DNA from: Polymorphobacter fuscus
GTDB lineage: Bacteria; Pseudomonadota; Alphaproteobacteria; Sphingomonadales; Sphingomonadaceae
Reading direction: 5' to 3'
Length of the DNA stretch: 64,000 nt
Assembly: GCF_011927825.1 (NCBI RefSeq)
Contig: NZ_JAATJI010000001.1
Coordinates: forward strand, 1,178,001 to 1,242,000
In this document: in pieces, positions 1 through 64,000 of the stretch
Layout of the letters: each line of letters opens with the position of its first letter
Position numbering within the stretch: the stretch's first letter is position 1
The notes under the pieces: model-generated
What the model was told of the DNA's origin: nothing
The model's input: only the letters and a program-made list of their open reading frames with translations
Database searches by the model: none
Program-made: the position numbers and the translations under genes

Positions 1-1668
1 GCGCAACGGCGCACTGCGCCGCCCGACCGAAACGCGGCCATCGGTAAAGTCGGCATCGGCCGAGTTGAACCCGAGCTTTTGCGCCACCGCCTCGCGCAGC
101 TTGACACACGCCGCATAGACGCCCGCCGTCGCGCTGTTGCCGCCCCATTGCCCGCCCGACCCGGCCGAAACCGGGAAAGCCGAATCGCCCAACCGGACCT
201 GGACCTTGTCGATTGGCACGCCCATCATCTCGGCCGCGGTCTGGGCGATGATGGTGTAGCTGCCGGTGCCGATGTCGGTCATGTCGGTCTCGACGGTGAT
301 GCTGCCGTCCTTTTCCAGCCGCACGCGCGCACCGGAACTCTGGACCATGTTGTTGCGGAACGCCGATGCGACGCCCATGCCGACCAGCCAGTCGCCGTCG
401 CGGCGCGTGCCGGGCTTCCGGCGCTGGTCCCAACCGAATTTCGCCGCACCGTCCTCGAGACATTTGACCAGCTGCCGCTGCGAAAACGGCCGTTCGGGCT
501 TCATCGGATCGACCTGGGTGTCGTTGATGATGCGGAACTGCACCGGGTCCATGCCCAGGGTCTCCGCCATTTCGTCCATGGCAATTTCGAGAGCCATCAT
601 CCCCGGGGCTTCCCCCGGCGCGCGCATGGCATTGCCTTCGGGCAGATCGAGCACCGCCAGCCGCAGCTTGGTCATGCGGTTCGCGCCGGCATAGAGCAGC
701 TGCGTCTGTGCGGTCGCGGTTTCGGGGTCGCCGCCCGGCAGATTGCCCGACCAGCTTTCATGGCCGATCGCCGTGATCTTGCCATCCCGGCCGGCGCCGA
801 TGCGGATGCGCTGGCGCGTCGCCGGGCGGTGGGTGGTGTTATTGAAGATCTGCGGGCGTGCCAAGGCGATCTTGACCGGCCGTCCGGTCGCACGCGCCGC
901 CAGCGCGGCCAGGATCGCGTCGGACCGGGTGAACAGCTTGCCGCCGAAACCGCCGCCGATATAGGGCGACACGATGCGGACATCGGCCTTCGGGATCCCC
1001 AGGGTTTCCGCCGTATCGCTCGTCGCCCAGTCGATCATCTGATGGGAGGTCCAGATCGTCAGCTTCTGGCCTTCCCAGGCGGCGATCGATGCGTGCGGTT
1101 CCATCATCGCATGCGACTGGTCGGGGGTTTCGTAACGCGCATCGAACTTGACGGGCGAAGCCGCAAACGCCGCAGCAAAATCGCCATGGCTCTTGTCGGG
1201 TTCTTCCTTGGGCATGGTGCCGGAGGCGGCAACGGCAGCGAGGTCATATTTGCCATCGGCGCGCGTATAGTTGACCCGCACCAGCTTGGCCGCATGGCGC
1301 GCCTGTTCGAACGTTTCGGCGACGACGATCGCGACCGCCTGGTGATAATGCTGGATTTCCGGCCCGCCGAGCAGCCTGGCGGCGTTGCGCTTGGACTTGC
1401 CAAGCGTCCCCGCATCGGCGGCGGTGACCACACCGATCACGCCGGGCGCCGCCTTGGCATCCGCCAGGTCGATCGACTTGATCCGGCCCTTGGCGATGGC
1501 GCTGCCGACGATCCAGCCATAGGCCTGGTTCGGAACGACATCGTGGCGCTCATAGGCATAAGGCGCGCGGCCGCTGGTCTTCAGCGGTCCGTCGATGCGG
1601 TCGAGCGGCTGGCCGACGACCTTCAGCCGGTCGATCGGGTTCTGCCCGGCGGGGGTATCGAACTTCAT
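1..1668 (-). CDS. paoC: Aldehyde oxidoreductase molybdenum-binding subunit (PaoC/YagR-like), 3'-truncated by window
   Basis: Large subunit of a xanthine-oxidase-family molybdoenzyme. It carries the molybdenum cofactor and should oxidise aldehydes to acids in the periplasm with PaoA and PaoB. Translation from the ATG at 1668 gives 556 residues in one open frame with no stop before the window edge. Family members run to about 730 residues, so roughly the last quarter, including the catalytic Glu region, is outside. Visible family features are the N-terminal [23 protein letters not shown] segment, the GGGFGGK glycine-rich cofactor loop and the MRAPGEAPG motif. The start overlaps the paoB stop by four bases (ATGA), which suggests translational coupling. 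Substrate range cannot be read from the sequence. Confidence 0.93.
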
Positions 1669-2627
1669 GCCCGCGTCCCTTTACTTGCCTGTGCGATCGC
1701 GGCGCCGATGGCGCGCTCCGTCAACATGACCTTGAACTGATTGTCCTGCGTCGGCCGCGCGCCGGCCAGCAGCGGCCCGGCAACGGCCTTGGCCCCTTGC
1801 GGCAACGCCGCATCGGCGGCTTCGACCCGCCACGGCTTGGGCGCGATGCCGCCGATGGCGACGCGCCCGCTGCCATCGGGCTGGACGACCGCTGCGACCG
1901 ACACCAGCGCAAAGGCATAGGACGCGCGGTCGCGGACCTTTTGATAGACATGCACGCCGCCGATCGGCTTGGGCAGCGTCACCGCCGTGATGAGTTCGCC
2001 CGGCGCCAGCGCCGTTTCGATATGCGGCGTCGTGCCCCACAGCCGGTGGAAATCGGCGATGGGGATGGCGCGCGTCGCGCCGGCCGCGTTGACGGTTTCG
2101 ACCGTCGCGTCGAGCACGCGCATCGCCACCGCCATGTCGCCGGGATAGGTCGCGATACAGGCGTCGCTGGTGCCGATGATTCCCAGCTGACGGCTGTACC
2201 CGCCCAGCGCCGCGCAGCCCGACCCCGGCCGCCGCTTGTTGCACGCCTGGTTGGTGTCGTAAAAATAAGGACAGCGAGTGCGCTGCAGCAGGTTGCCGGC
2301 GGTGGTCGCCTTGTTGCGCAGTTGCCCCGAAGCGCCGGCGACGATGGCGCGTGACAGCACGCCATAGTCGCGGCGGATACGGTCATCGCTGGCAAGGTCG
2401 GTATTGCTGACCAGCGCGCCGATGCGCACGCCGCCGTCGGACGTCTTTTCGATCGTGTCGAGCCCCAGCCCGTTGACGTCGACCAGATGCACCGGTGCCT
2501 CGATCTCCAGCTTCATCAGGTCGAGCAGATTGGTGCCGCCGGCGATGAACTTGGCGCCCGCCTTGCCCGCCACGGCAGCCGCCGCGGCCGCCGGCGTGGT
2601 GGCGCGCTCGTAACTGAACGGCTTCAT
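1665..2627 (-). CDS. paoB: Aldehyde oxidoreductase FAD-binding subunit (PaoB/YagS-like)
   Basis: Medium subunit (320 aa) passing electrons between FAD and the iron-sulfur centres of the PaoABC complex. The N-terminal PCMH-type FAD motif is visible as [14 protein letters not shown] (residues 26-39), and [13 protein letters not shown] follows at 105-117. Four cysteines (C119, C129, C138, C157) lie in the insert that in E. coli PaoB and in 4-hydroxybenzoyl-CoA reductase holds an extra [4Fe-4S] cluster, so this is the PaoB subtype rather than plain xanthine dehydrogenase. The ATG at 2627 was chosen over a longer open frame because it gives the expected family N-terminus (MKPFSYERA) and overlaps the paoA stop as ATGA. 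Its own stop overlaps the paoC start in the same way. Confidence 0.95.
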
Positions 2628-3259
2628 GCCCGAACCCCTGCAACATCGGTTATGGCGTCGATGATGTTCGAATAGGCGCCGCAGCGGCAGATGTTGCCGC
2701 TCATCCGTTCGCGCAGTTCGTCCGCCGTCACCGCGGTTCGCGCCGTCAGGTCGCCGGTCACATGGCTGGGAACGCCGGCCTTGATCTCGCCGAGCACCGC
2801 GACCGCCGAACAGATCTGCCCCGGCGTGCAATAGCCGCACTGATAACCGTCATGCTTGACGAAGGCCGCCTGCATCGCATGCAGCTTTTCGGGCGTGCCC
2901 AACCCCTCGATGGTGGTGACCTTGGCGCCTTCGTGCATCACCGCCAGGCTGAGGCAGGAGTTGATCCGCTTGCCATCGACCATAACCGTGCAGGCGCCGC
3001 ACTGGCCATGGTCGCAGCCCTTTTTCGACCCGGTAAGCTTGAGATGCTCGCGCAGCGCATCGAGCAACGTCGTGCGCGTGTCGAGCGCAAGCGATTGCGG
3101 CTTGCCATTGACCTCGAAGGCGACCTTCATCACCGTCGGCGCCGGCTGGCTCGCCGGCTGGGCCTGTGCACCCGTCGGCACCGCCGTCATCGCCGCACCT
3201 GCCACGCCACCTGCAAGCACGCCGCGCCTTGAAACTTCCACATCGCCATAACCGTTCAC
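2624..3259 (-). CDS. paoA: Aldehyde oxidoreductase [2Fe-2S] subunit with Tat signal (PaoA/YagT-like)
   Basis: Small iron-sulfur subunit (211 aa), first gene of the paoABC operon. The N-terminus holds a twin-arginine signal (SRRGVLAGG at 10-18, then a hydrophobic stretch and an Ala-Gln-Ala end near 33), so the folded complex is probably exported to the periplasm. Cysteines C82, C87, C90 and C102 form the plant-ferredoxin-type [2Fe-2S] site. C141, C144, C191 and C193 form the second [2Fe-2S] site (CGYC and CRC motifs). All eight expected ligands are present. It overlaps paoB by four bases. The PaoD-type maturation chaperone usually found nearby is not in the window and may lie beyond the left edge. 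Confidence 0.96.
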
Positions 3260-3507
3260 CGTTGCATCCTCATCCGCTCACGCCGACCCGCGGCCAATGG
3301 TCGGCTTTCTGCGACCCGTAACGCCTGCAAACGCGACCCGTTCCGCAGTGCAGCAATGTCTTCTGCCGAAACAGCCATCCCAGGACACGCCGCATTTTTG
3401 GCGTTCTTGCGACAATATCTCGCAACCGCCGTTGCCGTGAGCAAGCCGGACGGCGTTGCGGCATCCCGCCGCTGGCCAAGGGCGCCGCACCGGCCTAGGC
3501 TGGCGCC

Positions 3508-3645
3508 ATGTGGTCAATCGCTGCCTTTCTGTTCCTTCTGTTCGCCATGTTCGGCTATTTCGGCTGGCTGGCGTACAAGGACCCCGCCAATCTGTTCAAA
3601 CGCCGGCAGCGCCACATAAGGCATGACGACGACCCGCCTGGCTGA
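3508..3645 (+). CDS. Small single-pass membrane protein, unknown function
   Basis: A 45-codon open frame starting at ATG 3508. Residues 2-23 are strongly hydrophobic (WSIAAFLFLLFAMFGYFGWL), followed by a basic, then acidic tail (KRRQRHIRHDDDPPG). This is the pattern of a single transmembrane helix with a charged cytoplasmic tail. It ends five bases before the next small ORF at 3651, so the two may be co-transcribed. I do not recognise a family. The start lacks a strong ribosome-binding site, so the gene call rests on the clear membrane-segment pattern and the neighbour. Confidence 0.4.
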   Translation: MWSIAAFLFLLFAMFGYFGWLAYKDPANLFKRRQRHIRHDDDPPG

Positions 3646-3650
3646 CGCCG

Positions 3651-3872
3651 GTGCTGCTGATCATTGCCATCCTGCTGCTGACACTGGTGCTGCTCCTGCT
3701 GCTGGCGTCGCGCCGTGCCGCGTCCCGGCGACGCGACACCCCTTCCGCCTCCGACAGCCGACCCGACACCACCGTCGACAGCGCCGATACCGTGGCGGGC
3801 GGCGGTGGCCGCTTCGGCGGCGCCGGCAGTTCGGGGGACTGGAGCGATGGCGGCGGTGACGGCGGCGACTGA
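3651..3872 (+). CDS. Small membrane protein with Gly/Asp-rich tail, unknown function
   Basis: A 73-codon frame with GTG start at 3651. An in-frame stop at 3624-3626 limits any longer version and no ATG is available. Residues 1-18 are almost all Leu, Ile and Val (one transmembrane helix), then an Arg cluster (SRRAASRRR), a Thr/Ser/Asp-rich linker and a glycine-rich end (GGGGRFGGAGSSGDW, then SDGGGDGGD). The FGGAGSSGDW ending resembles the glycine-rich tails of TPM-domain membrane proteins, but no TPM domain is present. Function unknown. It sits directly after the 45-codon membrane ORF and converges on cca. Confidence 0.5.
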   Translation: MLLIIAILLLTLVLLLLLASRRAASRRRDTPSASDSRPDTTVDSADTVAGGGGRFGGAGSSGDWSDGGGDGGD

Positions 3873-3892
3873 CCCTAGGGCGCTCGGCTCCC

Positions 3893-5065
3893 TCAGCCAG
3901 CGGCCGCCTTGTCCAGCAAGACGGTGACGGTGTCGGGGTCGTCCGGAAACCCTGCCGCGACCCAGGCACGTTCGAAATCGCCGAGCCGCTTTGCCACCTG
4001 GGGCCCCGGCGCCACGCCGCGCGCGATGATGTCGCGTCCCGACGCCGGCAGCCTGGGTCGCTGCCACGCCAGCACTGCCGCCGCCCCGCCCGCATCGCCC
4101 GCGATCAGCAACCGGTCCGCCACCGCCTCGACGCCGTCGCGCCACACGATCGGCCAGCGCGGCGCGACATCGGCGGCGACGGCGGCGACGATCCGCATCC
4201 GATCGGCATTCGACACCCGCAACCGCGACGCGACCGTCGCCGCGGCATCGGCCGGTAGCAGCGCCGCCAGGCGACGCTGCCACCCCGGCGCCAGCCCGGC
4301 CGCCGCTTCCGCCGCCACCGTCCGCGCCAGCACCGCAAGGCGATCCGCCGCAATCTCCGGCAGCACCGGCGCCCAGATGCCGCGGTCGATCATCAGCGCC
4401 ATCACCGGGACCGGGTCGGCCACGCTCAGGATTCCGCGCAATTCCCCGGCAATCCGCTCCCGCGACAGCGCCATCAGGTCATTGGCCCGCGCCATGGACG
4501 CTGCCAGCCCGTCGGCATCCACCGTCCCGGCAAAGCGCGCCGAAAAGCGGAAGAAGCGCAGGATGCGCAGATGGTCCTCGGCAATGCGTTGCAACGGGTC
4601 GCCGATGAAGCGCACCCGCCGCGCCGCCAGATCCTCCAGCCCGCCGAAAAAGTCGCTGATCGCACCCCCCGGCAGCGCCGCGTAAAGCGCATTGATCGTG
4701 AAGTCGCGCCGGCTGGCATCGGTCTGCCAGTCATCGGTGAACGCCACTTCGGCGTGCCGGCCATTGGTGGCGACATCGCGGCGCAGCGTCGTCACCTCGG
4801 CGACGAGCCCATCCCCCACCGCCGTCACCGTGCCATGCGCCAGCCCGGTCGGCACCGCCTTCAGCCCCGCCGCCGCCAGCCGCGCCATGACATCCTGCGG
4901 CGTCAACTGGGTCGCCAGATCGATGTCGGCGCCGGCCGCGCCCAGCAGCGCGTCGCGCACCGCCCCGCCGACCAGGCGTGTCCGCCCCGCGCCGGCGTCC
5001 AGCGCGTCCAGCAACGCCCGCCCCGCCGGCGTTCCTGCCCAGGCCTGGTCGGGCAGCCGCGTCAC
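3893..5065 (-). CDS. cca: CCA tRNA nucleotidyltransferase
   Basis: Adds or repairs the 3' CCA end of tRNAs (390 aa). The class II nucleotidyltransferase head is clear: LVGGAVRDALLG (31-42) and the metal-binding DID (47-49), followed by RRDFTINALYAAL and the RRVRFIGDPLQRIAEDHLRILR region, which belongs to the neck/RNA-binding part. The C-terminal part is Ala/Arg-rich, as in alphaproteobacterial versions. The start is a GTG at 5065 overlapping the stop of the Nudix gene (GTGA), which marks a DUF1285-Nudix-cca operon also known from other alphaproteobacteria. The two tRNAs seen in this window already encode CCA, so repair is the likely main role for them. Confidence 0.96.
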   Translation of the reverse strand: MTRLPDQAWAGTPAGRALLDALDAGAGRTRLVGGAVRDALLGAAGADIDLATQLTPQDVMARLAAAGLKAVPTGLAHGTVTAVGDGLVAEVTTLRRDVATNGRHAEVAFTDDWQTDASRRDFTINALYAALPGGAISDFFGGLEDLAARRVRFIGDPLQRIAEDHLRILRFFRFSARFAGTVDADGLAASMARANDLMALSRERIAGELRGILSVADPVPVMALMIDRGIWAPVLPEIAADRLAVLARTVAAEAAAGLAPGWQRRLAALLPADAAATVASRLRVSNADRMRIVAAVAADVAPRWPIVWRDGVEAVADRLLIAGDAGGAAAVLAWQRPRLPASGRDIIARGVAPGPQVAKRLGDFERAWVAAGFPDDPDTVTVLLDKAAAG

Positions 5066-5649
5066 GCCAGCCGCCGCGACAGGTTGACCAAAATCCCTGC
5101 CGTCGCCCCCCAGATTTCATGATCGCCGCTGTGGATCACATAAAAGCGCCGCTCGCGCCCCTGCCATTCGCCGGTGCGCACCTCGTGATTGGCAGGGTCG
5201 ATGACAAAGGCGAACGGCACATGGAACACCGCATCGACTTCGCTGACCTGCGGCGTGAACACCAGCCCCGGTGGCACCAGCCCGACCACCGGGGTGATCG
5301 CATAGCCGGTGCCGGTCTCGTACCGGTCGAGCGTTCCCAGCAGTTCGACGGCGCGGCGGTCGAGCGCCACTTCCTCCTCCGCCTCGCGCAGCGCCGCCGC
5401 CACGGCATCGGTGTCGCCCGGATCGACGCGCCCGCCGGGAAAGGCGATCTGCCCCGGATGGCGGCGCAAGGCCGTCGAGCGGCGAGTCAGCAGCAGCTGC
5501 GGCTCGGCCTCGCGGGTCACCGCGATCAGCACCGCCGCCGGCGTGAGCGCGGGCCGCGCCCGGTCGGGGTCGGGCGCCAGGTCCCAATCCCCGATCAGTG
5601 CGCCATCGACGCGGCGTGCCAGCGCGGTCCGCAACCGGTCGATCGCCAT
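5062..5649 (-). CDS. Nudix hydrolase, CoA pyrophosphatase type
   Basis: Predicted to hydrolyse coenzyme A or a similar nucleotide diphosphate derivative (195 aa). The CoA-pyrophosphatase signature LLTRRSTALRRHPGQ lies at 53-67, directly before the Nudix box at about 72-96. The box departs slightly from consensus: Asp replaces the first Glu (residue 79), and Ala replaces the late Gly (residue 95), while the metal-binding REAEEE core is intact. I chose ATG 5649 because it fits the family N-terminus and overlaps the upstream DUF1285 stop (TGATG). It overlaps cca by four bases. Confidence 0.9.
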   Translation of the reverse strand: MAIDRLRTALARRVDGALIGDWDLAPDPDRARPALTPAAVLIAVTREAEPQLLLTRRSTALRRHPGQIAFPGGRVDPGDTDAVAAALREAEEEVALDRRAVELLGTLDRYETGTGYAITPVVGLVPPGLVFTPQVSEVDAVFHVPFAFVIDPANHEVRTGEWQGRERRFYVIHSGDHEIWGATAGILVNLSRRLA

Positions 5650-6221
5650 CAGGCCCCGGTGCCGTCCATGAACGGAAAGAACAGACCGCCGCTCCACAGC
5701 CCCGGCGGGGTTCCGCCCTCCGCCAGCGCCAGATCGGCGAGCTGGTAGAACACCGGCCGATTGACCAGCGCCTCCAAACCGGCGCGGACATGGACATAGG
5801 GCCGCGGCGTGCCGTCGGGCGCGGTTTCGATGCGCAGCGGGTGCGCCGGGCCGGCCTCGACAAGGTCATCGACATTGGTCCGAAAGATCAGCCGGCGGTC
5901 GCGGCCTTCGCCTTCGGTGGTGACTTCGACGGCGATGAACGGTGCATCCTCGACGATGATGTCGAGCTTTTCGACCGGCGTCACCAGCACGAAACTGCCG
6001 TCCTTCTCCCGCCGCAGGATCGTCGAGAACAGCCGCACCAGCGGCGCGCGGCCGATCGGCGAACCCTGGTGGAACCAGGTTCCGTCGCGCGCAATGCGCA
6101 TTTCGGAATCGCCGCAATGCGTCGGGTGCCACAGGTGCACCGGCGGCAGGCTGCCCTTGCCGAGCAGCGCCGCCAGCTCGGCCAGCGAGCGTCCGGCCGA
6201 ATCGCGCGAGGGACCAGTCAT
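5649..6221 (-). CDS. DUF1285 family protein
   Basis: 190-residue protein of the DUF1285 family, function unknown. Recognisable stretches are the PVHLWHPTHCGDSEMRI segment (27-43), a GTWFHQGSPIGRAPLVRLFS block and the C-terminal FYQLADLALAE helix. It is the first gene of a three-gene unit (DUF1285, CoA pyrophosphatase, cca) joined by one-base and four-base overlaps. That gene order is shared widely in alphaproteobacteria, so a role linked to nucleotide or tRNA housekeeping is possible but not shown. Confidence 0.85.
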   Translation of the reverse strand: MTGPSRDSAGRSLAELAALLGKGSLPPVHLWHPTHCGDSEMRIARDGTWFHQGSPIGRAPLVRLFSTILRREKDGSFVLVTPVEKLDIIVEDAPFIAVEVTTEGEGRDRRLIFRTNVDDLVEAGPAHPLRIETAPDGTPRPYVHVRAGLEALVNRPVFYQLADLALAEGGTPPGLWSGGLFFPFMDGTGA

Positions 6222-6263
6222 GGCACTGTCCTTAGCGGCGGCGGCAGCAGCGAACCAGCCGGT

Positions 6264-7058
6264 TCAGGGTGCGACCTTTGCCACCCGCTGCAGATAGGCA
6301 TGGACGGCGCCGCGTTCGGCCTCGGTCAGATGGCGGAACCGCCCGCGCGACACCTGGCTCATCAACCCGACCTCGCGGCCGCCGATGGCAACGCCGGTCT
6401 GCAACAGCTGCCGGAGCTGCGCCGCATCATAGGCGGCGACCATGCGCAGGTCGGGCCGCGCGGCCGCGCCCGGATGGGGCGGGCCACCGCGCAGGTCCAT
6501 GCCATGACATTCGGCACAGGTGGCGCGGACGATGGCGCGCCCGCGGGCGAAGCGCGCGCCGGCATCGGGTGGCCACGCCCCGCCCGATCTTCGCACGTCA
6601 TCGACCGACGATCGGAAGCTGCCGGCGGCAATCTCGCGCCGGGCGCCATCTTCCAGCACGGGACGCGGATGCGCCGTGCCCGCCGGCGGCCGGTTGCGCA
6701 GGAAGGCGGTGAGCGCGGCGATGTCCGCCGGCCCGAGCTGGGTGAACAGGTGCGACGGCATTCCCCACAAGGGCGTGCCGTCTTGGCGGACGCCGCTGCG
6801 GATCGCATTGCGCAGCTGGGCATCGCTGTAATCGGGCACGGTGCGGGTCAGGTTGGAGGTCCACAGCCGGATGAAGCCGGGCTCGCTCCAATCCTCGCCG
6901 GTCAGTGCTGCCCCGTGGCAGCCCGTGCAACCCAGGACCGCCGCCAGCCGGGCGCCATGTGCGACGGGATCGGCGCCAGTCCGGTCGAACGGCCACCCCG
7001 GCGCGGGCGCGGCGCCGGCGGCCAGGACGATCGCCACGATGATCGGCGCGAAACCCAT
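6264..7058 (-). CDS. Diheme c-type cytochrome
   Basis: Periplasmic electron carrier with two cytochrome c domains (264 aa). A short signal peptide (residues 1-15, hydrophobic, ending AAGAA) precedes two haem-binding sites, CTGCH at 44-48 and CAECH at 181-185. Met100 in GMPSH is a likely sixth haem ligand for the first haem. A Met in the VGLMSQV stretch is a candidate for the second. The arrangement resembles the cytochrome subunits of Mo- or PQQ-dependent dehydrogenases, but no such partner is adjacent. The nearest is paoABC, 3 kb away. No linked operon partner is obvious. Confidence 0.88.
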   Translation of the reverse strand: MGFAPIIVAIVLAAGAAPAPGWPFDRTGADPVAHGARLAAVLGCTGCHGAALTGEDWSEPGFIRLWTSNLTRTVPDYSDAQLRNAIRSGVRQDGTPLWGMPSHLFTQLGPADIAALTAFLRNRPPAGTAHPRPVLEDGARREIAAGSFRSSVDDVRRSGGAWPPDAGARFARGRAIVRATCAECHGMDLRGGPPHPGAAARPDLRMVAAYDAAQLRQLLQTGVAIGGREVGLMSQVSRGRFRHLTEAERGAVHAYLQRVAKVAP

Positions 7059-7119
7059 ATCGGCACCCCCGGGGATGCCAGCCTAACCCGGATTCCGGTG
7101 CTTCGAAAGGCCGTCCGCC

Positions 7120-7650
7120 TCAGGCGGCGCGTCGAACCGCGTCCCCGGCCTCGACCCAGCCGGCGGCGGGAAGCGCGGAGGCATCGCCGCGCAGCAGCAG
7201 CCGGTCGTGATCGACCGGCCCCGGCAGCTGCCAGTTGCGGGTCGCGGCGGCGGCAAAGCCGAAGCGGCCGTAAAAAGGCGCGTCGCCGATCAGCAGCATC
7301 GGCGGCGCGCCATGGGCGTCGGCGGCGGCGATGGCGGCGTTCATCATTCGCGAGGCAATGCCCTGGCCCTGCCAGTCCGCCGCCGTCACCACCGGCCCCA
7401 GCAGGATCAGCGGCGCGGTGGCGCCCGACACCGAGCGCAGCTGCAACGGCCAGCATTGCAGCGAGCCGATGATGGGACCATCGCCGCCACCGTCACCATC
7501 GCGTGCGACAAACGAAAGCGCCGCCAGCGGAACGGCATTGTCGCGCAAGCGATAGGCGGTGCGGTTGCGCCGCGCCGGGCCGAACGCCGCATCGAGCAGG
7601 CTGTCGATTTCGGGAAGGTCCGCCGGCAGGGCGGGGCAAAGCTGGATCAA
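7120..7650 (-). CDS. GNAT family N-acetyltransferase (YhbS-like)
   Basis: Acetyl-CoA-dependent N-acetyltransferase with unknown acceptor. The conserved body begins ADLPEIDSLLDAAFGP. It includes LILLGPVVTAADWQGQGIAS, which contains the acetyl-CoA-binding Q-x-x-G-x-A turn, and LLIGDAPFYGRFGFAAA, typical of YhbS-type GNATs. The start is uncertain. I placed it at a TTG (7650) immediately before the conserved domain. A GTG at 7785 would add 45 Arg/Ser-rich residues with no family match. The 185 bases up to the cyclophilin gene hold nothing I recognise. Confidence 0.82.
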   Translation of the reverse strand: MIQLCPALPADLPEIDSLLDAAFGPARRNRTAYRLRDNAVPLAALSFVARDGDGGGDGPIIGSLQCWPLQLRSVSGATAPLILLGPVVTAADWQGQGIASRMMNAAIAAADAHGAPPMLLIGDAPFYGRFGFAAAATRNWQLPGPVDHDRLLLRGDASALPAAGWVEAGDAVRRAA

Positions 7651-7835
7651 CGACGGAGACTTTCGAGAGGAGACAGAGGACGACGCATCGCACGTCGCGC
7701 AGTACCAACGCCTGGCCAGCCTTTCGGTGGCGGGCGTATCAGCCTCGTCGGCTCGTCGGAGCAATCTTCTGCACGGCGTCGCCACTACCAGTTATCGGCC
7801 GCCGGCACAAGAATGCCGCGCGCCGGTCCCCCCGG

Positions 7836-8525
7836 CTACGGCAACCGCCGCGCCGAAACGATCGTCACCGGCGCCGCGAGCATCTGGCCCTTCATGGCGC
7901 CGACGCCCGCCGTCGGCGACGTCGGGGCAGACAGGATCTTGACCGCGGTGTCGAGCCCTTCGACGACATGGCCGAACACCGCATAGCCGGCCGTGTCGCC
8001 GCTCGCCGCCGGATTGGCGTCGAGCGCCGGCAGCGCCCCCAGGATGATGAAGAAGTCGCCCGTCGCCGACCCCGGGGCGCCGCGCGCCATGGAGATCGCA
8101 CCATTGTCATGGGTCAGCCCGGTCTTGCTCGTCGGTTCGTGCGCGACCGGCGGCAAGGCCCGCTTGGCGACGCCGCGGACGCCGCCCTGGACGAGGCCCA
8201 GCGGCGTATCGGCCGGAAACTTCAGCGCCCGGTAGAAGGTGGTGCCGTCGAGCCGCTTCTGGTCGACATAGCGGAGGAAATTGGCGGTCGTCAGCTGCGC
8301 CCGGACCTTTTCGAGTTCGAGCACGATCGGTCCGGCGCTCGTCACAAGCCGCACGCGGGTGGTCGCCGGGCGGGGTGCGGGCGGGGGTGCGGGCGGGGGT
8401 GCGGGCGGGGCAGTGTCCGGGGCGATTGCGGGCGTATCCGCGGGCGGCACCGGGGCGGCGTCGGGGCCGGTCTGGGCAGCGGCGGGGGCAGCAAGCAGCA
8501 GCAGGAGCGCGAGGCGGAGGATCAT
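7836..8525 (-). CDS. Cyclophilin-type peptidylprolyl isomerase, exported
   Basis: Protein-folding catalyst (229 aa), probably periplasmic. A hydrophobic signal peptide (1-17, ending APAAAQ) is followed by a Pro/Ala-rich linker to about residue 55, then the cyclophilin domain. Family landmarks include TTANFLRYVDQKRLDGTTFY, LVQGGV, GAISMARG (normally A-M-A-R near the active site) and a C-terminal VFGHVVEGLDTAVKI. The linker is encoded by a short tandem DNA repeat near 8376-8411. Several active-site positions vary from the human cyclophilin pattern, as often seen in proteobacterial secreted forms, so isomerase activity is likely but not certain. Confidence 0.9.
   Translation of the reverse strand: MILRLALLLLLAAPAAAQTGPDAAPVPPADTPAIAPDTAPPAPPPAPPPAPRPATTRVRLVTSAGPIVLELEKVRAQLTTANFLRYVDQKRLDGTTFYRALKFPADTPLGLVQGGVRGVAKRALPPVAHEPTSKTGLTHDNGAISMARGAPGSATGDFFIILGALPALDANPAASGDTAGYAVFGHVVEGLDTAVKILSAPTSPTAGVGAMKGQMLAAPVTIVSARRLP
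8376..8411. repeat. 12-bp in-frame tandem repeat
   Basis: About three tandem copies of a 12-base G-rich unit (gggtgcgggcgg in plus-strand reading). On the minus strand they encode the repeated Ala-Pro-Pro-Pro linker of the exported cyclophilin. The unit length is a multiple of three, so copy-number change would lengthen or shorten the linker without a frameshift. Confidence 0.7.
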
Positions 8526-8630
8526 CGGCCCAATCTAGGCGGTCTTGGCGGCGGAGGGAATTGCGAACTGCGCGCCCCCACGTCAGCCATCCGTTGACGA
8601 AAGCCCGGCCGCGCCCGACAAGCGGCGGCG

Positions 8631-9212
8631 ATGGCCAAGCTGTATTTCTATTATGCGTCGATGAACGCCGGCAAGTCGACGATGCTGCTGCAGGCGAGTT
8701 TCAACTATCGCGAGCGCGGCATGACCACGGCGCTGTTCACCGCCGCCATCGACACGCGGGCCGAAGCCGGCGTCATCGCCTCGCGGCTTGGCCTGTCGAG
8801 CCCGGCGATGCCCTTCGATGCCGGCACCGACCTTCACGCCATCGTTGCCGCTGCACCTGTCGACTGCGTGCTGGTCGACGAGGCGCAGTTCCTCACCCGC
8901 GCGCAGGTCTGGCAACTGGCGCGGATCGCCGACGCATGCGGCATCCCGGTGCTCGCCTATGGCCTGCGCACCGACTTCCTGGGGGCGCTGTTCGAAGGCA
9001 GCCAATGGCTGCTGGCGCTCGCCGATGTGCTGACCGAGATCAAGTCGGTCTGCGTCTGTGGGCGCAAGGCGATCATGAACCTGCGCATCGATGCCGATGG
9101 CAACGCCGTCGCTGCCGGCGCCCAGACCGAAATCGGCGGCAACGACCGCTATGTCGCGCTCTGCCGCCGCCACTTCACCGCCGAACTCGCCGCAGCTGGA
9201 GACTTGCCATGA
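8631..9212 (+). CDS. tdk: Thymidine kinase
   Basis: Salvage enzyme phosphorylating thymidine to dTMP (193 aa, typical type II length). The P-loop is SMNAGKST (10-17). The catalytic Glu is in VDEAQF (E84). The C-terminal zinc-lasso has cysteines at C141, C143 and C178 with H181 nearby. The second pair of the usual four-Cys lasso is therefore Cys/His rather than Cys/Cys. The gene overlaps the glutathione peroxidase start by four bases (ATGA). Confidence 0.96.
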   Translation: MAKLYFYYASMNAGKSTMLLQASFNYRERGMTTALFTAAIDTRAEAGVIASRLGLSSPAMPFDAGTDLHAIVAAAPVDCVLVDEAQFLTRAQVWQLARIADACGIPVLAYGLRTDFLGALFEGSQWLLALADVLTEIKSVCVCGRKAIMNLRIDADGNAVAAGAQTEIGGNDRYVALCRRHFTAELAAAGDLP

Positions 9213-9697
9213 CCGACATCTACGACCGGACCGTCCGCACCATCGACGGCCGCGCGGTAACGCTGGCGGATTGGCGCGGCCAGGTGCTGCTGATCGTCAA
9301 CACCGCCAGCAAGTGCGGGTTCACGCCGCAATATGAAGGCCTTGAGAAACTGCAGAAAAGCTACGCCGACAAGGGCTTTTCGGTGCTGGGCTTCCCGTGC
9401 AACCAGTTCGGCGCGCAGGAACCGGGCGACGAGGCGGAAATCGCCAATTTCTGCAAGCTGACCTATGACGTGGATTTTCCCATGTTCGCCAAGGTCGATG
9501 TCAATGGCGACAAGGCCGACCCGCTGTTCAAGCAGCTGAAGTCGGCTGCACCTGGCCTGCTCGGCTCCGAAGCGATCAAGTGGAACTTCACCAAGTTCCT
9601 CGTCGATCGCAGTGGCAAGGTCGTCGGTCGTTTCGCGCCGACGACGAAGCCCGAGGCCATCGCCGCCGATATCGAAAAGGCGCTCCGGCAGGGCTGA
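9209..9697 (+). CDS. Glutathione peroxidase
   Basis: Thiol peroxidase (162 aa) reducing hydroperoxides. The peroxidatic Cys is C36 in NTASKCGFTPQY, followed by the FPCNQFGAQEPG motif and the WNFTKFLVDRSGKVVGRF block carrying the conserved Trp and Asn of the active site. It starts at the ATG overlapping the tdk stop, so the pair is probably one transcript. The stop codon sits in the loop of a strong hairpin (9681-9710). Confidence 0.96.
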   Translation: MTDIYDRTVRTIDGRAVTLADWRGQVLLIVNTASKCGFTPQYEGLEKLQKSYADKGFSVLGFPCNQFGAQEPGDEAEIANFCKLTYDVDFPMFAKVDVNGDKADPLFKQLKSAAPGLLGSEAIKWNFTKFLVDRSGKVVGRFAPTTKPEAIAADIEKALRQG

Positions 9698-9710
9698 CCC
9701 TGCCGGAGCG
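9681..9710. terminator. Hairpin overlapping the glutathione peroxidase stop codon
   Basis: Perfect 13-base arms (9681-9693 and 9698-9710) separated by the four bases CTGA, which include the gpx TGA stop. There is no clear T-run on either side. The next gene is on the opposite strand and ends at 9719, so the hairpin may act as a bidirectional terminator between convergent transcripts. Confidence 0.6.
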
Positions 9711-9718
9711 GCCGAGGC

Positions 9719-10096
9719 TTACGCTGCCTTCTTGCGGCGCGGGGCGGCGGCGGCGGCTTCGTCGATTTCCTCGTCGTGCTGCGCCGAGCCGGCGTCGCCG
9801 AGCGCTTCGCCAAGGTCGGTCAACTTGTCGGTAACCTTTTCGGCGCGCGGGGCGATCTTGGTGACGGCGTCACCCAGACGCGCGACGATCGCCGACACCC
9901 GCTCGCCATCCGGCGTGGCGCTTTCGAGCTGCTTGCGCAGGGCCGCCAGGTCGCGGGCAATGCCCTTGGAGCCCGGCACATCGACATCGGCGAGCGCGGT
10001 TTCCCAATCCTCGATCAGCGACACCGCGGTCGCCGGCTTGAGGTCTTCGATACCACGATTGAAGGCGTTGATTGTTGCTGCAAAACGAATGGCCAT
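9719..10096 (-). CDS. Hypothetical protein with charged C-terminus
   Basis: 125-residue protein, family not recognised. It is predicted mostly helical (for example the IARDLAALRKQLESA and VTDKLTDLGEALGDA stretches). It ends in an acidic run (DEEIDEAAAAA) and then a basic tail (PRRKKAA). The ATG at 10096 was chosen because GAGGAATTCC lies just upstream at good spacing. A start six codons earlier is possible. It converges on the glutathione peroxidase gene, with the 9681-9710 hairpin between them. Confidence 0.7.
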   Translation of the reverse strand: MAIRFAATINAFNRGIEDLKPATAVSLIEDWETALADVDVPGSKGIARDLAALRKQLESATPDGERVSAIVARLGDAVTKIAPRAEKVTDKLTDLGEALGDAGSAQHDEEIDEAAAAAPRRKKAA

Positions 10097-10262
10097 CTGG
10101 AATTCCTCAAGCAAAAATTACGGCCGCCGCGTCTGCGACGGCGCATGTTCAACCGGGGGCGGATGGGTGGAGTTCCGCTGCGAAAACGCCGCACCCGGCG
10201 TTGCCAACGCCGGCCAAAGCGTGCTTTTGGCCGGCCATCCGCAGTTGCGAACGGGCGCCGTG

Positions 10263-11576
10263 ATGACTTCGATCCCCAACGACCTCGACGCCTTCTGGAT
10301 GCCGTTCACCGACAACCGCTATTTCAAGGCGAACCCGCGCCTGCTCGCCAGCGCCAGCGGCATGTTCTACCAGACGCCCGAGGGCCGGGAGATCCTCGAC
10401 GGCACCGCCGGGCTGTGGTGCGTCAACGCCGGCCATGGCCGTTCCCGCATCGTCGAGGCGATCCGCGACCAGGCCGGCCGGCTCGATTTCGCGCCGACCT
10501 TCCAGCTCGGCCACCCTCTGGCCTTCGAGGTCGCGGCGCGTGTCGGGGCGCTGATGCCCGCCGATCTCGACCGCATCTTCTTTGCCAATTCGGGGTCGGA
10601 AGCCGTCGATACGGCGCTCAAGATCGCCCTCGCCTACCACCGGGCCAGGGGCGATTCGACGCGGACCCGGCTGATCGGGCGCGAGCGCGGCTATCACGGC
10701 ACCGGCTTCGGCGGCATTTCGGTCGGCGGCATCGTGTCCAACCGCCGAACCTTCGGCCCCGGCCTGCCCGGCACCGATCACCTGCCACACACCCATGACA
10801 TCGCCCGCAACGCCTTCACCCGTGGCCAGCCGGCGCACGGCGCCGCGCGCGCCGATGCGCTGGAGGGGCTGATCGCGCTGCACGGCGCCGAAACCATCGC
10901 CGCGGTGATCGTCGAACCGCTGGCCGGCTCCACCGGCGTACTGGTGCCGCCGGCCGGCTATCTGCAGCGGCTGCGCGACATCTGCGATGCCCATGGCATC
11001 CTGCTGATCTTCGATGAAGTCATCACCGGCTTCGGCCGCATCGGCGCCGCCACCGCCGCCGAACGCTTCGGCGTCACCCCCGACATCATCACTTTGGCCA
11101 AGGGCATCACCAACGCCGCCGTGCCGATGGGCGCGGTCGCCTGCCGCCGCGGCATCTACGACACGGTCACGCATGCGGGGACCGGCATCGAGCTGTTCCA
11201 CGGCTATACCTATTCGGCGCACCCGCTCGCCTGTGCCGCCGCGCTGGCGACGCTGGCGCTGTACCAGGACGAGGCGCTGTTCGCCCGGGCGCGGTCGCTC
11301 GAAGGCCATTTCGAGGCCGCCGTCCATGGCCTTGCCGGCGCGCCGCATGTCATCGACATCCGCAACTTCGGCCTTGTCGCCGGCATCGAGATGGCCCCCC
11401 GGCGCGGTGCACCCGGTGCCCGCGGCCAGGACCTGTTCCGCGCGCTGTTCGACACCGGGCTGCTGATCCGCGTCACCGGCGACATCGTCGCCCTGTCGCC
11501 GCCGCTGATCGTCGAGGCCGCGCAGATCGACACGATGATGGCGATGATCGGTGCCGCGCTGTCGAAATTGCCGTGA
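10263..11576 (+). CDS. Class III PLP-dependent aminotransferase (omega-amino acid:pyruvate type)
   Basis: Transaminase (437 aa) of the omega-amino acid/beta-alanine:pyruvate branch. The start MTSIPNDLDAFWMPFTDNRYF is typical of that branch. FFANSGSEAVDTALKIA (phosphate-binding turn), RERGYHGTGFGG, the PLP-ring Asp in LIFDEVITGFGR (D251) and the Schiff-base lysine in LAKGITNAAVPMG (K280) are all present. The amine donor cannot be deduced. It stands alone between a short unknown gene and the export locus. Confidence 0.93.
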   Translation: MTSIPNDLDAFWMPFTDNRYFKANPRLLASASGMFYQTPEGREILDGTAGLWCVNAGHGRSRIVEAIRDQAGRLDFAPTFQLGHPLAFEVAARVGALMPADLDRIFFANSGSEAVDTALKIALAYHRARGDSTRTRLIGRERGYHGTGFGGISVGGIVSNRRTFGPGLPGTDHLPHTHDIARNAFTRGQPAHGAARADALEGLIALHGAETIAAVIVEPLAGSTGVLVPPAGYLQRLRDICDAHGILLIFDEVITGFGRIGAATAAERFGVTPDIITLAKGITNAAVPMGAVACRRGIYDTVTHAGTGIELFHGYTYSAHPLACAAALATLALYQDEALFARARSLEGHFEAAVHGLAGAPHVIDIRNFGLVAGIEMAPRRGAPGARGQDLFRALFDTGLLIRVTGDIVALSPPLIVEAAQIDTMMAMIGAALSKLP

Positions 11577-11598
11577 CCCCGGGCGTTGCGGCAACCGT

Positions 11599-11630
11599 CC
11601 TTGCGACAAGATGTCGGTTTTGTAATTATT
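11599..11630 (+). promoter_or_regulatory. Candidate AT-rich promoter of the export locus
   Basis: In the 133-base gap before the ABC gene, a TTGCGA at 11601-11606 precedes an AT-rich block TGTAATTATTTTG at 11621-11633. It stands out from the surrounding GC-rich DNA and could supply -35 and -10 elements about 80 bases before the start. Spacing and matches are imperfect, so this is only a candidate. Confidence 0.3.
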
Positions 11631-11709
11631 TTGTCGTGTCCTCTTGAGAAATCGGGCATCGGCTCCCACCATTACAGGTGCGGCCGCCACCGGCCTCGCT
11701 AACCACGGG

Positions 11710-13449
11710 ATGACGATGGCCGGGCCTGGACCCCAGAAAATCGACTTGAAGGATGTGCTTGCCTGGGTCGGACCGATCGTCGGTCCGGAGCGCAACTTCT
11801 TCTGGCTGGCGATCATCTATGGCCTGGGCATCAGCCTGCTGACGCTAGCGACGCCGGTTTCGGTGCAGATGCTGATCAACAGCATCGCCAACACGGCGCT
11901 GCCGACGCCGCTGTTCACCCTGTCGGCGGTGCTGCTGTTCCTGCTGCTGGTGTCGGGCATCCTGGGTGCCATGCGCACGTGGATGATGGAGCTGTTCCGC
12001 CGGCGCTTCATGGTCCGGCTGGTCGCCGATGTGACGGTGCGCACCATCAACGCCGCCAACCCCTTCTTTGCCGATACCCGCCGCATCGACGTCTTCAACC
12101 GCTATTTCGAGCTGATCAACGTCCAGAAAGCCGTGCCGTCGCTGTTGATCGGCGGGTTCACCATCATGCTGCAGGCAGCGGTCGGGCTGACGGTGACGTC
12201 CTTCTATCACCCGTTCTTTCTGGGCTTCAACGTCATCGTCGTCGTGCTGCTGTGGCTGATCTGGCGGATCTGGTCGCGCGGCGCGATGCGGTCGTCGATC
12301 GCGCTGAGCCATCAGAAATATGCAGCGGCGCACTGGCTGGAAAGCGTCGGCGCCTCCAACGGCTTCTACAAGTCCGCGCGCCATCTCGATTATGCCTATG
12401 CCCGGTCGGAACGTGTCAGCGCGGACTATGTCGAAGCGCACAAGAAGCATTTCAGCTATTATTTCCCGCAGAGCATCGCATTGGCGGTGCTGTATGCGCT
12501 GGCCAGCGCCGGGCTGCTGGCACTGGGCGGCTGGCTGGTCATCCAGGAACAATTGTCGATCGGGCAGCTGGTGGCAGCCGAGCTGATCCTGTCCGGGGTG
12601 TTCTACGGCATCTCGCAGCTCGCCTCGTACCTCGACGATTATTACGACCTCATCGCGGCGATCGAGGAGCTTTCGATGCTGTACGATATCCCGCAGGAAG
12701 CGCCGGCGGGACCGACGGTGGCGCTGCCGGCAGCAGGCTCCAGCCTGGCAATGGCGCATGTCCATTTCGACCAGAGCGCCGGGCCGGTGCGGTTCGACCT
12801 GTCCATCCCCGACGGCATGCGGCTGGTGGCGCAGGGCGCGCCCGGGCTGGAGCAGGCCTTTGCGACCCTGCTCAAGGGGCATCGGCGCCCCGACAAGGGC
12901 ATGATCACCATCGCCGGCGTCGATATCACTGCGCTCGACCCGCTCGAACTGCGCGGCGATGTCGAGGTTCTGGACCGGCCGGCGATCGTGGAAAGCACCA
13001 TCACCGAATATTTGCGGCTGTCGAACCCCGATGCCGATTCCGGCGCGATGATGCGGGCGCTCAAGCTCGTCGGGCTGGACGACCGCATCGCGGTGCTGCC
13101 CAACGCCATGCAGACCGTGCTGTCCTCCACCGGTTTCCCGCTCTCGCTCGGCAAGACCATGCAGTTGCGGCTGGCCGGCGCGATCCTGGCGCAGCCGCGC
13201 ATCCTGGTGCTGTCGCCGCTGTACGACATGGTCAGCCGCGACCGGTTGAAGGCGGTGTTCGCGCATTTTGCCGGATCGCCGACGACACTGATCTATTTCA
13301 CCAACCGGCCCGAGGACGTCACGCTCGACGGCTTCCTCTGGCTTGGCCGCGAAACCCAGGCGATCGTCCGCACCCGGGCCGAATTCGACGCACTGCGGAC
13401 GTCGGGCGGGCGCGAAGCGGTGGAGCGGGAGGTCGGCTATGGCAAATGA
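11710..13449 (+). CDS. ABC exporter-like protein with degenerate ATPase domain
   Basis: About 579 aa from ATG 11710. An ABC type-1 exporter transmembrane region (about residues 25-320) opens FFWLAIIYGLGISLLTLATPV, and five or six hydrophobic spans can be seen. A domain positioned and shaped like an ABC ATPase follows. Its motifs are missing: the Walker A slot reads QGAPGLEQAF (no GK[ST]), the Q-loop slot reads VLDRPAIV, the signature slot reads LSLGKTMQLRLAG, the Walker B slot reads ILVLSPLYDM (no DE), and the H-loop slot reads YFTNRPE. This looks like a pseudo-ATPase, not a sequencing error, because the frame is intact and the fold pattern (GVDITALDPLELRGD, ARAI-like helix) is kept. HlyD and TolC follow in overlap. 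Substrate and energy source are unknown. Confidence 0.85.
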   Translation: MTMAGPGPQKIDLKDVLAWVGPIVGPERNFFWLAIIYGLGISLLTLATPVSVQMLINSIANTALPTPLFTLSAVLLFLLLVSGILGAMRTWMMELFRRRFMVRLVADVTVRTINAANPFFADTRRIDVFNRYFELINVQKAVPSLLIGGFTIMLQAAVGLTVTSFYHPFFLGFNVIVVVLLWLIWRIWSRGAMRSSIALSHQKYAAAHWLESVGASNGFYKSARHLDYAYARSERVSADYVEAHKKHFSYYFPQSIALAVLYALASAGLLALGGWLVIQEQLSIGQLVAAELILSGVFYGISQLASYLDDYYDLIAAIEELSMLYDIPQEAPAGPTVALPAAGSSLAMAHVHFDQSAGPVRFDLSIPDGMRLVAQGAPGLEQAFATLLKGHRRPDKGMITIAGVDITALDPLELRGDVEVLDRPAIVESTITEYLRLSNPDADSGAMMRALKLVGLDDRIAVLPNAMQTVLSSTGFPLSLGKTMQLRLAGAILAQPRILVLSPLYDMVSRDRLKAVFAHFAGSPTTLIYFTNRPEDVTLDGFLWLGRETQAIVRTRAEFDALRTSGGREAVEREVGYGK

Positions 13450-14509
13450 TCGCGCGCATCTGGCGCATTTCCCGACGCTCGCCGGGATCAATCCGCCCGG
13501 CATTGCCCGCACCATCGGCGCGCTCATCGCCATCACCATCGCCACCATCCTCATTTTCGTGCTGACGGTGCCCTGGGTGCAGACGGCGGCGGGCAGCGGC
13601 AATGTCATCGCGCTCGACCCGCTCGACCGGCAGCAGAACATCACCGCGCTGGTCGGCGGCCGGATCGAAAAATGGTATGTGACCGACGGCGACGCCGTGA
13701 ACGCCGGCGACCCGATCGTGCGGATCGTCGACATCGACCCGCGCTACATCGAGCGGCTGCGCAACGAACGGGCACAGGTGGAGGTCGAAGTCGACGCCGC
13801 CCGCCAGGCCGCCCGCGTCGCCCAGCTCGACGTGGAACGCACCGGCACGCTGTTTCGCGAAGGCCTGGGATCGCGGCGCGACTGGGAACTGGCGCAGATC
13901 AAGGTTGCCGATTATCGCGCCAAGATCGCCCAGACCGTCGGCAGCCTCAACGCCATCGACACCAATATCCAGCGCCAGTCGAACCAGATGATCGTCGCGC
14001 CGCGCACCGGCCGCGTGCTGCGCGTGCGCGGCGACACCAGCAACGCCATCATCAAGCAGGGCGATGTCCTTGTCAGCTTCGTGCCGGAAGAAACCCGGCG
14101 CGTCGTCGAGCTGTACATGGACGGTCGCGACATTTCGCTGATCCGCGTCGGGCGCAAGGTGCGGCTGGAATTCGAAGGCTGGCCCGCCATCCAGTTTTCG
14201 GGCTGGCCGTCCATCGCCCGCGGTTTCTTCGACGGCCAGGTCATGTCGGTCGATACCGCCGCGTCCTCGAACGGGCTCTACCGGATCCTTGTCGAACCGA
14301 CCCCCGGCAAGCCGGCCTGGCCGAGCGAGCCCTCGGTGCGGCTCGGCGCCAGCGTGCGCGGCTGGGTGCTGATGGACACGGTCAAGGTGTGGTTCGAACT
14401 GTGGCGCCTGCTCAATAACTTCCCGCTGCAATATACGCCGCCACTGGCCGATGCGGCGACAACCGATGCAGCGGGGACGCCGCCGCCGGCGAAGGTCAGT
14501 GCCAAATAG
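13439..14509 (+). CDS. HlyD-family periplasmic adaptor (membrane fusion protein)
   Basis: Links the inner-membrane exporter to the outer-membrane channel (356 aa). There is a single transmembrane helix near residues 20-45 (IGALIAITIATILIFVLTV), then a barrel-sandwich half (GGRIEKWYVTDGDAVNAGDP), a coiled-coil hairpin of about 100 residues rich in Arg/Glu/Ala, the second half (MIVAPRTGRVLRVRGD) and a beta-barrel C-terminus. ATG 13439 has a GGGAGG site seven bases upstream and overlaps the ABC stop by 11 bases. The gene overlaps the following TolC gene by another 11 bases, so the three form one operon. Confidence 0.92.
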   Translation: MANDRAHLAHFPTLAGINPPGIARTIGALIAITIATILIFVLTVPWVQTAAGSGNVIALDPLDRQQNITALVGGRIEKWYVTDGDAVNAGDPIVRIVDIDPRYIERLRNERAQVEVEVDAARQAARVAQLDVERTGTLFREGLGSRRDWELAQIKVADYRAKIAQTVGSLNAIDTNIQRQSNQMIVAPRTGRVLRVRGDTSNAIIKQGDVLVSFVPEETRRVVELYMDGRDISLIRVGRKVRLEFEGWPAIQFSGWPSIARGFFDGQVMSVDTAASSNGLYRILVEPTPGKPAWPSEPSVRLGASVRGWVLMDTVKVWFELWRLLNNFPLQYTPPLADAATTDAAGTPPPAKVSAK

Positions 14510-15965
14510 GGCGATCACAGGGATGGCGCTGCTGGTGACGGCGCTGGCAACGGTTCCGGCAACGGAGGCGGTTGGCGCGCCGCGCCGTGCGCCCGTGGCG
14601 AGGGCGCCTGCTGCGGCACCGGTGCCGCGCGCGGCGCCGCTGCTGCTGCCGGAAGTTCTCGCGTCCGCCCGCTTCCACGCCCCCCAGGTGATCGAGGCGC
14701 TGGCGCGGGTGCGCGGTGCCGAAGGCCGGCTGCTCAGTGCCGAAGCCGCCTTCGACACGGTGTTCAGCGCCAATGCCGAAACCCGCGTTACCGGCTATTA
14801 TGACGGCCGCTACGCCGAAACCCAGGTCACCCAGCCGCTGTCGGACCGCGGCGGCTATGTCTATGGCGGCTATCGCGTTTCGGGCGGCCGCTTCCCCATC
14901 TATGAGGACGAACGCTATACCAACCAGCTGGGCGAACTGAAGGCCGGGGCGGTGCTGTCGCTGATGCGCGACCGGCGCATCGACGACCGCCGTTTTGCCC
15001 GCCTGCAGGCCGAAACCGATGTCGTTCTGGCCGATGTCGACCGCGTCGTCGTCGCCATCGGCGTGCAGGCGCGCGCCATCCAGGCCTATAACAACTGGGT
15101 GTTCGCCGGCCTGCGGCTGCGAGTCTACCAGGACCTGCTGCAGCTGGCGCAGGACCGGCAGGCGGGGTTCCGGCGGCAGGTCGAGGAAGGCGCGCGCCCG
15201 ACCATCCTGCTGACCGAGAATGAACAGAATATCCTGCGCCGCCAGTCGCTTGTGGTGCAGTCCGAACAGGCGCTGGGCGTCGCCGCGGCGGCGCTGTCGC
15301 TGTATCTGCGCGATGGCGACGGCACGCCGATCATCGTCGATCCCGCCCGCCTGCCCGATGCGCCGACGCCGCCGCTGCCGCTGCCGGCACAGCCGCAGGA
15401 ACTGGTGCTGCAGCGTCCCGACCTGCGCGCCATCGACATGCGGATGCAGCAGGCAACGCAGCGGCTGGCGCTCGACCGCAATGCCTTTCTGCCCAAGCTC
15501 GACGTCAAGGTGGAGACATCGAACGACTTCGGCCGCGTCGGCTATGGCGGCACATCGCGCAACGGTGTCGAATCGAAGGTCGGCGTCACCTTCACCCTGC
15601 CGCTGCAGCAGCGCGCCGCCCGCGGCCGGCTGGCGCAGACCAATGCGGAGATCGACGCCTTCCGGGCGCGCCGCCGCTTTCTGGAAGACCAGATCATGGC
15701 CGATATCGATGGCCTGGGCATTGCGGCGCGCAGCACCGCCCGGCTGGTCAGCCTTGCCGCCGACGAGGCCGACCGTGCCGCCGAGATGGCGGTGGCGGAA
15801 CGCCGGCGGTTCACCCTGGGCGCCAGCGACTATTTCCTCGTCAACGTGCGCGAGGAGGCGGCGGCCGATGCGCGCGTCCGCCGCCTCGACGCGGTGTTCC
15901 GCCAGGCCGTGGCGCATGCCGATCTTGCCGCCGCCACCGGGGATCTCGACCGGCTCGGCCTGTAA
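14499..15965 (+). CDS. TolC-family outer-membrane channel protein
   Basis: Outer-membrane efflux channel (488 aa) for the ABC-HlyD pair. GTG 14499 overlaps the HlyD stop by 11 bases and yields a signal peptide (basic N-region, then GMALLVTALATVPATEA). ATG 14523 is an alternative. The mature part has the two long helical repeat halves expected of the family, with AETDVVLADVDRVVVAIGVQ in the first and QRPDLRAIDMRMQQATQ in the second. It differs clearly from the second TolC protein at 22058. Confidence 0.9.
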   Translation: MPNRAITGMALLVTALATVPATEAVGAPRRAPVARAPAAAPVPRAAPLLLPEVLASARFHAPQVIEALARVRGAEGRLLSAEAAFDTVFSANAETRVTGYYDGRYAETQVTQPLSDRGGYVYGGYRVSGGRFPIYEDERYTNQLGELKAGAVLSLMRDRRIDDRRFARLQAETDVVLADVDRVVVAIGVQARAIQAYNNWVFAGLRLRVYQDLLQLAQDRQAGFRRQVEEGARPTILLTENEQNILRRQSLVVQSEQALGVAAAALSLYLRDGDGTPIIVDPARLPDAPTPPLPLPAQPQELVLQRPDLRAIDMRMQQATQRLALDRNAFLPKLDVKVETSNDFGRVGYGGTSRNGVESKVGVTFTLPLQQRAARGRLAQTNAEIDAFRARRRFLEDQIMADIDGLGIAARSTARLVSLAADEADRAAEMAVAERRRFTLGASDYFLVNVREEAAADARVRRLDAVFRQAVAHADLAAATGDLDRLGL

Positions 15966-16104
15966 TCGGCCGCGTTGGACACAGGGTCACGCGTAGTTTC
16001 CCCAGCTAACATTTCGACAAGGGTGCGCCTGTCGGTAACAGGCTTATGATCCGGCTGACTATTCCGCACGCGACGCTGCCGGGAATGCAGCAAGGGGTCG
16101 GCGC

Positions 16105-16335
16105 ATGATCGATGTGCATCTTCCGTTCGACCTTTGGGAGGATGACGACATCACGTCGATGGTCGTCTGGCTCTATCCCGATGGCGCGCTTGTCCATGAA
16201 GGCGACCTTGTTGCCGAAATCCTGGTCGAAAAGGCGACGCTGGAATTGTTCGCGCCGGCAACCGGAACATTGCGCATCGGCATCGATGCGGAGCCGGTCG
16301 CCGACAAGGGCCATCGGCTCGCCACGATCCACTAA
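16105..16335 (+). CDS. Stand-alone biotin/lipoyl-attachment domain protein
   Basis: A 76-residue protein that is little more than one lipoyl-type domain. The pattern GALVHEGDLVAEILVEKATL and then FAPATG matches the hairpin that presents the modified lysine, here K43 (in VEKA rather than the usual ETDKA). No dehydrogenase E2 catalytic domain is fused. It follows the TolC gene by 139 bases and precedes the LDH-like gene, so it may belong to the same locus. Whether it is lipoylated, biotinylated or an unmodified homologue cannot be told. Confidence 0.8.
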   Translation: MIDVHLPFDLWEDDDITSMVVWLYPDGALVHEGDLVAEILVEKATLELFAPATGTLRIGIDAEPVADKGHRLATIH

Positions 16336-16429
16336 ACGGGCGCGGCGCGGGCGATAGGGATGTCCCCGGATAGGCCGGTTCCCGACATCGGCTAAGATCG
16401 GGCCGAATCGCCCCGCCGATGGAGCCGTG

Positions 16430-16495
16430 ATGACCAAGACCCTTCCGATTTGCCGCGAGCCTGTCCCCCGACCGATGCGCGGGGTGGCGGCATGA
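16430..16495 (+). CDS. 21-codon ORF coupled to the LDH-like gene
   Basis: A very short open frame with a good ribosome-binding site (GGAG, five bases before ATG 16430). The peptide starts MTKTLPICRE and ends PMRGVAA. Its TGA overlaps the next gene's ATG (ATGA at 16492-16495), so it may be a leader peptide that couples translation, or simply a by-product of the ribosome-binding site. It has one Cys and three Pro and matches no precursor family I know. Confidence 0.35.
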   Translation: MTKTLPICREPVPRPMRGVAA

Positions 16496-17442
16496 CGCGG
16501 TCATCGCGCGTCGCCGTCATCGGTGCCGGCAATGTCGGCGCCACCGCTGCCTATGCGCTGATGCTGCGCGGGCTGTTTTCCGAAATCGTGCTGATCGATT
16601 CCAACCCTGGCCTGGCCACCGCGCAAGCCGCCGATATCGCCGACGCCAATGCGCTGGGCCGGCCGGCGCGGATCTGGGCGGGCAGCTATACCGATGCCGG
16701 CGGCGCCGGGATCGCGGTGATCACCGCCGGCGCGGTTACGCACGGCAATGAAAGCCGGCTCGGCGTCGCCGCGCGCAGTGCCGAGATCGTCGCCAGTTGC
16801 AGCGAACAGCTGGCGGCCGCCGGGTTCACCGGGATCATCCTGGTCGCCGCCAACCCCGTCGATGTGATGACCCAGGTGGCGGCGGCGCATTCGGGCCTGG
16901 CCGCCGGCCGGGTGATCGGCACCGGCACGCTGCTCGATTCGTGCCGATTGCGCCAGGCGCTCGCCGACCGCTTCGACGTTGCCACCATGGCGGTCGAAGG
17001 CCTGGTGCTGGGCGAACATGGCGACACATCGGTCACCGCCTTTTCCACCATCCGCATCGGCGGCCTGCCGCTCGATCACTGGCTGCCGGCGAGCAACGGC
17101 AGCGACCGCACCGCGCTGGCCGTGCAGGTCCGGCAGGAAGGCTATGACATCGTCAGCGGCAAGGGTTTCACCTCGTTCGGCATCGCCACCGCGATCGTGC
17201 GGATCTGCGAGGCGATCCAGCGCGATGAGAATGCCGTGCTGCCGGTATCGTGCCGCCTGACCGGCGAATTCGGCATCGACGACCTGTACCTCAGCCTGCC
17301 GTGCATCCTCGGCCGCGGCGGTATCAAGCGCATCCTGCCGCCGGCGCTCGACCCGGCGGAGATCGAGGCGCTGCGCCATTCGGCCGACACGCTGCGTGCC
17401 GCGCTGGCGCGGCTGCCGGCGGACAGCGCTACCGCCCGCTGA
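16492..17442 (+). CDS. Lactate/malate dehydrogenase-family protein (L-2-hydroxyacid dehydrogenase)
   Basis: NAD-dependent 2-hydroxyacid/2-oxoacid oxidoreductase (316 aa). The NAD-binding GAGNVG is at 11-16. The catalytic triad is visible as D149 and R152 (GTGTLLDSCRLR) and H176 (GEHGD), with the LDH-like D-to-H spacing of 27. In the substrate-specificity loop TAGAVTHGNESR, by-eye alignment puts Thr83 where LDH has Gln102 and MDH has Arg, while R89 (Arg109) is kept. The true substrate may therefore be neither pyruvate nor oxaloacetate. ATG 16492 overlaps the upstream 21-codon ORF. The 3' end overlaps the convergent enoyl-CoA hydratase gene by 14 bases. Confidence 0.85.
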   Translation: MTRSSRVAVIGAGNVGATAAYALMLRGLFSEIVLIDSNPGLATAQAADIADANALGRPARIWAGSYTDAGGAGIAVITAGAVTHGNESRLGVAARSAEIVASCSEQLAAAGFTGIILVAANPVDVMTQVAAAHSGLAAGRVIGTGTLLDSCRLRQALADRFDVATMAVEGLVLGEHGDTSVTAFSTIRIGGLPLDHWLPASNGSDRTALAVQVRQEGYDIVSGKGFTSFGIATAIVRICEAIQRDENAVLPVSCRLTGEFGIDDLYLSLPCILGRGGIKRILPPALDPAEIEALRHSADTLRAALARLPADSATAR

Positions 17443-18253
17443 AGTCGGGCGCGCGCTTCTCGCGATAGCTGGCGAAGGCCTCGCGGAAATCGGCGGTGGT
17501 CACGGCGATGTCCTGTTCGCGGTCGGCGGCGGCAAAGGCAGTGGCATAATCCTCGTCCAGCGCCGTCCACACCTGCGCCTTCATCGCCGCCAGCGCCCGC
17601 GGCGCCGAATAGGTCGCGATGTCGCGGGCATAGGCCATGACATGCGGCATCAGCGCGGCATCGTCGAGAACGGCGTTGACCAGCCCCAGCCGTTCCGCCT
17701 CCACCCCGTCGAAGCGGCGCGCGCTGTAGAGCAGGTCCATGGCCCGGGCCTGGCCGATCAGCCGGGTCAGCAGCCACGCCGAACCCTTTTCGCCCGGCAC
17801 GCCGATGCGCGCGAAAGTGGCGTTGAACAGCGCCGATCGCGCCGCAAAGCGGATGTCGCAGTGGAGCGACAGGATGAAGCCCCAGCCGAACGCCGGGCCG
17901 TTGATCGCCGCGATCGTCGGCTTGCGGCAGGTGATCAGCACCGGCCAGCCGCCGCTGTAATAGGGCGCCAGCGCCGGGCCGACATCGTCCCCCCATTGCG
18001 GCACATGGCCGGGCCGCGGTTCGACCGTGGCGCCGGCGCCCTGCCCGATCAGGCCCAGGTCGAGCCCCGCCGAAAAGCCGCGCCCGGCGCCGGTGACGAC
18101 GATGACCTTCGCCGCCGCATCCTCTGCCGCCCGCGCCACCGCTGCGAAAAAGCCGCTGAGCATGTCCGGCGTCAGCGCATTCAGCTTGTCCGGCCGGTTG
18201 AGCGTGATCGTCGCCACCCCCGCCTCGACGGCATAGAGGATCGCCGCGTTCAT
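17429..18253 (-). CDS. Enoyl-CoA hydratase/isomerase family protein
   Basis: Crotonase-fold enzyme (274 aa) acting on an acyl-CoA. The oxyanion-hole segment GRGFSAGLDLG (57-67) and the INGPAFGWGFILSLHCDIRFAA block are present. In the second active-site region the family's usual catalytic Glu is seen in FARIGVPGEKGSAWLL. The start overlaps the stop of the nitronate monooxygenase gene by four bases (ATGA), so both are one operon. The specific acyl substrate is unknown. Confidence 0.9.
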   Translation of the reverse strand: MNAAILYAVEAGVATITLNRPDKLNALTPDMLSGFFAAVARAAEDAAAKVIVVTGAGRGFSAGLDLGLIGQGAGATVEPRPGHVPQWGDDVGPALAPYYSGGWPVLITCRKPTIAAINGPAFGWGFILSLHCDIRFAARSALFNATFARIGVPGEKGSAWLLTRLIGQARAMDLLYSARRFDGVEAERLGLVNAVLDDAALMPHVMAYARDIATYSAPRALAAMKAQVWTALDEDYATAFAAADREQDIAVTTADFREAFASYREKRAPDFSGR

Positions 18254-19224
18254 GCAGCGAAGCGCGCCAGGCGGCCGGTGATGATGGCATGCGCTTCCGC
18301 CATGATGCCGTCGATCAGGTCCTTGCAGGTCGGGATGTCATGGATCAGCCCTACGACCATGCCGCACGACCAGGCGCCGGCCTCCATCGTGCCGTCCTTC
18401 ATGATCTTGGGATAGACGCCCGCGACCTCCTCGATGATGTCCTCGAACTTGATGGCCGCCCCCAGTTCCTTTTCCTTGGCGAGCAGCCGTTCGACGGCGG
18501 GGTTGTTGAGGACGCGCTCGGTATTGCGCAGCGGCCGCATCACCAGCCGCGTGTCGAGCTCGCTGGCGTTGAGGATCGCCTGTTTGACATTGTCGTGCAC
18601 CGGCGCCTCCACCGTCGCGATGAAGCGGGTGCCCATGTTGATCCCTTCCGCCCCCATGGCCAGCGCCGCGACCAGCTGCTTGCCATTGGCGACACCGCCC
18701 GAGGCGACGAAGGGGATGGTCAGTTCCTCGGCGGCGCGCGGCAGCAGGATGAAGTTGGGCACATCGTCCTCGCCGGGGTGGCCGCCGCATTCGAAACCAT
18801 CGACCGACACCGCGTCGCAGCCGATCGATTCGGCCTTCAGGCTGTGGCGGACGCTGGTGCATTTGTGGATGACCTTGATCCCGGCCTCCTTCATCGCCGG
18901 CAGCCACTTCGCCGGGTTGTTGCCGGCGGTTTCGACCGCCTTCACCCCGCCGTCGATGATCGCCTTGATATAGCCCGGGTAATCCGGGGTCGCGAGGCTG
19001 GGCAGGAAGGTCAGGTTCACCCCGAACGGCTTGTCGGTCATCGCCCGGCAACGGGCGATCTCGGCGGCCAGATCGTCGGGCGTCCGCTGGGTCAAGCCGG
19101 TAATGATGCCGAGGCCGCCGGCGTTCGATACGGCCGCCGCCATCTCGGCAAAGCCGACGAAATGCATGCCGCCCTGGATGATCGGGTGCTCGATGCCGAA
19201 CAATTCGGTGATGCGCGTCTTCAT
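18250..19224 (-). CDS. Nitronate monooxygenase family FMN oxidoreductase
   Basis: Flavin-dependent TIM-barrel enzyme (324 aa) of the 2-nitropropane dioxygenase family. FMN-binding and catalytic landmarks include PIIQGGMHFVG, the VDGFECGGHPGEDD loop with the putative catalytic His, FVASGGVANGKQLVAALAMGA and GINMGTRFIATVEAP. Nitronate detoxification is the family function, but many members act as NAD(P)H:quinone or enoyl reductases. The linked enoyl-CoA hydratase points to an acyl-CoA-related pathway. Confidence 0.88.
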   Translation of the reverse strand: MKTRITELFGIEHPIIQGGMHFVGFAEMAAAVSNAGGLGIITGLTQRTPDDLAAEIARCRAMTDKPFGVNLTFLPSLATPDYPGYIKAIIDGGVKAVETAGNNPAKWLPAMKEAGIKVIHKCTSVRHSLKAESIGCDAVSVDGFECGGHPGEDDVPNFILLPRAAEELTIPFVASGGVANGKQLVAALAMGAEGINMGTRFIATVEAPVHDNVKQAILNASELDTRLVMRPLRNTERVLNNPAVERLLAKEKELGAAIKFEDIIEEVAGVYPKIMKDGTMEAGAWSCGMVVGLIHDIPTCKDLIDGIMAEAHAIITGRLARFAA

Positions 19225-19421
19225 GCCGTCTCCCCAGCGATGCCTGTGCCCGGGTGCTAGACCCTGGCTTCCGACCCGGCAATTAGCGCTTTGGAGGGTC
19301 GGCACGCCGCTAAGTCTTTCGGCTAGCTTGTCGAGGCGCGGCAAGACCTTATGAATCGCGGCTGCGCCGGAGCCATCGTCTTCGCCTGTAAGCGTATCGC
19401 GCTGTTTACCGGGGGGATGGC

Positions 19422-19463
19422 ATGGCCGAGGACATTGTCGATGTCGGGGCGCGGACGCGATGA
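19422..19463 (+). CDS. 13-codon upstream ORF before the 505-aa membrane protein
   Basis: ATG 19422, preceded by a G-rich ribosome-binding-like run (GGGGGGATGGC), reads MAEDIVDVGARTR and stops at 19461-19463. The stop overlaps both ATG candidates of the membrane protein (ATGATG at 19460-19465). The strong initiation signal thus belongs to the short frame, and the long gene may be reached by re-initiation. Confidence 0.3.
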   Translation: MAEDIVDVGARTR

Positions 19464-20977
19464 TGCGGGAGCGCCTGGTCGCATGCCTCGCCGTGCTGGT
19501 CGGGGCCGTGCTGCTGCTGGTGCCGGCGGCGATCAACCGCGCGCCGTTCATCTTTTACGACACGACGCATTATCTGGAAGTCGGCCAGTCGATCCTGGCG
19601 CCGGCGCATCTGCGCTTCGCGATTTTCGACAGGGCGGCACCCGCGGCGACGCCCGCGGCCCCGGCAGTTGCCACCCCGCCGGCAGCGGCGATGTCCACAG
19701 GGCCGGACCAGCATGAATCGCTCGCCTATATCGGTGGCCGATCGCCCTATTATTCGGTGGTTCTGGTGCTGCTGGTCGGCGTCATCGGCCTGTGGGGCGC
19801 GGTCTTCGTCCAGGCGCTGATCGGCAGCTATCTCGGCTGGCGCGTGGTCGCGCTCGGCGGCGGCACCCAGCGCCTGCGGGCGGCGCGGCTGCTGGCGCTG
19901 CTCGCGCTGCTCGCCATCGCGTCGACCCTGCCCTATTTCGTCGGCTATGTGATGCCCGACATCTACGCCGGCTATGCGCTGGTGGCGCTGGCGCTGCTGA
20001 TGGTGCCGCCGGCGCTGCTGCCGGTGCCGCACCGGGTCGCGCTGACCGCCATCGCCATATTTTCGGTGCTGGCGCACGCCACCAACCTGGCGCTGGCGGT
20101 GATGGCGGTGGTGTTCGGCGCCGTCGTGCTGCGCTGGTCGGGGCTGCGCTGGCGGGCAACCGGCGCGCGGTTGAAATGGGCCGGCGCCGCCCTCGGCCTC
20201 GGCCTGCTCGGCGCGCCGCTGTTCGCGCTGGCATGCCTGTTGGCGCTCGGCGACACACCGCAGAGCCCGCCCTATCTCGTCGCCCGGGTGCTCGCTGACG
20301 GGCCGGGGCGGGTGTATCTCGCCGATGTCTGCGGGCGCACCGAAGCACCCGCCATCTGCGCTTTCAAGGACAAGCGGCTCGACAATCACAACGACATATT
20401 ATGGTCGACGGAAGCCGAGCGATCGGTGTTCCAGGCGGCCGATTATGCCACCAAGCGGCAGTTGAAGCGCGAGGAACTGCGCTTCGTACTCGGCGCCGTC
20501 GCGCATTCCCCGCGGCTCGCGCTCGACGCCGCGGTCCACAACGCCGCGGCGCAACTTTCCACCTTCGCCATCGCCGGCGAGATCGGCGCGACGAAACGGT
20601 CGTGGGAGACGATGCTGAACGCCGCCATTCCATCGGCGGGCGAACAGATCACCGACAGCCGGGGCTTTCGCGGCAGCTATCCCTTCGCCGTGGTCGACCC
20701 TGTCCAGATCGCCGGGTTCGTCGCGGGGCTGGCAGGGTTGGCGGTGTTCCTGCTGCGCGCCGAAAACCGGGCCGTGTGGCACCACAGCGGCGCGGACGAC
20801 CCTGACCTGATGGCACGGCGGCAGCTGGTCGGGCTGGTGCTGGCGCTGCTGGCGATCTTCGTCCTCAACGCGGTGATGTGCGGCGTGCTGTCGGGGCCGA
20901 CGCCGCGCTATCAGGGGCGGCTCACCTGGCTGGTCCCGGCCCTGGCCCTGGTGCTGCTCGGGGGGCGTCGCCGCTGA
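19460..20977 (+). CDS. Large polytopic membrane protein, unknown function
   Basis: 505 aa with a signal-anchor (ACLAVLVGAVLLLVPAAI), a short extracytoplasmic loop containing FYDTTHYLEVGQSIL, eight or more further hydrophobic spans, a hydrophilic segment near residues 275-390, and two C-terminal spans ending LVPALALVLLGGRRR. The N-terminal DTTHY motif after the first span and the overall layout recall GT-C-type glycosyltransferases or polymer-modifying membrane proteins, but I see no definite family signature. The gene has no operon partners downstream. The tRNA pair follows on the other strand. Confidence 0.75.
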   Translation: MMRERLVACLAVLVGAVLLLVPAAINRAPFIFYDTTHYLEVGQSILAPAHLRFAIFDRAAPAATPAAPAVATPPAAAMSTGPDQHESLAYIGGRSPYYSVVLVLLVGVIGLWGAVFVQALIGSYLGWRVVALGGGTQRLRAARLLALLALLAIASTLPYFVGYVMPDIYAGYALVALALLMVPPALLPVPHRVALTAIAIFSVLAHATNLALAVMAVVFGAVVLRWSGLRWRATGARLKWAGAALGLGLLGAPLFALACLLALGDTPQSPPYLVARVLADGPGRVYLADVCGRTEAPAICAFKDKRLDNHNDILWSTEAERSVFQAADYATKRQLKREELRFVLGAVAHSPRLALDAAVHNAAAQLSTFAIAGEIGATKRSWETMLNAAIPSAGEQITDSRGFRGSYPFAVVDPVQIAGFVAGLAGLAVFLLRAENRAVWHHSGADDPDLMARRQLVGLVLALLAIFVLNAVMCGVLSGPTPRYQGRLTWLVPALALVLLGGRRR

Positions 20978-20985
20978 TCGGCGGT

Positions 20986-21059
20986 TGGAGCGGGTGAAGG
21001 GAATCGAACCCTCGTCACTTGCTTGGGAAGCAAAAGCTCTACCATTGAGCTACACCCGC
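20986..21059 (-). tRNA. tRNA-Gly (CCC)
   Basis: 74-base minus-strand tRNA. The 7-base acceptor stem GCGGGTG pairs with CACCCGC, followed by discriminator T and an encoded CCA at 20988-20986. D-loop AATGGTA, anticodon loop TTCCCAA (anticodon CCC), and T-arm GAGGGTTCGATTCCCTT are all standard. It matches the layout of known bacterial tRNA-Gly(CCC) genes. Confidence 0.95.
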
Positions 21060-21105
21060 CTGCCGCGGCCGCGGCCGTCATGCCGAAGCATCGCGCCGAA
21101 GCAAC

Positions 21106-21179
21106 TGGAGGCCCGACCGGGAATCGAACCCGGGTTCACGGATTTGCAGTCCGTTACGTCACCACTCCGCCATCGGGCC
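21106..21179 (-). tRNA. tRNA-Cys (GCA)
   Basis: 74-base minus-strand tRNA with acceptor GGCCCGA/TCGGGCC, discriminator T (the U73 expected of tRNA-Cys) and an encoded CCA at 21108-21106. The anticodon loop CTGCAAA gives anticodon GCA. The T-arm CCGGGTTCGATTCCCGG is intact. It lies 46 bases from tRNA-Gly in the same orientation, so the two are probably one transcript. Confidence 0.96.
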
Positions 21180-21321
21180 GTGCCGAAACACAGCCGGGGC
21201 CGCGCGTCGGAGGCGCTCCATAGCAATGCCGCTTGGCGCGGGCAAGCTTGATAGCTAGACGGTATCGGCGCTGATACGAATTCGATTGCGGCTCAGCTGT
21301 GTTACTATTATCAGACAGTCA

Positions 21322-22041
21322 ATGCTGCGAGAACCGCCCGTGACCCCTGCCTCCACCACTGACACCACGCCTGCCGCCGCCCCTGCCGCCGACGCCGCCC
21401 CGGCGGCGGGTGCTTCGGCCGTGTTGCGCCAGACGATGATCGACAGCCAGTTGCGCACAGTCGGCATCATGGACGCCGATGTCGTGCGGGCCTTTGGCGC
21501 CGTGCCGCGCGAACGCTTCATGCCGGCGGCGGCGGTGGGGCTTGCCTATGCCGATGCCGCGATCGAGGTCGCGCCCGGCCGGTGGCTGCTGGAACCGATG
21601 ACACTCGGCCTGTTGTTGCAGAACGCCCGGGTGATGCCGTCGGACCGCGTCCTCGTCGTCGGTGCCGCCACCGGCTACACCGCTGCGATCCTTGCCGAAA
21701 TCGGCGCGCGGGTGACGGCGCTGGAAAGCGATGCCGGGCTCGCCGCGCTGGCGCAGGCGGCGGGTGTCGCTGTGGTCAGCGGTCCGCTGGTCGATGGCTG
21801 GGCAGCCGATGCCCCCTATGACCTGGTGGTGTTCGAAGGCGCCATCGCGCTTGTGCCGCCGGCGATCGCCGCGCAGCTGGCGCCCGGCGGCCGCGCCGCG
21901 GCGGTGGTGCGCGATGGCGCCGTCGGCAGTGCCCATGCCGGGCCGGTGCTGGCGGACGGCAGCATCGGCGGGCTGGCGTTTCTGGAGGTTGCGGCGCGTC
22001 CGCTTCCGGGTTTCGAACGGCCGCGCCGCTTTGCCTTTTGA
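21322..22041 (+). CDS. Protein-L-isoaspartate O-methyltransferase-like protein
   Basis: SAM-dependent methyltransferase of the PCMT family (about 239 aa). The conserved part begins VLRQTMIDSQLRTVGIMDADVVRAF and includes AVPRERFMP, the SAM loop RVLVVGAATGYTAAIL and a C-terminal barrel. It lacks the usual N-terminal start and carries an Ala/Pro/Thr-rich extension instead, so the exact start (ATG 21322 or GTG 21340) is uncertain. It lies directly before tolC and popZ, an order I recall from other alphaproteobacteria. Confidence 0.85.
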   Translation: MLREPPVTPASTTDTTPAAAPAADAAPAAGASAVLRQTMIDSQLRTVGIMDADVVRAFGAVPRERFMPAAAVGLAYADAAIEVAPGRWLLEPMTLGLLLQNARVMPSDRVLVVGAATGYTAAILAEIGARVTALESDAGLAALAQAAGVAVVSGPLVDGWAADAPYDLVVFEGAIALVPPAIAAQLAPGGRAAAVVRDGAVGSAHAGPVLADGSIGGLAFLEVAARPLPGFERPRRFAF

Positions 22042-22057
22042 TGCGAAAGACCAACTG

Positions 22058-23488
22058 ATGTCGCCGACCCGACCCTATACGGCCCTGCTGCTGGCCGCCG
22101 CCATCATTGCTGTCCCCGCCCGTGCCGACAATCTGGCGGCGGCGCTGGAGGCAGCCTATGAACAGAACCCCGATATCGCGGCGCAGCGCGCGCTGGTGCG
22201 CCAGAGCGACGAGGAGATCCCGCAGGCGCTGGCGCCGGCGCGGCCGCAGGTCGGGGCACAGCTGACCGCCGACCAGGCCGCGCTCGACGCCTTCACCGAC
22301 AACGGCCGCACCTATCGCGCCGGGTTGAGCCTGTCGCAGTCGCTGTACCGCGGCGGCCGCACGCGGTCGGCGACCACGGCGGCGGAAAACCGGGTGCTGG
22401 CCGCCCGCGCCCGCCTTCGCGCCACCGAAAACCAGATCGTCCTCAACACGGTGACGGCCTATGCCGATGTGCTGCGCTTCGCGCGCGTCGTCGAGCTCAA
22501 CAGGAGCCAGGTCAATGTTCTGGACCGCGAGCTGCAGCAGTCGCGCGACCGGTTCGAAGTCGGCGACCTGACGCGCACCGACGTGGCGCAGAGCCAGGCG
22601 CGGCTGGCCAATGCCCAGTCCAACCTCGTCGTCGCCGAAAACCAGTATGCCGCCGCTCGCCAGGCCTATCTGCGCGTCGTCGGTCGGCTGCCGCAGGACC
22701 TGGAACCGTTGCCGCCGCTGCCGATCCTGCCGGGCAACGCCGGCGAAGCGGTCGACCTGGCGCGCGAGAACGCCCCCAATCTGCTCGCCGCCCGCTTCGA
22801 CGAGGCCGCGGCGCGCTATGATGTCACCAACTTGCAGCAGCAGCGGCTGCCGACGGTCGACATGCAGCTGAGCGGTGCCTATTCGCGCTTCGAAGGCGGC
22901 GGCGGCGGCGCCAACTTCGTCCGCCAGGGCAGCTTCATCACCCAGGACGCGCTGGTCACGGCGACCGTGCCGATCTGGCAGCGCGGGCTGGTCGGCAGCC
23001 AGGTCCGCCAGGCACAGCAGCGCCGCAGCCAGCTGGCGGCGCTGATCACCTCCACCGACCGCCAGACCGAGGAAAGCGTCGTCAACAGCTTCAACCAGCT
23101 GCGCGCCGCCCGCGCCGTCATCGAGGCCAACAAGGTCGCCGCCGATGCCAATGCGCTCGCCGCCGAAGGCGTCAAGCAGGAGAATCAGGTCGGCACCCGC
23201 ACCATCATCGAAGTCCTCAACGCCGAACAGGAACGGCTGAATTCGGAGGTCAATCTGGTCACGGCGCGCCGCGACGAGCAGGTCGCGGCCTATTCGCTGC
23301 TGTCCGCCGTCGGTGCCGCCGAAGCGGTGGCGTTGGGCGTGCCGGTGGAACGCTATGATCCGACCGCCAACACCAAGCGCGTTCGCCGCCTGCTCGGCGA
23401 AGGCGGCGACCCCAATGTCCCGGCGCTGCCGGTGCCGGTCGCCGACCGCGCGACCCAGTCGCTGGTCATCGGCCCGCCGAAGCCATAA
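22058..23488 (+). CDS. tolC: TolC family outer-membrane protein
   Basis: Outer-membrane exit duct for efflux and type I secretion (476 aa). Signal peptide 1-23 (ALLLAAAIIAVPARA). NLAAALEAAYEQNPDI begins the mature part, SLSQSLYRGGRTRSATTAAENRV is in repeat 1, and VTATVPIWQRGLVGSQVRQAQ is the matching part of repeat 2. It is of the canonical TolC type, in contrast to the shorter, divergent channel at 14499. ATG 22058 begins 16 bases after the methyltransferase stop. The stop is nine bases before popZ. Confidence 0.93.
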   Translation: MSPTRPYTALLLAAAIIAVPARADNLAAALEAAYEQNPDIAAQRALVRQSDEEIPQALAPARPQVGAQLTADQAALDAFTDNGRTYRAGLSLSQSLYRGGRTRSATTAAENRVLAARARLRATENQIVLNTVTAYADVLRFARVVELNRSQVNVLDRELQQSRDRFEVGDLTRTDVAQSQARLANAQSNLVVAENQYAAARQAYLRVVGRLPQDLEPLPPLPILPGNAGEAVDLARENAPNLLAARFDEAAARYDVTNLQQQRLPTVDMQLSGAYSRFEGGGGGANFVRQGSFITQDALVTATVPIWQRGLVGSQVRQAQQRRSQLAALITSTDRQTEESVVNSFNQLRAARAVIEANKVAADANALAAEGVKQENQVGTRTIIEVLNAEQERLNSEVNLVTARRDEQVAAYSLLSAVGAAEAVALGVPVERYDPTANTKRVRRLLGEGGDPNVPALPVPVADRATQSLVIGPPKP

Positions 23489-23497
23489 ACTGGTGCG

Positions 23498-23791
23498 ATG
23501 ACCGAAACGCCCGACCTCGACGCCATCCTCGAATCGATCCGCCTGCGGATGACGGGCGACGCGGCACCCCCCGCAGCGCCGCCACCGCAGGTCGCGGCGC
23601 CGCCGCCGCTGCGCAAGGCGCCGCTGGTCCCGCCGCCGGCCGCGAGCACGGGCACCACCGTCGACGCGCTGGTGACATCGATCCTCGAACCGTTGCTGCG
23701 CCAGTGGATCGACGCCAACCTGCCCGAAATCTGCGAGCGGGTGGCACAGCAGGAAATCCGGCGTCTCACGGCACAGTCGCGGGACACATGA
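23498..23791 (+). CDS. popZ: PopZ-like DUF2497 protein, short form
   Basis: Polar-organising scaffold family (97 aa). The N-terminal LDAILESIRLRM helix and the C-terminal block LVTSILEPLLRQWIDANLP plus ERVAQQEIRRL match the two conserved PopZ regions. The acidic/Pro-rich middle is reduced to about 35 residues (Pro/Ala-rich) from the roughly 80-100 of Caulobacter PopZ. It is flanked by tolC as in other alphaproteobacteria, but valS, which I recall as its usual next neighbour, is 3.4 kb away. It overlaps the next gene by four bases. Confidence 0.85.
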   Translation: MTETPDLDAILESIRLRMTGDAAPPAAPPPQVAAPPPLRKAPLVPPPAASTGTTVDALVTSILEPLLRQWIDANLPEICERVAQQEIRRLTAQSRDT

Positions 23792-24135
23792 TCGCCCTGT
23801 CCCCGGGCTGGACGGCGGCGGCGCTGCTGCTGGTGTCGAACATCTTCATGACCGTCGCCTGGTACGGCCATCTGAAGTTCAAGGGCGCGCCGCTGCTGAC
23901 CGTCATCCTGGTCAGCTGGGGCATTGCCTTTTTCGAATATTGCCTCGCCGTGCCGGCCAACCGCATCGGCTCCGGCGCGCTGACGGCGCCGCAGTTGAAG
24001 GGCATGCAGGAGATCATCTCGCTGCTGGTCTTCGCGGTGTTTTCCACGACCGTCCTGGGCCAGGCGGTGACGCCGCGGCAGGCGGCGGGGTTCGCGCTGA
24101 TCGTCGTCGCCGCGGTGCTGATCATCGGCGAATAA
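23788..24135 (+). CDS. DMT/DUF486 family small membrane protein
   Basis: 115-residue protein with four hydrophobic spans, of the DUF486 (DMT superfamily) group. The VSNIFMTVAWYGHLKFK and SWGIAFFEYCLAVPANRIG stretches are characteristic. Starts within the popZ stop (ATGA overlap at 23788-23791) and converges on the gtrA-like gene with a five-base gap. Function unknown. Confidence 0.88.
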   Translation: MIALSPGWTAAALLLVSNIFMTVAWYGHLKFKGAPLLTVILVSWGIAFFEYCLAVPANRIGSGALTAPQLKGMQEIISLLVFAVFSTTVLGQAVTPRQAAGFALIVVAAVLIIGE

Positions 24136-24140
24136 GAGGA

Positions 24141-24545
24141 TCAGCGCGGCGCGAGGATGACCCGGTAGCGCAGGAAGTTGAACACCGCCGACACGCCGGT
24201 GCCGATGACAAAGGCCAGCCAGATCGGCAGGCCGATATAAAGCCCGGCCGAATACAGCGCATAGTTGATCGCGGCACCGACCGCCGCCGTTGCGGCATAG
24301 GCGGCGAATTCGCGCCAGCTGGGCGGCGCCGCGCTGCGGAAGGTCAATTGCCGGTTGAGCCACCAGGCGACGACCAGCGCCACCAGGATTGAGGCGATCC
24401 GCGCCAGATAGGGCGACATGCCGACCGCCCCCAGCCCGGCGAGAACGCCGAAATCGATTGCCGCCGTCGTCAGACCGACACCGATGAAACGCAGCGCCTG
24501 GCCCTGCCAGCCATCGGCCCAGCCTGGGGGCAAGGTCAGCGCCAT
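24141..24545 (-). CDS. GtrA-family membrane protein
   Basis: 134 aa with four transmembrane spans, GtrA family, thought to flip or support polyprenyl-phosphate-linked sugars across the membrane. RFIGVGLTTAAIDFGVLAGL and FNFLRYRVIL at the end are family hallmarks. ATG 24545 was chosen as the first start giving the short N-terminal tail before span 1. It lies between two genes of a likely glycosylation cassette. Confidence 0.9.
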   Translation of the reverse strand: MALTLPPGWADGWQGQALRFIGVGLTTAAIDFGVLAGLGAVGMSPYLARIASILVALVVAWWLNRQLTFRSAAPPSWREFAAYAATAAVGAAINYALYSAGLYIGLPIWLAFVIGTGVSAVFNFLRYRVILAPR

Positions 24546-24698
24546 GGGGACCGGCGCAGGTTCGAGAGCGGAGCAGCGTGCATGGCGCGTTATTGCCGGT
24601 TTGCAGTGACGGAACAATGACCGCGGGGGGACTGGAACGGACGGTGGACTGTGTGCGGACGGCATGGCAGACGGTCGAAGGTTAATAGGGGGTTTTCG

Positions 24699-26015
24699 AT
24701 GGCTTCGCCGTTCGCCGCAGTCTCTCGGGCGTTGGCCTGGCGTCGCCTGCCCGTGCTGCTGCTGCTCGCCGGCGCGCTGCTGCGGCTGGTCTGGGCCGTG
24801 GCGACACTGCCCGGCAGCCATGCCGGCGGTGAAATCGCCAATGTCGCCATCGCCTATGCGCACACCGGCGTGCTCGCCGATGCCTTTCGCCCCGGCCAGG
24901 GCCCGACGGCGCATGTGCTGCCGCTGCCGCCGGTCTATGCCGGGTTGATCTACCGCGCGCTCGGCGTGCACGCGCCGGCGGCGGAACTGGTCCTCGCCGG
25001 CAGCGCCATTGCGCTGGTCATGGCCGGCTATGCCCTCTTCTATCGCGCCTTCGGGCTGATGGGCATGCCGCGCCCGTGGCGGATCGCGGCGCTGGCGGCG
25101 CTGTGCCTGGTGCCGCTCAACATGCAGCTCGAAATCGAAACCTTCCGCATCTGGGAAGGCGGGTTGAGCGTCGCGGTGGCGGCGCTGTTCCTGTGGGGCC
25201 TGCTGACGCTGGAGCGCCGTGCCGAAGTCGGCTGGGGCGCCATCATCGCCATGGCGCTGCTGGCGGCGCTGCTGTTCTTCATCAGCCCGCCTTTGGGGCT
25301 CGCCGGCTATCTCGGCGCGCTGCTGTTGCTGATCGGTCGGCTGCCGCTGCGCCGCTGGGCGGGTGCCGCCGGCATCGCGGTGGCGGCACTGGCGCTGCTG
25401 ATCGCGCCCTGGGCCTGGCGCAACCAGCAGGTGATGGGCGAGGCGTTGCCGCTGCGCAGCAATGCCGGGCTGGAACTGGCGCTGGGCAACCACCCGGCGG
25501 CGGCCGGCCCCGGCGATCCGCGCGCGGTCTTCAAGGCCCGGCTGGACGAAATCCACCCGTTCGAAAGCGACAGCGCCTTTGCCGCGATGCAGGCCGCGGG
25601 CGGCGAGATTGCCTATGCCCGGGGCCTCGGCACCACGGCGAAGGACTGGATCACCAGCCACCCCGCCGATTTCGCCCGGCTGTGCGGGCGGCACCTGCGC
25701 GACTTCTTCTTCCCGCCCGCCTGGCTGTGGAACGTCTATTCGGGCGCCAGCCGTGGCACGATGGTCAAGGTCGTCATCAACGCCCTGCTGTCGGCAGCGG
25801 CGCTGACCGGGGCGCTGGTCGCCGGCATCGCCGCGTGGCGGCGCTACCGTTTCGCGATCCTCATGCTGGTGGTGCCGACGCTGCCCTATGTCATCGTCCA
25901 GCCGGTGCTGCGCTATCGCTACATCATCTACGCGCTGTCGGTGTTCTTCGCCGCCGATCTCGCCAGCCGGTTGCAGCGGCGCCGGGGTTCAGCCGCGGCC
26001 GACGGGGTCCGCTGA
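24699..26015 (+). CDS. Polytopic membrane protein, GT-C glycosyltransferase-like
   Basis: 438 aa. A first span (LPVLLLLAGALLRLVWAVATL) precedes an extracytoplasmic loop with GGEIANVAIAYAHTGVLADAF, then about eight spans, and a final RYRYIIYALSVFFAADLASRL. The large loop after the first span and the C-terminal Arg/Tyr repeats suggest a GT-C-fold transferase using lipid-linked sugar, but a DXD or DE catalytic pair is not clear. It overlaps the convergent glycosyltransferase gene by 27 bases. It diverges from gtrA. Confidence 0.75.
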   Translation: MASPFAAVSRALAWRRLPVLLLLAGALLRLVWAVATLPGSHAGGEIANVAIAYAHTGVLADAFRPGQGPTAHVLPLPPVYAGLIYRALGVHAPAAELVLAGSAIALVMAGYALFYRAFGLMGMPRPWRIAALAALCLVPLNMQLEIETFRIWEGGLSVAVAALFLWGLLTLERRAEVGWGAIIAMALLAALLFFISPPLGLAGYLGALLLLIGRLPLRRWAGAAGIAVAALALLIAPWAWRNQQVMGEALPLRSNAGLELALGNHPAAAGPGDPRAVFKARLDEIHPFESDSAFAAMQAAGGEIAYARGLGTTAKDWITSHPADFARLCGRHLRDFFFPPAWLWNVYSGASRGTMVKVVINALLSAAALTGALVAGIAAWRRYRFAILMLVVPTLPYVIVQPVLRYRYIIYALSVFFAADLASRLQRRRGSAAADGVR

Positions 26016-26993
26016 CAATTGCAGGTAGAACAGCCGCTTCATTTCGCGGCGGCCCCGGGTCACCGTATCGAGAATGCCGCCGGCAAAGGCCGAAAACACC
26101 GCGATGATGACCAGCCCGGTGACCAGGATGGCGGTCGGAAAGCGCGGCACCAGCCCGGTTTCCATGAAGGTGACGACCAGCGGCACCGCGAGGACCAGCG
26201 CCACCAGCAGCAACACGCCGGCGATGATGCCGAAGAAGCGCACCGGCCGTTCGGCGCGATACAGGTTGAGCATGGTGATCAGGATGCGGAACCCGTCGCT
26301 GTAGGTGCTCAACTTCGACGTCGAGCCTTCGGGCCGCGCCCCGTAGCGGGTGGTGACTTCGGCCACCGGCATCATCAGTTCGAGCGCATGGATGCTGATT
26401 TCGGTCTCGATCTCGAAACCCGCTGACAGCACCGGGAAGGATTTGACGAACCGCCGCGAAAAGACCCGGTAACCGGTCAGGATATCGGTGAACGACTGTT
26501 TGAACATCGACGTCAAAAGGCCGGTCAGCATCTTGTTGCCGAACTGGTGGCCGCGGCGGTAGGCGGCGTCGACCTGGCTGGCGCGCGCGCCGACGACCAT
26601 GTCGAGCCGTTCCTCGACCAGCCGCCGGATCATTTCGGGCGCGGCTTCCGGGTCGTAGGTGGCATCGCCATCGGCCATCACATAGACATCGGCATCGACA
26701 TCGGCGAACATCCGCCGCACCACGGCACCCTTGCCCTGCTGGCGTTCGCTGCGCACGATCGCGCCGGCGGCGGCGGCGACTTCGCAGGTACGATCCCTGG
26801 AATTGTTGTCGAAGACATAGATGTCGGCGTCGGGCAGCGCGGCGCGAAAGCCGGCAATGGTCGCACCGATCGCGACTTCCTCGTTATAGCAGGGCAGAAT
26901 GACCGCGACGCGGACCTGTTGGGCGCGCGCCGTCGGATGCAGGTCGACGACGGTGCGTTCGAGAAGATCGGCGGTCGGAACATGGGCCGTCAT
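25989..26993 (-). CDS. Glycosyltransferase family 2, polyprenyl-phosphate sugar synthase-like
   Basis: Membrane-bound GT2 (334 aa). VAVILPCYNEEVAIGATI (29-46) starts the nucleotide-sugar domain and MADGDATYDP gives the metal-binding motif. DMVVGARASQVDAAYRRGHQ and a TGYRVFSRRFVKSFP stretch follow. Two C-terminal spans (GIIAGVLLLVALVLAVPLVV and a second) anchor it. This is the dolichyl/undecaprenyl-phosphate hexose synthase type and pairs logically with the GtrA-like and GT-C-like neighbours. The sugar is unknown. Confidence 0.88.
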   Translation of the reverse strand: MTAHVPTADLLERTVVDLHPTARAQQVRVAVILPCYNEEVAIGATIAGFRAALPDADIYVFDNNSRDRTCEVAAAAGAIVRSERQQGKGAVVRRMFADVDADVYVMADGDATYDPEAAPEMIRRLVEERLDMVVGARASQVDAAYRRGHQFGNKMLTGLLTSMFKQSFTDILTGYRVFSRRFVKSFPVLSAGFEIETEISIHALELMMPVAEVTTRYGARPEGSTSKLSTYSDGFRILITMLNLYRAERPVRFFGIIAGVLLLVALVLAVPLVVTFMETGLVPRFPTAILVTGLVIIAVFSAFAGGILDTVTRGRREMKRLFYLQLSADPVGRG

Positions 26994-26999
26994 GACGCA

Positions 27000-27116
27000 T
27001 CGTCTCCGGATAGAGTATAACGAAATCAACTGGTTGGTTGAGCCGTCGCGCCGACCTTCCCCCTTCTCAAAGGGCTAGCAGTTGTTAATTTGTGTTAAAA
27101 GATACGCAAAGGGAGT
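27000..27116. promoter_or_regulatory. AT-richer divergent promoter region of valS and the glycosyltransferase
   Basis: The spacer between the divergent glycosyltransferase and valS genes is clearly lower in GC than its surroundings. On the minus strand TTATACT at about 27014-27020 resembles a -10 element. On the plus strand AGTTGTTAATTTGTGTTAAAAG at 27080-27101 contains likely elements for valS. Exact sites are not resolved. Confidence 0.4.
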
Positions 27117-27203
27117 ATGTCGGATGTGCCCGGAGCGCGGCGTCGGCACCGGCTGTGTTGCCAATGCTTCCCCGTCGCGGCTTCTGCCGCTAACAGCATC
27201 GCC

Positions 27204-30077
27204 ATGAACGCTCCCGAGACCCTCATCGACAAGACCTTCAGCCCCGCCGACTTCGAACAGCGGCTCTATGCGCAATGGGAAGCATCGGGCGCCTTCCGCC
27301 CCGATCGGCCCGATGCCAAACCCTATACCATCATCATCCCGCCGCCCAATGTCACCGGGTCGCTGCACATCGGCCATGCGCTCGACAACACGCTGCAGGA
27401 CCTGCTGATCCGCTGGCACCGGCTCAATGGCCGCGACGCGCGCTGGGTGGTCGGCACCGACCATGCCGGCATCGCGACGCAGATGGTGGTGGAACGCCGG
27501 CTCGCCGATGCGGCGCCGCCGACGACGCGCCAGGCGATGGGGCGCGCGCGCTTCCTCGAGACCGTGTGGGACTGGAAGCGTGAAAGCGGCGGCACGATTA
27601 CTCAGCAGCTGCGCCGCCTGGGCGCCAGCTGCGACTGGGCGCACGAGCGCTTCACCATGGACGAAGGCTTCAACACCGCGGTGACGCGCGTGTTCGTGAC
27701 GCTCTACAATCAGGGCCTGCTCTATCGTGACAAGCGGCTGGTCAACTGGGACCCCAAGCTGAAGACCGCGATTTCGGACCTGGAAGTCGAATTTCGCGAA
27801 GTCGAAGGCAATTTGTGGCACTTCCGCTATCCGCTGGAGGACGGCTCGGGCTTCATCGCCATCGCTACCACCCGCCCGGAAACCATCCTTGGCGATGGCG
27901 CCGTGGCGGTGAACCCGGACGATCCAAAAATGGCGCACTACGTCGGCAAGCGCTGCCGGCTGCCGCTCGTTGATCGCCTGATCCCGATCATCACCGACAG
28001 CTATGTCGAAGCCGATTTCGGTTCGGGCGCCGTCAAGATTACCGCCGCGCATGATTTCAACGATTTCGAAGTCTACAAGCGCCATCCTGAAGCCGATATC
28101 CCGGTCATCAACCTGATGAACCCCGACGGCACGATGAGCGATGCCTGCCCCGAAGCCTATCGCGGCCTGACCCGCGAGGACGCGCGTAAAAAAGTCGTTG
28201 CCGATTTCGAAGCCCTTGGCCTGCTCGACAAAATCGAACCGCATCGCCACCAGGTCCCCTATGGCGACCGCTCCGGCGTGGTCATCGAACCCTATCTGAC
28301 CGACCAATGGTATGTGAACGCCGCCGAGCTTGCGAAGCCTGCGCTGGCAGCGGTGCGCTCGGGCGAAACCCAGTTCGTGCCGAAAACCTGGGAAAAGACC
28401 TATTTCAACTGGATGGAGAACATCCAGCCGTGGTGCGTGAGCCGGCAGTTGTGGTGGGGGCACCAGATTCCGGCGTGGTATGGTCCGTCCAAAGATGAGT
28501 TGGAGCGCCGGTCCACGCAGAGCATGCACGAGATCAGCCGGGAGCTCTTCTCCGGGGTCAAGTCAGAACCCAATTGTTTTGTTGCTGAAACCGCTGCAGA
28601 TGCGCTTCAACAAGCGCAAGAATATTACGGTCCTGAATGGCATGTAGCGGACGCGAGCGGGGCCGCTTGGGAAACAATACAAGGCGACAGTCAACTACCG
28701 ACGCTTTTCCTGACCCGCGACGAAGACGTCCTCGACACCTGGTTCTCGTCGGCGCTCTGGCCCTTCGCCACCCTCGGCTGGCCCGACGAAACACCCGACC
28801 TCGCCCGCCATTACCCCGGCGATGTCCTCGTCACCGGCTTCGACATCATCTTCTTCTGGGTCGCGCGCATGATGATGCAGGGCCTGCACTTCATGGACGA
28901 CGTTCCACCGTTCAAGACCGTCTATTGCCACGGCCTCGTCCGCGACGCCAAGGGCGCCAAGATGTCGAAATCGAAGGGCAACACCGTCGACCCGCTGGTG
29001 CTCGTCGACAAATATGGCGCCGACGCCCTGCGCTTCACCCTGACCGCGATGGAAAGCCAGGGCCGCGACATCAAGCTCGATGAAAAGCGCGTCGAAGGTT
29101 ATCGCAACTTCGCAACCAAACTGTGGAACGCCGCACGCTTCTGCCAGTCGAACGGGATCAGCGGCTCGACCAGCATCGCCCCGCCACCGGCGCAGAACGC
29201 CGTCAACCGCTGGATAATCGGCGAAGTGGCTGCCACCGCGCGCGCGCTCGAAACCGCGATTCAGACCTTCCGCTTCGATGCCTATGCCGACACCATTTAC
29301 AGCTTCGCGTGGAACCGCTTCTGCGACTGGTATCTGGAACTGACCAAGCCGCTGCTGGCCGAGGGCGCAGACGCGGGCGTTGCCGCCGAAACGCGCGCCG
29401 TTTCCGGCTGGGCGCTCGACCAGATCCTCGTCATGCTCCATCCGGTCATGCCGTTCCTGACCGAAGAACTCTGGCACAAGCTGGGGACGCGAACGCGCGA
29501 CCTCATCGTGTCCGACTGGGTCGCCGCCGACCTGCCGGTCGATGCGGACGCCAGTGCGGATATCGAATGGCTGATTTCAGCAGTCACGGGCATCAGAACT
29601 GCCAAATCTGATTTGGGCATCGCAGTAAGACGTCGTTTGCCTGCGCTTATGATCGTAAACTCTGTTGATGCCGAATTTAGGGCAAACCGGTGCCAAGCTT
29701 TAGTCGAAACGCTAGCTGGCGTCGGATTTCTGGGCGGCGTGTATAACGAATTGGTCCATGGACAAGGCGGATCGCAGAACCTTCTTACTTCGCTAAAAAA
29801 CAAACATGGCTTCTCGGCAATCATTGAGGTTGTATCGAGTGAAGCTCTGTTTGTCATGGACGTCGGCGATGCCGTCGACCTCGCCGCCGAACGGGCGCGC
29901 CTGGAGAAGGCCATCGCCACCGCCGTCAAGGAACGCGATGCGCTGGCCGGCCGCCTCGCCTCCCCGGGCTTTACCGAAAAGGCCAAACCCGAAGCGGTCG
30001 AAAAGGCCCGCGAGGATCACGCCGCGCGCAGCGCCGAGGCCGAGCGGCTGGCAGCGGCGCTGGCGCGGTTAGGGTAA
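27204..30077 (+). CDS. valS: Valyl-tRNA synthetase
   Basis: Charges tRNA-Val (957 aa). The HIGH motif is HIGH at 55-58 (in [12 protein letters not shown]) and KMSKS at 586-590. The editing domain ([19 protein letters not shown]) and C-terminal coiled coil ([25 protein letters not shown]) are present. ATG 27204 was chosen over an earlier one because it yields the family N-terminus. Two segments, residues about 432-503 and 789-886, are unlike the rest: their DNA is much lower in GC and the protein is longer than usual there (see findings). The frame stays open throughout, so the enzyme should be functional. Confidence 0.95.
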
Positions 30078-30080
30078 TTA

Positions 30081-30166
30081 TCGTCATCCCGGGCTTGACC
30101 CGGGATCCCGCTTTGTTCGCACGCCGGCAGAAGCAGCGGGATCCCGGGTCAAGCCCGGGATGACGA
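30081..30166. repeat. Long inverted repeat after valS
   Basis: Perfect 32-base inverted arms (30081-30112 and 30135-30166) separated by 22 bases. Each arm contains the inner palindrome CCCGGGCTTGACCCGGG. It fills the 111-base gap between valS and the GAF gene and could act as a terminator, but its form matches the dispersed GC-rich palindromes common in sphingomonad genomes. Confidence 0.9.
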
Positions 30167-30188
30167 GAGAAGAATGGAAGCAATTTGA

Positions 30189-30674
30189 ATGTCCTTCACC
30201 GCCCAGCCCCTCGCAGCCGACAAGGCCGAAGCCTATCGCGACCTCGCCCAGCAACTTACCGCACTGATCGGCGATGAGCGCGACGCCATCGCCAATGCCG
30301 CCAACACCGCGGCGCTGCTGTTCGACCTGCTGCCCGACCTCAACTGGGCGGGATTTTATTTCCTGAAGGACGGCGAACTCGTCCTCGGCCCCTTCCAGGG
30401 CAAGCCGGCGTGCATCCGCATCGCCATCGGCAAGGGCGTCTGCGGCGCGGCGGCAGCCACCCGCACATCGCAGGTCGTCGCCGATGTCCACGCCTTTCCC
30501 GGCCATATCGCCTGCGATGCGGCCTCGGCGTCGGAACTGGTGGTGCCGCTGCTGCATGGCGACACGCTGCTCGGTGTGCTCGATCTCGACAGTCCGGTGG
30601 CGGGGCGGTTCGATGATGCGGATCGCGCAGGTATCGAAGCCGTCGCCGCAATCTGGGTCAAGGCAAGCGCTTGA
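30189..30674 (+). CDS. msrC: Free methionine-(R)-sulfoxide reductase-like GAF protein
   Basis: GAF-domain enzyme (161 aa) reducing free Met-R-sulfoxide. The three family cysteines are seen at C75 (GKPACIRI), C85 (GKGVCGAAA) and C109 (GHIACDAAS), with the substrate pocket motif NWAGFYFLKDGELVLGPFQG ahead of them. The final DLDSPVAGRFDDADR matches the C-terminal strand. Alone between two repeat-filled spacers. Confidence 0.92.
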   Translation: MSFTAQPLAADKAEAYRDLAQQLTALIGDERDAIANAANTAALLFDLLPDLNWAGFYFLKDGELVLGPFQGKPACIRIAIGKGVCGAAAATRTSQVVADVHAFPGHIACDAASASELVVPLLHGDTLLGVLDLDSPVAGRFDDADRAGIEAVAAIWVKASA

Positions 30675-30676
30675 AA

Positions 30677-30808
30677 CCTTCCCCACCGGGGGGAGGTCGG
30701 ATTCGCAGCCGAGCCGGGTGATGAGCGCTCGAGCGCGGAAGAGAAAACCCCTCTCCTGGGCCGCGCTGCGCACGTCTCTCGACCTCCCCCCGGCGGGGGG
30801 AGGTATAG
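30677..30808. repeat. Palindromic repeat element in the gap after the GAF gene
   Basis: The left end CCCACCGGGGGGAGGTCG (near 30682-30699) pairs closely with the right end 30780-30803 (CGACCTCCCCCCGGCGGGG). Together they border a roughly 130-base element. The interior has no gene. It looks like a member of a dispersed inverted-repeat family rather than a regulator. Confidence 0.6.
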
Positions 30809-30868
30809 CGTTCAACACCCAGCACCAGCTGTGCGGTGCCGATGTCGCCGGGGAAGCAAAGGCCCCGC

Positions 30869-30893
30869 TCATCCCGAGCGAAGTCGGGGGACG
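30869..30893. repeat. Dispersed 25-base repeat, copy 1
   Basis: TCATCCCGAGCGAAGTCG followed by GGGGACG. A second copy (two mismatches over 25 bases) sits at 57187-57211. Both are intergenic. Confidence 0.75.
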
Positions 30894-30921
30894 TTCCAAT
30901 GGCAGAGCGCCCTGCCGGGGA

Positions 30922-31485
30922 TCAGTGCAGCCGACGCTCCAGGCCCAGGATGGCGTCGTCGGTCATCCGCGCCTGCAAGGCGGGGTCGGCCTTCGCCGCG
31001 ATCAGCGTGGCGGCGGCGGCGGTGACGCGGCGCGCCACATCGGCGCGCAGATCGGCTTCGGCGGCGCGCTCGGCGGCGGCGATCTTGGCTTCGGCAGCGA
31101 CGGTGCGGCGTTCGATGGTCAGTTCGGCGGCGCGGCGGCTTTCGTTGATGAGCTCGGCCGCTTCCGCCTCAGCACGGGCGACGATCGCTTCGGCATCGCG
31201 CGTCGCGGCATCGCGGGCGCGGGTGGCACCGGCGAGCAGCGCTTCGGCTTCGGCGCGGATCGCCTTGGCTTCGTCGAGCTGGCGCTTGACGCCGGCGATC
31301 CGGTCATCGAGGGCGCCAGCGATGCGCTGCGGCAGCTTGGCGAGGATGATCGCCAGCGCGAAAAAGATGAACATCGAAACGCTGACCCAGGCCTCGGCGT
31401 TGAGCCCGAGGAGCAAGGGGCCCTCATGCGCGCCCTCGGCGGTCATCGCCTGGGTTTCGATGGTATCGATGGAAGGTTCGACCAC
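30922..31485 (-). CDS. atpF: ATP synthase F0 subunit b
   Basis: Peripheral stalk subunit (187 aa). A single N-terminal membrane span (VSVSMFIFFALAIILAKLP, about 34-52) is followed by an Ala/Glu/Arg-rich helix. An extended N-terminal tail precedes the span. Last gene of the atpI-atpB-atpE-atpF'-atpF operon. GTG start at 31485, nine bases after the b' stop. F1 genes are not in the window, as usual in alphaproteobacteria. Confidence 0.93.
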   Translation of the reverse strand: MVEPSIDTIETQAMTAEGAHEGPLLLGLNAEAWVSVSMFIFFALAIILAKLPQRIAGALDDRIAGVKRQLDEAKAIRAEAEALLAGATRARDAATRDAEAIVARAEAEAAELINESRRAAELTIERRTVAAEAKIAAAERAAEADLRADVARRVTAAAATLIAAKADPALQARMTDDAILGLERRLH

Positions 31486-31494
31486 AAGCCGGTC

Positions 31495-31974
31495 CTATTT
31501 CTGTGCCGAAAGCACGGCTTCGATTTCGGCCGGCGGCACCGACAGCCCGGTCAGCCGCGTCACCGCTTCCGCCGTCAATTCGGTGGTGGTGGCGGCGAGC
31601 GTGGCGCGTGCCGCGTCGCGCGCCCCGGCCAGCCGCGCCGCGGCATCGGTCGCCTTGCCATCGAGCACCGCGGCAAGGTCCTTCAACCGCGCCTCGGCTG
31701 CGCCCGCAGCATCGGCCTGCGCCGCTGCGACCCGAGCCTGGGCGGCGTCGCGGGCCGCGGCCATGCCGGTGTCATAGCGGGTGCGGATTGCATCCGCCTC
31801 CGCCTTGGCGGCTTCGGCGGCATCGAGATCGCCGGCGACCCGAGTCTCGCGTTCGTCGATGACCCGGCCGACCTTGGGCAAGGTCGGCCGAATGACGGCG
31901 AAGTAGAGCACCGCGAAAATCGCGGCCAGCCACGCCAGCTGGGGCAGCCAGGTTGTCGGGTCGAACTGCGGCAC
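31495..31974 (-). CDS. atpG: ATP synthase F0 subunit b'
   Basis: Second stalk subunit (159 aa). It is shorter than b, with its membrane span (AWLAAIFAVLYFAVIRPTLP, residues 14-33) close to the N-terminus, and a long charged helix. Paired b and b' genes replace the single b homodimer in alphaproteobacteria and phototrophs. It lies eight bases after atpE and nine before atpF. Confidence 0.92.
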   Translation of the reverse strand: MPQFDPTTWLPQLAWLAAIFAVLYFAVIRPTLPKVGRVIDERETRVAGDLDAAEAAKAEADAIRTRYDTGMAAARDAAQARVAAAQADAAGAAEARLKDLAAVLDGKATDAAARLAGARDAARATLAATTTELTAEAVTRLTGLSVPPAEIEAVLSAQK

Positions 31975-31982
31975 GGATCAGG

Positions 31983-32207
31983 TCAGCCGAACGCGAGGGC
32001 GAGCGCGACGACGGCCGCGATCAGGCCGAGCGCTTCGGTCACGGCGAAGCCGAAGATCAGGCGGGCGCCGAGCTTGTCGGCAGCGGCCGGGTTGCGCAGC
32101 GCGCCCGACAGGAACATGCCGAAGATGAGGCCGACGCCGATGGCGGCGAACCCGGCGCCCATGGCGGCAAGACCGGCACCGATCAGCTTGGCAGATGCAA
32201 CGTCCAT
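31983..32207 (-). CDS. atpE: ATP synthase F0 subunit c
   Basis: Proteolipid of the c-ring (74 aa), two hydrophobic helices joined by a polar loop (ALRNPAAADKL). The proton-carrying carboxylate is E58 in FGFAVTEALGL. Helix 1 has the glycine-rich packing pattern AGLAAMGAGFAAIGVG. An E here, with no Na+ site pattern that I can identify, fits a proton-driven enzyme. Confidence 0.97.
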   Translation of the reverse strand: MDVASAKLIGAGLAAMGAGFAAIGVGLIFGMFLSGALRNPAAADKLGARLIFGFAVTEALGLIAAVVALALAFG

Positions 32208-32256
32208 TATAAGTCCTTCTCAGTAAATCAGTTTTGGGGTGATGGGGGATGAAGCG

Positions 32257-33006
32257 TCAGTGGAGGTTGACGGCATCGTTGAGGTAGATCGACGCCAGCA
32301 GCGCGAACACATAGGCCTGGACGACCGCGATCAGCAGTTCCAGCGCCGTCAGCGCGACGTTGACCGTCAGCGGCACCAGGCCGAACACATAGGGCAGCGC
32401 CTCGAACGAGCCGAGGGCGATGACGAAGCCGCCGAAGACCTTCAACAGCACATGGCCGGCGGTCATGTTGGCGAACAACCGGATCGCCAGGGTGAAGGGG
32501 CGCGACAGGAAGGACAGGAATTCGATCGCCGCGACCAGCGGCAGGACGAAGATCGGCGTGCCTTCGGGCAGGAACAGCGTGAAGAAATGCAGGCCGTGCT
32601 TGGCAAAGCCGACGATGAGCACGAGCACGAACACGATCGCCGCAAGCCCGAACGTCACCGCGATATGGCTGGTGGGCGTGAAGGCGTGGAGAAAGGGGAT
32701 CAGCCCGAGCAGGTTGCAGGCCAGGACGAAGATGAAAACGGCGAAGATCAGCGGCGCGTATTTCAGCCCTTCGCGGCCGACATTTTCGCGCAACATGTCA
32801 CGTATGAAATCATAAAGATATTCGACGGCGGCCTGGGCGCGGCCGGGGACAAGCTGCGGCTTGGCGGTGCCGATGTAGAGGAACGCCGCGATCGCCAGCA
32901 TGGCGACGAGCATCCACAGCGACGAATTGGTGAACGACACGTCGTTCCCGGCCACGGCGAGGGGCACGATCCGTTCGATCGAAAATTGCTCCATCGGGTT
33001 GGCCAT
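32257..33006 (-). CDS. atpB: ATP synthase F0 subunit a
   Basis: Channel subunit (249 aa) of the rotor-stator interface. The essential Arg is in the span FTLAIRLFANMTAGH. The final two spans end in AYVFALLASIYLNDAVNLH. ATG 33006 gives the usual N-terminus MANPMEQFSIERI. An upstream start would add an Arg/Cys-rich leader absent from homologues. Confidence 0.96.
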   Translation of the reverse strand: MANPMEQFSIERIVPLAVAGNDVSFTNSSLWMLVAMLAIAAFLYIGTAKPQLVPGRAQAAVEYLYDFIRDMLRENVGREGLKYAPLIFAVFIFVLACNLLGLIPFLHAFTPTSHIAVTFGLAAIVFVLVLIVGFAKHGLHFFTLFLPEGTPIFVLPLVAAIEFLSFLSRPFTLAIRLFANMTAGHVLLKVFGGFVIALGSFEALPYVFGLVPLTVNVALTALELLIAVVQAYVFALLASIYLNDAVNLH

Positions 33007-33013
33007 TGCGCGT

Positions 33014-33292
33014 CTATTCCCCGTCGATCTTTTTCTGCTGGCGCAACACCGAGCGCAGGCCCGTCGCAAACCCCAGCAACAACAACATGATCATTCCCCA
33101 CGGACCGGTGCCGGCCCAGCGATCGATGACCCAGCCGAGGAACCCGCCGACCAGCATCGCACCCACGAATTCGAGCGCGACCGACCAGCCCTGGCTTTCC
33201 TCGCGCTTCCGGCCGTCACGGCGTGACGGTTCGGCTTCGCGGGCCGCGGCGATGCGGCGCGCAAGCGCATCATCATCGTGGTGGTTGGCCAA
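33014..33292 (-). CDS. atpI: AtpI-like protein (ATP synthase accessory)
   Basis: 92 aa: a charged N-terminus (HHDDDALARRIAAAREAEP) followed by two spans (SVALEFVGAMLVGGFLGWVI and GPWGMIMLLLLGFATGL). The layout of an AtpI/AtpQ assembly factor at the head of the F0 operon. Precedes atpB by seven bases. Confidence 0.9.
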   Translation of the reverse strand: MANHHDDDALARRIAAAREAEPSRRDGRKREESQGWSVALEFVGAMLVGGFLGWVIDRWAGTGPWGMIMLLLLGFATGLRSVLRQQKKIDGE

Positions 33293-33443
33293 GACGGGGG
33301 AACCCCTGCGTAACTGAAAAGAATCGGCTGCAACAAAAGGTCTGAAACAGGCCGATGGCCCCTGACAGCAACGCCGTCAAAGCTTGGCCGCGCTCTATAT
33401 AGGGGGGGCCGAACTGTCAACCGCGCTGCAACGCGGCATGTCG

Positions 33444-33477
33444 CGTCGCGCCGGGGCGGACAGGCCCCGGCGCGACG
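33444..33477. terminator. Hairpin between the lipoprotein gene and the atp operon
   Basis: Perfect 14-base arms (33444-33457 and 33464-33477) with a six-base loop GGACAG. It lies 10-43 bases after the stop of the minus-strand lipoprotein gene (33487) and before the promoter region of atpI. No T-run follows, so it could be a rho-aided terminator. Confidence 0.55.
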
Positions 33478-33486
33478 CCAGTGCGA

Positions 33487-34167
33487 TCAGCGCGGGCGTT
33501 CCATGCGCGGTCCGCCCGAGCGCGACGGCTGGCCGCCCTGCTGCCGCATGTCGGTCCGCTGCTGCTGCCGGGCGGCACGATTCTCGCGATAGGCCTGGCG
33601 CTGTTCGCTGCTGCGAAAGGCCCGCTGGCCCTGAGGCACCCCGGCAATGCCATTGGCGATGCCGCGGCTGACGGCGTCCGGCCGGCCCTGCCCCGAATAG
33701 CCCGGACGCACCTGCCCCGGACCACCGGGCCGGCCCTGGCCCGCATAGCCGGGGCGCGGGCCGTTATAGCCGGGGCGGACATAACCTGGCCGGCCATAGC
33801 CGGGCCCGCCGACAGCGGGCCGCGGGACATAGCCGTTGGGCCGAACCCGCTGCTGCCAGAAACGCTGCTGCGCCTGCGACCAGTTGCGGCGGTTGCCGAC
33901 ACGGTCGTACACGTAATAGCCGTTGCCGGGGTAGTAATAGCCCTGCGACCAGCCGAAGCCCGTCCCGACATAGCCGAACGGCACCGACCGATAGCCGAAG
34001 GGGTCGCCATAATAATTGTCATAGGCGTCGCCATATTGCAGGCCGCCGTAACCGCCATAGTTGCCGCCACCGAAGCCGCCGCCATAGCCATAGCCCGTCG
34101 AGCAGGCGGCAAGGCCAAGAGCAGCAGCGCCGATGACGGCGGCGCGAAGCACGAATTTACGCAACAT
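33487..34167 (-). CDS. Gly/Tyr-rich lipoprotein, unknown function
   Basis: 226 aa. Lipoprotein signal with lipobox LAAC (MLRKFVLRAAVIGAAALG then LAACS). The mature N-terminus is extremely Gly/Tyr-rich (GYGYGGGFGGGNYGGYGG), and later parts are Pro/Gly/Arg repeats (GPGYGRPGYVRPGY), ending Gln/Arg-rich. It probably forms an extended, low-complexity envelope protein. ATG 34167 has an AGGAG site. I do not recognise a family beyond 'hypothetical lipoprotein'. Confidence 0.8.
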   Translation of the reverse strand: MLRKFVLRAAVIGAAALGLAACSTGYGYGGGFGGGNYGGYGGLQYGDAYDNYYGDPFGYRSVPFGYVGTGFGWSQGYYYPGNGYYVYDRVGNRRNWSQAQQRFWQQRVRPNGYVPRPAVGGPGYGRPGYVRPGYNGPRPGYAGQGRPGGPGQVRPGYSGQGRPDAVSRGIANGIAGVPQGQRAFRSSEQRQAYRENRAARQQQRTDMRQQGGQPSRSGGPRMERPR

Positions 34168-34241
34168 CAAGCAACTCCTGAATGGGGCAGACATGGCCTG
34201 CACCCTGCCACTATAACGACCGACAAGGCCAGCCGGGTCCG

Positions 34242-37200
34242 TCACCCTACCGCCAGTAAGCTTGCGGCAGCCTGAAGATCGACGCTCACCAGCTGCGAAA
34301 CCCCGGGCTCTCCCATCGTCACCCCGTAAAGCCGGTGCATCCGGCTCATCGTCACGGCATTATGGGTGACGATCAGGAAGCGCGTTGCCGTTTCGGTCGC
34401 CATCCGGTCGAGCAGGTCGCAGAAGCGCTCGACATTGGCGTCATCCAGCGGCGCATCGACTTCGTCGAGCACGCAGATCGGCGCCGGGTTGGCGAGGAAC
34501 AGCGCGAAGATCAGCGCCGTTGCTGTCAACGCCTGCTCGCCGCCCGACAAAAGCGTAAGCGACTGCAGCTTCTTGCCCGGCGGCTGCGCCATGATCTCCA
34601 GCCCGGCCTCCAGCGGATCGTCCGATTCGATCAACGCCAGCTCGGCCTCGCCGCCGCCGAACAAATCGGTGAACAGGGTGCGGAAATGGCCGTTGACCGC
34701 GGCGAACGCCGCCGCCAGCCGCGCCCGACCCTCCCGGTTCAGGCTGCCGATCGAACCGCGCAACCGGGCGATGGCGGTTTCCAGCTCGGCCTTTTCGGCA
34801 AGCGTCGCCTCTGCCTGCGCCTCGAGCTCGGCAAGTTCGATATCGGCACGCAGGTTGACGGGGCCGAGTCGGTCGCGCTCCTCCGACAAAACGTCATGGG
34901 CTGCCGCCGCGGCGTCGGGATCCTCGGCAACATGCGAAAACCCCAGCCGCCCCGGCAGCACCGGCGGCGGCACGCCGAAACGGTCCCCCGCCAGCCGCTC
35001 CACCGCCAGCCGCGCCGCGTCCTGGTGCTCGGCTTCGGCGCGGGCGGTCGCCCGCGCTTCCCGCGCCGCCGCCACGGCCTCATCGGCGGCGCGCGCCTGT
35101 GCCGTCAGCGCCGCCAGCGCGGTTTCGGCGCGGGCGAGGGTATCGGCAGCCGCGTCCCGCGCCGCGTCCGCATCGGCGCTGCGGGTCGCCAGCGCGGCAA
35201 TTTCGGAAGCGATCGCCGCCTCGCGTGCCGCCAGCCCGGCGCGTTCGGCACGCGCCGCGTCGCCGCGCCCGGCCAGTTCGGCCAATTGCCCGGCGCTGGC
35301 GTCGCGCCGCCGTTGCCAATCGGCGCGTTCGCCGGCGATGGCGGCAATGCGCCGCTGCGCCGATTCGATCTCGCGGCGCCGTGCGTCCACCGCTGCGGCG
35401 CGGGTGCCGACGGCGGAACGCGCTGCATCCGCATCGCGCCGGGCGACCGCCAGCGCTTCGGCAAGGCCGGCCAGAACCCCCGCAGCCGGCACGGCAGCGC
35501 GCGCCGATTCGCACTCGGCCGCCAGGCGCGCGCCTTCGGCAGCGGCGCGTTCGATCGCCGATGCCAGGCTCGCGGCCTCGCCGGCGCGGCGGCTGGCGGC
35601 GGTTTCGGCGGCGGCAAGCGCCGCCCGTGCTTCGGCCAATGCCCGCGCGGCGGCCTCGCGCCCCGCCCGCGCCCGCCGTTCGGCCTCCTGCGCCGCCGCG
35701 GCCGCGGTCACTGCGGTTGCCAGCGCCGCCGCTGCCGCATCGAGCGCAGCCTGCCCCGCAGTGCGCTCGCGCTGCACTTCGCCAAGCCGGCGCCGCGCCC
35801 GAAGCTGCGCCGCCGCCGCCTCGGTGCGACCGCCGGCATCGACAAAGCCATCCCAGCGCCACAGTGCCCCGGCCATCGTCACCAGCCGCTGGCCGGGGTG
35901 CAGACGCGGTGCCAGCGCCGGCGCGTCGGCGGCCGCCACGACGCCGATCTGCGCCAGCCGCCGCGCCAGTTCCGGCGGCGCCGTCACATGCGTCGCCAGC
36001 GCCATCACGCCTTCGGGCAGCGCCGGGTCGTTGCCCGTTGCCGCACCGGCCCAGCGGCGCGGCGCGGCGCTGTCGGCGGGGCCGGCATCGAGATCGTCGC
36101 CCAGCGCTGCCGCCAACGCCGCCTCATAACCCGGTTGCGTCTCCACCCGTTCGGCCATGCGCGGACCCTTGACGGCATCGGCTGCCAGCCGCTTGGCCAG
36201 CGCATCCGCCTCCGCGGCGAGGCCGGCGAGCGTCGCCCGCGCCGCCGCATGCTGCGCCGCCGCCTCGGCACGCGCCGCCTCGCAACCCGGGCGCGCCGCC
36301 TCGGCTTCGGCGAGGCCGGCCTCGGCTGCGGCCAGCGCGTCGGTCGCCGCAGCGACCCGCTCCGCCAGCGCCGCCGTATCGGGGGCCGGCGCCAGCCGTG
36401 CCTGCCGCGCCGCCAGATCGCGCGCCTCCCCCTGCGCCCGCGCCAGCCGCGCCGTTGCCGCCGCCACATTCGCTTCGGCAGCGCGCGCCCCGGCTGCTGC
36501 GGCGGCATGGGCGTCGACCGCGCTGGCCAGTGCCGCTTCCGCCGCGCCGCCGGCAGCGATGGCCGCCGCAGCCGCCGTCGCTTGCCCCGGCAGCGCCGCC
36601 TCGGCTGCCGCCAGGGCCGCCGCCAGCGTCGACACCTCCGCTTCGAGCCGTGCCTCGGCCGCCATGGCATCCGCGCCCAGCGCCTGTTCGCGCGCAATGT
36701 CCCGCGCTACTGCCGCCAGCGCCGCATCGATGTCGCCGCGCCGCCGCACCGCCGCGGTCCGTTCGGCGTCGAGCAGCGCACGCGACTGGCGCAGCGCCTG
36801 CACGGCCGCTGCCGCCTCGGCTTGCGCCAGCCGCAGGTCGGGCAGCGCGGCATTTGCTGCTGCCGCGTCCGTTGCCAGCCGCGCCGCCACCCGGGTCAGG
36901 TCATCAGCCTTGCCGTCCGCATCCGAGGCTGCCGCCCGCGCTGCTTCGGATCCGGACCGGGCCGCCGTCCAGCGCGCAAACAGCGATGCCGCTTCCGCAA
37001 CCTTCAACCGGTCGCTCAGCCCGCGATAGCGTTCGGCCACGCGCGCCTGGCGACGCAGTGCATTGGCCTGGGTTTCGATGCCGCGCACGACATCGTCGAT
37101 CCGTTCCAGATTGGCTTCAGCGGCGCGCAGGCGGATTTCGGCTTCGCGGCGGCGCACGTGGAGGCCGGCGATGCCGGCGGCTTCCTCCAGCAGCATCCGC

Positions 37201-37652
37201 CGCTCGGCCGGCTTGGCGGCGATGATCGCGCTGATCCGGCCCTGGCCGACAATGGCGGGCGAATGCGCCCCGGTGGCAGAATCGGCGAACAGCAGCCGCA
37301 CGTCCTGGGCGCGGGCATCGCGCCCGTTGATGCGATAGTCGGACCCGGCGCCGCGTTCGATGCGGCGGCTGACCTCGACTTCCTCCCCGGCGCTGCCGGC
37401 CAGCGCCAGCGTCACCTGCGCCAGGCTGCGCATCGGCCGCTTGCCGGTGCCGGCGAAGATGACATCGTCCATCCCGCCCGATCGCATCGACTTGGGGCTG
37501 CCCTCCCCCATCACCCAGCGCAGCGCTTCGAGCAGGTTGGACTTGCCGCAGCCGTTGGGGCCGACGACGCCGGTCAGCCCCGGTTCGATTCGCAATTCGG
37601 TCGTTTCGACGAAGGATTTGAACCCCGCCAGCCTGAGCGCGCGGAATTCCAA
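34242..37652 (-). CDS. smc: Chromosome segregation protein SMC
   Basis: SMC ATPase (1136 aa). Walker A GPNGCGKSNLLEALRW is in the N-terminal head. A hinge lies near the middle (about residues 490-610, the VETQPGYEAALAAALGDDL region). Signature LSGGEQALTATALIFALF and Walker B CVLDEVDAPLDD are at the C-terminus. The arms are very Ala/Arg/Glu-rich coiled coils. The apparent start is TTG at 37652, with weak spacing of upstream purines. The upstream DsbA-like genes are in the same direction and 28 bases away, so smc is likely the last gene of that unit. Confidence 0.95.
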   Translation of the reverse strand: MEFRALRLAGFKSFVETTELRIEPGLTGVVGPNGCGKSNLLEALRWVMGEGSPKSMRSGGMDDVIFAGTGKRPMRSLAQVTLALAGSAGEEVEVSRRIERGAGSDYRINGRDARAQDVRLLFADSATGAHSPAIVGQGRISAIIAAKPAERRMLLEEAAGIAGLHVRRREAEIRLRAAEANLERIDDVVRGIETQANALRRQARVAERYRGLSDRLKVAEAASLFARWTAARSGSEAARAAASDADGKADDLTRVAARLATDAAAANAALPDLRLAQAEAAAAVQALRQSRALLDAERTAAVRRRGDIDAALAAVARDIAREQALGADAMAAEARLEAEVSTLAAALAAAEAALPGQATAAAAAIAAGGAAEAALASAVDAHAAAAAGARAAEANVAAATARLARAQGEARDLAARQARLAPAPDTAALAERVAAATDALAAAEAGLAEAEAARPGCEAARAEAAAQHAAARATLAGLAAEADALAKRLAADAVKGPRMAERVETQPGYEAALAAALGDDLDAGPADSAAPRRWAGAATGNDPALPEGVMALATHVTAPPELARRLAQIGVVAAADAPALAPRLHPGQRLVTMAGALWRWDGFVDAGGRTEAAAAQLRARRRLGEVQRERTAGQAALDAAAAALATAVTAAAAAQEAERRARAGREAAARALAEARAALAAAETAASRRAGEAASLASAIERAAAEGARLAAECESARAAVPAAGVLAGLAEALAVARRDADAARSAVGTRAAAVDARRREIESAQRRIAAIAGERADWQRRRDASAGQLAELAGRGDAARAERAGLAAREAAIASEIAALATRSADADAARDAAADTLARAETALAALTAQARAADEAVAAAREARATARAEAEHQDAARLAVERLAGDRFGVPPPVLPGRLGFSHVAEDPDAAAAAHDVLSEERDRLGPVNLRADIELAELEAQAEATLAEKAELETAIARLRGSIGSLNREGRARLAAAFAAVNGHFRTLFTDLFGGGEAELALIESDDPLEAGLEIMAQPPGKKLQSLTLLSGGEQALTATALIFALFLANPAPICVLDEVDAPLDDANVERFCDLLDRMATETATRFLIVTHNAVTMSRMHRLYGVTMGEPGVSQLVSVDLQAAASLLAVG

Positions 37653-37680
37653 CGTCAGCGAAACCGAAGGCGCGCCGCCA

Positions 37681-38430
37681 TTACGACAGCGCTGCCTTCA
37701 ACTTGGGCTCGAGCGCGTCCCAGGTGAACACGCCTTCCTGCGTGACGCCGTTGATGATGAAGCCGGGCGTTCCGGTCAGCTTGTAGGTGTCGGTCGCCTG
37801 GGTGCGCAGCGCCGCCAGCTTTTCCAGCGCCGCCTTGTCGGCGAGGCACTGGTCGAACTTGGCGCGCGGCATGCCGCGGGTGCGCATATATTCGTCGAGC
37901 TTGCCGAGTTCGGCGAGCGCGGCGATCTGCTGGTCCTCCGGCAGCGCCGAAAGCCGCTTGCTGTCCTCCGGGGTCAGCTTGGTGAACGGCTCGGTCCAGC
38001 TCGTCTGGTCGGTGAAGAAGGCGGCGAGCAGGCCGAAGAACGGCTCCGCCCCCTGGCAGCGCGCCAGCATGGAAGCGGCATAATCGGGACCGTTGAGGAC
38101 GAAGTTGCGGAATTCATAGGAGACATTGCCGCTGGCGACATATTTGTCGCGAATCGTTGCCATCGCCGCTTCGTGGAATTCGCTGCAATGCGGGCAGGTC
38201 AGCGAAGCGAATTCGAGCAGTTTCACCTTGGCGTCGGGGTTGCCGATACGAAAGCCACCCTCCGGCGTCGCCGCCGTGACCTTGGTCCAGTCGGTGCCGG
38301 CGGGAACGGCAGCGGCGCCTGTGGTCGTCGTCGTGGTCTCGGTCTTGGCCGTCTCGGCGGTCTTGTCGCCGCAGGCGGCGGTGGCCAGCGCAAGGCCGGC
38401 GAGCAGGATCGAACGCAATGCAATCGTCAT
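37681..38430 (-). CDS. DsbA-family thiol oxidoreductase, predicted lipoprotein
   Basis: Thioredoxin-fold protein (249 aa). Lipobox TAAC (residues 17-20) with a Thr-rich linker suggests membrane anchoring. The redox site is CPHC in ASLTCPHCSEFHE. The cis-Pro is seen in TGTPGFIINGV. Upstream of smc by 28 bases and preceded by a second DsbA-like gene. Confidence 0.9.
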   Translation of the reverse strand: MTIALRSILLAGLALATAACGDKTAETAKTETTTTTTGAAAVPAGTDWTKVTAATPEGGFRIGNPDAKVKLLEFASLTCPHCSEFHEAAMATIRDKYVASGNVSYEFRNFVLNGPDYAASMLARCQGAEPFFGLLAAFFTDQTSWTEPFTKLTPEDSKRLSALPEDQQIAALAELGKLDEYMRTRGMPRAKFDQCLADKAALEKLAALRTQATDTYKLTGTPGFIINGVTQEGVFTWDALEPKLKAALS

Positions 38431-38499
38431 CGAATACCCTCAATACGGCGTGTCGCCAGCGGCGCAAACGGCTGTCGCCGGCGGCGCGCCGGGCGACTG

Positions 38500-39195
38500 T
38501 TACGGTTTAGGCGACTTCAGCGCCGCCTGCAATTTCGGTTCCAGCCCGGCCCAGTCGAACACCCCGGGCACCGGCACGCCGTTGATGCCGAAGGTCGGCG
38601 TGCCTTCCAGCTTGTAATTGGTCAGCGCGTCGTTGCGCACGGCGAGCAGCCGGGCCTGCGCCGCCTTGTCGGCGAGGCACGCCGGGCTGCGCGCCAGCGG
38701 CACGCCGCGCGCATCGGCCCAGCGATCGAGCCCCGAACGCGTCGCCATTTCGGCCGGCTGCTGTTCGGGCGGCATCGCGCTGATCGCCTGGTTGTCGGCG
38801 GCGGTCATCGCTTCGAAGCCCTTGGTCCATTCGCCCTGTTCGGCGAACAATTTGCCGGCGAAGGCGAGCGCCGGGCGCGGCGCCTGGCAGGCGACGAGCA
38901 GCGACGCCGAAAAATCGGGTCCGTTGCGCACGAAGCTGCGCTGTTCGAACGAAACATTGCCGGTGGCGAGATATTTCGCCTTCAGCGCGGGCAGGCCGCT
39001 TTCGTGAAAGGCCTTGCAATGGCTGCAGGTATAGGACGCGAATTCGACCAGCTTTACCTTCGCCGCCGGGTTGCCGATCAACAGCCCGCCCGACGGGGTC
39101 GCCGCCACGGTGTTCGCCCAGTCGGTCTTGGCCAGCGCCGGCGTGGCAAGCAACGCCGCGGCAAGCAACATCAAGGCAGGCCGGCGTGCAATCAT
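38500..39195 (-). CDS. DsbA-family thiol oxidoreductase, secreted
   Basis: 231 aa, related to the neighbouring protein but with a plain signal peptide (LMLLAAALLATPALA). Active site CSHC (in ASYTCSHCKAFHE), cis-Pro in EGTPTFGINGV. The CSHC dipeptide suggests a redox potential different from the paralogue's CPHC. Tandem with the other gene, probably by duplication. Confidence 0.9.
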   Translation of the reverse strand: MIARRPALMLLAAALLATPALAKTDWANTVAATPSGGLLIGNPAAKVKLVEFASYTCSHCKAFHESGLPALKAKYLATGNVSFEQRSFVRNGPDFSASLLVACQAPRPALAFAGKLFAEQGEWTKGFEAMTAADNQAISAMPPEQQPAEMATRSGLDRWADARGVPLARSPACLADKAAQARLLAVRNDALTNYKLEGTPTFGINGVPVPGVFDWAGLEPKLQAALKSPKP

Positions 39196-39310
39196 CAGGC
39201 AAGGCTCCAAGTCGAACAACTTGCCGATACCTTAGGCACGCCAACCGGCGATGAACAGGGTGCAGCACGCACCCTGTTCGCCGCCGGCGCCCGTTTGCAA
39301 TTGGCCCGGT

Positions 39311-39943
39311 TCAGGCCGCCAGTGCCGTGCGCCGCCGCATCATCGCCCCGGTCAGGCCGAAGCCCGCGATCATCATCGCCCAGCTCGCCGGTTCCGGCAC
39401 CGCCCCGGCACCGCCGCCATTGCTGGCGAGATCGTAGCGGAAATTGTCGAAGAACATGCCTTCCTCATCCGGCCGGCCGTCGAGGATGACCTGCGTCAGC
39501 CCGCTGTAACCGGTCAGTTCGACCCGGCGCGGGCCAAAACCGCGCGGCAGCGTCAGCGAAAAGCTGTCGGCGCCGGCGCTGCCGACAAGGCTGATCGCAA
39601 GGATGCCGGTGGTATCGACCTGATAGACGTCGAACGACAGATTGTCGGCCGGCGTCGCGAAATCGATGGTCAGCGTCGACCGGCAGGCGTTGGTCGCATG
39701 CGGGCACAATGCCGTGTTGGTATAGCCGGCCCAGGTGAAGAAGCGCATGCCATTGGCCGAGGAAAAGGTCGCATCGCCATACGTCACCGGGCCGGTGAGC
39801 GCCACATTCGCCGGCTGGTCGGAAAAATCGACCGTCTCGGTTGCCCGCGCCGCCCCCGCGCAGCCCAGAATCAGCGCCACCACCAGCGCCACGCCAATGC
39901 GAAACCCGTCAGTTCGAAACCCTGTTGTCGCAACCATCGTCAT
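39311..39943 (-). CDS. PEPxxWA-CTERM sorting-domain protein
   Basis: 210 aa exported protein. Signal peptide 1-35 (ALVVALILGCAGAARA). A beta-rich central region with FSDQPANVALTGPVTYGDATF and two Cys (LCPHATNACR). The C-terminus VPEPASWAMMIAGFGLTGA then RRR is a PEP-CTERM sorting tail of the PEPxxWA subclass, known to be recognised by exosortase. No exosortase is in the window. ATG 39943 has an AGGGGAC upstream site. It sits between the DsbA pair and the DUF721/mutY pair. Confidence 0.9.
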   Translation of the reverse strand: MTMVATTGFRTDGFRIGVALVVALILGCAGAARATETVDFSDQPANVALTGPVTYGDATFSSANGMRFFTWAGYTNTALCPHATNACRSTLTIDFATPADNLSFDVYQVDTTGILAISLVGSAGADSFSLTLPRGFGPRRVELTGYSGLTQVILDGRPDEEGMFFDNFRYDLASNGGGAGAVPEPASWAMMIAGFGLTGAMMRRRTALAA

Positions 39944-40033
39944 GTCCCCTTGGCCACCCGGGATCGGGCGGTTGGGAAAGGTCTGATAAAGGCCGGGAAT
40001 CTTGCCGCAACACCCTGAAAAGGGGGATGGCGG

Positions 40034-40540
40034 TCAGCGCACGATCGGCGGGCCGCGGCTGGTCGACAGGGCTTCAGCGAGCGATTGCAGGCTGGCGCGC
40101 AGATCGGGATCGGCGATGTCGCGCAGGGTCGATCGCGTTTCGTCGGACAGTTCGGCCGGTACCGGCACCGCGCCGCGACGCGCCGGCGGATCGATATCGG
40201 CCTGGCGCAGCTGCATGCGGGCGACGGCGTTATAACCGAGCAGGCGGTTGACCCGCTCGATGACCTGCGGTTCGACATGCGCCAGCATCGGCGCCAGCGC
40301 GCCCGACACGGCGACTTTCAGGATTCCGCCGTCTTTCTTGCCGCGCGGCATGGTCAACGATTCGGGCCGGCTGTGGCGGGCGTAGCGGTCCCCCACGATC
40401 TCCGCCCAGCGCGCGACGACGACGCTCTGGGTGAAACCGAATCGCCGGAATGCCTGGCCGCCGATGGCGGGCACCAGGTCGGCGACGCGGCGCGGGCGCC
40501 GCGAGCGTTCCGGCGGTGGAGATTCGGGTTTTTTGGCCAT
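40034..40540 (-). CDS. DUF721 domain-containing protein
   Basis: 168 aa with the DUF721 domain, family function unknown (DciA-like, possibly linked to the replication helicase). VARWAEIVGDRYARHSRPESL and GGILKVAVSGALAPMLAHVEP, then VIERVNRLLGYNAV, are typical. ATG 40540 is preceded by GGAAACG. It diverges from mutY by 26 bases. Confidence 0.85.
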   Translation of the reverse strand: MAKKPESPPPERSRRPRRVADLVPAIGGQAFRRFGFTQSVVVARWAEIVGDRYARHSRPESLTMPRGKKDGGILKVAVSGALAPMLAHVEPQVIERVNRLLGYNAVARMQLRQADIDPPARRGAVPVPAELSDETRSTLRDIADPDLRASLQSLAEALSTSRGPPIVR

Positions 40541-40566
40541 TGGCGTTTCCATGCCATAGCCGGCGC

Positions 40567-41610
40567 GTGACCGATAGCGCGACACGTCTGCTGAACTGGT
40601 ATGCCGGCCATGCCCGCACCCTGCCCTGGCGGTCGCCGCCCGGCGCGCCGCTGCCGGCCGACCCCGATTGGCCATACCGCGTCTGGCTGTCCGAAATCAT
40701 GCTGCAACAGACGACCGTTGCCGCCGTGCAGCCCTATTTCACCGCCTTTACCGCGCGCTGGCCCGATGTCGCGGCCCTCGCCGCTGCCGACGATGCCGAC
40801 GTGATGCAGGCCTGGGCAGGGCTGGGCTATTACGCCCGCGCCCGCAATTTACTCGCCTGCGCCCGCGCCGTGGTGCGCGATCATGGCGGGCGGTTCCCTG
40901 GCGACGAGGCCGTGCTGCGCAGCCTGCCGGGAATCGGCGACTATACAGCCGCCGCCGTCGCCGCCTTCGGCTTCGGCCGCCACGCCATCGTCATCGACGG
41001 CAATGTCGAGCGCGTCACCACCCGGCTGTTCGCCATTGCCACGCCGCTGCCCGCCGCGCGCGCGGTGATCCGGTCCCGGCTGGCGGCGCTGGTGCCCGCC
41101 GCCGCGGGGGATTTCGCCCAGGCGATGATGGATCTCGCCGGGCGCATCTGCACGCCCCGCGCGCCGCGCTGCGAAGCCTGTCCGCTGCGCCCCGATTGCG
41201 CTGCGGCGGCGGCCGGCAATCCGGAGGAGTATCCGGTCAAGCCACCGCGCCGCGCCCGCCCGGTCCGCCACGGCACGACATGGTGGATCGAAGCCGGCGG
41301 CGCGGTGCTCACCGTCGTCCGGCCGGCGCGCGGCCTGCTCGGCGGCATGCGCGCGCTGCCGTCGTGCGACTGGCAGGGCAAAGCGGCGCCGCCGCTGCCC
41401 GGCGACTGGCACGACCTCGGAACGGTCAGCCACGGCTTCACCCATTTCGCGTTGCAGTTGCAGGTGCTGGGGCAGCGGCTGGCAACGCGGCCGGCGCTGG
41501 ACGGCGACTGGCTGCCGATTTCACAGCTTGACGGCGCCGGCCTGCCGACGCTTTTCGCCAAGGCGGCGGTGCTGGCACGGTCGCAGCCGGACAGGATGGA
41601 GGCCCGATGA
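40567..41610 (+). CDS. mutY: A/G-specific adenine glycosylase
   Basis: Removes adenine mispaired with 8-oxoguanine (347 aa). Catalytic Glu E43 (LSEIMLQQT), HhH motif LPGIGDYTA (120-128), catalytic Asp D144 (VIDGNVERV) and the four [4Fe-4S] cysteines C195, C202, C205, C211 are intact. The C-terminal Nudix-like domain follows. GTG start at 40567. Overlaps nudC by four bases. Confidence 0.96.
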   Translation: MTDSATRLLNWYAGHARTLPWRSPPGAPLPADPDWPYRVWLSEIMLQQTTVAAVQPYFTAFTARWPDVAALAAADDADVMQAWAGLGYYARARNLLACARAVVRDHGGRFPGDEAVLRSLPGIGDYTAAAVAAFGFGRHAIVIDGNVERVTTRLFAIATPLPAARAVIRSRLAALVPAAAGDFAQAMMDLAGRICTPRAPRCEACPLRPDCAAAAAGNPEEYPVKPPRRARPVRHGTTWWIEAGGAVLTVVRPARGLLGGMRALPSCDWQGKAAPPLPGDWHDLGTVSHGFTHFALQLQVLGQRLATRPALDGDWLPISQLDGAGLPTLFAKAAVLARSQPDRMEAR

Positions 41611-42530
41611 CCGACAGCAAGACAATGTTCGACGGCTGGAATGTTCCCGCCGTGGGCCTCACCGGCTCGCCGCTCGACCGCGCCGACCATCTGCGGCGCG
41701 ACCCCGGCGCGATGGTGGCGCTGCGCAGCCGGCCCGACGCGCGCTGGCTGGTGATGGACGATCTGAAGCCGGTGCTGACGCAGGGCGAACATCCCGATAT
41801 CCTCTGGGCCTATCGCTCCGACGTGCCGCACGATGCGGTCAGCGTCTTCCTGGGGCTGGCGGGCAGCAAGGATGGCGGCGCGCCGCGTTTCGCCGCTGCC
41901 GCCCCCGCCGCCGACCTGGTTGCCGACTTTGGCGGCAAGGTCGTCGATGCCCGCGCCGCCGCGGTGATGCTCGGCGATGGCCGCGCCGAAATCGTGGCAC
42001 AGGCGCGCTCGCTGCTCGATTGGCACGCCCGCCACAAATTCTGCGCCAATTGCGGCGCGCCGACGGTCCTCAACAAGGCCGGCTATGCGCGCAGCTGCCA
42101 GGGCTGCGGTGCCGAGCATTTCCCGCGCACCGACCCGGTCGTCATCATGCTGGCGATCAACGGCGACCATGCGCTGGTCGGCCGCCAGCCCAATTTCCCC
42201 AAGCGTTTCTTCTCGGCGCTGGCCGGCTTTGTGGAGCCCGGCGAAAGCCTGGAGGAAGCCGTGGCGCGCGAACTGTTCGAGGAAGCCGGCATCCGCACCG
42301 CCCGCGTCCGCTACCTCGCCAGCCAGCCCTGGCCCTTCCCGTCGTCGCTGATGGTTGCCGCCTTCGCCGAGGCAACCAATGTCGACATCACCCTCGACAC
42401 CGACGAGCTGGAGGAAGCCCGCTGGGTGACAAAGGACGAGGTGCGCGCCGCGCTCGCCGGCACCGGCGACTGGCTGGCGCCGCCGCCGATGGCGATCGCG
42501 CACACGCTTTTGCAGGCATGGGTGGCATAG
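41607..42530 (+). CDS. nudC: NADH pyrophosphatase
   Basis: Hydrolyses NAD(H) and NAD-capped RNA (307 aa). Zinc site of four Cys: FCANCGAPT then SCQGCGAEHFPRTDPVVIM. Nudix box GFVEPGESLEEAVARELFEE. Downstream SQPWPFPSSLMVAA carries the NudC-specific SQPWPFPxS motif. Starts within the mutY stop. Confidence 0.96.
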   Translation: MTDSKTMFDGWNVPAVGLTGSPLDRADHLRRDPGAMVALRSRPDARWLVMDDLKPVLTQGEHPDILWAYRSDVPHDAVSVFLGLAGSKDGGAPRFAAAAPAADLVADFGGKVVDARAAAVMLGDGRAEIVAQARSLLDWHARHKFCANCGAPTVLNKAGYARSCQGCGAEHFPRTDPVVIMLAINGDHALVGRQPNFPKRFFSALAGFVEPGESLEEAVARELFEEAGIRTARVRYLASQPWPFPSSLMVAAFAEATNVDITLDTDELEEARWVTKDEVRAALAGTGDWLAPPPMAIAHTLLQAWVA

Positions 42531-42564
42531 GGCGGGGAACGCATCCGGCGGTGGCGGCCCGCTG

Positions 42565-43455
42565 TCACGGCATATCGGGTGATTCCCGGCGCTGCTTCCA
42601 CTTCACCGGAATGCGCAGATAGGTGACGCCGTTCGCGTGCGCCTGGTCGAAATGGCCGGCACGAATATTGACCTGGATCGAGGGCAGCAGCAGCTTGGGG
42701 ACCGGCAGGCCGGCGTCGCGCTGCTCGCGCATGGCGACAAAATCGTCCTCGCTCACGCCGTCATGGACGTGCACGCTCGACCGGCGCTGCGCACCGACGG
42801 TCGTCTCCCAACGATAATCGTCGCGGCCCGGCGCCTTGTAGTCGTGGCACATGAACAGCCGGGTTTCGTCGGGCAGCGCCAACAGGCGGCGGATCGATCG
42901 ATAGAGCGTGCGCGCATCGCCGCCCGGAAAGTCGGCGCGCGCGGTGCCATAGTCCGGCATGAACAGCGTATCCCCGACGAACGCCGCATCGCCGATCCGA
43001 TAGGCGATATCGGCAGGCGTATGCCCGGGCACATGCAGAACCTCGACCGTAAGCGCGCCGATCGCGAAGCGCTCGCCATCGTCGAACAGCCGGTCGAAAT
43101 CCGATCCGTCCGTCTTCAGATCGTCCATCGCGAAAACCGGGCGGAAGATCTTCTGCACGTCGCGGATATGCGCGCCGATGCCGATCCATGCCCCGCTATG
43201 GGCCTTGATGAACGGCGCGGCCGACAGGTGATCGGCATGCGCGTGCGTTTCTAGCACCATCGCGATCCGCCAGTCATCGTCGCGCGCAAAGGCCAGGATC
43301 TGCTCGGCAGATCGCGTGTCGGCGACACCGCTCGCCATATCGAAATCGAGCACCGGGTCGATCACCGCAGCGGTGCGCGTCGCGGGATCGCCGACCAGGT
43401 AGCTGATCGTGTTCGTCGGCGCGTCGAAGAATGCCTTGATGAATGGCTGTGTCAT
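42565..43455 (-). CDS. MBL-fold hydrolase, persulfide dioxygenase-like (Blh/ETHE1-type)
   Basis: Metallo-beta-lactamase fold enzyme (296 aa) of the type found in BigR regulons, which oxidise persulfides. The metal motif is THAHADH (H71, H73, D75, H76), with GHTPADIAY and the second His, then VGDTLFMPDYGTARADFPGG and a C-terminal MCHDY. It is divergent from the BigR-like regulator at 43519, and the shared spacer holds an AT-rich palindrome. Confidence 0.9.
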   Translation of the reverse strand: MTQPFIKAFFDAPTNTISYLVGDPATRTAAVIDPVLDFDMASGVADTRSAEQILAFARDDDWRIAMVLETHAHADHLSAAPFIKAHSGAWIGIGAHIRDVQKIFRPVFAMDDLKTDGSDFDRLFDDGERFAIGALTVEVLHVPGHTPADIAYRIGDAAFVGDTLFMPDYGTARADFPGGDARTLYRSIRRLLALPDETRLFMCHDYKAPGRDDYRWETTVGAQRRSSVHVHDGVSEDDFVAMREQRDAGLPVPKLLLPSIQVNIRAGHFDQAHANGVTYLRIPVKWKQRRESPDMP

Positions 43456-43477
43456 GATCGTCCTCCACTGGGACTTG

Positions 43478-43487
43478 AATATATATT
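43478..43487. promoter_or_regulatory. AT-rich palindrome in the BigR-like intergenic region, candidate operator
   Basis: AATATATATT, a perfect 10-base palindrome at 43478-43487, within an AT-rich run (about 43476-43513) very unlike the surrounding GC-rich DNA. It lies in the 63-base divergent spacer. BigR proteins of other bacteria are reported to bind AT-rich palindromes, so it is the likely binding site and also near the promoter of both genes. Confidence 0.6.
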
Positions 43488-43518
43488 AGATAGTGCTAAA
43501 TTAGCAATAGGTAATGGA

Positions 43519-43827
43519 ATGGTGATGATGGATCTCTCCACGTTCGAGGCAAAGGCCGGGCAGGTTGCCGAAACGCTGAAGGCGATCGGCAACGCGCGGC
43601 GGCTGATGCTGCTGTGCAAGCTCGTCGAGCATGGCGAGGTGACGGTCGGCGACCTGGCGCGCGAGGTCGGCCTGTCCCAATCGGCCTGTTCGCAGCATCT
43701 GGCGAAGATGCGCGACGAAGGGCTCGTCACCTACCGGCGGGAAAGCCAGGTGCTCTGGTACGCGATCGCCGATCCCCGCGTCGAAACGCTGCTCGGCACC
43801 CTTTACCAGCTTTACTGCAAGGATTGA
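43519..43827 (+). CDS. bigR: ArsR-family sulfide/persulfide-responsive repressor (BigR/SqrR-like)
   Basis: Winged-helix repressor (102 aa). C33 (LMLLCKLVEH) and C100 (at the C-terminal YQLYCKD) are placed like the two sensor cysteines of BigR/SqrR, which form a di- or tetrasulfide in response to persulfide. C57 is in the HTH recognition helix region (SQSACSQHL). Three near-consecutive ATGs (43519, 43525, 43528) make the start slightly uncertain. It stands at the head of a rhodanese-TauE run and opposite the MBL hydrolase. Confidence 0.88.
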   Translation: MVMMDLSTFEAKAGQVAETLKAIGNARRLMLLCKLVEHGEVTVGDLAREVGLSQSACSQHLAKMRDEGLVTYRRESQVLWYAIADPRVETLLGTLYQLYCKD

Positions 43828-43831
43828 TGCG

Positions 43832-44350
43832 ATGACACTTGCTACCCTTTCCCCTGCCGACACCCGCGCCGCGATCGATGCCGGCGCTCGGCTGATCGAC
43901 ATTCGCAGTCCCGACGAACATGCGCGCGCGCGGATCCCCGGCGCGGTGAATTTGCCGCTCGACCGGATCGGCGACCTGCAGCCTGACGGGCGCCCGATCA
44001 TCTTCCACTGCAAGTCCGGGATGCGCACGTCGGCCAGCGCCGCAAAGCTGGCGGCGGCTGCGCACGGCGCCCCGGCCCATATCCTGTCGGGCGGGATCGA
44101 TGCGTGGCGCGGCGCGGGACAGACCGTCATCACCGACCGGACCCGGCCGCTGGAGATCATGCGGCAGGTGCAGATCACCGCGGGCGCGCTCGTGCTCGCC
44201 GGGGTGCTGCTGGGCCTGTTGGTGGCGCCCGGCTTTTTCGGCCTGTCGGCATTCGTCGGCGCAGGGCTGATCTTCGCAGGGGTGACGGGCTGGTGCGGAA
44301 TGGCGAAGCTGCTGGGCATCATGCCGTGGAACCGGCGCGCGCCGGCCTGA
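43832..44350 (+). CDS. Rhodanese with C-terminal DUF2892 membrane domain
   Basis: Sulfurtransferase (172 aa). Rhodanese domain with active-site loop HCKSGMRT (C60) and the ARIPGAVNLPL entry motif, then a DUF2892 domain with two transmembrane spans (ITAGALVLAGVLLGLLVAP and FFGLSAFVGAGLIFAG). This fusion is typical of BigR regulons. Begins four bases after the repressor stop. Confidence 0.93.
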   Translation: MTLATLSPADTRAAIDAGARLIDIRSPDEHARARIPGAVNLPLDRIGDLQPDGRPIIFHCKSGMRTSASAAKLAAAAHGAPAHILSGGIDAWRGAGQTVITDRTRPLEIMRQVQITAGALVLAGVLLGLLVAPGFFGLSAFVGAGLIFAGVTGWCGMAKLLGIMPWNRRAPA

Positions 44351-44357
44351 TGCGATC

Positions 44358-45137
44358 ATGGACACCGCCACCATCATGGGCGCGCTCGCCTCGGGCGGCG
44401 TCATCGGCCTCATCCTTGGCCTGGTCGGCGGCGGCGGGTCCATCCTCGCCGTGCCGTTGCTGATCTATGTTGTCGGGATGCAATCGCCCCATGCCGCGAT
44501 CGGCACAGCCGCCGTTGCGGTCACCGCCAGTGCCTTCGGCAGCCTGATCGGCCATGCCCGCGCCGGGCGGGTGAAGTGGCGGTGCGCCGGGGTATTCGCC
44601 GTGTCGGGCATGGTCGGCGCGGCCTTGGGTGCCGAGCTGGGCAAGGCGTTCGACGGCAAGAAGCTGCTGCTGCTGTTCGGGCTGCTGATGATCGGCGTCG
44701 GCCTGTCGATGCTGCGGAAGCGCCGGACGGCGGAAGCGCCCGATGTCCGCCTGACGCAGGACAGTGCTGGGGTGCTGCTGCCACGCCTCGTTCCGATCGG
44801 CCTGGGCGTTGGCCTCGCCGCCGGCTTCTTCGGCATCGGGGGCGGTTTCCTGATCGTGCCGGGGCTGATCCTGGCGACCGCCATGCCCCTGCCTTATGCG
44901 ATCGGCACCTCGCTGGTGGTCGTCGGCGCCCTTGGGCTGACCACGGCGACCTCCTATGCCACATCGGGGCTGGTCGATTGGGGCGTGACCGGATTGCTGG
45001 TCGCGGGCGGGTTCGGCGGGACGATCGCCGGCATCATACTGACGAGGGTGATCGGCGCGCGCAAGGGCCTGCTGGAGCGCGGCTTTGCCGCGGTCGTGAT
45101 CGCGGTGGGCGGCTATGTCGTCCTGTCATCGACGTGA
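44358..45137 (+). CDS. TauE/SafE family sulfite/organosulfonate exporter
   Basis: 259 aa, eight spans, TauE/SafE family. The opening GGVIGLILGLVGGGGSILAVP and the second repeat LGVGLAAGFFGIGGGFLIVPG are the two family repeats. Seven bases after the rhodanese. Probably exports sulfite or thiosulfate produced by sulfide oxidation. Confidence 0.93.
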   Translation: MDTATIMGALASGGVIGLILGLVGGGGSILAVPLLIYVVGMQSPHAAIGTAAVAVTASAFGSLIGHARAGRVKWRCAGVFAVSGMVGAALGAELGKAFDGKKLLLLFGLLMIGVGLSMLRKRRTAEAPDVRLTQDSAGVLLPRLVPIGLGVGLAAGFFGIGGGFLIVPGLILATAMPLPYAIGTSLVVVGALGLTTATSYATSGLVDWGVTGLLVAGGFGGTIAGIILTRVIGARKGLLERGFAAVVIAVGGYVVLSST

Positions 45138-45171
45138 CGTCGCGCCGTTCGCGAAACGGCCGAAAGCGGCC

Positions 45172-47535
45172 TCACTCCGCCACCAGCCGCAGCCGCGTCG
45201 CCGGCCGCACCAGCGCGGTTGCCTCCTCCGGCGGCATCGGCCGGCCGAACAGGTAACCCTGGATCTGTTCGCACCCCAGGGCGCGGCAGAATTCGAACTC
45301 CTCGCGGGTTTCGGTCCCTTCCGCCGTCGTCGCCATGTCGAGCGAATGCGCCAGGCTGACGATGGCCTGGATGATGGCGCCGGCTTCGGACCCCGGCTGG
45401 ACGGCGCGCGACACGAAACTGCGGTCGATCTTGATCCGGCTGAACGCCGCCTTGTGCAGATAGCCGAGCGACGAATAGCCGGTGCCGAAATCGTCGAGCG
45501 CGAAGCTGACCCCAAGGCCGCGCAGCGCTGCCAGCTTGGCCGTCGTCGCCGGCTTTTCATTGAGGAACAGGCTTTCGGTGATCTCCAGCTCCAGCCGTGC
45601 AGGGTCGAGATCATTGTCGGCCAGCGCCCGCTGCACCGTTTCGATGAGCAATGGATCCTCGATCTGCGCCGGCGACAGGTTGACCGCGACCCGGACATGG
45701 TCGGGCCAGCGCGCCGCCCAGGCACAGGCATTGCGGATCACCCAATGGCCGATCGGGATGATCAGCCCGGTGGCTTCGGCGACGGGGATGAACTTGTCGG
45801 GCGGCACCTTGCCGTGCGCCGGATGGTTCCAGCGCAGCAGCGCCTCGAAGCCGACGATATGTTCGTCGGACGCCTCGACCACCGGCTGGAACGCCAGCGA
45901 CAATTCCCCGCGCGCCAGCGCCTGGGCCAGGTCCGCCTCCAGCGCGCGGCGTTCCTCCGCCTTGTCGCGGATGGCGGGAATGAAGCGGCAAGCGGCGCCG
46001 CGGCCGTTCGACTTGACCTCGTACAGCGCCAGGTCGGCGCTTTTCAACAGCTTGTCGACGCTGCCGCCATCGGATGGGCCCAGCGCATAGCCGACACTGG
46101 CGCCGATGGTGGCGCTGGCACCATCGAGCGGAAACGGTTGCGCCAGCGTCGCCACGATCGCCCGGGCGACATGGTCGACACGCCGGGCCGAACAATCGGG
46201 CAGCATCACCGCGAACTCGTCGCCGCCCAGCCGGGCGATGGTGGCGCCGCCGCCGATGGCATCGCGCAATCGCCCGGCGGTTTCGCGCAGCAACCTGTCG
46301 CCGGCGCTGTGGCCCAGCGTGTCGTTGACCGCCTTGAAGCGATCGAGATCGATGAACAGCAGCGCGCACGACTTCCCCGTCCGCACCGCCCGCGCCAGCG
46401 CATCCTCCAGCGCTTCGCGGAACAGCGCCCGGTTGGCGAGGCCGGTCAACGGGTCGAACCGCGCCAGCTGGGCAATGCGTTCATGGCTGCGCCGCGCCTC
46501 GGTGACATCGCGGCCGACGCCGCGATAGCCGGTGAACATCCCGGCCGAATCGAACTTGGGGGTGCCCGACAAGGCCCACCAGCGTGTTTCGCCGCCGACA
46601 TCGACCGGCACGGTGATATCGCGAAAGCCGCGCCGCGCTTCGAACGTCGTCGTCAGCGTGCGGATCGCCGCCCGCGCCTCCCCCTGCCGGTCACGGCCGA
46701 GCAGGCCCAGCAGGGGCTGGCCGAGCAGGTCCGACCGCGGCCGCCGCGCCACATCCGCCAGCCGCGGCGAGACATGGGTCAGCCGGCCTTCGTGATCGAC
46801 CTCGATCAGCCAGTCGGAGCCATTGGCCTCGAATTCGTTGAGCAACAGCCGCACGACCTCGTTGCGATCGCCCAGTTCGATCTGCGTCCGCATCCGCGCC
46901 ATCATCGAAAAGCTGGTGACGATGACGCCGCGGACGATGAGCAGCGCAAAGGTCACGAAGGCCAGCACCACCGCCGGCGACAGCAGCGCCGACCCGGCCG
47001 GCATCGCCAGCAGCGCACCGCCGCCGATGATGACCACCAGCGCGATGGCGCAGACCGGCATCACCGCCGCGGCAAAGCCGCACGCCCCCATCGCGGTCAA
47101 CGACAGCAACAGCAGCAGCGCCTGCTTGTCGAGATCGGCAGCCGGCATCAGATGGGCGAGCATCGCCGCCCAGCAGGCGCCGAAGGCCACCACCTCGGCG
47201 GTGATCGCCCAGAACAGCGCCGCACCGGCGACGGCGATCTCGCCGCGCCGGCGGATGGTCAGGAAACGCAGCGTCCACAACAGCGCCAGCCCGGCCATCA
47301 CCAGCCCCCAGGCGATGCGGAAATCATGCTCGGCAACGCCGTTGAAGCTGAACAGCAGGGCGACGACATTCACGATCATCAACGCGACATTGAACGGCAC
47401 ATAGCGGTTGAGCGCATGCAGCTGCGCCGCGCGGACCTGCGCGAAAAACGGGTCATCGCCCTGGCCGAAGCCGAACACCTGGTGCCAGCCGACAGCGGTG
47501 CCCGCCGCGATCGGCGGCTTGAATATTGCAGTCAT
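45172..47535 (-). CDS. Membrane PAS-GGDEF-EAL protein (cyclic di-GMP turnover)
   Basis: 787 aa. Six or so N-terminal spans (about 45-200), a PAS domain (about 225-345), GGDEF (RLGGDEFAVML) and EAL (GFEALLRWNHP) domains. Both active sites look complete: EAL has NLSPAQ, ITESLF and DDFGTGYSSLGYL with KIDRSFV. The segment just before GGDEF does not show the RxxD inhibitory I-site. Direction of c-di-GMP flow cannot be told. ATG 47535 was chosen for its strong GGGGGAGG site upstream. Confidence 0.92.
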   Translation of the reverse strand: MTAIFKPPIAAGTAVGWHQVFGFGQGDDPFFAQVRAAQLHALNRYVPFNVALMIVNVVALLFSFNGVAEHDFRIAWGLVMAGLALLWTLRFLTIRRRGEIAVAGAALFWAITAEVVAFGACWAAMLAHLMPAADLDKQALLLLLSLTAMGACGFAAAVMPVCAIALVVIIGGGALLAMPAGSALLSPAVVLAFVTFALLIVRGVIVTSFSMMARMRTQIELGDRNEVVRLLLNEFEANGSDWLIEVDHEGRLTHVSPRLADVARRPRSDLLGQPLLGLLGRDRQGEARAAIRTLTTTFEARRGFRDITVPVDVGGETRWWALSGTPKFDSAGMFTGYRGVGRDVTEARRSHERIAQLARFDPLTGLANRALFREALEDALARAVRTGKSCALLFIDLDRFKAVNDTLGHSAGDRLLRETAGRLRDAIGGGATIARLGGDEFAVMLPDCSARRVDHVARAIVATLAQPFPLDGASATIGASVGYALGPSDGGSVDKLLKSADLALYEVKSNGRGAACRFIPAIRDKAEERRALEADLAQALARGELSLAFQPVVEASDEHIVGFEALLRWNHPAHGKVPPDKFIPVAEATGLIIPIGHWVIRNACAWAARWPDHVRVAVNLSPAQIEDPLLIETVQRALADNDLDPARLELEITESLFLNEKPATTAKLAALRGLGVSFALDDFGTGYSSLGYLHKAAFSRIKIDRSFVSRAVQPGSEAGAIIQAIVSLAHSLDMATTAEGTETREEFEFCRALGCEQIQGYLFGRPMPPEEATALVRPATRLRLVAE

Positions 47536-47653
47536 CGCGTCCCTCCCCCTTGCGTCGGGCGCCGCGTTCGGCACTACCGGCAGAACAACGGCGAGGGCGG
47601 CGGTGGGTTAAGCCGTGCTTGGCAAAGCGTTCCTTGTTCCCTAAGTGTTCACC

Positions 47654-49981
47654 ATGGCTTCCTCGCCCGCCCTCACTTCGCCGGCCTGGCTCGACGGGCT
47701 CAACCCGCCGCAGCGGCAGGCGGTGCTGACCACCGAGGGTCCGGTGCTGATCCTTGCCGGCGCCGGCACCGGCAAGACGCGGGCGCTGACGGCGCGGCTG
47801 GCGCATATCCTCTACAGCCGCCTCGCCTGGCCGTCGGAAGTGCTCGCCGTCACCTTCACCAACAAGGCCGCACGGGAGATGCGCCACCGCATGGAGATGC
47901 TGGTCGGCGAAATGGCGGAGGGCATGCCGTTCCTCGGCACCTTCCACGCCATCGCGGCGCGGATGCTGCGCCGCCACGCCGGGCTGGTCGGGCTCGACGC
48001 CAATTTCACCATCCTCGACACCGACGACCAGCTGCGCCTGCTCAAGCAGGTGGTCGCCGAAGCCGGGCTGGAGGAAAAGCGCTGGCCGGCCAAGCAGCTG
48101 GCGGGGATGATCGACCGCTGGAAGAACCGCGGCGAGCTGCCCACGGACGTTCCGCCGGGTGAATCGCTCAGCTTCGGCGACGGCACGCCCGGCACCGCCG
48201 GCGCGACGCTCTATGCCCGTTACCAGCAGCGGCTGGCGGCGCTCAACGCCGCCGATTTCGGCGACCTGCTGCTCCACATGCTGACGATCTTCGACCAGCA
48301 CCCCGATGTGCTGGCGGAATGGCGCAAGCGCTTCAAATATATCCTCGTCGACGAATATCAGGACACCAACAGCGCCCAGTATCGCTGGCTGACGCTGCTT
48401 GCCGCCGATCGCCGCAATATCGCCTGTGTCGGGGACGACGACCAGTCGATCTACAGCTGGCGCGGCGCCGAAGTCGCCAACATCCTGCGCTTCGAAAAGG
48501 ATTTCCCCGGCGCCACCGTCATCAAGCTCGAACAGAATTACCGCTCGACGGCGCCGATCCTCGCCGCCGCCAATGGCCTCATCGCCCACAACAAGGGCCG
48601 CATCGGCAAGGCGCTGTTCACCGGCGACACGTCCGCCGGCGAACCGATCAAGGTCATCGGCGTATGGGACGGGCCGGAGGAAGCGCGCCTGGTCGGTGAC
48701 AAGGCGGAACAGCTGGCGCGCGACGGCAGCAGCCTCAACGACATGGCGATCCTCGTCCGCGCCCAGTTCCAGACGCGGGCGTTCGAGGACCGGTTCGTGT
48801 CGATCGGCCTGCCCTACAAGATCGTCGGCGGCTTCCGCTTCTACGAACGCGCCGAGATCCGCGATGCGCTGGCCTATCTGCGCATCGTCGCGTCGCCCAA
48901 CGATGCGCTGGCGTTCGAACGCATCGTCAATGTGCCAAAGCGCGGGCTGGGCGACAAGGCGATGGGCGCCCTCCACGCCCAGGCGCGGCGGATGGACCGG
49001 CCGCTGCCGCAGGCCGCTGCATCGCTGGTCGATACCGACGAACTGACTCCGGCGGCGCGGCGCTCGCTGAAGGCGTTTCTCGCCGATCTCGCGCGGTGGC
49101 GCGAACAGGCCGCCGACCTGCCCCATGCCGAGCTGGCGCGCGTCATCCTCGAGGAATCGGGCTATGTCGCGATGTGGCAGGCCGACAAGTCGGTAGAGGC
49201 CGATGGCCGGCTCGAAAACCTCATCGAACTCACCCGCGCCATGGCGGACTATCCGTCGCTGACGGCGTTTCTGGAACATGTCAGCCTGGTCATGGACAAT
49301 GACGCCAACGATGCGTCCGAAAAGCTGACGATCATGACGCTCCACGCCGCCAAGGGGCTGGAATTCGACCATGTCTTCCTTGTTGGCTGGGAGGAAGGCG
49401 TTTTCCCCAGCCAGCGCGCCATGGACGAAGGCGGCACCAAGGCCTTGGAGGAGGAACGCCGGCTGGCCTATGTCGGCATCACCCGCGCCCGCCGCAGCGC
49501 GACGATCATCCACGCCGCCAACCGCCAGATTTACGGCCAGTGGACCGCCGCCATCCCGTCGCGCTTCATCAGCGAGATTCCGCCGGCGCATGTCGACGTC
49601 AGCAGCACGATGAGCGGCGGGCCCAGCCTGTGGCGCGCCGCGCTGGCCAATTCCGGCGCCGGCGGCGACCCGTTCGGCGACGTCCAGCGCGGCACCGGCA
49701 GAGGCCCGGGCTGGGCCCGCGCTGCCCAGCACGGCGGTTTTGCCCGCGACGCGGGCGGGGGCCGCCTTGCCGCCAACCGCACGCCCGCCATCGAAGTCCG
49801 CGCCAGCGCCGTGTCGGTCGGTCTGAAGGGCCGCAGCGACGTCGCCGTCGGCGCCCGCGTCTTCCACACCAAATTCGGCAACGGCACCGTCACCGCCATC
49901 GACGGCAACAAGCTGGAAATCGATTTCGAACATGCCGGCGCAAAGCGCGTGCTCGACAGCTTCATCGAGATCGTCGGGTAG
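47654..49981 (+). CDS. pcrA: UvrD/PcrA-type ATP-dependent DNA helicase
   Basis: Superfamily I helicase (775 aa). Walker A GAGTGKTRALTARLAHI, motif Ia VTFTNKAAREM, Walker B ILVDEYQDTNSAQYRWL, motif III GDDDQSIYSWRGA, motif V IMTLHAAKGLEFDHVF, motif VI AYVGITRARRSATI. The C-terminus ends in a Tudor-like region (VGARVFHTKFGNGTVTAI then DFEHAGAKRV) as in PcrA/UvrD. GTG 47645 is an alternative start. Confidence 0.95.
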   Translation: MASSPALTSPAWLDGLNPPQRQAVLTTEGPVLILAGAGTGKTRALTARLAHILYSRLAWPSEVLAVTFTNKAAREMRHRMEMLVGEMAEGMPFLGTFHAIAARMLRRHAGLVGLDANFTILDTDDQLRLLKQVVAEAGLEEKRWPAKQLAGMIDRWKNRGELPTDVPPGESLSFGDGTPGTAGATLYARYQQRLAALNAADFGDLLLHMLTIFDQHPDVLAEWRKRFKYILVDEYQDTNSAQYRWLTLLAADRRNIACVGDDDQSIYSWRGAEVANILRFEKDFPGATVIKLEQNYRSTAPILAAANGLIAHNKGRIGKALFTGDTSAGEPIKVIGVWDGPEEARLVGDKAEQLARDGSSLNDMAILVRAQFQTRAFEDRFVSIGLPYKIVGGFRFYERAEIRDALAYLRIVASPNDALAFERIVNVPKRGLGDKAMGALHAQARRMDRPLPQAAASLVDTDELTPAARRSLKAFLADLARWREQAADLPHAELARVILEESGYVAMWQADKSVEADGRLENLIELTRAMADYPSLTAFLEHVSLVMDNDANDASEKLTIMTLHAAKGLEFDHVFLVGWEEGVFPSQRAMDEGGTKALEEERRLAYVGITRARRSATIIHAANRQIYGQWTAAIPSRFISEIPPAHVDVSSTMSGGPSLWRAALANSGAGGDPFGDVQRGTGRGPGWARAAQHGGFARDAGGGRLAANRTPAIEVRASAVSVGLKGRSDVAVGARVFHTKFGNGTVTAIDGNKLEIDFEHAGAKRVLDSFIEIVG

Positions 49982-50011
49982 AGCGGCTTTCGAAAACCGC
50001 TGTAAGTCCCC

Positions 50012-52138
50012 TCATTCCGAAATCGCCAGCCGATCGACCACATATTGGAACGGCTTGGCACCGGTCTGCACCGGCCGCGCGTTGCGGGTGCCGGGAAAAA
50101 TCTCGAAATCCGGCGTGAACACGGTCAGGGTCGACCGCAGTTCGTCGAACGGCCGGCGATCGCCTTCGAATCGCGCCAGGCCCGCCTGTTCCAGTTCCTC
50201 GAACGTGTTCGTCCCCATCATCACCTGCGTCAGGTCGGCGCGGTTGACGGTGATCGTCAGCGCCGCCTTGGGGTCGGTGAACCCCTGGATATTGTGCAAC
50301 GTCGCGTTCGACATCTCGATCTTGAAGCGCTCGCCATTGTCGGGCGTCACCAGGTTGACGGTCCATGCCATGGATTCGGCCTTGCGACTGTCCATGCTGA
50401 TGCCGAGGAAATCGAGCCATTGCGCCGTCGTCATGCTGCTGACGATATCGGGGCTCGACGAATTGGCCACCGCCACATCGGCGATGCCGCTGCGCAGTTC
50501 GGCGGCGAGCTGCAGGTAGGAATTGCGAAAGCTGGTGCTCTCGCTCTGATAGCCCAGCTGTTCGAAGGCGTCGGCGAGCAGGTTGCGCCCCGCCTGGTTG
50601 GTCGGCTGGGCATAGACGAGATGCTGGAGGATCTGCGCCGCCTCGCGATATTGGCCGTTGCCGTTCAGCGTCCGGCCCTTGGCGAGAATGGGATCGGCAC
50701 CCCCCATCATCTCGACGAACAACGGGCCGATCGCAGTGGGGGACGGCGGTTCCAGATTGGCCGGGTTGCCATCCCAATAGCCGAGATAGCGGTTGACGAT
50801 GGCGCGGACATTGTTGCCGAGCGCGCCATGATAGCTGCGGGCGGCCCATTGCTGCTCCAACGATTTCGGCACGCGATAGACATTGTGGACCTGGTTGATC
50901 GTCACCCCCTGGTTGGCGAGGTGCAGCACCTGCGAATGCATGTTGGCGTAAAGGTCGCGCTGGGCGCGCAGCACCTCCATCGCCCGGGCATTGCCCCAGC
51001 GTGGCCAGTGATGCGACGCGAACATCACCTCCATGTCGGGAAACAGGTTCATCGCCAGGTTGATCTGCTTGGACCATTCCATGCTGTTGCGTACCGGCGC
51101 GCCGCGCAGCGTGTAGACATTGTGGATAGTGCCGGTGACATTCTCCGCCGACCAGAACGCCTTCCATTCGGGGAACCAGGTGTGCATCTGCACCGGCGCC
51201 TCGGTATCGGGGGTGTTCTGGAACACCATCTTGACCCCGTCGATCGTCAGCGCCTCGAGATCGGCCTTGATCGACGTCGTCGGCGCGATCAGCGTCGGCA
51301 TTCCCGCCGACACATTCTTGCCGAGCGACTGGTCGACATGGCCGAAGGGACTGCGCCGCAGGATGGTGGCATATTGGATACGGCTGCGACGGCTCATCGC
51401 ATTGCCGGCAAAGACATTTTCCGAAATCGCCTCGCGCAGAAAATTGTCGGGGGCAATGATCCGGGTGCGGCCGGCGCGGACATCGGCTTCGGACGCGACA
51501 CCGCGGACGCCGCCGAAATGGTCGATGTGGCTGTGCGAATAGACGACCGCGACCACCGGCCGGCGGCCCAGCCGGTCGTTGATGAACTTCAGCGCAAAAC
51601 GCGCCACTTCCTGCGTCGTCAGCGGGTCGAAGACGATCCAGCCGGTCGCGCCCTTCACGAAGGTGATGTTGGTGAGGTCGAGCCCGCGCACCTGGTAGAT
51701 TTTGCCCGGCAGGACTTCGTACAGGCCGGCGTTCATGTTCAGCCGCGCCATGCGCAGCAGCGACGGGTTGATGCTGGTGAAGTCGTGGTCCTGCAGCAGC
51801 CACTTGTAGCTGTCGAGGTCCCAGGCGATATGGCCCGCGTCGGCCATCACCGTGTTCGCCGGCAGCGGCGCAATGAAACCGCGCCGGGCTTCCGCCAGGT
51901 CGCGCGTGTCGCTGAACGGCAGCGCCGCGGCCAGTTGCGCGCGGACGGCAAGCGTGGCCGCAGATGGCGGCTTGCCTTCGGGGTGAAAATGCCGGTTTGC
52001 GGCGGCATCCGGGTCCAGCAGCGGATTGGCGGCAGCGCCCGGCGCCTGCGCGGGTTGCCCCTGCGCGGGCTGCGCCGCCAGCAGGGCGAGCGACGCCCCC
52101 GCCAGCAGGGCATCGCGAAACCAGATGACGCGGCGCAT
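50012..52138 (-). CDS. Alkyl/aryl-sulfatase, metallo-beta-lactamase type (SdsA-like)
   Basis: Exported sulfatase (708 aa) acting on alkyl sulfates such as SDS. Signal peptide 1-27, then the metal motif SHSHIDH (H202, H204, D206, H207) in the MBL domain, FASHHWPRWGN downstream, and a C-terminal SCP2-like domain. The full length is normal for SdsA. Followed (minus strand, upstream) by a LysR regulator in the same direction; no transport gene is adjacent. Confidence 0.93.
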   Translation of the reverse strand: MRRVIWFRDALLAGASLALLAAQPAQGQPAQAPGAAANPLLDPDAAANRHFHPEGKPPSAATLAVRAQLAAALPFSDTRDLAEARRGFIAPLPANTVMADAGHIAWDLDSYKWLLQDHDFTSINPSLLRMARLNMNAGLYEVLPGKIYQVRGLDLTNITFVKGATGWIVFDPLTTQEVARFALKFINDRLGRRPVVAVVYSHSHIDHFGGVRGVASEADVRAGRTRIIAPDNFLREAISENVFAGNAMSRRSRIQYATILRRSPFGHVDQSLGKNVSAGMPTLIAPTTSIKADLEALTIDGVKMVFQNTPDTEAPVQMHTWFPEWKAFWSAENVTGTIHNVYTLRGAPVRNSMEWSKQINLAMNLFPDMEVMFASHHWPRWGNARAMEVLRAQRDLYANMHSQVLHLANQGVTINQVHNVYRVPKSLEQQWAARSYHGALGNNVRAIVNRYLGYWDGNPANLEPPSPTAIGPLFVEMMGGADPILAKGRTLNGNGQYREAAQILQHLVYAQPTNQAGRNLLADAFEQLGYQSESTSFRNSYLQLAAELRSGIADVAVANSSSPDIVSSMTTAQWLDFLGISMDSRKAESMAWTVNLVTPDNGERFKIEMSNATLHNIQGFTDPKAALTITVNRADLTQVMMGTNTFEELEQAGLARFEGDRRPFDELRSTLTVFTPDFEIFPGTRNARPVQTGAKPFQYVVDRLAISE

Positions 52139-52264
52139 GTCCGTCTCCCCCCATGCCGACCCGCGCGACGGGCGCGCGGCGCAACCGGCAATAGGCCCTG
52201 GGGAGGCGCTGAATAGACGCGGTGCGGTTGCCGGGGTGTCAACCGGCAGGACACACCCTGACGG

Positions 52265-53194
52265 TCATTGCTCGTCGAACGAAATCGTCTCGTCGATCAG
52301 CGCGGCGATGGCGGTCACGGCGGGAGTCCGGGCCCCGTCCGCCAGCACGCAGAACACGTCATGGTCGAAACGCGGGCCCGCCATGCGCAGTTCGACCAGC
52401 CCGTGCGAAGCGCACAGCCGGGCACCGATCCCGGCGGCGGTGATGAGCAGCACGTCCGATTCGAGCACGCTTTGCGCCAGCAGGTCGAAGTCCGGACCCA
52501 TGAAGGCGATGCGGGGATCGACGCCGACCTGCTCCCGATACCAGCGCAGGAAGCGGCTATAGGGTTGTTCGAAACCGGCCAGCGCATAGGGGGCGATGTC
52601 GGGCCAGGCGACGCACGCGCGCCCGGCGAGCGGGTTTTGCGGCCGCGCCAGCACCACCGACCGCAGCGTCTGGATGCGATGCGCGGTGCACCCCTGTGGC
52701 ACGCTGAGGTCTTCCAGATGGCAGATCGCAATGTCGTGGACGCCCTGGCACAGGCCGCGCAACAGCGCGTCGGCGCTGCCTAGGGTCATGCTGATCTGCA
52801 GGTCGGGCCAGCGCAGCCGCGCCTGCGGAATCAGCCGCGCGGCGACCGCACCGGCCGCGAACGGCCCGGTGCCGATGCGCAGCCGCCCGCCCGGCCCCCC
52901 GCATTCGCGCTCGAACGCCTCCTGCGCCGCCGCCAACTGGCCCAGCGCGTCGCGCCCGGCATCGAGAAACCGCCGGCCGACCGGCGTCGGTTCGACGCCG
53001 GCCGCCGACCGGGCAAAGACCGGGCCGCCGAGCCGCGCTTCGGCCTGCCGCACCATCTTGCTGATCGCGGCCGGCGTGATGCCCAGCGCCGCCGCCGCCC
53101 TGCGGATGCTGCCCGCCTCGGCCACCGCCAACAGCACCGCCACGCACCGCGATCCGATGGCATGGCCGGAAATCTGGTGGCGCAGGTCGGCCAT
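52265..53194 (-). CDS. LysR-family transcriptional regulator
   Basis: 309 aa. Winged helix at about 15-75 (AVLLAVAEAGSIRRAAAALGITPAAISKMVRQAEARLG), then the substrate-binding domain (RLRIGTGPFAAGAVAARLIP). ATG 53194 gives the expected length. It lies directly before the alkylsulfatase in the same direction, 126 bases apart, so it could control that gene, but LysR regulators are more often divergent. Confidence 0.92.
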   Translation of the reverse strand: MADLRHQISGHAIGSRCVAVLLAVAEAGSIRRAAAALGITPAAISKMVRQAEARLGGPVFARSAAGVEPTPVGRRFLDAGRDALGQLAAAQEAFERECGGPGGRLRIGTGPFAAGAVAARLIPQARLRWPDLQISMTLGSADALLRGLCQGVHDIAICHLEDLSVPQGCTAHRIQTLRSVVLARPQNPLAGRACVAWPDIAPYALAGFEQPYSRFLRWYREQVGVDPRIAFMGPDFDLLAQSVLESDVLLITAAGIGARLCASHGLVELRMAGPRFDHDVFCVLADGARTPAVTAIAALIDETISFDEQ

Positions 53195-53403
53195 GCCCAA
53201 GGATAGACGATGCCGTAACGAGCCGTCCAGCACCCGCCGCCGGCCCGCCATCGTCGCGGGTCAGGCGATGGTGGGCACGATGCCGCCTTCCGGTCCGTCT
53301 GGTACGCGATTGCCGTTTTGGCGATTTCGCGCACAATCCGCGCCGCGGACGTGCGCGATGGCTTCGTGGTTGTCGGCCCGCCGCAATCCGGCGGGCCAAG
53401 CGC

Positions 53404-53778
53404 CTAATTGCCTTCCCGCATCCAGCCGCTGCAGCGTGCCAGCCAGCGCTCGAGTTCAGCGATCATCGTCGCATAATCCGGCATTTCGGCATCATGGACG
53501 GTTTCGGCGGACCCATCGAACAGAAAGGGCAGATTGGTGCGGCGCCGCCCGCGTTCGGTGCGCGGCCATGGCTGATAGACCACGACCAGATGAAATTTGC
53601 CGTCCGGATCGAATTCCGGACGAAATTCGACATCGACGGAAAACCGTTGCCGTTCATTGACGGCCCGAAATACCGACGATCCCCCGAAGTCTCCCCGTTC
53701 GGCGCGACTGGTTTCGTAAAGTGTATTCCATTCGATGATCCATCCGCCGGGAATGCGCAGCGGCTGAAGGCTCAACAT
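53404..53778 (-). CDS. Hypothetical protein (LRIPSGW-type)
   Basis: 124 aa, cytoplasmic. The opening LRIPGGWIIEWNTLYE resembles the LRIPSGW-x-x-x-YN-x-FYE start of an uncharacterised family known from many bacteria. The remainder includes HLVVVYQPWPRTERG and a C-terminal helix ELERWLARCSGW. No function known. No partner gene. Confidence 0.6.
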   Translation of the reverse strand: MLSLQPLRIPGGWIIEWNTLYETSRAERGDFGGSSVFRAVNERQRFSVDVEFRPEFDPDGKFHLVVVYQPWPRTERGRRRTNLPFLFDGSAETVHDAEMPDYATMIAELERWLARCSGWMREGN

Positions 53779-54023
53779 ACAAGGCTCGGCACCGCCATCG
53801 GCACAAGGGGTTTACCGACGATCTGCCTCCTGCAACATGGGAATCTGCTTTCCCGCCGCGCGCCGATGCGCGTGCGGCCGCGTTCAAGGCATTGACAGCG
53901 ATAGCCGGCCATCGTGATCGTCCCCCATCCACCCCCTGCCATAGCCGATTCCGCGACGCAATCGGATCGGCGGCGGTCCGGGTTCCTTGCCGATCCCGCG
54001 TCCCGCCCCTAGATCGTCGCACC

Positions 54024-55310
54024 GTGGCCAACATCCCCGCACCGTTCCGGATCGCCAATTATCGCGCCTTCTGGGCGGCGCGGTTCATGGGCACCATCGC
54101 CAGCATGATGCTGGTCATCGTCATCGGCTGGCAGGTCTATGACATCGCCCGCGCCACCATGAGCCCGCGCGATGCCGCCTTCCTGCTCGGCATGGTCGGG
54201 CTGGTGCAATTCGTGCCGATGTTCAGCCTGACCCTTGTCGTCGGAGTCATCGCCGACCGCGTCGACCGCCGCCATATCGCCCGCGCCGCAACCGCGCTGG
54301 AGCTTGGCTGTGCGGCGGCGCTGGCCTGGCTGGTGCTGCACGACGACATCACTATCCGGGCGCTGTTCGTCGTCGCCTTCCTGTTCGGCGTCGCCCGCGC
54401 CTTTGCCGGGCCCTCGCTGTCCGCACTCGCCCCCAACCTTGTGCCACGCGCCATCCTGCCCTCGGCGATCGCGCTCAATTCGATCAGTTGGCAGGCCGGC
54501 GCCGTGGCGGGGCCGCCGCTGGGGGCGTTCCTCTATGCCGCGGCGCCGGCCATTCCCTATCTGACCGCGGCCGGGCTGTTCACCGCGACGCTGATCGCGC
54601 TGTTCCGCATCGGCCCGGTGCCGCGCCCCGAACCGTCGACCGTCTCGCCCTGGCGCAGCCTGGTCGAAGGGCTCGGCTATGTCCGCAACAACCGCATCGT
54701 TCTTGGCGCCATCAGCCTCGACCTGTTCGCGGTGCTGCTCGGCGGCGCCACCGCGATGCTGCCCGTTTATGCCCGCGATGTCCTCCATGTCGGTGTCGAA
54801 GGGCTGGGGCCGCTGCGCGCCGCGCCGGCGGTAGGCGCCGCGCTGACGGCGCTGGTGCTGGCCTTTCGCCCGCTCAGCCGCCGCGTCGGCCCGGTGATGT
54901 TCGTCTGCGTCGGGCTGTTCGGCGTCGCCACCATCGTCTTCGGCCTGTCGACCGACATCCGCATCTCGCTGGCGGCGCTGGTCGTGCTCGGCGCCGCCGA
55001 CATGATCTCCATGTACGTCCGCGCCTCGCTGATCCAGCTGCACACGCCTGATTCCATGCGCGGCCGGGTATCGTCGGTGTCGATGCTGTTCGTGTCCGCC
55101 TCCAACGAGCTGGGCGAGTTCGAAAGCGGCGTCACCGCGGCGTGGCTGGGGCCGGAGGAAGCCGTCGTCGCCGGCGGCATCGGCGCCATCATCGTCACCT
55201 TCGCCTGGGCCTGGGGCTTTCCCGAACTGCGCCGCGCCGACCGCTTCGACGTGCCCGAACCGCGTCCCGTCGATATGGCGGGTGACGAAAAACCGAGCGT
55301 TGCGGTATAG
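54024..55310 (+). CDS. MFS transporter, EntS/MFS_3-like
   Basis: 12-span transporter (428 aa). NYRAFWAARFMGTIASMMLVI, DRVDRRHIARA (loop 2-3 motif) and the central TIP-like repeat fit the MFS_3 (enterobactin exporter-like) group. GTG 54024 start gives MANIPAPFRIANYRAF, the usual N-terminus. Substrate unknown. 30 bases before cysK, same direction. Confidence 0.88.
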   Translation: MANIPAPFRIANYRAFWAARFMGTIASMMLVIVIGWQVYDIARATMSPRDAAFLLGMVGLVQFVPMFSLTLVVGVIADRVDRRHIARAATALELGCAAALAWLVLHDDITIRALFVVAFLFGVARAFAGPSLSALAPNLVPRAILPSAIALNSISWQAGAVAGPPLGAFLYAAAPAIPYLTAAGLFTATLIALFRIGPVPRPEPSTVSPWRSLVEGLGYVRNNRIVLGAISLDLFAVLLGGATAMLPVYARDVLHVGVEGLGPLRAAPAVGAALTALVLAFRPLSRRVGPVMFVCVGLFGVATIVFGLSTDIRISLAALVVLGAADMISMYVRASLIQLHTPDSMRGRVSSVSMLFVSASNELGEFESGVTAAWLGPEEAVVAGGIGAIIVTFAWAWGFPELRRADRFDVPEPRPVDMAGDEKPSVAV

Positions 55311-55340
55311 ATTGCAGCAACGAATTCAGGAGAGTCGCAC

Positions 55341-56258
55341 GTGAAAGCCCGCAGCATCCTCGATACCATCGGCAACACGCCGCATATCCGCGTCGCGCGG
55401 CTGTTCCCCGATGCCGAAGTCTGGATCAAGTCCGAACGCGCCAACCCCGGCGGATCGATCAAGGACCGCATCGCCGTGGCGATGATCGAGGCCGCCGAGG
55501 CCGATGGCACGCTGCAACCCGGCGGCACCATCATCGAACCGACCAGCGGCAACACCGGCATCGGCCTCGCCATGGTCGCGGCGGTGAAAGGCTACAAGCT
55601 CGTCCTCGTCATGCCCGAATCGATGTCGCTCGAACGCCGCCGGCTGATGCTCGCCTATGGTGCCACTTTCGACCTGACGCCGCGCGAAAAGGGCATGAAG
55701 GGCGCCATCGCCCGCGCCGCCGAGCTGGTCGCCGAAACGCCCGGAAGCTGGATGCCCGGCCAGTTCGAAAACCCCGCCAACATCGACGTCCATGTCCGCA
55801 CGACGGCCGAGGAAATCCTCGCCGATTTCGCCGATACGCCGATCGACGTGCTGATCACCGGGGTCGGCACCGGCGGGCATATCACCGGAGTCGCCGAAGT
55901 GCTGAAAAAGGCCTGGCCGGCGCTGAAGGTGTTTGCCGTCGAACCGGCCGCATCGCCGGTGATTTCCGGCGGCCAGCCGAGCCCGCACCCGATCCAGGGC
56001 ATCGGCGCCGGCTTCATCCCCGCCAACCTCCACACCCAGCTGCTCGACGGCGTCATCCAGGTCGATGCCGGCGCCGCCAAGGCCATGGCGCTGCGGTCTG
56101 CGACCGAAGAAGGCACGCTGGTCGGAATTTCATCGGGGGCGACGCTGCAGGCGATCGCGCAGAAGCTGCCCGACCTGCCCGCCGGCAGCCGGGTGCTGGG
56201 TTTCAACTATGACACCGGCGAACGTTATCTGTCGGTGCCGGACTTCCTGCCCGGCTGA
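55341..56258 (+). CDS. cysK: Cysteine synthase A
   Basis: O-acetylserine sulfhydrylase (305 aa). The PLP lysine is K41 in [10 protein letters not shown], the substrate loop TSGNTGIG is at 74-81, and the PLP-phosphate loop [10 protein letters not shown] follows. It overlaps the convergent metallophosphoesterase gene by 34 bases at the 3' end. Confidence 0.96.
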
Positions 56259-57115
56259 TCCGCCGGCATCGGCGGACTGCCGCCCGACGCCAACGGCTGG
56301 CCGCCCGGAACCAACGTCAGCTCGACGATTTCGGGCGGCACGCCGATGCGCACCGGCACATTGGTGGTGCCCAGCCCCGATGACACGATCATCGTCTGGG
56401 CACCGGCGCGGAACAGGCCGCGCTGGTGTGCGGCATAATAGGCATTGATCGACCAGGCGCCCAGGATCGGCAGCTTGATCTGTCCGCCATGGGTATGCCC
56501 GGCCAGCATCAGCACCGGGCGCGTCTGCAGCCACTGGAAATAGGTCGGTTCGTGGACGATCACCAGCACCGGCTTGTCACGGGGCGCGCGTCGGATGGCG
56601 CGGCGCATGTCCTCCACCGCCGGGCTGCCGCGCATGACATCGTCTGCACCGACGATGGTGACCGGCCCGGCATCGGCGCGCGTGCCGACAAGCAGTCGCA
56701 CCGGACCGGCGACGAGCGCGGGCGCGGTCTTGGCGCGATCATCATGGTTACCCAGCGCTGCATAGACGCCGAGCGGCGCCGCGAGGTCGTTGAACGGCGC
56801 CAGCGCGGCACGGGTCTGCGCCGGCGTCCAGCTGTCGGGGTTGCCCGAAACATAATCGCCGGTCAGCACGATCAGGTCGGGCTTCCGCGCGTTGATCATC
56901 GCCACCACCCGCTGCAGCCGTTGCGGCGGCATGTCGATGGCACTGGCATGGCTGTCCGACAGCTGGATGACGCGCAGCGGCGCCCGCAGGCCCGGCATCG
57001 CCACGGTGTAACGGGCGATGCGCGGGTCCTGCACCGCCGACATCACGCCCCAGGCGCCAAGCAGCACCGGCAACGCCAGCGCGGCGGCGAGCAGGATCAA
57101 CAGGATGCGAGGCAT
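56225..57115 (-). CDS. Membrane-anchored metallophosphoesterase
   Basis: 296 aa, N-terminal span ([20 protein letters not shown]), then the calcineurin-like motifs: [31 protein letters not shown]. Typical of YkuE-type phosphoesterases. Substrate unknown. Its 3' end is the antisense of the cysK 3' end. Confidence 0.9.
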
Positions 57116-57186
57116 GGCGCCACCTGCCCCGCCGCCGCGGCAGCGTCAACCGCGGGCTTGCTCACTGGCTACGGCTCCAGTTCCGC

Positions 57187-57211
57187 TTATCCCGAGCGAA
57201 GTCGAGGGACG
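57187..57211. repeat. Dispersed 25-base repeat, copy 2
   Basis: TTATCCCGAGCGAAGTCG followed by AGGGACG. Same family as the sequence at 30869-30893 (two mismatches). Intergenic, next to the inverted repeat at 57235. Confidence 0.75.
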
Positions 57212-57234
57212 CACGCCTTCGCCCCAACCACCCC

Positions 57235-57304
57235 GTCACCCCCGCGAAGGCGGGGGTCCATTTCCAGAACTCGGGAGATGGACCCCCGCCTTCGCGGGGG
57301 TGAC
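57235..57304. repeat. Long inverted repeat
   Basis: Perfect 27-base arms (57235-57261 and 57278-57304) with a 16-base loop. The arm contains CCCCCGCGAAGGCGGGGG. It lies between convergent gene ends and may be a terminator for either, but its form is that of a dispersed sphingomonad palindrome. Confidence 0.9.
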
Positions 57305-57329
57305 GATGATGGGTCGCTTGACCCTACAC

Positions 57330-59546
57330 CTATGCCGCCGCCTTCAACCGGGCGCGGCCGTAGAAGGTCTCGCCCTTTTCGGCCATGTCGCGCAGCAGAT
57401 GCGGCGGGGCGAAGCGTTCGCCGTGGCGCTGCGCCAGCCCGTCGAGAATGGCGACGACATTGGCGAGGCCGATCGTGTCCATATGGCTGAACGGCCCGCC
57501 GGTGAACGGCGCAAAGCCCCAGCCGAAGATTGCGCCCAGGTCGCCATCCTCGGGCGTTTCGAGCACGCCTTCGGCAAAGCAGCGCGCACATTCCACCAGC
57601 TGGCGGTAGAGCAGCCGCTCGCGCACCGCCTCCGGCGTCGGCTGTGTCGGCGCGAGGCCGTCACTGACCGTGGCGACCAGATCGGGCCACAGATATTTCT
57701 TGCCGCCCTCGGGATAGACATAGAATCCCTTGCCGTTCTTGCGCCCCTGCCGGCCAAGCTCGTGCATCGTCTCGATGACGGCGACGCCAGGCTGTTCGAC
57801 ATATTTGTCGCCCAGATCGGCCTTGGTCTGCTGCCCGACCTTATACGACAGGTCGAGCCCGACTTCGTCGTTCACCGCCAGCGGCCCGACCGGCATGCCC
57901 ATCTGCTTGCCGACATTTTCAATCAGCGCCGGCACCGTGCCTTCGCCGAGCAGCGCCAGCCCTTCCTGGACATAGGTGCCAAAGCAACGCGACGTGTAGA
58001 AGCCGCGGGAATCATTGACGACGATCGGCGTTTTGCGGATCGCGGCGACATAGTCGAGCGCCTTGGCGATCGCCTCCGGCCCCGTCTCCTTGCCCACGAT
58101 GATTTCCACCAGCGGCATTTTTTCGACCGGCGAGAAGAAGTGGATGCCGATGAAGTTCGCCGGCTTCGACCAGGCGGTGGCAAGGCCGGTGATCGGCAGC
58201 GTCGAGGTGTTCGAGCCGAAGATTGTGTCGGCACCGACGACCGCCTCGGTGGCCTTGGTCACATCGGCCTTGATCTCGCGGGTTTCGAACACCGCTTCGA
58301 TGATCAGGTCGCAACCGGCGAGGTCGGCATAATCGGCCGTCGGGTGGATGCGGTCGAGGATCGCCTGCGCCTTGGCCGGGTCGGTGCGCTTCTTCGCCAG
58401 CCGGTCGGCGGTGTACTGCTTGCCCTTTTCGGCCGCGGCCAGATCACGGTCGAGCAGCACCACCGCGATGCCGGCCTGCGCCGTCACCATCGCCACCCCG
58501 GCCCCCATCAGCCCGGCGCCGAGCATGCCGATCTTCTTCGTCGGCATTGCGGCCACGCCGGCGGGGCGGCGGGCGCCCTTTTCGGCGGCCTGTTTCGACA
58601 CGAACAGGCTGCGGATCATGTTGCCGGCTTGGGGGTCGGCGACGACCTTGGCGAAATATTTGCTCTCCACCCGGATCGCGGTGTCCATCGGCAGCTGCGT
58701 GCCTTCATAGACGGCGCTGAGGATCGCCTTTGGGGCGTTCATATTGTCGCCGGCGTTGACATGCGTCATCGCGGTGCCGGCCATGAAGGTCTGGGCAAAG
58801 GCGGGGTTGAAGGCGCCGACGCCGCCGGGGAATTTGAAATTCTTCTCATCCCAGGGCTGCACGCCCTTGGTCGGGTTGGCCTTGACCCAATCCTTGGCGG
58901 CCTGGACCACCTGGTCGGCCGGCACGACCGCCTGGACGACGCCGAAGCCGAGCGCTTCCTGCGGCGACATGTTCTTGCCCTGCAGCAGGTACATCAGCGC
59001 CGGCTGCACCCCCATCAGACGCGGCAGCCGCTGCGTGCCGCCGGCGCCCGGGAACAGCCCGACCATGACTTCGGGCAGGCCCAGCGTGATCTTCGGATTG
59101 TCGGCGATGACGCGATAATGACAGGCGAGAACGAACTCCAGCCCGCCGCCGAGCGCCAGCCCGTTGACCGCCGCCGCCACCGGCTTGCCGCAGGTTTCGA
59201 GGTCGCGCAGCAGGCGGTTGAGCTGGAAGACGCCGTCGAACAACGCCGCCATCTTCGATTTGGGAGCAGTCTGCGGGTCGCCTCCGGCTCCGGCGGGCAA
59301 TGCCACACCGCCGCCGAACAGCGCACCCATGCCCTTCAGGTCGGCGCCAGCCATGAAGCCCGACGGCTTGCCGCTGGTCAGCACGGCGCCCTTTACGGCG
59401 TCATCGGTCTTCAGCCGCACGATCGCGGCGGCGAGGTCGCGCTGCACTTCGGGGGTGATGACATTCATCGACTGGCCGGGGACGTCGATGGTGAGCAGCA
59501 GGATGCCATCGGCATCGAGTTCGGAACGGATTGCGGTATCGGTCAT
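57330..59546 (-). CDS. fadJ: 3-Hydroxyacyl-CoA dehydrogenase/enoyl-CoA hydratase fusion (FadJ-like)
   Basis: Multifunctional beta-oxidation enzyme (738 aa). N-terminal crotonase domain (KPVAAAVNGLALGGGLEFVL with GLPEVMVGLFPGAGGTQRLP), then NAD-binding GAGLMGAGVAMVTAQAG and the C-terminal dehydrogenase. Catalytic residues appear intact (IGIHFFSPVEKMPLVEI, VNDSRGFYTSRCF). Third gene of the operon with acyl-CoA dehydrogenase and thiolase. ATG 59546 was chosen over an upstream ATG whose leader is repeat DNA. Confidence 0.95.
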   Translation of the reverse strand: MTDTAIRSELDADGILLLTIDVPGQSMNVITPEVQRDLAAAIVRLKTDDAVKGAVLTSGKPSGFMAGADLKGMGALFGGGVALPAGAGGDPQTAPKSKMAALFDGVFQLNRLLRDLETCGKPVAAAVNGLALGGGLEFVLACHYRVIADNPKITLGLPEVMVGLFPGAGGTQRLPRLMGVQPALMYLLQGKNMSPQEALGFGVVQAVVPADQVVQAAKDWVKANPTKGVQPWDEKNFKFPGGVGAFNPAFAQTFMAGTAMTHVNAGDNMNAPKAILSAVYEGTQLPMDTAIRVESKYFAKVVADPQAGNMIRSLFVSKQAAEKGARRPAGVAAMPTKKIGMLGAGLMGAGVAMVTAQAGIAVVLLDRDLAAAEKGKQYTADRLAKKRTDPAKAQAILDRIHPTADYADLAGCDLIIEAVFETREIKADVTKATEAVVGADTIFGSNTSTLPITGLATAWSKPANFIGIHFFSPVEKMPLVEIIVGKETGPEAIAKALDYVAAIRKTPIVVNDSRGFYTSRCFGTYVQEGLALLGEGTVPALIENVGKQMGMPVGPLAVNDEVGLDLSYKVGQQTKADLGDKYVEQPGVAVIETMHELGRQGRKNGKGFYVYPEGGKKYLWPDLVATVSDGLAPTQPTPEAVRERLLYRQLVECARCFAEGVLETPEDGDLGAIFGWGFAPFTGGPFSHMDTIGLANVVAILDGLAQRHGERFAPPHLLRDMAEKGETFYGRARLKAAA

Positions 59547-59559
59547 TTGGGGTCTCCAC

Positions 59560-59596
59560 TGCTCCCCTCCCGCTTGCGGGAGGGGTCGGGGGTGGG
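59560..59596. repeat. GC-rich palindrome copy, upstream of fadJ-like gene
   Basis: 37 bases identical to 60879-60915, containing CCTCCCGCTTGCGGGAGG. It occupies much of the 108-base spacer between the thiolase and the hydratase-dehydrogenase gene. A degraded partner arm is at about 59630-59651. Confidence 0.8.
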
Positions 59597-59654
59597 GGAG
59601 CGCGGGCAAGCTGTGGCAGGATCCGCCGGCCTCGCCCGCAAGCGGGAAGGCGGT

Positions 59655-60866
59655 TCAGATTCGCTCGATGATCGTCCCGGTGCCCATGCCGGCGCCGACG
59701 CACAGGTTGATCAGCGCCGTGCCCTTGCCCGTCCGCTCGAGCTCGTCGAGCACCGTGCCGAGGATCATCCCGCCGGTGGCGCCGAGCGGGTGCCCCATGG
59801 CAATCGCGCCGCCGTTCACATTGACCTGGTCATGGTCGATGTTCATCGCCTGCATGTAGCGCAGCACCACCGACGCAAAGGCTTCGTTGAGCTCGAACAG
59901 GTCGATATCGTCGGTGGTCATCCCGGCGCGCTGCAGCACCTTGGCGGCGACGAACTCGGGGCCGGTCAGCATGATCATCGGCTCCGACCCGATCGACGCC
60001 ATGGCGCGGATGCGCGCGCGCGGCCGCAGGCCGTATTTCTCGCCCATCGCCTTCGATCCGATCAGCACCGCCGACGCGCCGTCGACAATGCCCGACGAAT
60101 TGCCGCCGTGATGGACATGGTCGATCTTCTCGATCTCGGGGTAACGCATCAACGCGATGGCATCGAAGCCGGGCATCTGCTCGCCCATGGCGGCGAACGC
60201 CGGCGCCAGGCCGCCGAGCGACTGCATGTCGGTCTGCGGGCGCATATGCTCGTCATGGTCGAGCACGGTTTCGCCGATGACGTCCTTGACCGGCACCACC
60301 GAGCCCTTGAACCGGCCTTCCGACCAGGCCCGGGCCGCGCGCTTCTGCGATTCCATCGCATAGGCATCGACGTCGGCGCGGCTGAAGCCATATTTCGTCG
60401 CGATCAGATCGGCACCGATGCCCTGCGGCGCGAAATAGGTCTTCCACGCCACCGCCGGGTCCATCGCCCAGGCGGCACCGTCACTGCCCATCGGCACCCG
60501 GCTCATGCTCTCCACACCGCCGCCGATGGCGAACAGCGCCTCGCCGGTCATCACCTTGGCCGCGGCCATGTTGACGGCTTCGAGGCCGGAGGCACAGAAG
60601 CGGTTGATCTGCACGCCCGCCGTCGTTTCGGCATAATCGGCGTTGAGCACGGCGACGCGCGCGATGTCGCTGCCCTGCTCCCCAACGGGCGACACGCAGC
60701 CGAAGATCACATCGTCGACGTCGCTGGTGTCGATGCCGGTGCGGTCACGCACCGCCTGCAGCACCTGGGTGCCGAGCTGGATCGGCGTGATCTCGTGGAG
60801 CTTGCCGTCCTTCTTGCCCTTGCCGCGCGGCGTGCGGACGGCGTCGTAGATATAGGCTTCAGCCAT
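59655..60866 (-). CDS. Acetyl-CoA C-acyltransferase (thiolase)
   Basis: Thiolase (403 aa). Nucleophile C91 (NRFCASGLE), catalytic His in [14 protein letters not shown], second Cys in NLCVGAGMG. FadA-type partner of the FadJ-like protein. ATG 60866. Spacers on both sides are filled with palindromic repeats. Confidence 0.95.
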
Positions 60867-60878
60867 GGTCGATCCTTC

Positions 60879-60985
60879 TGCTCCCCTCCCGCTTGCGGGA
60901 GGGGTCGGGGGTGGGTTCTCTATTGTGCTGCTGGTCGTGGGCCCCACTGCCCACCCCCAGCCCCTCCCGCAAGCGGGAGGGGAGC
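60879..60985. repeat. Palindromic element with inverted ends, upstream of thiolase
   Basis: The left end (60879-60915, identical to 59560-59596) and the right end (about 60949-60985) form near-perfect inverted repeats of about 37 bases (one two-base transposition) around a 33-base core. The element nearly fills the 118-base spacer between acyl-CoA dehydrogenase and thiolase. Likely a small non-autonomous mobile palindrome; it may also shape the transcript. Confidence 0.8.
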
Positions 60986-62778
60986 TAAAACGCCGAAACC
61001 GGCATCGCCATCATCGCCTCGCTCCCGGCCTCCAGCTTGGCCCGCAACGCCCGCGCATCCGGAAAATAGCGTTGGGCGTAATAGCGCGCCGTCACCAGCT
61101 TCGCTGTATGGAAGTCGGTATCGGTCGTCCCGGCATCAAGCGCCGCATGGCTCGCCCCGGCCATCAAAAGCCACATGTGACCGAGGGCGACGATCCCCAT
61201 CAGGTGCAGATAGGCCGTCGCACCGGCGCCGGCATTGTTCGGATTGGCCAGGCCGTTCTGCAACAGCCACATCGTCGCCGCCTGCAGATCGCCCAGCGCC
61301 TTTTCCAGCGGCGCGGCAATTTCGGCCAGCCGTTCGTCACCCCTGGCATCGGCCAGCGCGCCATTGACCAGCGCCAGATAGGCCTGCGTCCCGCGCCCGC
61401 CATTTGCCCCGAGCTTGCGCCCCACAAGGTCCATCGCCTGGATGCCGTTGGTGCCCTCATAGATCTGCGCGATCCGCGCATCGCGGACGAACTGCTCCAT
61501 CCCCCATTCGCGAATATAGCCATGCCCGCCGAACACTTGCTGGCTCTCCGTGGCGATGCGGTAGCCGAGGTCCGTGCAATAGCCCTTGATCACCGGCGTC
61601 AGCAGGCTGATCAGGTCGTCGGCGAGCTGGCGTTCCTCGGGCGTCGCCGCCTTACCGGCCAGATCGACCTGCAACGCCCCCCACAGGATCAGCGCCCGCG
61701 CACCCTCGTTGAAAGCGCGGCCGTCCATCAGCATCCGCCGCACGTCGGGGTGAACGATGATCGGGTCGGCCTTGGCCGCCGGGTCCGCCGGCCCGGTCAG
61801 CGCCCGGCCCTGGGTGCGGTCCCGGGCATAGTCCACGGCGTTCTGATAGGCGACCTCGCCCATCGCCAGCCCCTGGACGCCGACCCCGAGCCGCGCCGCG
61901 TTCATCATGATGAACATGGCGCGCAGGCCCTTATTCTCCTCCCCCAGCAGATAGCCGGTGGCGCCGTCATAGTTGAGCACGCAGGTGGCGTTGGCGTGAA
62001 TGCCCATCTTGTGCTCGATCGACCCGCAGACGACGCCGTTGCGCGCCCCCAGCGACCCGTCGTCGTTGACGAGGAACTTGGGCACGATGAACAGCGAAAT
62101 GCCCTTCACATTGTCGGGCGCCCCGCTGGTCTTGGCCAGCACCAGATGGATGATATTGTCGGACAGGTCGTGCTCGCCGGCCGAAATGAAGATCTTGGTG
62201 CCGGTGATCTTGTAGCTGCCGTCGTCCTGCGGCGCGGCGCGGGTGCGGATGAGGCCGAGGTCGGTGCCGCAATGCGGCTCGGTCAGGTTCATCGTCCCGG
62301 TCCAAACGCCCTTGACCATGTTGGGCAGGAACCGGTGCTTCTGTTCGGCGCTGCCGACCGCCTCGATCGCTGCCTGCGCGCCTTCGTTCAGCCCCGGATA
62401 CATGCCGAACGCCATGTTGCTGCTCGACATATATTCGCTGAAAGCGGTGCCGACGACATAGGGCAGGCCTTGGCCGCCAAAGGCTTCGTCGGCCATCAGC
62501 GTCCCCCAACCGGCCTCGACGAACTGGTCATAGGCGGCCTTGAACCCCGCCGGCGTCGTCACGCTGCCGTCGTCGTGGCGGGTGCAGCCCTCGATGTCCC
62601 CGGACAGGTTGATCGGCGCCAGCACATTCTCGCAAAACTTGCCGCCTTCCTCCAGGATCGCCTTGACGACATCGGGCGTCGCCTGGCCAAAGCCTTCCAG
62701 GTTCGAATATTTTTCAAGGCCGACAACGGCGTCGAGGACGAACTGGGTGTCCTTCACCGGGGCACGATAGGCTGGCAT
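60985..62778 (-). CDS. Acyl-CoA dehydrogenase (FadE-like, long type)
   Basis: Flavoprotein (597 aa) for the first beta-oxidation step. [18 protein letters not shown] and [13 protein letters not shown] belong to the middle domain, [34 protein letters not shown] to the C-terminal part, which contains the usual substrate-contacting and FAD-contacting residues. The longer, three-domain form with a C-terminal extension is common in sphingomonads. First gene of the operon. Confidence 0.95.
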
Positions 62779-62802
62779 GATTTCCCTTATACTGTACGAA
62801 TA

Positions 62803-63240
62803 TTACTGGTTGGCGGCCTTTGGCGAGACCGTTTCGACCAGCGTGCAGAACATTTCGAGTTCCTCGATCGTCGCGTCGATATCGGCGCGCTGCTCGGCAA
62901 GCGCCTGGATCCGCGCCCGGCATTTGTCGAGCGTCACCCGCCGCTGCGTCGAGCGGCCATCGCCAAGATCGTAAAGGTCGATCATCTCGCGGATTTCGGC
63001 GAGGCTGAAACCGACATTTTTGGCGCGCAGGATCCACGCCAGCCGGGCCCGGTCGCGGCGCGAATAGACCCGGTTCTGTCCCTGCCGCTCCGGCGCGATC
63101 AGCCCCTGGTCCTCGTAGAAGCGAATGGCGCGCGGCGTGACGTTGAAGGTCGTCGACAGCTCGGTAATGGTGAAGCTTTCGGCCGTGCCGGGGCCGTGCG
63201 GCAGCTGCAGAACGGCGAAGGCATGCACGGCGTCGGACAT
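62803..63240 (-). CDS. MerR-family transcriptional regulator (LiuR-type)
   Basis: 145 aa with a winged helix ([27 protein letters not shown]) and an effector-binding C-terminus with Cys ([15 protein letters not shown]). LiuR-type MerR regulators govern branched-chain amino acid and fatty-acid degradation genes. It sits 24 bases upstream of the acyl-CoA dehydrogenase in the same direction, with the palindrome at 63256 just before its start. Confidence 0.88.
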
Positions 63241-63255
63241 GCGAATGATTCTAGT

Positions 63256-63269
63256 TTACGTTAACGTAA
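63256..63269. promoter_or_regulatory. Perfect palindrome before the MerR-type gene, candidate operator
   Basis: TTACGTTAACGTAA, a 14-base perfect palindrome 16-29 bases upstream of the MerR gene start. From memory it resembles LiuR sites. It likely serves autoregulation and control of the downstream operon. Confidence 0.6.
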
Positions 63270-63272
63270 GGG

Positions 63273-63890
63273 TCAAGCCGCAGCCAGCGCCACCAGCGCC
63301 CGGTTTTCGTGGACGAAGCGCCCCGACACCACGCGGTCGGCGAGCACGGCGATGGCGCCGGCCACGACTTCGGCCGGGATTCCGCCGTAGCGCGCCAGCC
63401 TGCCGACCAGCAACGGGCCGAGCCAGGGCACGATGACCTGCAGCACCGCCTCCACCGGCCGCCGGTCGTCGCGCGGCCCCAGGATCAGCCCCGGCCGGAT
63501 GATATCGAGCCGGGCGAACCCCAACGCCGCCAGGTCGCGCTCGACCTCGCCCTTGACCCGCGAATAGAAGACGCGGGAGGCTGGATCGGCACCGACTGCC
63601 GTCACGACGATGAAGCGGGAAACGCCGGCCACCTGCGCCGCCCGGGCAAAGGCAAGCACCGCGTCATGGTCGACGGCACGAAAGGCCGTCTCGCTGCCCG
63701 CGGCGCGGATCGTCGTGCCCAAGGCGCAGATCGCCACTTCGGCGGCGGGCAGCGGCGGCAGCGCGGCAAAATCCGCGACCACCTCGCCGGCCACGCCGGT
63801 GGCGCGACGCCCGACCGGAATGGCGCCCGGCACCAGCGCCCGCACCCGCGACCCCACCAGCCCCGTCGCGCCGGCGATCAGCGCCGTCAT
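63273..63890 (-). CDS. NAD(P)-binding protein (NmrA/epimerase-like)
   Basis: 205 aa short NAD(P)-binding protein, Rossmann fold start [13 protein letters not shown] (4-16), then [11 protein letters not shown] and [33 protein letters not shown], matching the HTATIP2/YwnB group. ATG 63890 overlaps the hisI stop (ATGA). Function unknown. Confidence 0.88.
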
Positions 63891-64000
63891 CCGACTGCAT
63901 CCCGCACCAGCCCGCCGTCGGTCAACCGCCGGTAAAAACACGACCGTTCGCCGGTGTGGCACGCCGGCCCCGCCGGCGCGACCTTCAGCCAGATCGCGTC
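63887..64000 (-). CDS. hisI: Phosphoribosyl-AMP cyclohydrolase, C-terminal part (5' end outside window)
   Basis: Only the last 37 codons plus stop are visible. The sequence ends [14 protein letters not shown] then [11 protein letters not shown], which is the conserved C-terminal end of HisI with its zinc-binding Cys residues. The frame runs to the window edge without start. The TGA overlaps the NAD(P)-binding protein start by four bases. Confidence 0.9.

Follow-up and report, generated by a model that had tools for sequence, protein, structure and literature searches.

A conserved ABC-fold exporter family that has lost its ATPase motifs, encoded in a T1SS-like operon

One of the closest known systems to the pump described here is the T1SS composed of HlyB with HlyD and TolC. 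Exporters with degenerate nucleotide sites are well known in heterodimers; in the available text of PMC7756269, TM287/288 and TmrAB each keep one competent site with a partner. LmrA and MsbA stripped of their ATPase domains, leaving the membrane part alone (LmrA-MD and MsbA-MD), are laboratory truncations that, in the accessible parts of the reports, catalyse ion- or proton-coupled transport of ethidium, with E314 in TM6 of LmrA needed for transport by LmrA-MD (PMC6155054, PMC4979069). HlyD loci with a secondary SecA_DEAD protein likewise combine T1SS-like parts with the lack of a normal ABC ATPase; the available text of PMC4452313 reports no ABC homologue at these loci and proposes SecA_DEAD as the ATPase, whereas the operon analysed here has an ABC-fold membrane part. 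The question of secondary transport by an ABC exporter membrane domain has rested on the engineered truncations of LmrA and MsbA. The family reported here supplies natural versions, some of them without an ATPase domain, in a simple three-gene operon, which makes the question directly testable. Literature searches covering titles and the starts of abstracts, with most subscription journals outside their scope, returned no publication that we recognised as describing this family or pseudo-ATPase ABC exporters.

The pump gene occupies positions 11710-13449 of the forward strand of the window (the whole stretch of 64,000 nucleotides that was analysed). Its frame is open, as originally predicted, and encodes 579 aa and a stop with no internal stop. 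AlphaFold2, run with a 55-row alignment, predicts a whole exporter fold with a mean pLDDT of 90.5 and a pTM of 0.82, and the nearest solved structures to the model are HlyB/D, TM287/288, PCAT1 and TmrAB. In the model the type-I exporter helices of the membrane domain (TMD) span residues about 13-325 (11746-12684), and the pseudo-ATPase domain covers residues about 345-566 (12742-13407). The predicted structure places the pump within the type-I exporter fold of the ABC transporter superfamily, a membrane domain followed by an ATPase-type fold, and agrees with the earlier description of a type-1 exporter membrane part with an ATPase-shaped C-terminus. Pfam scores lie below their cut-offs for both ABC_tran (19.6 bits, cut-off 25) and ABC_membrane (17.4 bits, cut-off 28). 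The top NCBIfam model is the HlyB-type TIGR01846, at 136.5 bits against a cut-off of 725.55. The pump differs from HlyB in being too short at its N-terminus to hold the extra N-terminal domain of HlyB, in having none of the ATPase motifs and in carrying a TM6 Glu instead of Asn.

The positions of the nucleotide motifs were located by aligning the pump to HlyB and to canonical exporters with intact motifs. The Walker A slot (12832-12861, forward strand as for the remaining slots) reads QGAPGLEQAF where the controls have the GxxGxGK[ST] P-loop, and the Q-loop slot (12967-12990) reads VLDRPAIV where they have Gln. The signature slot (13141-13179) holds LSLGKTMQLRLAG in place of LSGGQ or LSGGE, the Walker B slot (13201-13230) ILVLSPLYDM in place of DEATS or DEPTS endings, and the H-loop slot (13294-13314) YFTNRPE, with Asn in the position of the His found in the HlyB-type and MsbA rows. 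All five strings named in the original prediction fall in the correct slots, and the set of motifs of a functional ATPase (Walker A, LSGGQ, the Walker B Asp-Glu pair, the Q-loop Gln and the H-loop His) is absent from the pump.

The replaced motifs are shared by a large family. A search over 5.8 billion proteins, in which 8,000 were scored, gave 1,575 matches to the pump at E 1e-20 or better; the 120 matches listed are 60-100% identical to it and all carry the replaced motifs, with one (P0058) diverging from the Walker B slot onward. Among the genomes of relatives, 28 of 60 contain a match. Walker A is replaced in 28 of the 29 loci, that is in all that reach the slot, the remaining one being a fragment in which the later motifs are replaced. 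Members occur in 40 of 246 genomes in an order-wide search, at 378 bits or more with the next-best matches at 125 bits or less. Carriers are few in the class-wide search (3 of 385 genomes) and in a phylum-wide search with a TMD-only profile (11 of 398), and the distribution of the family is therefore patchy. One carrier is Novosphingobium aromaticivorans DSM 12444. A scan of named genomes with two search patterns, from which 80 of 510 confirmed relatives were kept, yielded loci from sphingomonads, Xanthomonas (14 loci), Caulobacter, Kordiimonas, Parvularcula and others; the motifs are missing in all 80.

The family alignment comprises 343 entries (338 unique), of which 332 are longer than 480 aa and 329 remain once three cousins that keep the P-loop are excluded. 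These cousins are the only entries of the 343 with a P-loop in the Walker A slot, the few other matches to the pattern lying outside the slots. Not one of the 329 full-length relatives has the P-loop Lys, LSGGQ or the Asp-Glu pair in its slot. Lone catalytic letters do occur among them: four have an Asp at the Walker B Asp position, 20 a Glu at the Glu position, and at least six a His at the H-loop position. A new consensus occupies the old slots. D422 and R423 of the Q-loop slot are conserved in 288 and 316 of the 329 rows, D506 of the Walker B slot in 306, and the L and A of LKLA in the signature slot in 316-323.

Selection was measured as Nei-Gojobori omega for 17 pairs, of which 14 were usable (two saturated pairs and one identical pair were dropped), with the start of the pseudo-ATPase region set at residue 345. 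Omega is 0.017-0.094 in the TMD and 0.013-0.242 in the ATPase region, where it exceeds the TMD value in 11 of the 14 pairs. Both domains are under purifying selection and the ATPase region is usually the less constrained. Across 55 diverse members there are 27 invariant columns, none of them beyond residue 312 and all within the membrane domain. The gene had been proposed to be maintained, not decayed, on the expectation of a clade that shares the replaced residues under purifying selection, and such a clade exists. Homologues that keep both GK[ST] and the Asp-Glu pair, which would have marked this copy alone as decayed, are absent from the family entries; the three cousins set apart above have the P-loop and the Walker B Asp without the catalytic Glu. 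Lone decay or a sequencing error in the pump is rejected on the shared replacements and on selection; a frame error likewise fails to account for the loss, given that the replaced residues recur in relatives. The finding is broader than first proposed: motif loss marks a whole conserved family of ABC-fold exporters, its members are encoded in a T1SS-like operon, and some branches have lost the domain outright. Its wide membership, its graded decay and an invariant TM6 glutamate could not be seen in the original prediction.

The pump gene is followed by genes for an HlyD-type adaptor of 356 aa (13439-14509, forward strand; Pfam HlyD_3 and Biotin_lipoyl_2) and a TolC-type outer-membrane protein (14499-15965, forward strand; PF02321, OEP). 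The HlyD ATG at 13439 lies within the pump gene, whose stop ends at 13449, giving an overlap of 11 bases. HlyD and TolC also overlap by 11 bases, the HlyD stop ending at 14509, if TolC starts at GTG 14499, the start chosen here; an in-frame ATG upstream at 14451 is an alternative. Both predicted overlaps are thus real, the second given the GTG start. HlyD and TolC lie downstream of the pump gene in all 73 loci with room for them. The operon encodes together three parts that are typical of a T1SS, namely an ABC-type exporter, HlyD and TolC.

Comparison of the family members reveals graded decay, as read from their sequences: cousins with a P-loop, a half-decayed basal branch, members with full loss of the motifs and members with no ATPase domain. 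The three cousins (L156, L190 and L191, from genomes of one family) are encoded in a three-gene operon of the same type. They retain GxxGSGKS and the Asp of Walker B, but not LSGGQ, the catalytic Glu or the H-loop His; the two that were scanned score 63.8 and 71.4 bits with Pfam ABC_tran. In the basal branch (L169/L187 and L188) the Lys has gone and Walker B reads LLLLDD. Proteins of this branch (L187:8436-10766, L188:7989-10208) are extended at the N-terminus by about 200 residues, in the same place as the extension of HlyB-type proteins.

A search with the 333-aa form from locus L124 found seven TMD-only relatives of 320-386 aa (P0122, P0123, P0152, P0154, P0159, P0194 and P0203). L124, from genome G507 (93% complete), is the one TMD-only gene that was read in its locus. 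It ends ...GCATGACC, and its TGA lies inside the HlyD ATG in an ATGA overlap, with TolC following; there is therefore no room for an ATPase domain. The remaining TMD-only genes could include truncations of other origin. Among 29 genomes of the family of G507, no other has a TMD-only form. A TMD tree of 121 rows (111 family members and 10 canonical exporters, the P-loop cousins being outside the tree) separates the family from canonical exporters with a support of 0.915 and places L169 as basal. The best trees from FastTree and IQ-TREE both need three changes for domain loss. A single origin of all seven TMD-only forms is rejected (AU p 1.6e-7), and two losses, with six of the forms joined, are not rejected (AU p 0.29). 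A claim of three independent losses was dropped, since two also fit, and the claim is therefore of at least two losses, which is secure provided that P0203 is a true full gene. A structure model of the TMD-only form, built on a 7-row alignment, reaches a pLDDT of 72 and matches ABC exporters best, at TM 0.46 or less; it is too weak to carry any conclusion.

The motif GQLVAAEL in TM6 (residues 285-292; 12562-12585, forward strand) is among the invariant columns and contains E291 (codon 12580-12582), which lies near the outer start of the helix (284-325 in the AlphaFold2 model). This residue is Glu in 343 of 343 family entries, TMD-only forms included, and in 49 of 49 further entries, 47 identified by pattern and two by eye. 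One of the two patterns behind the 80 named-genome loci contains the Glu, so that E291 is partly pre-selected in that set; the protein and profile searches are independent of it. Of 14 canonical exporters, ten have Asn at this position, two Ser, one Val and one Ile, and E. coli MsbA has Phe. The 14 controls comprise 10 of 13 fetched relatives that passed a motif filter (L179, L180 and L182 were dropped) and all four canonical exporters of the window genome. E291 aligns with F288 of MsbA. Through the N346/H353 equivalence given in the accessible text on LmrA and MsbA (PMC6155054, PMC4979069), LmrA E314 would fall near MsbA 307, about 19 residues away; on this indirect comparison, E291 is probably not the counterpart of E314. 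The proposal that E291 replaced ATP is weakened, since the three P-loop-keeping cousins also possess it, and E291 therefore probably did not arise as a substitute for ATP.

On the preferred reading, to which we assign a probability of roughly one half, the operon encodes a T1SS-like tripartite exporter in which the ABC-fold subunit of the inner membrane has given up the use of its own ATPase and is perhaps coupled to ions. The exporter probably works without ATP hydrolysis of its own. The substrate would pass through a homodimer of the pump membrane domain that connects to HlyD and TolC. Its alternating-access cycle would be coupled to a gradient of ions, probably protons, with E291 as the candidate coupling site. 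The pseudo-ATPase domain would now support dimerisation in a structural or regulatory role, perhaps through a candidate contact of R423 with D506 where the catalytic centre used to be, and would be dispensable, so that it could be lost more than once. Ion coupling is favoured because of the analogy with LmrA-MD and MsbA-MD as described in the available text of PMC6155054 and PMC4979069. These resemble the TMD-only relatives in being exporter membrane domains without an ATPase domain, with an essential TM6 carboxylate in LmrA; they are engineered, whereas the loss of motifs in the pump family is natural, old and widespread, the pump gene sits in a tripartite operon and its carboxylate is probably at another position in TM6. 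More tentatively, a natural lineage of ABC exporters may have switched from primary to secondary active transport, losing hydrolysis, then ATP binding and then, in at least two branches, the whole domain, and drawing on an ion gradient via the TM6 glutamate. Several points count against ion-coupled export, among them the probable offset of E291 from E314 and the presence of E291 in the P-loop-keeping cousins. Most members conserve the pseudo-ATPase domain, which therefore has some role. In the accessible parts of the same reports, no current was evoked by ATP with LmrA-MD, and MsbA-MD fell short of the full-length protein in efficiency (PMC6155054, PMC4979069).

Two ways of powering the pump had been suggested, an active half-transporter elsewhere or some other drive. 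In the half-transporter scheme the pump would be the inert half of a heterodimer with an ATP-competent exporter, for example one of housekeeping MsbA or Atm1 type. Candidates exist, as the window genome has four canonical PF00664 exporters and other carrier genomes up to 11 PF00664 matches. G010 (99% complete) and G507, the latter alongside its TMD-only protein, still encode two detected canonical PF00664 exporters each. One in each is MsbA_rel (TIGR02204, over cut-off), 76% and 56% identical to L129 respectively, and the other is an orthologue of L130 of the window genome (78% and 45% identical), which we take to be an Atm1-like exporter. No dedicated partner is apparent in either genome. A search of the fetched flanks for ORFs with a canonical NBD (P-loop and SGG) found none in 63 of the 80 loci. 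The 17 others are the 14 Xanthomonas loci, all with a canonical exporter ORF upstream of the operon, and three with ORFs of 977-994 aa that are presumably UvrA. In Xanthomonas the one scanned (L073:3093-4910) is MsbA_rel over cut-off and is separated from the operon by a LysR gene. A dedicated ATPase beside the operon is disfavoured on these counts, with the 17 loci as exceptions. TM287/288 and TmrAB, as described in the available text of PMC7756269, show that degenerate heterodimers work with one competent site, whereas every motif has gone from the pump; in its composite sites one side would be missing Walker A and B and the opposite side LSGGQ, a worse state than that of the degenerate sites described there. 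The operon has its own HlyD and TolC and no second ABC gene, and the TMD-only relatives lack even an NBD-NBD interface. We consider pairing of this kind improbable. The suggestion of a different drive is favoured instead, because seven relatives have no ATPase domain and in one of them the operon is demonstrably intact, although its energy source is one that we infer.

It is rather unlikely that the pump is a scaffold or gate, opening a passive HlyD-TolC conduit or sensing a ligand and regulating another transporter. The former catalytic centre now conserves a different set of residues, as in pseudoenzymes, the coupling-region motif NRYFD(I/V/L) is kept even where the ATPase domain is missing, and inorganic carbon genes of DabAB or SbtA type adjoin the operon in 7 of 105 loci, all of which would suit such a role; however, the most conserved part is the whole membrane domain with its invariant TM6 carboxylate, which goes beyond what a scaffold needs. 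Still less probable is a cycle driven by binding energy, in which nucleotide or some other ligand would bind atypically to the pseudo-ATPase domain. Purifying selection on the domain would fit, as would the P-loop and Walker B Asp of L156, L190 and L191, which look like binding without hydrolysis, but the P-loop Lys has gone in the bulk of the family and the TMD-only relatives have no such domain. The motif loss also bears on annotation: the names 'ABC transporter ATP-binding protein' and 'putative ABC transport system ATP-binding protein' are attached to members for which normal use of ATP is very improbable.

The surroundings of the operon show some recurrent genes. A LysR gene lies upstream in 38 of the 75 loci with room, on the same strand in 32 and on the opposite strand in six (L073:5001-5912, L084:4980-5936 and L030:6137-7084, among others); its closest NCBIfam model is OxyR, below cut-off in the three that were scanned. 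Genes for the DabA/DabB inorganic carbon transporter adjoin the operon in six of 105 loci and a gene for an SbtA-type bicarbonate transporter in one more, located upstream in L062, L065, L082, L084, L109 and L189 and downstream in L190. The operons with DabA/DabB neighbours span several genera, including Sphingobium, Sphingomonas and Novosphingobium, and these inorganic carbon genes may hint at the function of the operon. Two genomes that are otherwise distant share a gene for a DUF6671 protein no more than 3 kb from the operon (L189:12102-12938 and L190:11349-12188).
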